Positions 1-8,082 of a DNA stretch of 8,082 bases are shown one piece after another (positions within the stretch are counted from its first letter, which is position 1; each line of letters starts with the position of its first letter). This stretch comes from a candidate division TA06 bacterium SM23_40 (GTDB lineage: Bacteria > LJUI01 > SM1-40), in contig LJUI01000116.1 of assembly GCA_001303705.1 (NCBI GenBank), forward strand, positions 1-8,082. Reading direction: 5' to 3'. A program made the translations under genes and the position numbers. The notes under the pieces are model-generated. The model worked only from the letters and a program-made list of their open reading frames with translations, made no database searches and was not told the DNA's origin.

Positions 1-1
1 G

Positions 2-58
2 TGCCGGCCTCGCCTCCTGGAGCTTGATAGGGCCGTTGTCCGGCGGCTGGACGCTTAG
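2..58 (+). CDS. possible C-terminal tail of an upstream gene (partial)
   Basis: Reading from base 2, an open frame of 18 codons ends in TAG at 56-58 and gives a charged, helix-like tail rich in Leu, Arg and Asp (ends RRLDA). The start is outside the window and no domain can be recognised. Another frame closes at TGA 25-27 and is equally possible. This is a weak call based only on composition. Confidence 0.2.
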   Translation, partial: CRPRLLELDRAVVRRLDA

Positions 59-286
59 CCTCCCCCCGAGGTGGCAGACGTCGGAGCCCCTCAGGCTCCC
101 CGGGCAGAACTCGAACCTGAGGGACAAGGCAACTTCAATCTGGACCTCGCCGATCCACAAGGATGTGTGGATCCGCAAGCCTCGGAGGCGTACTCAAGAC
201 CCGCCACCATGGTAACACCCGTTACTATTTTCTCTTACGTCGAAACTCCTCCCCGCCGGATACCCCAAGATTCTTCGATTTCGGGG
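59..286. other. non-coding stretch with inverted repeats
   Basis: No reading frame here has a ribosome-binding site, a recognisable product or the codon choice of the neighbouring genes. What is visible is potential RNA structure. GGAGCC at 83-88 pairs with GGCTCC at 94-99 (6 bp, 5-nt loop). The overlapping CCCTCAGG at 88-95 pairs with CCTGAGGG at 116-123 (8 bp), and the two folds exclude each other. Further on, GATCCACA at 152-159 pairs with TGTGGATC at 166-173 (8 bp, 6-nt loop). None is followed by a T-run, so they are not classic intrinsic terminators. From about 210 the sequence becomes A/T-richer, as expected upstream of a promoter. It may be the 3' untranslated region of an upstream transcript or a small RNA; neither can be shown. 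Confidence 0.4.
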
Positions 287-315
287 TTGACAGAGTTCTG
301 GCTTTAGTATATTAT
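287..315 (+). promoter_or_regulatory. sigma70-type promoter of the iron (feo) operon
   Basis: A perfect -35 TTGACA lies at 287-292. After a 17-bp spacer comes TATTAT at 310-315, one base from the -10 consensus. TATATT at 308-313 is an alternative -10 with a 15-bp spacer. Transcription would start near 321-323, giving a leader of about 120 nt before the regulator gene. The promoter overlaps a DtxR-box-like palindrome, so metal-dependent autorepression is likely. Confidence 0.75.
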
Positions 316-332
316 TAGGGTATCCGAACAAT
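311..332. promoter_or_regulatory. putative DtxR-family operator over the -10
   Basis: The core at 315-328 has the imperfect palindrome TTnGGnTAnCCnAA. Symmetry continues outward at 311-313 and 330-332. It resembles the corynebacterial DtxR box (TTAGGTTAGCCTAACCTAA), matching 12 of the first 15 positions when aligned from base 315. It covers the end of the -10 and the expected transcription start, so bound protein would block RNA polymerase. The first gene of the transcript encodes a DtxR-family repressor, which makes autoregulation the simplest reading. The resemblance was judged by eye. Confidence 0.55.
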
Positions 333-352
333 TATCGGCCCCGCGAATCGGT

Positions 353-423
353 GGCTGGCCCTCCCGGAGAGGGCCGGCTCAGGTCCCGGTGGAGGCTATG
401 TCACAGGCCAGTCCGCCTTCACC
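353..423 (+). promoter_or_regulatory. structured leader of the regulator mRNA: two strong hairpins
   Basis: Two stem-loops follow each other in the untranslated leader. The first pairs 353-363 with 369-379: 11 bp with two G-U pairs, core GGCCCTC/GAGGGCC, loop CCGGA. The second pairs GGTGGAGGC at 388-396 with GCCTTCACC at 415-423 (9 bp, one G-U) around an 18-nt loop. The second ends 7 nt before the AGGAG ribosome-binding site at 431-435. There is no T-run after either, so terminator function is unlikely. They could protect the mRNA or influence translation; no known riboswitch class was recognised. Confidence 0.5.
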
Positions 424-443
424 CTCAAACAGGAGCGAATACA

Positions 444-920
444 TTGGCTGATGCAAACGCTCTCTCTCCTAAGATGGAGGACTACCTCGAGGCCGTCCTC
501 TCCATCGGCAAGGAGCGCCCGGTCGTGAGGGTGAGAGACATCGCCAAGAGGTTAGATCTCCGTATGTCAACCGTCTCCGGAGCCCTCGACGCTCTATCTC
601 AGGCGGGTATGATCGAGCACGAACCCTATGAGCACGTCGAGTTGACCGAGGCTGGCCGCAAGGTGGCGGAGCGTACGGCCCATCGACATCAGGTACTTTT
701 CGACTTTCTTACCGACATACTCCGCCTCGATCCGGAGACGGCAGAACGCGATGCCTGCCGCATGGAGCATGTCGTGAGCCCGGAGACGATCGAGCGCCTG
801 ATTCAGTTCGCCGAATTCGTCGAACAATGCCCCATGGGCGAGCGGGAGCGTCTGGCGCGGCTACTGGAGTTCATCGTCCGCGATCCTGATTGCGGTGAGC
901 GGGAGGAGGTCGATCATTGA
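444..920 (+). CDS. DtxR/MntR-family metal-dependent repressor, short form without SH3 domain
   Basis: Probable iron- or manganese-sensing DNA-binding repressor of this operon. I chose TTG at 444 because AGGAG at 431-435 lies 8 nt upstream. ATG 474 is a fallback, and the longer frame from GTG 351 lacks a ribosome-binding site and crosses the leader hairpins. The 158-aa product has a winged-helix domain at about residues 10-75 (RVRDIAKRLDLRMSTVSGAL spans the recognition region) and a helical dimerisation/metal domain at about 76-145. Candidate metal ligands by comparison with the family are D13, E16, H82, C105, E108 and H109. The ACRMEHV stretch matches the DtxR site including its Cys, whereas D13 and E16 are MntR-like, so metal preference is uncertain. 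The C-terminal FeoA-like SH3 domain of DtxR/IdeR is absent, as in MntR and TroR. Its stop overlaps the feoB start (TTGA). Confidence 0.85.
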   Translation: MADANALSPKMEDYLEAVLSIGKERPVVRVRDIAKRLDLRMSTVSGALDALSQAGMIEHEPYEHVELTEAGRKVAERTAHRHQVLFDFLTDILRLDPETAERDACRMEHVVSPETIERLIQFAEFVEQCPMGERERLARLLEFIVRDPDCGEREEVDH

Positions 921-3373
921 CTGAGCGGACCACGATCGAACAACGGGGATCATCCCATCCCAGAGGGACGAGGCACTCATTGAAGAAGCATATCACCATC
1001 GCCCTTGCCGGCAATCCGAACTCCGGCAAGACGACAGTCTTCAACAACCTCACTGGAGCTCGACAACACGTCGGTAACTATCCGGGCGTGACCGTCGAGA
1101 AGAAGGAAGGGAGTTGCACCTTCGGTGATTATCACATCCACGTCGTCGACCTCCCCGGTACGTACGGCCTGAGCGCCTACTCCTTAGAAGAGATCGTCGC
1201 TCGCAACTTCGTCATCGACGAACACCCGGACGTCGTTGTCGACATCGTCGATGCCTCGAACCTGGAGCGGAATCTGTACCTCGCGGTTCAGTTCAAAGAG
1301 CTCGGCATCCCTCTGGTAGTGGCCCTCAACATGAGCGACCTCGCAGAGGCCCGCGGCATTCACATAGACGCAGAGACCCTGTCGCACCTGTTCGGCAACC
1401 CCATGGTGCCTACGGTCGCCACCAGGAAAAAGGGCATGGAGGCTCTCTTGCGAGCCGTCGTCTCCGTGGCAACTGGCAGCGCGCGCAGCCCCGGTATGAC
1501 GATCGACTATGGTCAGGAGATCGAAGAGGAGCTCGAATGTCTCGAGACCATCATCGCCGGGACCGACGGAGAGCTACGCAAGTACATACCCCGCTGGATA
1601 GCGCTCAAGCTGTTGGAGGCGGACACCGAGATCCAGAAGAAGATCGACCATAGCAACCAGGCCCCGTCCATTTCCGCACAGGCAGAGAAGAGCCGCGCAC
1701 ATCTGGCGCGCATATGCGGAGACGATCCCGAGGCAGTCATCGCCGACTACCGTTACGGCTTCCTCAAAGGAGCCGTCGAGGAGGCCGTCCGGCGACACCT
1801 GCCCGGCGATCATCTCACCGCATCGGACAAGATCGACCGCATCGTCACAAACCACGTGTTGGGCATCCCTCTATTCCTGGCGATGATGTGGGTCGTCTTT
1901 CAGCTGACATTCAGAGTGGCAGCGCCTCCCATGCAGTGGATAGAGGCTGGGACGGACTGGCTGGCACGAGTCGTCACCACAGTCGCTCCGGAGGGACATC
2001 TGCAGTCTCTCCTCGCGGACGGAGTCATCGGCGGCGTCGGAGGCGTTATCGTCTTCCTCCCCAACATCCTTCTCCTTTTCCTCGCCATCGCAGCACTGGA
2101 GGACTCAGGGTACATGGCGCGGGCGGCGTTCATCATGGATCGTGTCATGCATAAGATCGGGCTGCATGGCAAATCGTTCATTCCCATGCTCATTGGATTC
2201 GGCTGCTCTGTGCCGGCGATCATGGCTACGCGTATCCTCGAGGAGAGACGAGACCGTATGACAACTATCCTCGTCATCCCCCTCATAAGTTGCGGTGCAA
2301 GACTCCCGGTCTACACTCTCCTCATCGCCGCCTTCTTCCGACCCCAGGTAGCCGGGAATGTCCTTTTCTCGATCTATGTACTCGGGATCCTGGCGGCCGT
2401 GCTCGTAGCGAAACTCCTTCGTGGGACGATATTCAGCGGGCCCTCTACACCGTTCGTCATGGAGCTCCCCCCGTACCGTATCCCCACCCTGAGAGGCTTG
2501 TGTGTCCACACGTGGCAACGTGGATGGATGTATCTCAGGAAGGCGGGGACGTTTATCCTCGCGTTCTCCATCCTCATGTGGTTCCTCATGACGTTCCCCG
2601 CCGATCCGCCGCTGAATCGAGATTATCGGGCCGAAGCTGCTGACATCGAACGCGATTTTGCCTCGATCCTCCAGCCATTCGCCGCCACCCTGGGGCTGTC
2701 GCCCGAGGACCTGACACACGACGAGGAATTGAACGACCTCACCAGCCAGATCGATTCCATACACCGTACATTCACGATGCGGGTGTCAGATGGCCATCTG
2801 GAGGAAGGGACTCCGAAATACGAGGCGCTCCATGCGCGACGAGACCGCGAGCTCGCCCAGCTTCAAGAGGAACACCCTGCCCTATCACAGATCATGTTCT
2901 CGTACTTCGAGGCAAAGACCTCACACGGCGAAGCCCTGGCCCGGCTGGCAAGCGAAGAGCGGGCCGATCGCCTCGGTAAGAGCTATGCAGGACATCTCGG
3001 GCATGCCCTCGAGCCGCTCCTCAGGCCGGTCGGCTTCGACTGGAAGATCGCCGTCGCCCTGGTAGGAGGGCTGACGGCCAAGGAAGTCGTCATCTCCACC
3101 CTCGCGACGGTCTATGGCGTGGCCGAAAGCGACGAGGAAGGGGTCGCCCTCAGGGAAGCACTGCGCAGAGACCCGACCTTCAGCCCCCTCGTCGCCTACG
3201 CCCTCATGGTCTTCATACTTCTGTACGTGCCGTGCATGGTCGCCCTTATCATGATCGCCGCGGAGACAGGATCCTGGAAGTGGGCCGCGTTCGCGGCAGG
3301 CTACTCCTCTGTTCTGGCGTGGTTCGCCGCGTTTGTCGTCTACCAAGGAGGCCATCTGCTCAGACTCGGCTGA
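917..3373 (+). CDS. feoB: FeoB, ferrous iron transporter with G-protein domain
   Basis: Inner-membrane Fe(II) uptake protein. The 818-aa product starts at TTG 917, 6 nt after GGAGGAGGT and coupled to the regulator by a 4-bp overlap. TTG 980 also has a GAGG and would remove a 21-residue extension, bringing the start closer to typical FeoB. The N-terminal GTPase shows G1 GNPNSGKT (32-39), G3 DLPGTYGL (78-85) and G4 NMSD (138-141), then a helical spacer to about 300. Membrane segments begin near 317. Both Gate regions are recognisable: GFGCSVPA (427-434) with LISCGARLPVY (456-466), and GLTAKEVVIS (718-727). An acidic, coiled-coil-like hydrophilic insert of roughly 125 residues (about 562-688) separates a membrane segment from the SYAGHLGHALEPL stretch. 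This makes the protein longer than the roughly 770 residues of E. coli FeoB. No standalone FeoA or FeoC gene is present in the window. Confidence 0.97.
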   Translation: MTERTTIEQRGSSHPRGTRHSLKKHITIALAGNPNSGKTTVFNNLTGARQHVGNYPGVTVEKKEGSCTFGDYHIHVVDLPGTYGLSAYSLEEIVARNFVIDEHPDVVVDIVDASNLERNLYLAVQFKELGIPLVVALNMSDLAEARGIHIDAETLSHLFGNPMVPTVATRKKGMEALLRAVVSVATGSARSPGMTIDYGQEIEEELECLETIIAGTDGELRKYIPRWIALKLLEADTEIQKKIDHSNQAPSISAQAEKSRAHLARICGDDPEAVIADYRYGFLKGAVEEAVRRHLPGDHLTASDKIDRIVTNHVLGIPLFLAMMWVVFQLTFRVAAPPMQWIEAGTDWLARVVTTVAPEGHLQSLLADGVIGGVGGVIVFLPNILLLFLAIAALEDSGYMARAAFIMDRVMHKIGLHGKSFIPMLIGFGCSVPAIMATRILEERRDRMTTILVIPLISCGARLPVYTLLIAAFFRPQVAGNVLFSIYVLGILAAVLVAKLLRGTIFSGPSTPFVMELPPYRIPTLRGLCVHTWQRGWMYLRKAGTFILAFSILMWFLMTFPADPPLNRDYRAEAADIERDFASILQPFAATLGLSPEDLTHDEELNDLTSQIDSIHRTFTMRVSDGHLEEGTPKYEALHARRDRELAQLQEEHPALSQIMFSYFEAKTSHGEALARLASEERADRLGKSYAGHLGHALEPLLRPVGFDWKIAVALVGGLTAKEVVISTLATVYGVAESDEEGVALREALRRDPTFSPLVAYALMVFILLYVPCMVALIMIAAETGSWKWAAFAAGYSSVLAWFAAFVVYQGGHLLRLG

Positions 3374-3395
3374 TCGCCTTCGAGGAAATGATTGC

Positions 3396-3593
3396 ATGTG
3401 GGAGAAGGTCATCGTCACAGCCATCGGACTGGGAGCCGGCATACTCCTTGCGCGCCATCTCGCAAGGCTCACGCGTAACCCATCCGAGCCGCGATGTGAC
3501 AACTGCACATCAGGCGGCTGCGACGAGGATACTTCGTGCTCTATGGCGCACGGGAATACGGCACGTCAGAACTCCACCCCATCTGAGCGATGA
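3396..3593 (+). CDS. small FeoB-associated Cys-rich membrane protein
   Basis: A 65-aa protein starting at ATG 3396 with GAGGA at 3382-3386, 9 nt upstream; the frame is open further upstream but only within feoB. Residues 4-19 form one hydrophobic span (VIVTAIGLGAGILLAR) followed by a basic stretch (H21, R24, R27). Next comes a Cys cluster: C34, C37 (CDNC), C42 and C48. The polar C-terminal 16 residues are unremarkable. The layout (very short, one N-terminal membrane helix, positive stop-transfer, then CxxC-type cysteines, directly after feoB) matches the FeoB-associated Cys-rich membrane protein family, whose function is not established. A role in holding or handing over Fe(II) at the cytoplasmic face of FeoB is inference. 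It begins 22 bp after feoB and is surely co-transcribed. Confidence 0.7.
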   Translation: MWEKVIVTAIGLGAGILLARHLARLTRNPSEPRCDNCTSGGCDEDTSCSMAHGNTARQNSTPSER

Positions 3594-3630
3594 GGCATGA
3601 TGGCTCGACCGAATGCGAACAGGAGACGAA

Positions 3631-4341
3631 ATGGCACATAACCGCGGCGGACGCGATCCGAATGCGAATCTCAGGCGCCAGCTGGCTCACGTCTTCGCCA
3701 GAGAGGGGCTCGCCCACTCTGAAGAGCTCGACGCGGTCATCGACGTATTCCTCGCCGCCGACCGACACCTCTCCGTAACCGAAGCCAAGGAGGCACTCGA
3801 GCGCAGGGGGCTCCACCTCGACGCGGAGGCGATACGGGATGCGCTCGATCTCCTCGTCAGCTACGGACTCGCGACCAAGAGAACGTTTGAGAGTGCAGAA
3901 CCCAGATATGAGCATCTTCACGTCGGCGAACATCACGACCACTTCATCTGCACGCGGTGCGGCAAGATCATGGAACTCCGATCGGACGAGATCGAAACCC
4001 TCCAGAACGACCTCAGTCAATCAATGGGTTTCCGTCCGCTGAGCCACAAGCTCGAGCTGTACGGACTGTGCGGCGACTGCTGCGGCCCGCCGAGTGAATT
4101 AATCCCGCTGGCCATGGTGCCGACAGGAGCATCGGTCGAACTCGTTGATGTCCGGGGTGGATTCGGGGTGCGGCACCATCTGCAACGCATGGGCCTGCGC
4201 ATCGGAGATCAGGTCAACGTCGTCCATAACCAGGGCTTCGGTCACATGATCCTGGCTGTAGGGGATACGAGACTGGTGCTGGGGCAGCGGATGGCCGAGA
4301 AGCTGCTCGTGCGTGCGGAAGAGCCGCCGGAAGAAGATTGA
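3631..4341 (+). CDS. Fur-family repressor fused to a FeoA domain
   Basis: The 236-aa product starts at ATG 3631, preceded by AGGAG at 3621-3625; an in-frame ATG at 3613 has no ribosome-binding site. Residues 11-95 form the Fur winged helix. Residues 100-150 are a well-preserved Fur metal/dimerisation region: HHDH (101-104), CTRC (107-110), E115, H139 (LSHKLELYGLC) and CGDC (147-150). The two CxxC pairs are the usual structural zinc site, and the His/Glu residues fit the regulatory metal site. Residues 157-229 are a complete FeoA/SH3-like domain (LIPLAMVPTGASVELVDV, LQRMGLRIGDQV, MILAVGDTRLVLGQRMAEKLLV). FeoA normally binds or stimulates FeoB, while Fur represses iron-uptake genes when iron is bound. 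Here both lie in one chain as the last gene of a feo operon. Either the FeoA domain still contacts FeoB, or it acts like the SH3 domain of DtxR as an intramolecular regulator. No frameshift or stop separates the domains, and the linker is only about 6 residues. Confidence 0.92.
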   Translation: MAHNRGGRDPNANLRRQLAHVFAREGLAHSEELDAVIDVFLAADRHLSVTEAKEALERRGLHLDAEAIRDALDLLVSYGLATKRTFESAEPRYEHLHVGEHHDHFICTRCGKIMELRSDEIETLQNDLSQSMGFRPLSHKLELYGLCGDCCGPPSELIPLAMVPTGASVELVDVRGGFGVRHHLQRMGLRIGDQVNVVHNQGFGHMILAVGDTRLVLGQRMAEKLLVRAEEPPEED

Positions 4342-4366
4342 AACCAGAGGACGAATCGAGTATATT
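4338..4366 (+). promoter_or_regulatory. sigma70-type promoter of the gpgS operon
   Basis: TTGAAA at 4338-4343 overlaps the TGA stop of the Fur-FeoA gene. It is followed by a 17-bp spacer and TATATT at 4361-4366, each hexamer one base from consensus. The 9-mer AGTATATTA at 4359-4367 also occurs at the feo promoter (306-314). Transcription would begin near 4373, about 208 nt before the first start codon. No DtxR- or Fur-box-like palindrome was seen here, so the second operon is probably not iron-controlled by the same means. There is no terminator between the operons, so some read-through from feo is expected. Confidence 0.7.
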
Positions 4367-4372
4367 ACCACT

Positions 4373-4580
4373 AGTTAGAGGAGCTGGTCCGCTATATGAG
4401 ATGGCTCACGGCGCCACGCTGGTCTCTCTCCTGAGAGCCGGCGCTGTGCGGCAGCCAGGAGTAGGAGCCGGTTTCACAGTGTGTACAGGGGTGGCTGGCC
4501 GCAACGGAATCGCAGTGAACCTGAAAAGGAGGGCGGACTATAGAGAAGATCGGCTCCCCGATCAGGGAGACCAGAGAGCT
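4373..4580 (+). ncRNA. long structured 5' leader, candidate cis-regulatory RNA
   Basis: About 208 nt lie between the predicted transcription start and ATG 4581. By eye it folds as a closed domain. P1 pairs 4385-4393 with 4532-4540 (9 pairs including two G-U; core GTCCGC/GCGGAC). P2 pairs GCGCC 4411-4415 with GGCGC 4440-4444, then GG/CC and CTCTC 4424-4428 with GAGAG 4433-4437 around a TCCT loop. P3 pairs GCGGCAGCCA 4448-4457 with TGGCTGGCCGC 4492-4502 (10 bp, one bulge). The strand 4503-4531 inside P1 is single-stranded and purine-rich (AACGGAA, GAAAAGGAG). The AGGAGG at 4527-4532 has no start codon in reach, so it is not a simple ribosome-binding site. The stretch can be read through in the frame of the next gene, but its codons (AGA, GGA, CTA, TTA, ATA) differ from the neighbours and it matches nothing in the M20 fold. 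I could not match it to TPP, FMN, SAM, cobalamin, glycine, lysine, guanidine or c-di-GMP classes. Confidence 0.5.
4548..4569 (+). promoter_or_regulatory. alternative hairpins next to the ribosome-binding site
   Basis: GATCGG at 4548-4553 pairs perfectly with CCGATC at 4558-4563 (6 bp, loop CTCC). The overlapping CTCCC at 4554-4558 can instead pair with GGGAG at 4565-4569 (5 bp, loop CGATCA). The second fold hides GGGAGA (4565-4570), the best Shine-Dalgarno candidate for ATG 4581, and the first leaves it free. The two cannot form together. This is the arrangement expected of a translational on/off platform below a leader domain, but short inverted repeats also arise by chance. Confidence 0.35.
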
Positions 4581-5732
4581 ATGAAGGACCCCATCTCTCC
4601 GGATCTGCGCCAGAAGGCAGAAGAGCGACTTGCCGAGCTCTCCGCGCGTATCGTCTCCAACCTAATCATGGTGGGACAGATCCCCGCGCCGACAGGTGAG
4701 GAGGAGGCGCGCGGCGAGTATATTATCGAGCGCATCGTCGAGCTGGGGCTCGAGGACGTGGGCCGGGACGCGACGGGCAATGTCTATGCGCGCCGTCCCG
4801 GGACGCGCGGGCTCAATACCATCGGCCTCTTCGCGCCCCTCGATACGCTCTTTCCCGCAGAGGTTGATCACCACCTCGCCATGAGCTCTTCCCGCGTCAC
4901 CGGGCCGGGTGTCACCAACGACAGCTTCGCAGCCTCGGCCTTACTCTCCCTCGCCGAATTCTTCGAGGGCTGGGAATATCCTCTCGACAACGATCTCCTC
5001 TTCGTCTGGCTCACCGGATGTGCTGATCAAGCCGACCACGAAGGCATGCGCTACTTCCTCCAGGGTCGCCACAATCGCCTTGCCTATGCTCTCATGCTCG
5101 AATCGATCGAGCTGGGCCGCCTGAGCTATTTCACTGTGGGTTGTCTCAGATTCGACCTCACCATTCAGATCCCAACAGATAGGGCGTGGGGCGACCTGGG
5201 AGTCAACAGTGCTACTAACATCTTGGCGGACGCAGTCACCCTGCTCCTTGCGATCGAGCTCCCGCGCCGCCCGAAGACCGTGCTCAACATAGGCCTGCTG
5301 CAGGGCGGAGAGGGTCACGGAGTCCTCAGCACGGAGGCGAGCCTGGGGGCAGAGTTGCGCAGCGAGAGCGCAGATGTGCTGGCGCGCGTGGAGCGAGAGA
5401 TCGATGAGATCGCAGGACATCTCAGCTCTTATTACGGCTGCCAGGTCGACCTCCGCAAGTTCGGGCGGCGCATGCCCGCGGGCCTGCGCTTCAACCATCC
5501 GATGGTGAAGACGATCAAAGCGACGATGACCGATCTCGGCATTGCCCCCAGCCCTGGCCCCGACACGGCTGCGGCAAGCCTGGCGATGGCCCACGCCATA
5601 CCGACCACAACACTCGCCCTCACCCGCGGCCGTCGAGCTGGCAAGGAGAGCTATATCGAGATCGAACCGATACCCCTGGGATTGCTCCACGTGATACTTG
5701 TCCTACACCGCCTGGAGGAGATGCTAGCGTGA
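4581..5732 (+). CDS. M20-peptidase-fold protein lacking most zinc ligands (putative pseudoenzyme)
   Basis: The 383-aa product has M20 carboxypeptidase/deacylase architecture: catalytic domain halves at about 12-190 and 300-383, and an inserted lid/dimerisation domain at about 191-299 (VNSATNILADAV, LNIGLLQGGEGHGVLSTEA, ELRSES). The active-site residues are largely gone. The HxD motif reads PLD (86-88), so His is lost while D88 remains. The bridging Asp of GxGxxD reads N113 (GPGVTND). The Glu-Glu pair region reads GCADQAD (146-152). The lid His is replaced around RAW (201-203). The C-terminal His is absent near RAGKESYIEIEPIP (352-365). E174 and D328 look kept. ATG 4581 fits the usual M20 start. 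TTG 4338 would add 81 residues that match nothing and overlap the promoter. The stop overlaps gpgS by 4 bp, which implies a role in the same pathway, perhaps binding a sugar acid or partner rather than hydrolysis. Confidence 0.75.
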   Translation: MKDPISPDLRQKAEERLAELSARIVSNLIMVGQIPAPTGEEEARGEYIIERIVELGLEDVGRDATGNVYARRPGTRGLNTIGLFAPLDTLFPAEVDHHLAMSSSRVTGPGVTNDSFAASALLSLAEFFEGWEYPLDNDLLFVWLTGCADQADHEGMRYFLQGRHNRLAYALMLESIELGRLSYFTVGCLRFDLTIQIPTDRAWGDLGVNSATNILADAVTLLLAIELPRRPKTVLNIGLLQGGEGHGVLSTEASLGAELRSESADVLARVEREIDEIAGHLSSYYGCQVDLRKFGRRMPAGLRFNHPMVKTIKATMTDLGIAPSPGPDTAAASLAMAHAIPTTTLALTRGRRAGKESYIEIEPIPLGLLHVILVLHRLEEMLA

Positions 5733-6715
5733 CCCTGACTGACTGGATGTCCCAGAATACCTATCACCACTCAGAGTTCCAGGATTTGGCCAAGCTCGTT
5801 GAACAGAAGCAGGAACAGGGACTGCGCATCTCTCTCGCCTTTCCCACCCTCAATGAGGAGGCGACTGTCGGCAAGGAGATCGTCATCATACGCGCCGAAC
5901 TCATGGATCGGCATCAACTCATAGATGAGATCGCTGTCATCGATTCTGATTCGACCGATCGTACCCTCGAGGTAGCTCGTCGGTTTGGCGCGAAGACGTT
6001 CCTCGCATCGGAATGCCTACCCCGCCTCGGCAAGCGCCGGGGCAAAGGAGAAAACCTCTGGAAGAGTCTGTACGTTCTCCAGGGGGATATCATCGTCTGG
6101 CTGGACGCCGACATCAAGAACATACATCCAAAATTCGCGTACGGCCTCGTCGGTCCCCTGCTCCAGCGTCCGGAGATCAGCTATGTCAAGGCATTCTATG
6201 AACGACATCTCACCCTCGAGAATGGCAGGCGAGCCGGAGGTGGCGGGCGGGTGACCGAGATCCTTGTACGGCCGCTGTTCAATCTCTTCTACCCTGACCT
6301 GGCTTCGGTCATCCAGCCTCTCTCAGGGGAGTACGCCGGTCGGCGCAATGTACTCGACGCTATCCCGTTCTCTATCGGGTACGGTGTCGAGACGGGAATG
6401 CTCATCGACATCTTTCAGCGGCACGGACTCGATGCCATGGCTCAGGTCAATCTCGATCGGCGCGACCACCGGAACCAGACGACCGTCGCTCTGGGGCGCA
6501 TGGCCTTCGGGATCCTCCAGACGTTCTTCCGCAGGCTTGAGCAGAGCGGTACGCTGACCTCCGAGCAAATCATGGAACAGCTTCCTCGACTGATGCATCA
6601 GATTAAGGTCGAAGGTGAACAGTATACAGTTCACAAGTACGAGATCGACGAACAGGAGCGACCGCCGATGATCACCATCGACGAGTACCGTAAGAAGTGG
6701 GATCGCCATGAATGA
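5729..6715 (+). CDS. gpgS: glucosyl-3-phosphoglycerate synthase (GT81, GT-A fold)
   Basis: Transfers glucose from a nucleotide sugar to 3-phosphoglycerate, giving glucosyl-3-phosphoglycerate, the first step to glucosylglycerate and related compatible solutes (or to methylglucose polysaccharide in mycobacteria). The 328-aa cytosolic protein starts at GTG 5729, 8 nt after GGAGGAG at 5714-5720. Visible motifs are FPTLNEEATVG (38-48), the nucleotide-binding IDSDSTDRT (71-79), GKGENLWKSL (105-114), the metal-binding DAD (126-128), GGGRVTE (171-177), PLSGEYAGRR (197-206), YGVETGML (218-225) and QVNLDRRDHRN (239-249) with the conserved His247. These follow mycobacterial GpgS in order and spacing. 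A 60-residue C-terminal tail is longer than I expect for the minimal enzyme. The stop overlaps the next glycosyltransferase by 8 bp. A matching phosphatase (gpgP-like) is not in the window and may lie downstream. A mannosyl-3-phosphoglycerate synthase is less likely, since the motifs are of the GT81 type. Confidence 0.87.
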   Translation: MTLTDWMSQNTYHHSEFQDLAKLVEQKQEQGLRISLAFPTLNEEATVGKEIVIIRAELMDRHQLIDEIAVIDSDSTDRTLEVARRFGAKTFLASECLPRLGKRRGKGENLWKSLYVLQGDIIVWLDADIKNIHPKFAYGLVGPLLQRPEISYVKAFYERHLTLENGRRAGGGGRVTEILVRPLFNLFYPDLASVIQPLSGEYAGRRNVLDAIPFSIGYGVETGMLIDIFQRHGLDAMAQVNLDRRDHRNQTTVALGRMAFGILQTFFRRLEQSGTLTSEQIMEQLPRLMHQIKVEGEQYTVHKYEIDEQERPPMITIDEYRKKWDRHE

Positions 6716-8082
6716 GTTGAGGCTCGTCGTAGTCCACTATCATCTTCTCCCGGGAGGCGTGACATCAGTGATACGAGACGGTCTCGCCGCCCTCGCGCTG
6801 TATGGCGGGTGGGACCGTGTCGTGGCCACGATCCTCGCAGGGCGATCCTCCGGCGTGGCATCGTTCCTGGAACAGACGTCGTCGATCTGGGACGGAGGTC
6901 TGGCCATCAACGTTCAGACGTGGCCTGTTCTCGACTATCGGTCCGACCCCTGGCCCTCACAACTCGAATTCGAGGCCGAGGCAATCCGACTCGCACAACA
7001 ACTCACCGCGGCCTGCAATGCGATAGACGCAGACGTGCTCTGGGTTCACAATCCTACGCTCGGGAAAAACCCCCTGGTGACCGAGGCAGTCAGCCAACTC
7101 CCGCAACGCGCGCCTGGTCTGCGGATTCTGTTCCACATTCATGACTTCGCAGAATGTGGACGCCTGGACAATCTGAGAACCCTTCGGCAGTGCTGTGGAC
7201 GCGGTGGTGTGCGGACTCCGTTCCCGGCAGCTCCAGGGCTATCGGTCATTACCCTCACAACAGCGGACCGGAACAGACTTACGAGAGCAGGGTATCCCGA
7301 GTCGAACGTCTTCTCGGTTCCCGATCCTGTTCCAATGCCCCGTTCTGTTCGCCCCTTCTCTCCGCACGAGCGCGCCGGTGTTGCACGGCGCATCGCTGCC
7401 TGGGGGCGCGGTCACGCGTATCGCTTCGAACCCGGCGGCAAGTGGCTCGTCGCTCCACTCAGGACAATCCGCCGCAAGAACGTCCTCGAGCTCGCTCTGC
7501 TCCTCAGGCTGCTGGGCGACGGGTGGAGGCTCCTCATCACGCTCGACTGCAATTCCGATCCGGAACGTCCCTATGCAGAAATGGTGAAAGAATGTCTGCG
7601 CAGGGAGGATCTCCCCGCTGTTCTTGGATTCGGCCCGGATCTCATCGGAGAGGCGATATCCTTCGATCCCCTTCTCGCCTCCGCCGACGCGATAGGCACG
7701 ACCTCGGTCCTCGAAGGATTTGGGCTCACCTTCGTCGAAGCAGGACTCCGCCGCCGTCCGCTTCTCGGCCGAGACCTTCGCGATGTCAGCGGCGACCTCG
7801 CGGGACTCCCGAGACAGGGCCTGTACGGAGCCCTGTGTGTGCCCCTCGAAGAGAGGGACCGTGTGAAGACGCTCAATATGTACCGTGAGAAAGTGACCCG
7901 CACTGCCGAGGAGCTGGAGATCACACCTGCTCACCGGGATCGGGCTATGGACCGGATGGAGTCCACGTTCGAGAACAACCTGATCGATTTCTCCCTCCTC
8001 GATCTCGCGTCTCAGGCTCGTGCGGTCCACCGGCTGGCCGACCCTGCGGCACGTGACGAGGTCCTATCCGCCAACCCCGATG
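6708..8082 (+). CDS. GT4-type glycosyltransferase (GT-B fold), 3' end outside window
   Basis: The frame is open from ATG 6708 to the window edge (458 codons seen), overlapping gpgS by 8 bp. The ribosome-binding site is weak (GTGGGA, about 5 nt away), suggesting translational coupling. The N-terminal half has a Rossmann-like start (LRLVVVHYHLLPGGVTSVI, 4-22; the GGV loop is typical of GT4 acceptor domains). Later come VLWVHNPTLGKN (110-121) and LFHIHDFAECGRLDNL (141-156). The C-terminal half shows a donor-site stretch APLRTIRRKNVLELALLL (249-266) and the EX7E element TSVLEGFGLTFVEAG (332-346; E336 and E344). These support a retaining sugar transferase using a nucleotide sugar. Tight coupling to gpgS suggests it acts on the GpgS product or its dephosphorylated form, for example adding mannose as in mannosylglucosylglycerate synthesis. 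Acceptor and donor cannot be read from the sequence. No membrane segment is visible. Confidence 0.8.
   Translation, partial: MNELRLVVVHYHLLPGGVTSVIRDGLAALALYGGWDRVVATILAGRSSGVASFLEQTSSIWDGGLAINVQTWPVLDYRSDPWPSQLEFEAEAIRLAQQLTAACNAIDADVLWVHNPTLGKNPLVTEAVSQLPQRAPGLRILFHIHDFAECGRLDNLRTLRQCCGRGGVRTPFPAAPGLSVITLTTADRNRLTRAGYPESNVFSVPDPVPMPRSVRPFSPHERAGVARRIAAWGRGHAYRFEPGGKWLVAPLRTIRRKNVLELALLLRLLGDGWRLLITLDCNSDPERPYAEMVKECLRREDLPAVLGFGPDLIGEAISFDPLLASADAIGTTSVLEGFGLTFVEAGLRRRPLLGRDLRDVSGDLAGLPRQGLYGALCVPLEERDRVKTLNMYREKVTRTAEELEITPAHRDRAMDRMESTFENNLIDFSLLDLASQARAVHRLADPAARDEVLSANPD

Follow-up and report, generated by a model that had tools for sequence, protein, structure and literature searches.

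A Fur-FeoA fusion from a feo operon and its widespread class, in which the Fur metal ligands are kept and the canonical DNA-contact residues are replaced

The window analysed here, an entire contig of 8082 bp from an assembly of 2.88 Mb (89.8% complete), encodes a Fur-type protein joined to a FeoA domain; FeoA assists the iron importer FeoB. The residues with which Fur reads DNA are replaced in this protein and its metal ligands are retained, and the same holds for a large class of related fusions. That the window protein and its relatives have lost canonical DNA reading is well supported by the alignments. Related fusions are spread over many anaerobic bacteria, and the findings suggest an iron sensor that acts on the importer itself, not on the importer gene.

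The fusion gene (nt 3631–4341, forward strand) is an uninterrupted reading frame with a stop-free translation of 236 amino acids. It begins at an ATG at nt 3631 preceded by GGAG, and a further in-frame ATG lies at nt 3613. A Pfam scan of the chain gives FUR and FeoA alone, with neither Fe_dep_repress nor Fe_dep_repr_C. FUR (PF01475) matches residues 30–144 with 70 bits (cut-off 23.1), and FeoA (PF04023) matches residues 158–228 with 50.3 bits (cut-off 23), covering positions 1–73 of the 74 in the profile. From these matches, residue mapping and an AlphaFold model, the protein can be divided into a Fur-like N-terminal winged helix without the DNA-contact residues (residues ~12–84), a Fur metal/dimer domain (~85–151) and an SH3-like FeoA domain (~157–229, nt 4099–4317). 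The preliminary description of one unbroken gene, with both CxxC zinc pairs and a linker of about 6 residues, is borne out by the open frame, the domain search and the translation, in which the pairs are found at 107/110 and 147/150 and the linker is ~6–7 residues long. A frameshift or assembly artefact is ruled out by the same architecture in ~85 further proteins from independent assemblies. The PDB entries that match the protein best, in sequence and in fold, are Fur proteins (Foldseek returns Fur structures). The fused FeoA domain matches the FeoA structure 3E19, and is nearer to FeoA (E 1.7e-6) than to the SH3 domain of the DtxR-family protein ScaR (E 0.67). In the AlphaFold model (mean pLDDT 87.5) all three parts, the winged helix, the dimer domain and the FeoA domain with its SH3-like fold, are confident, with pLDDT of 92–97 for the helices of the winged-helix domain and >90 for the FeoA strands; the relative orientation of the domains is uncertain (pTM 0.60).

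In Fur of Magnetospirillum (MgFur), Lys15, Tyr56 and Arg57 read the DNA and are described as highly conserved, and the mutation R57A abolishes DNA binding (PMC4506495). A profile alignment places Ala28, Arg69 and Asp70 of the window protein at these positions. The helix equivalent to the DNA-recognition helix of Fur (nt 3823–3861, forward strand, codons 65–77; a helix at residues 65–77 in the AlphaFold model) carries AEAIRDAL where Fur has an ATVYRTL-type motif. The replacement extends through the class. The pair [YF]R at MgFur positions 56–57 occurs in 0/89 fusion rows versus 118 of the 126 solo Fur domains, and a Lys or Arg at position 15 in 4/89 versus 114/126. The 89 rows include a few duplicates and represent ~85 distinct proteins, gathered by a relatives search, from genome contigs and by a phylum search, with the same class throughout. 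Across the class the DNA-reading positions hold non-equivalent residues, without a conserved basic replacement in the helix. The mean net charge of the DNA-binding domain is -4.5 in the fusions and +2.3 in solo Fur; it is -6 in the window protein and averages -4.3 in a second sample of 50 fusions.

The fusion presumably fails to bind DNA, although binding through other contacts may still occur. The preliminary description had proposed that FeoB sequesters a DNA-bound repressor, that is, a repressor held at the membrane by FeoB through FeoA so that the state of the transporter sets repression. In favour of this, the winged helix is still predicted to fold in the AlphaFold model, and some of the lost contacts could have substitutes. 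Three other fusions keep [YF]R at positions 56–57 (3/3) and an intact DNA-binding domain; they lie beside feoB (L059/L161, L068, L140) and could work in this manner. However, in the class described here the base-reading residues are all lost, the domain is acidic, an Asp takes the place of Arg57 in the window protein, and the helix offers no conserved basic replacement, so we consider a sequestered repressor improbable. Likewise, the 'complete Fur domain' of the preliminary description holds for the fold and the metal ligands and does not hold for function, since the DNA-contact residues are missing.

The metal ligands present the opposite picture. Numbering of these ligands onto MgFur rests in part on general knowledge of Fur structures. 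Metal site 1, which links the N-terminal and dimer domains (equivalents of H33, E81, H88 and H90; by sequence H46, E94, H102 and H104 in the window protein), is complete in 89/89 fusion rows, the first sample having been found partly through the HHDH and YEH patterns, which biases those columns. The second sample of 50 proteins was taken by profile without these patterns, and it agrees: H46, E94, H102, H104 and every cysteine are kept in 50/50. The four structural zinc cysteines (C107, C110, C147 and C150 in the window protein) are likewise present in 89/89 rows, and metal site 2 is kept in 74/89. Metal sensing by the fusion is likely. A Fur part that only dimerises FeoA through its structural zinc, without sensing, would account for the cysteines kept in 89/89; but the regulatory site, needless for a scaffold, is kept in 89/89 as well, and this is the least probable of the readings weighed here. 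A PerR-type identity is disfavoured by the Glu at the E81 position, where the three other Fur-family proteins of the window genome have Asp.

The altered winged helix is under strong purifying selection. The dN/dS values pooled over 14 independent pairs are 0.11 (altered winged helix), 0.06 (dimer domain) and 0.12 (FeoA). A decaying or useless winged helix is ruled out by the dN/dS of ~0.1 together with the confident fold.

In the window the fusion gene is the last of the order dtxR-feoB-fusion. The first gene (nt 444–920, forward strand, 158 aa from a TTG at nt 444, the start being judged by an upstream GGAG) encodes a DtxR/MntR-type regulator of two domains without an SH3/FeoA domain; an alternative GTG start lies at nt 351. 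It is followed by feoB (nt 917–3373, forward strand, 818 aa), with a G domain, a cytosolic helical domain and two Gate domains. FeoB and the fused FeoA are each represented by a single match in the assembly, which is incomplete (~90%). The absence of a separate FeoA from the operon, as claimed earlier, is confirmed, and a search of the assembly for a standalone feoA found none. The earlier link of a Fur-type metal sensor to FeoB likewise remains plausible from the fusion in a feo operon, and its picture of a DNA-bound repressor is not supported.

The DtxR-type protein is the likely DNA-binding regulator of the operon. Upstream of its gene lies a sigma-70-type promoter-like site (nt 287–315, forward strand; TTGACA-17-TATTAT, 11 of 12 positions), and a DtxR-box-like palindrome, TTAGGGTATCCGAA (nt 315–328, forward strand), abuts the -10 element. 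The palindrome was first noticed by eye and counted afterwards; the pattern TTNGGNTANCCNAA has this one match in the genome, with ~1.4 expected by base composition; a control pattern has 3. The putative DtxR box at the operon promoter is suggestive only, and no close match was found in the relatives with dtxR (L098, L103, L057).

A possible small gene of 65 aa (nt 3396–3593, forward strand) lies between feoB and the fusion gene. Its predicted product combines a single hydrophobic segment with a Cys-rich tail (CDNCTSGGCDEDTSC), which recalls small Cys-rich membrane proteins near feoB, and has no significant Pfam or NCBIfam match. Downstream (nt 4338–8081) are an M20-like hydrolase with a probable start at nt 4581 and a promoter-like site at nt 4338–4366, a glucosyl-3-phosphoglycerate synthase (nt 5729–6715) and a long reading frame without a Pfam match. 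These genes probably stand outside the feo operon.

Fusions without the DNA contacts are found in the window and ~85 relatives, mainly Thermodesulfobacteriota. They also occur in Omnitrophota (L103), Sumerlaeota (L143), the phylum of genome G035, the groups of genomes G262 and G275, and others. In the phylum of strain NaphS2, a full-length match is present in 66/395 sampled genomes, a count made with a profile built from the class without DNA contacts, so that fusions with an intact domain are perhaps under-counted. The combination had been called unusual on a Fur protein; this census does not uphold that, and rarity is ruled out by it. The possibility that the family is common and already characterised was raised as well: it is common, and no published account of a Fur-FeoA fusion was found among openly licensed papers. 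A survey of 2022 states that FeoA may carry 'an additional domain', and no more (PMC8749426).

A broad sample of relatives contained four full-length fusions without DNA contacts, that of the window included, and two with an intact domain. In a tree built with the recognition-helix columns left out, the three fusions whose DNA-binding domain is intact are placed elsewhere, and the Fur-FeoA fusion therefore probably arose more than once. The window protein groups with 34 other fusions, and three from the phylum of G035 stand apart, beside tandem canonical Fur copies. A single origin of the class without DNA contacts is not rejected (AU p 0.31), and convergence is therefore not claimed. Some variants beside feoB carry a tandem pair of FeoA domains behind the Fur part (L095, nt 4839–5894; L176, nt 4608–5651; L193, nt 4510–5529).

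The neighbourhoods of the fusion gene vary among relatives. In the second sample feoB lies within ~4.5 kb of the fusion in 21/40 loci and is not nearby in 19/40. It is close in the window and in G035, G041, G043, L087, L091, L092, L095, L096, L098, L101, L103, L105, L107, L114 and L143, and the fusion stands away from feo genes in L088, L090, L093, L097, L102, L104, L108 and L110. FeoB is encoded in 21 of the 22 fusion-bearing genomes. A dtxR gene lies beside the fusion in the window, L057, L098 and L103, with the order of the window repeated in L098 and the order dtxR-fusion-feoB in L103. In Desulfobacterales, fusions away from feoB (L090, L093, L097, L104) are often preceded by a common protein of ~300 aa (DLPGF...FFGSW...DVGPANTA) that looks like a metallo-beta-lactamase fold.

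In many other loci a canonical fur adjoins the fusion (L008, L039, L040, L084, L085, L092, L105, L107, L143 and others). These neighbours carry TVYR or SIYR, and in the second sample the DNA-reading residues are kept in 15/15 solo Fur neighbours. The same arrangement could serve an anti-repressor, in which the fusion forms a heterodimer with canonical Fur that has one dead DNA-binding domain, the free amount being set by FeoA and FeoB. The well-conserved dimer domain would suit such pairing. In the window genome, however, the fusion has a DtxR as its neighbour. The three remaining Fur-family proteins of that genome, besides having Asp at the E81 position, match the fusion at only 23–38% in partial alignments. 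An anti-repressor is unlikely, though it is the strongest of the alternatives. As further observations on these loci, canonical Fur beside fusions (L165–L214) has HHCH and not HHDH in 15/15, a Cys replacing the metal-site Asp. In one subgroup (L178, L180, L182–L184, L186, L187, L191 and L194), which has no feoB close by, the fusion and a canonical fur are divergently transcribed.

The fused FeoA is the sole FeoA found in the genomes of the window, L103 and L143; most other fusion-bearing genomes have an additional FeoA. Two subtypes can be told apart, 'GP...TRLALGRG.A' in the fused domain and 'APLKDP...SLR..EA' in the standalone protein, and the window has the fused type only. The standalone type adjoins most FeoBs of the fusion-bearing genomes. 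Where the fusion lies beside feoB, a second FeoA of the other subtype is usual, and operons with both subtypes were noted in L008, L039, L040, L087, L091, L105 and others. Since a further FeoA is present in most other genomes, the fused FeoA is perhaps not the main partner of FeoB there.

As judged by fold and metal site, the fusion is a Fur-family protein that does not carry the DNA contacts of the family, and it presumably works like neither plain Fur nor plain FeoA. With Fur (PF01475; MgFur 4RAZ/4RB1, CjFur 4ETS, HpFur 2XIG) it shares the dimer/metal domain, both CxxC pairs and the regulatory ligands including the His of the N-terminal domain, and it differs in lacking Lys15, Tyr56 and Arg57, in its acidic N-terminal domain and in the C-terminal FeoA. 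With FeoA (PF04023; 3E19 and others) it shares a full-length SH3-like match encoded with feoB, but the domain is tethered to a Fur-type domain and is of the 'GP...TRLALGRG.A' subtype. Regulators of the DtxR/MntR family with a C-terminal FeoA-like SH3 domain also join a metal-sensing winged helix to a FeoA-type domain, and PgMntR has twin FeoA domains (PMC4805248); that family keeps DNA binding, whereas here the scaffold is Fur and the DNA contacts are lost.

FeoC (PF09012) is another small winged-helix accessory of Feo that is linked to iron and is probably no transcription factor. Its sequence is unrelated to the fusion, and it has neither the Fur metal site nor a FeoA domain; PF09012 has no match in the fusion protein or anywhere in the window genome. 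Nevertheless, the fusion could be an analogue of FeoC, its winged helix binding the G domain of FeoB to protect FeoB or tune its GTPase, with FeoA as a second contact. FeoC binds the FeoB N-terminal domain and is absent from most Feo systems (PMC8749426). It is lacking in 19/21 fusion-bearing genomes as well as in that of the window, yet with FeoC rare anyway this absence says little, and Candidatus Aceula (G401) has the fusion plus FeoC beside feoB. We regard this analogy as unlikely, a little below the anti-repressor in probability.

Our preferred reading, to which we give about an even chance, is that of a Fur repurposed as a metal switch off DNA, which acts on FeoB through FeoA. The Fur part would be a dimeric switch that responds to metal and has ceased to read Fur boxes, and the joined FeoA domain would dock on FeoB. 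Cytosolic Fe2+ would fill the Fur-type site and the winged-helix domain would swing as in Fur; the output would be an altered FeoA-FeoB contact, by which import may be throttled or stabilised post-translationally. In the Bacteroides fragilis FeoAB protein FeoA is also covalently tied, there to FeoB. Phe23, Ile27, Met30, Ile59 and Leu61 of BfFeoA form a hydrophobic clamp for NFeoB. In MgFur, metal changes the position of the DNA-binding domain against the dimer domain (PMC4506495), and in the natural FeoAB fusion the FeoA-FeoB contact is nucleotide-dependent and made via the cytosolic domain of FeoB (PMC8980893). Transcription of the operon would be left to a separate regulator, the DtxR-type protein in the window or canonical Fur beside the fusion in relatives. 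That feoB is not nearby in about half of the family counts against action on FeoB. For the class as a whole, a direct iron-feedback valve on FeoB through FeoA, having given up DNA, is possible, though somewhat less probable than the reading for the repurposed Fur.

The fusion family, with its sensing residues kept and DNA reading lost, allows the role of FeoA and a possible control of FeoB activity by intracellular iron to be tested directly with a soluble protein. A source in culture is the thermophile Thermodesulfatator autotrophicus (L110). For the Thermodesulfobacteriota, our study suggests that the protein annotated as 'Fur' in many feo loci is probably not a repressor.
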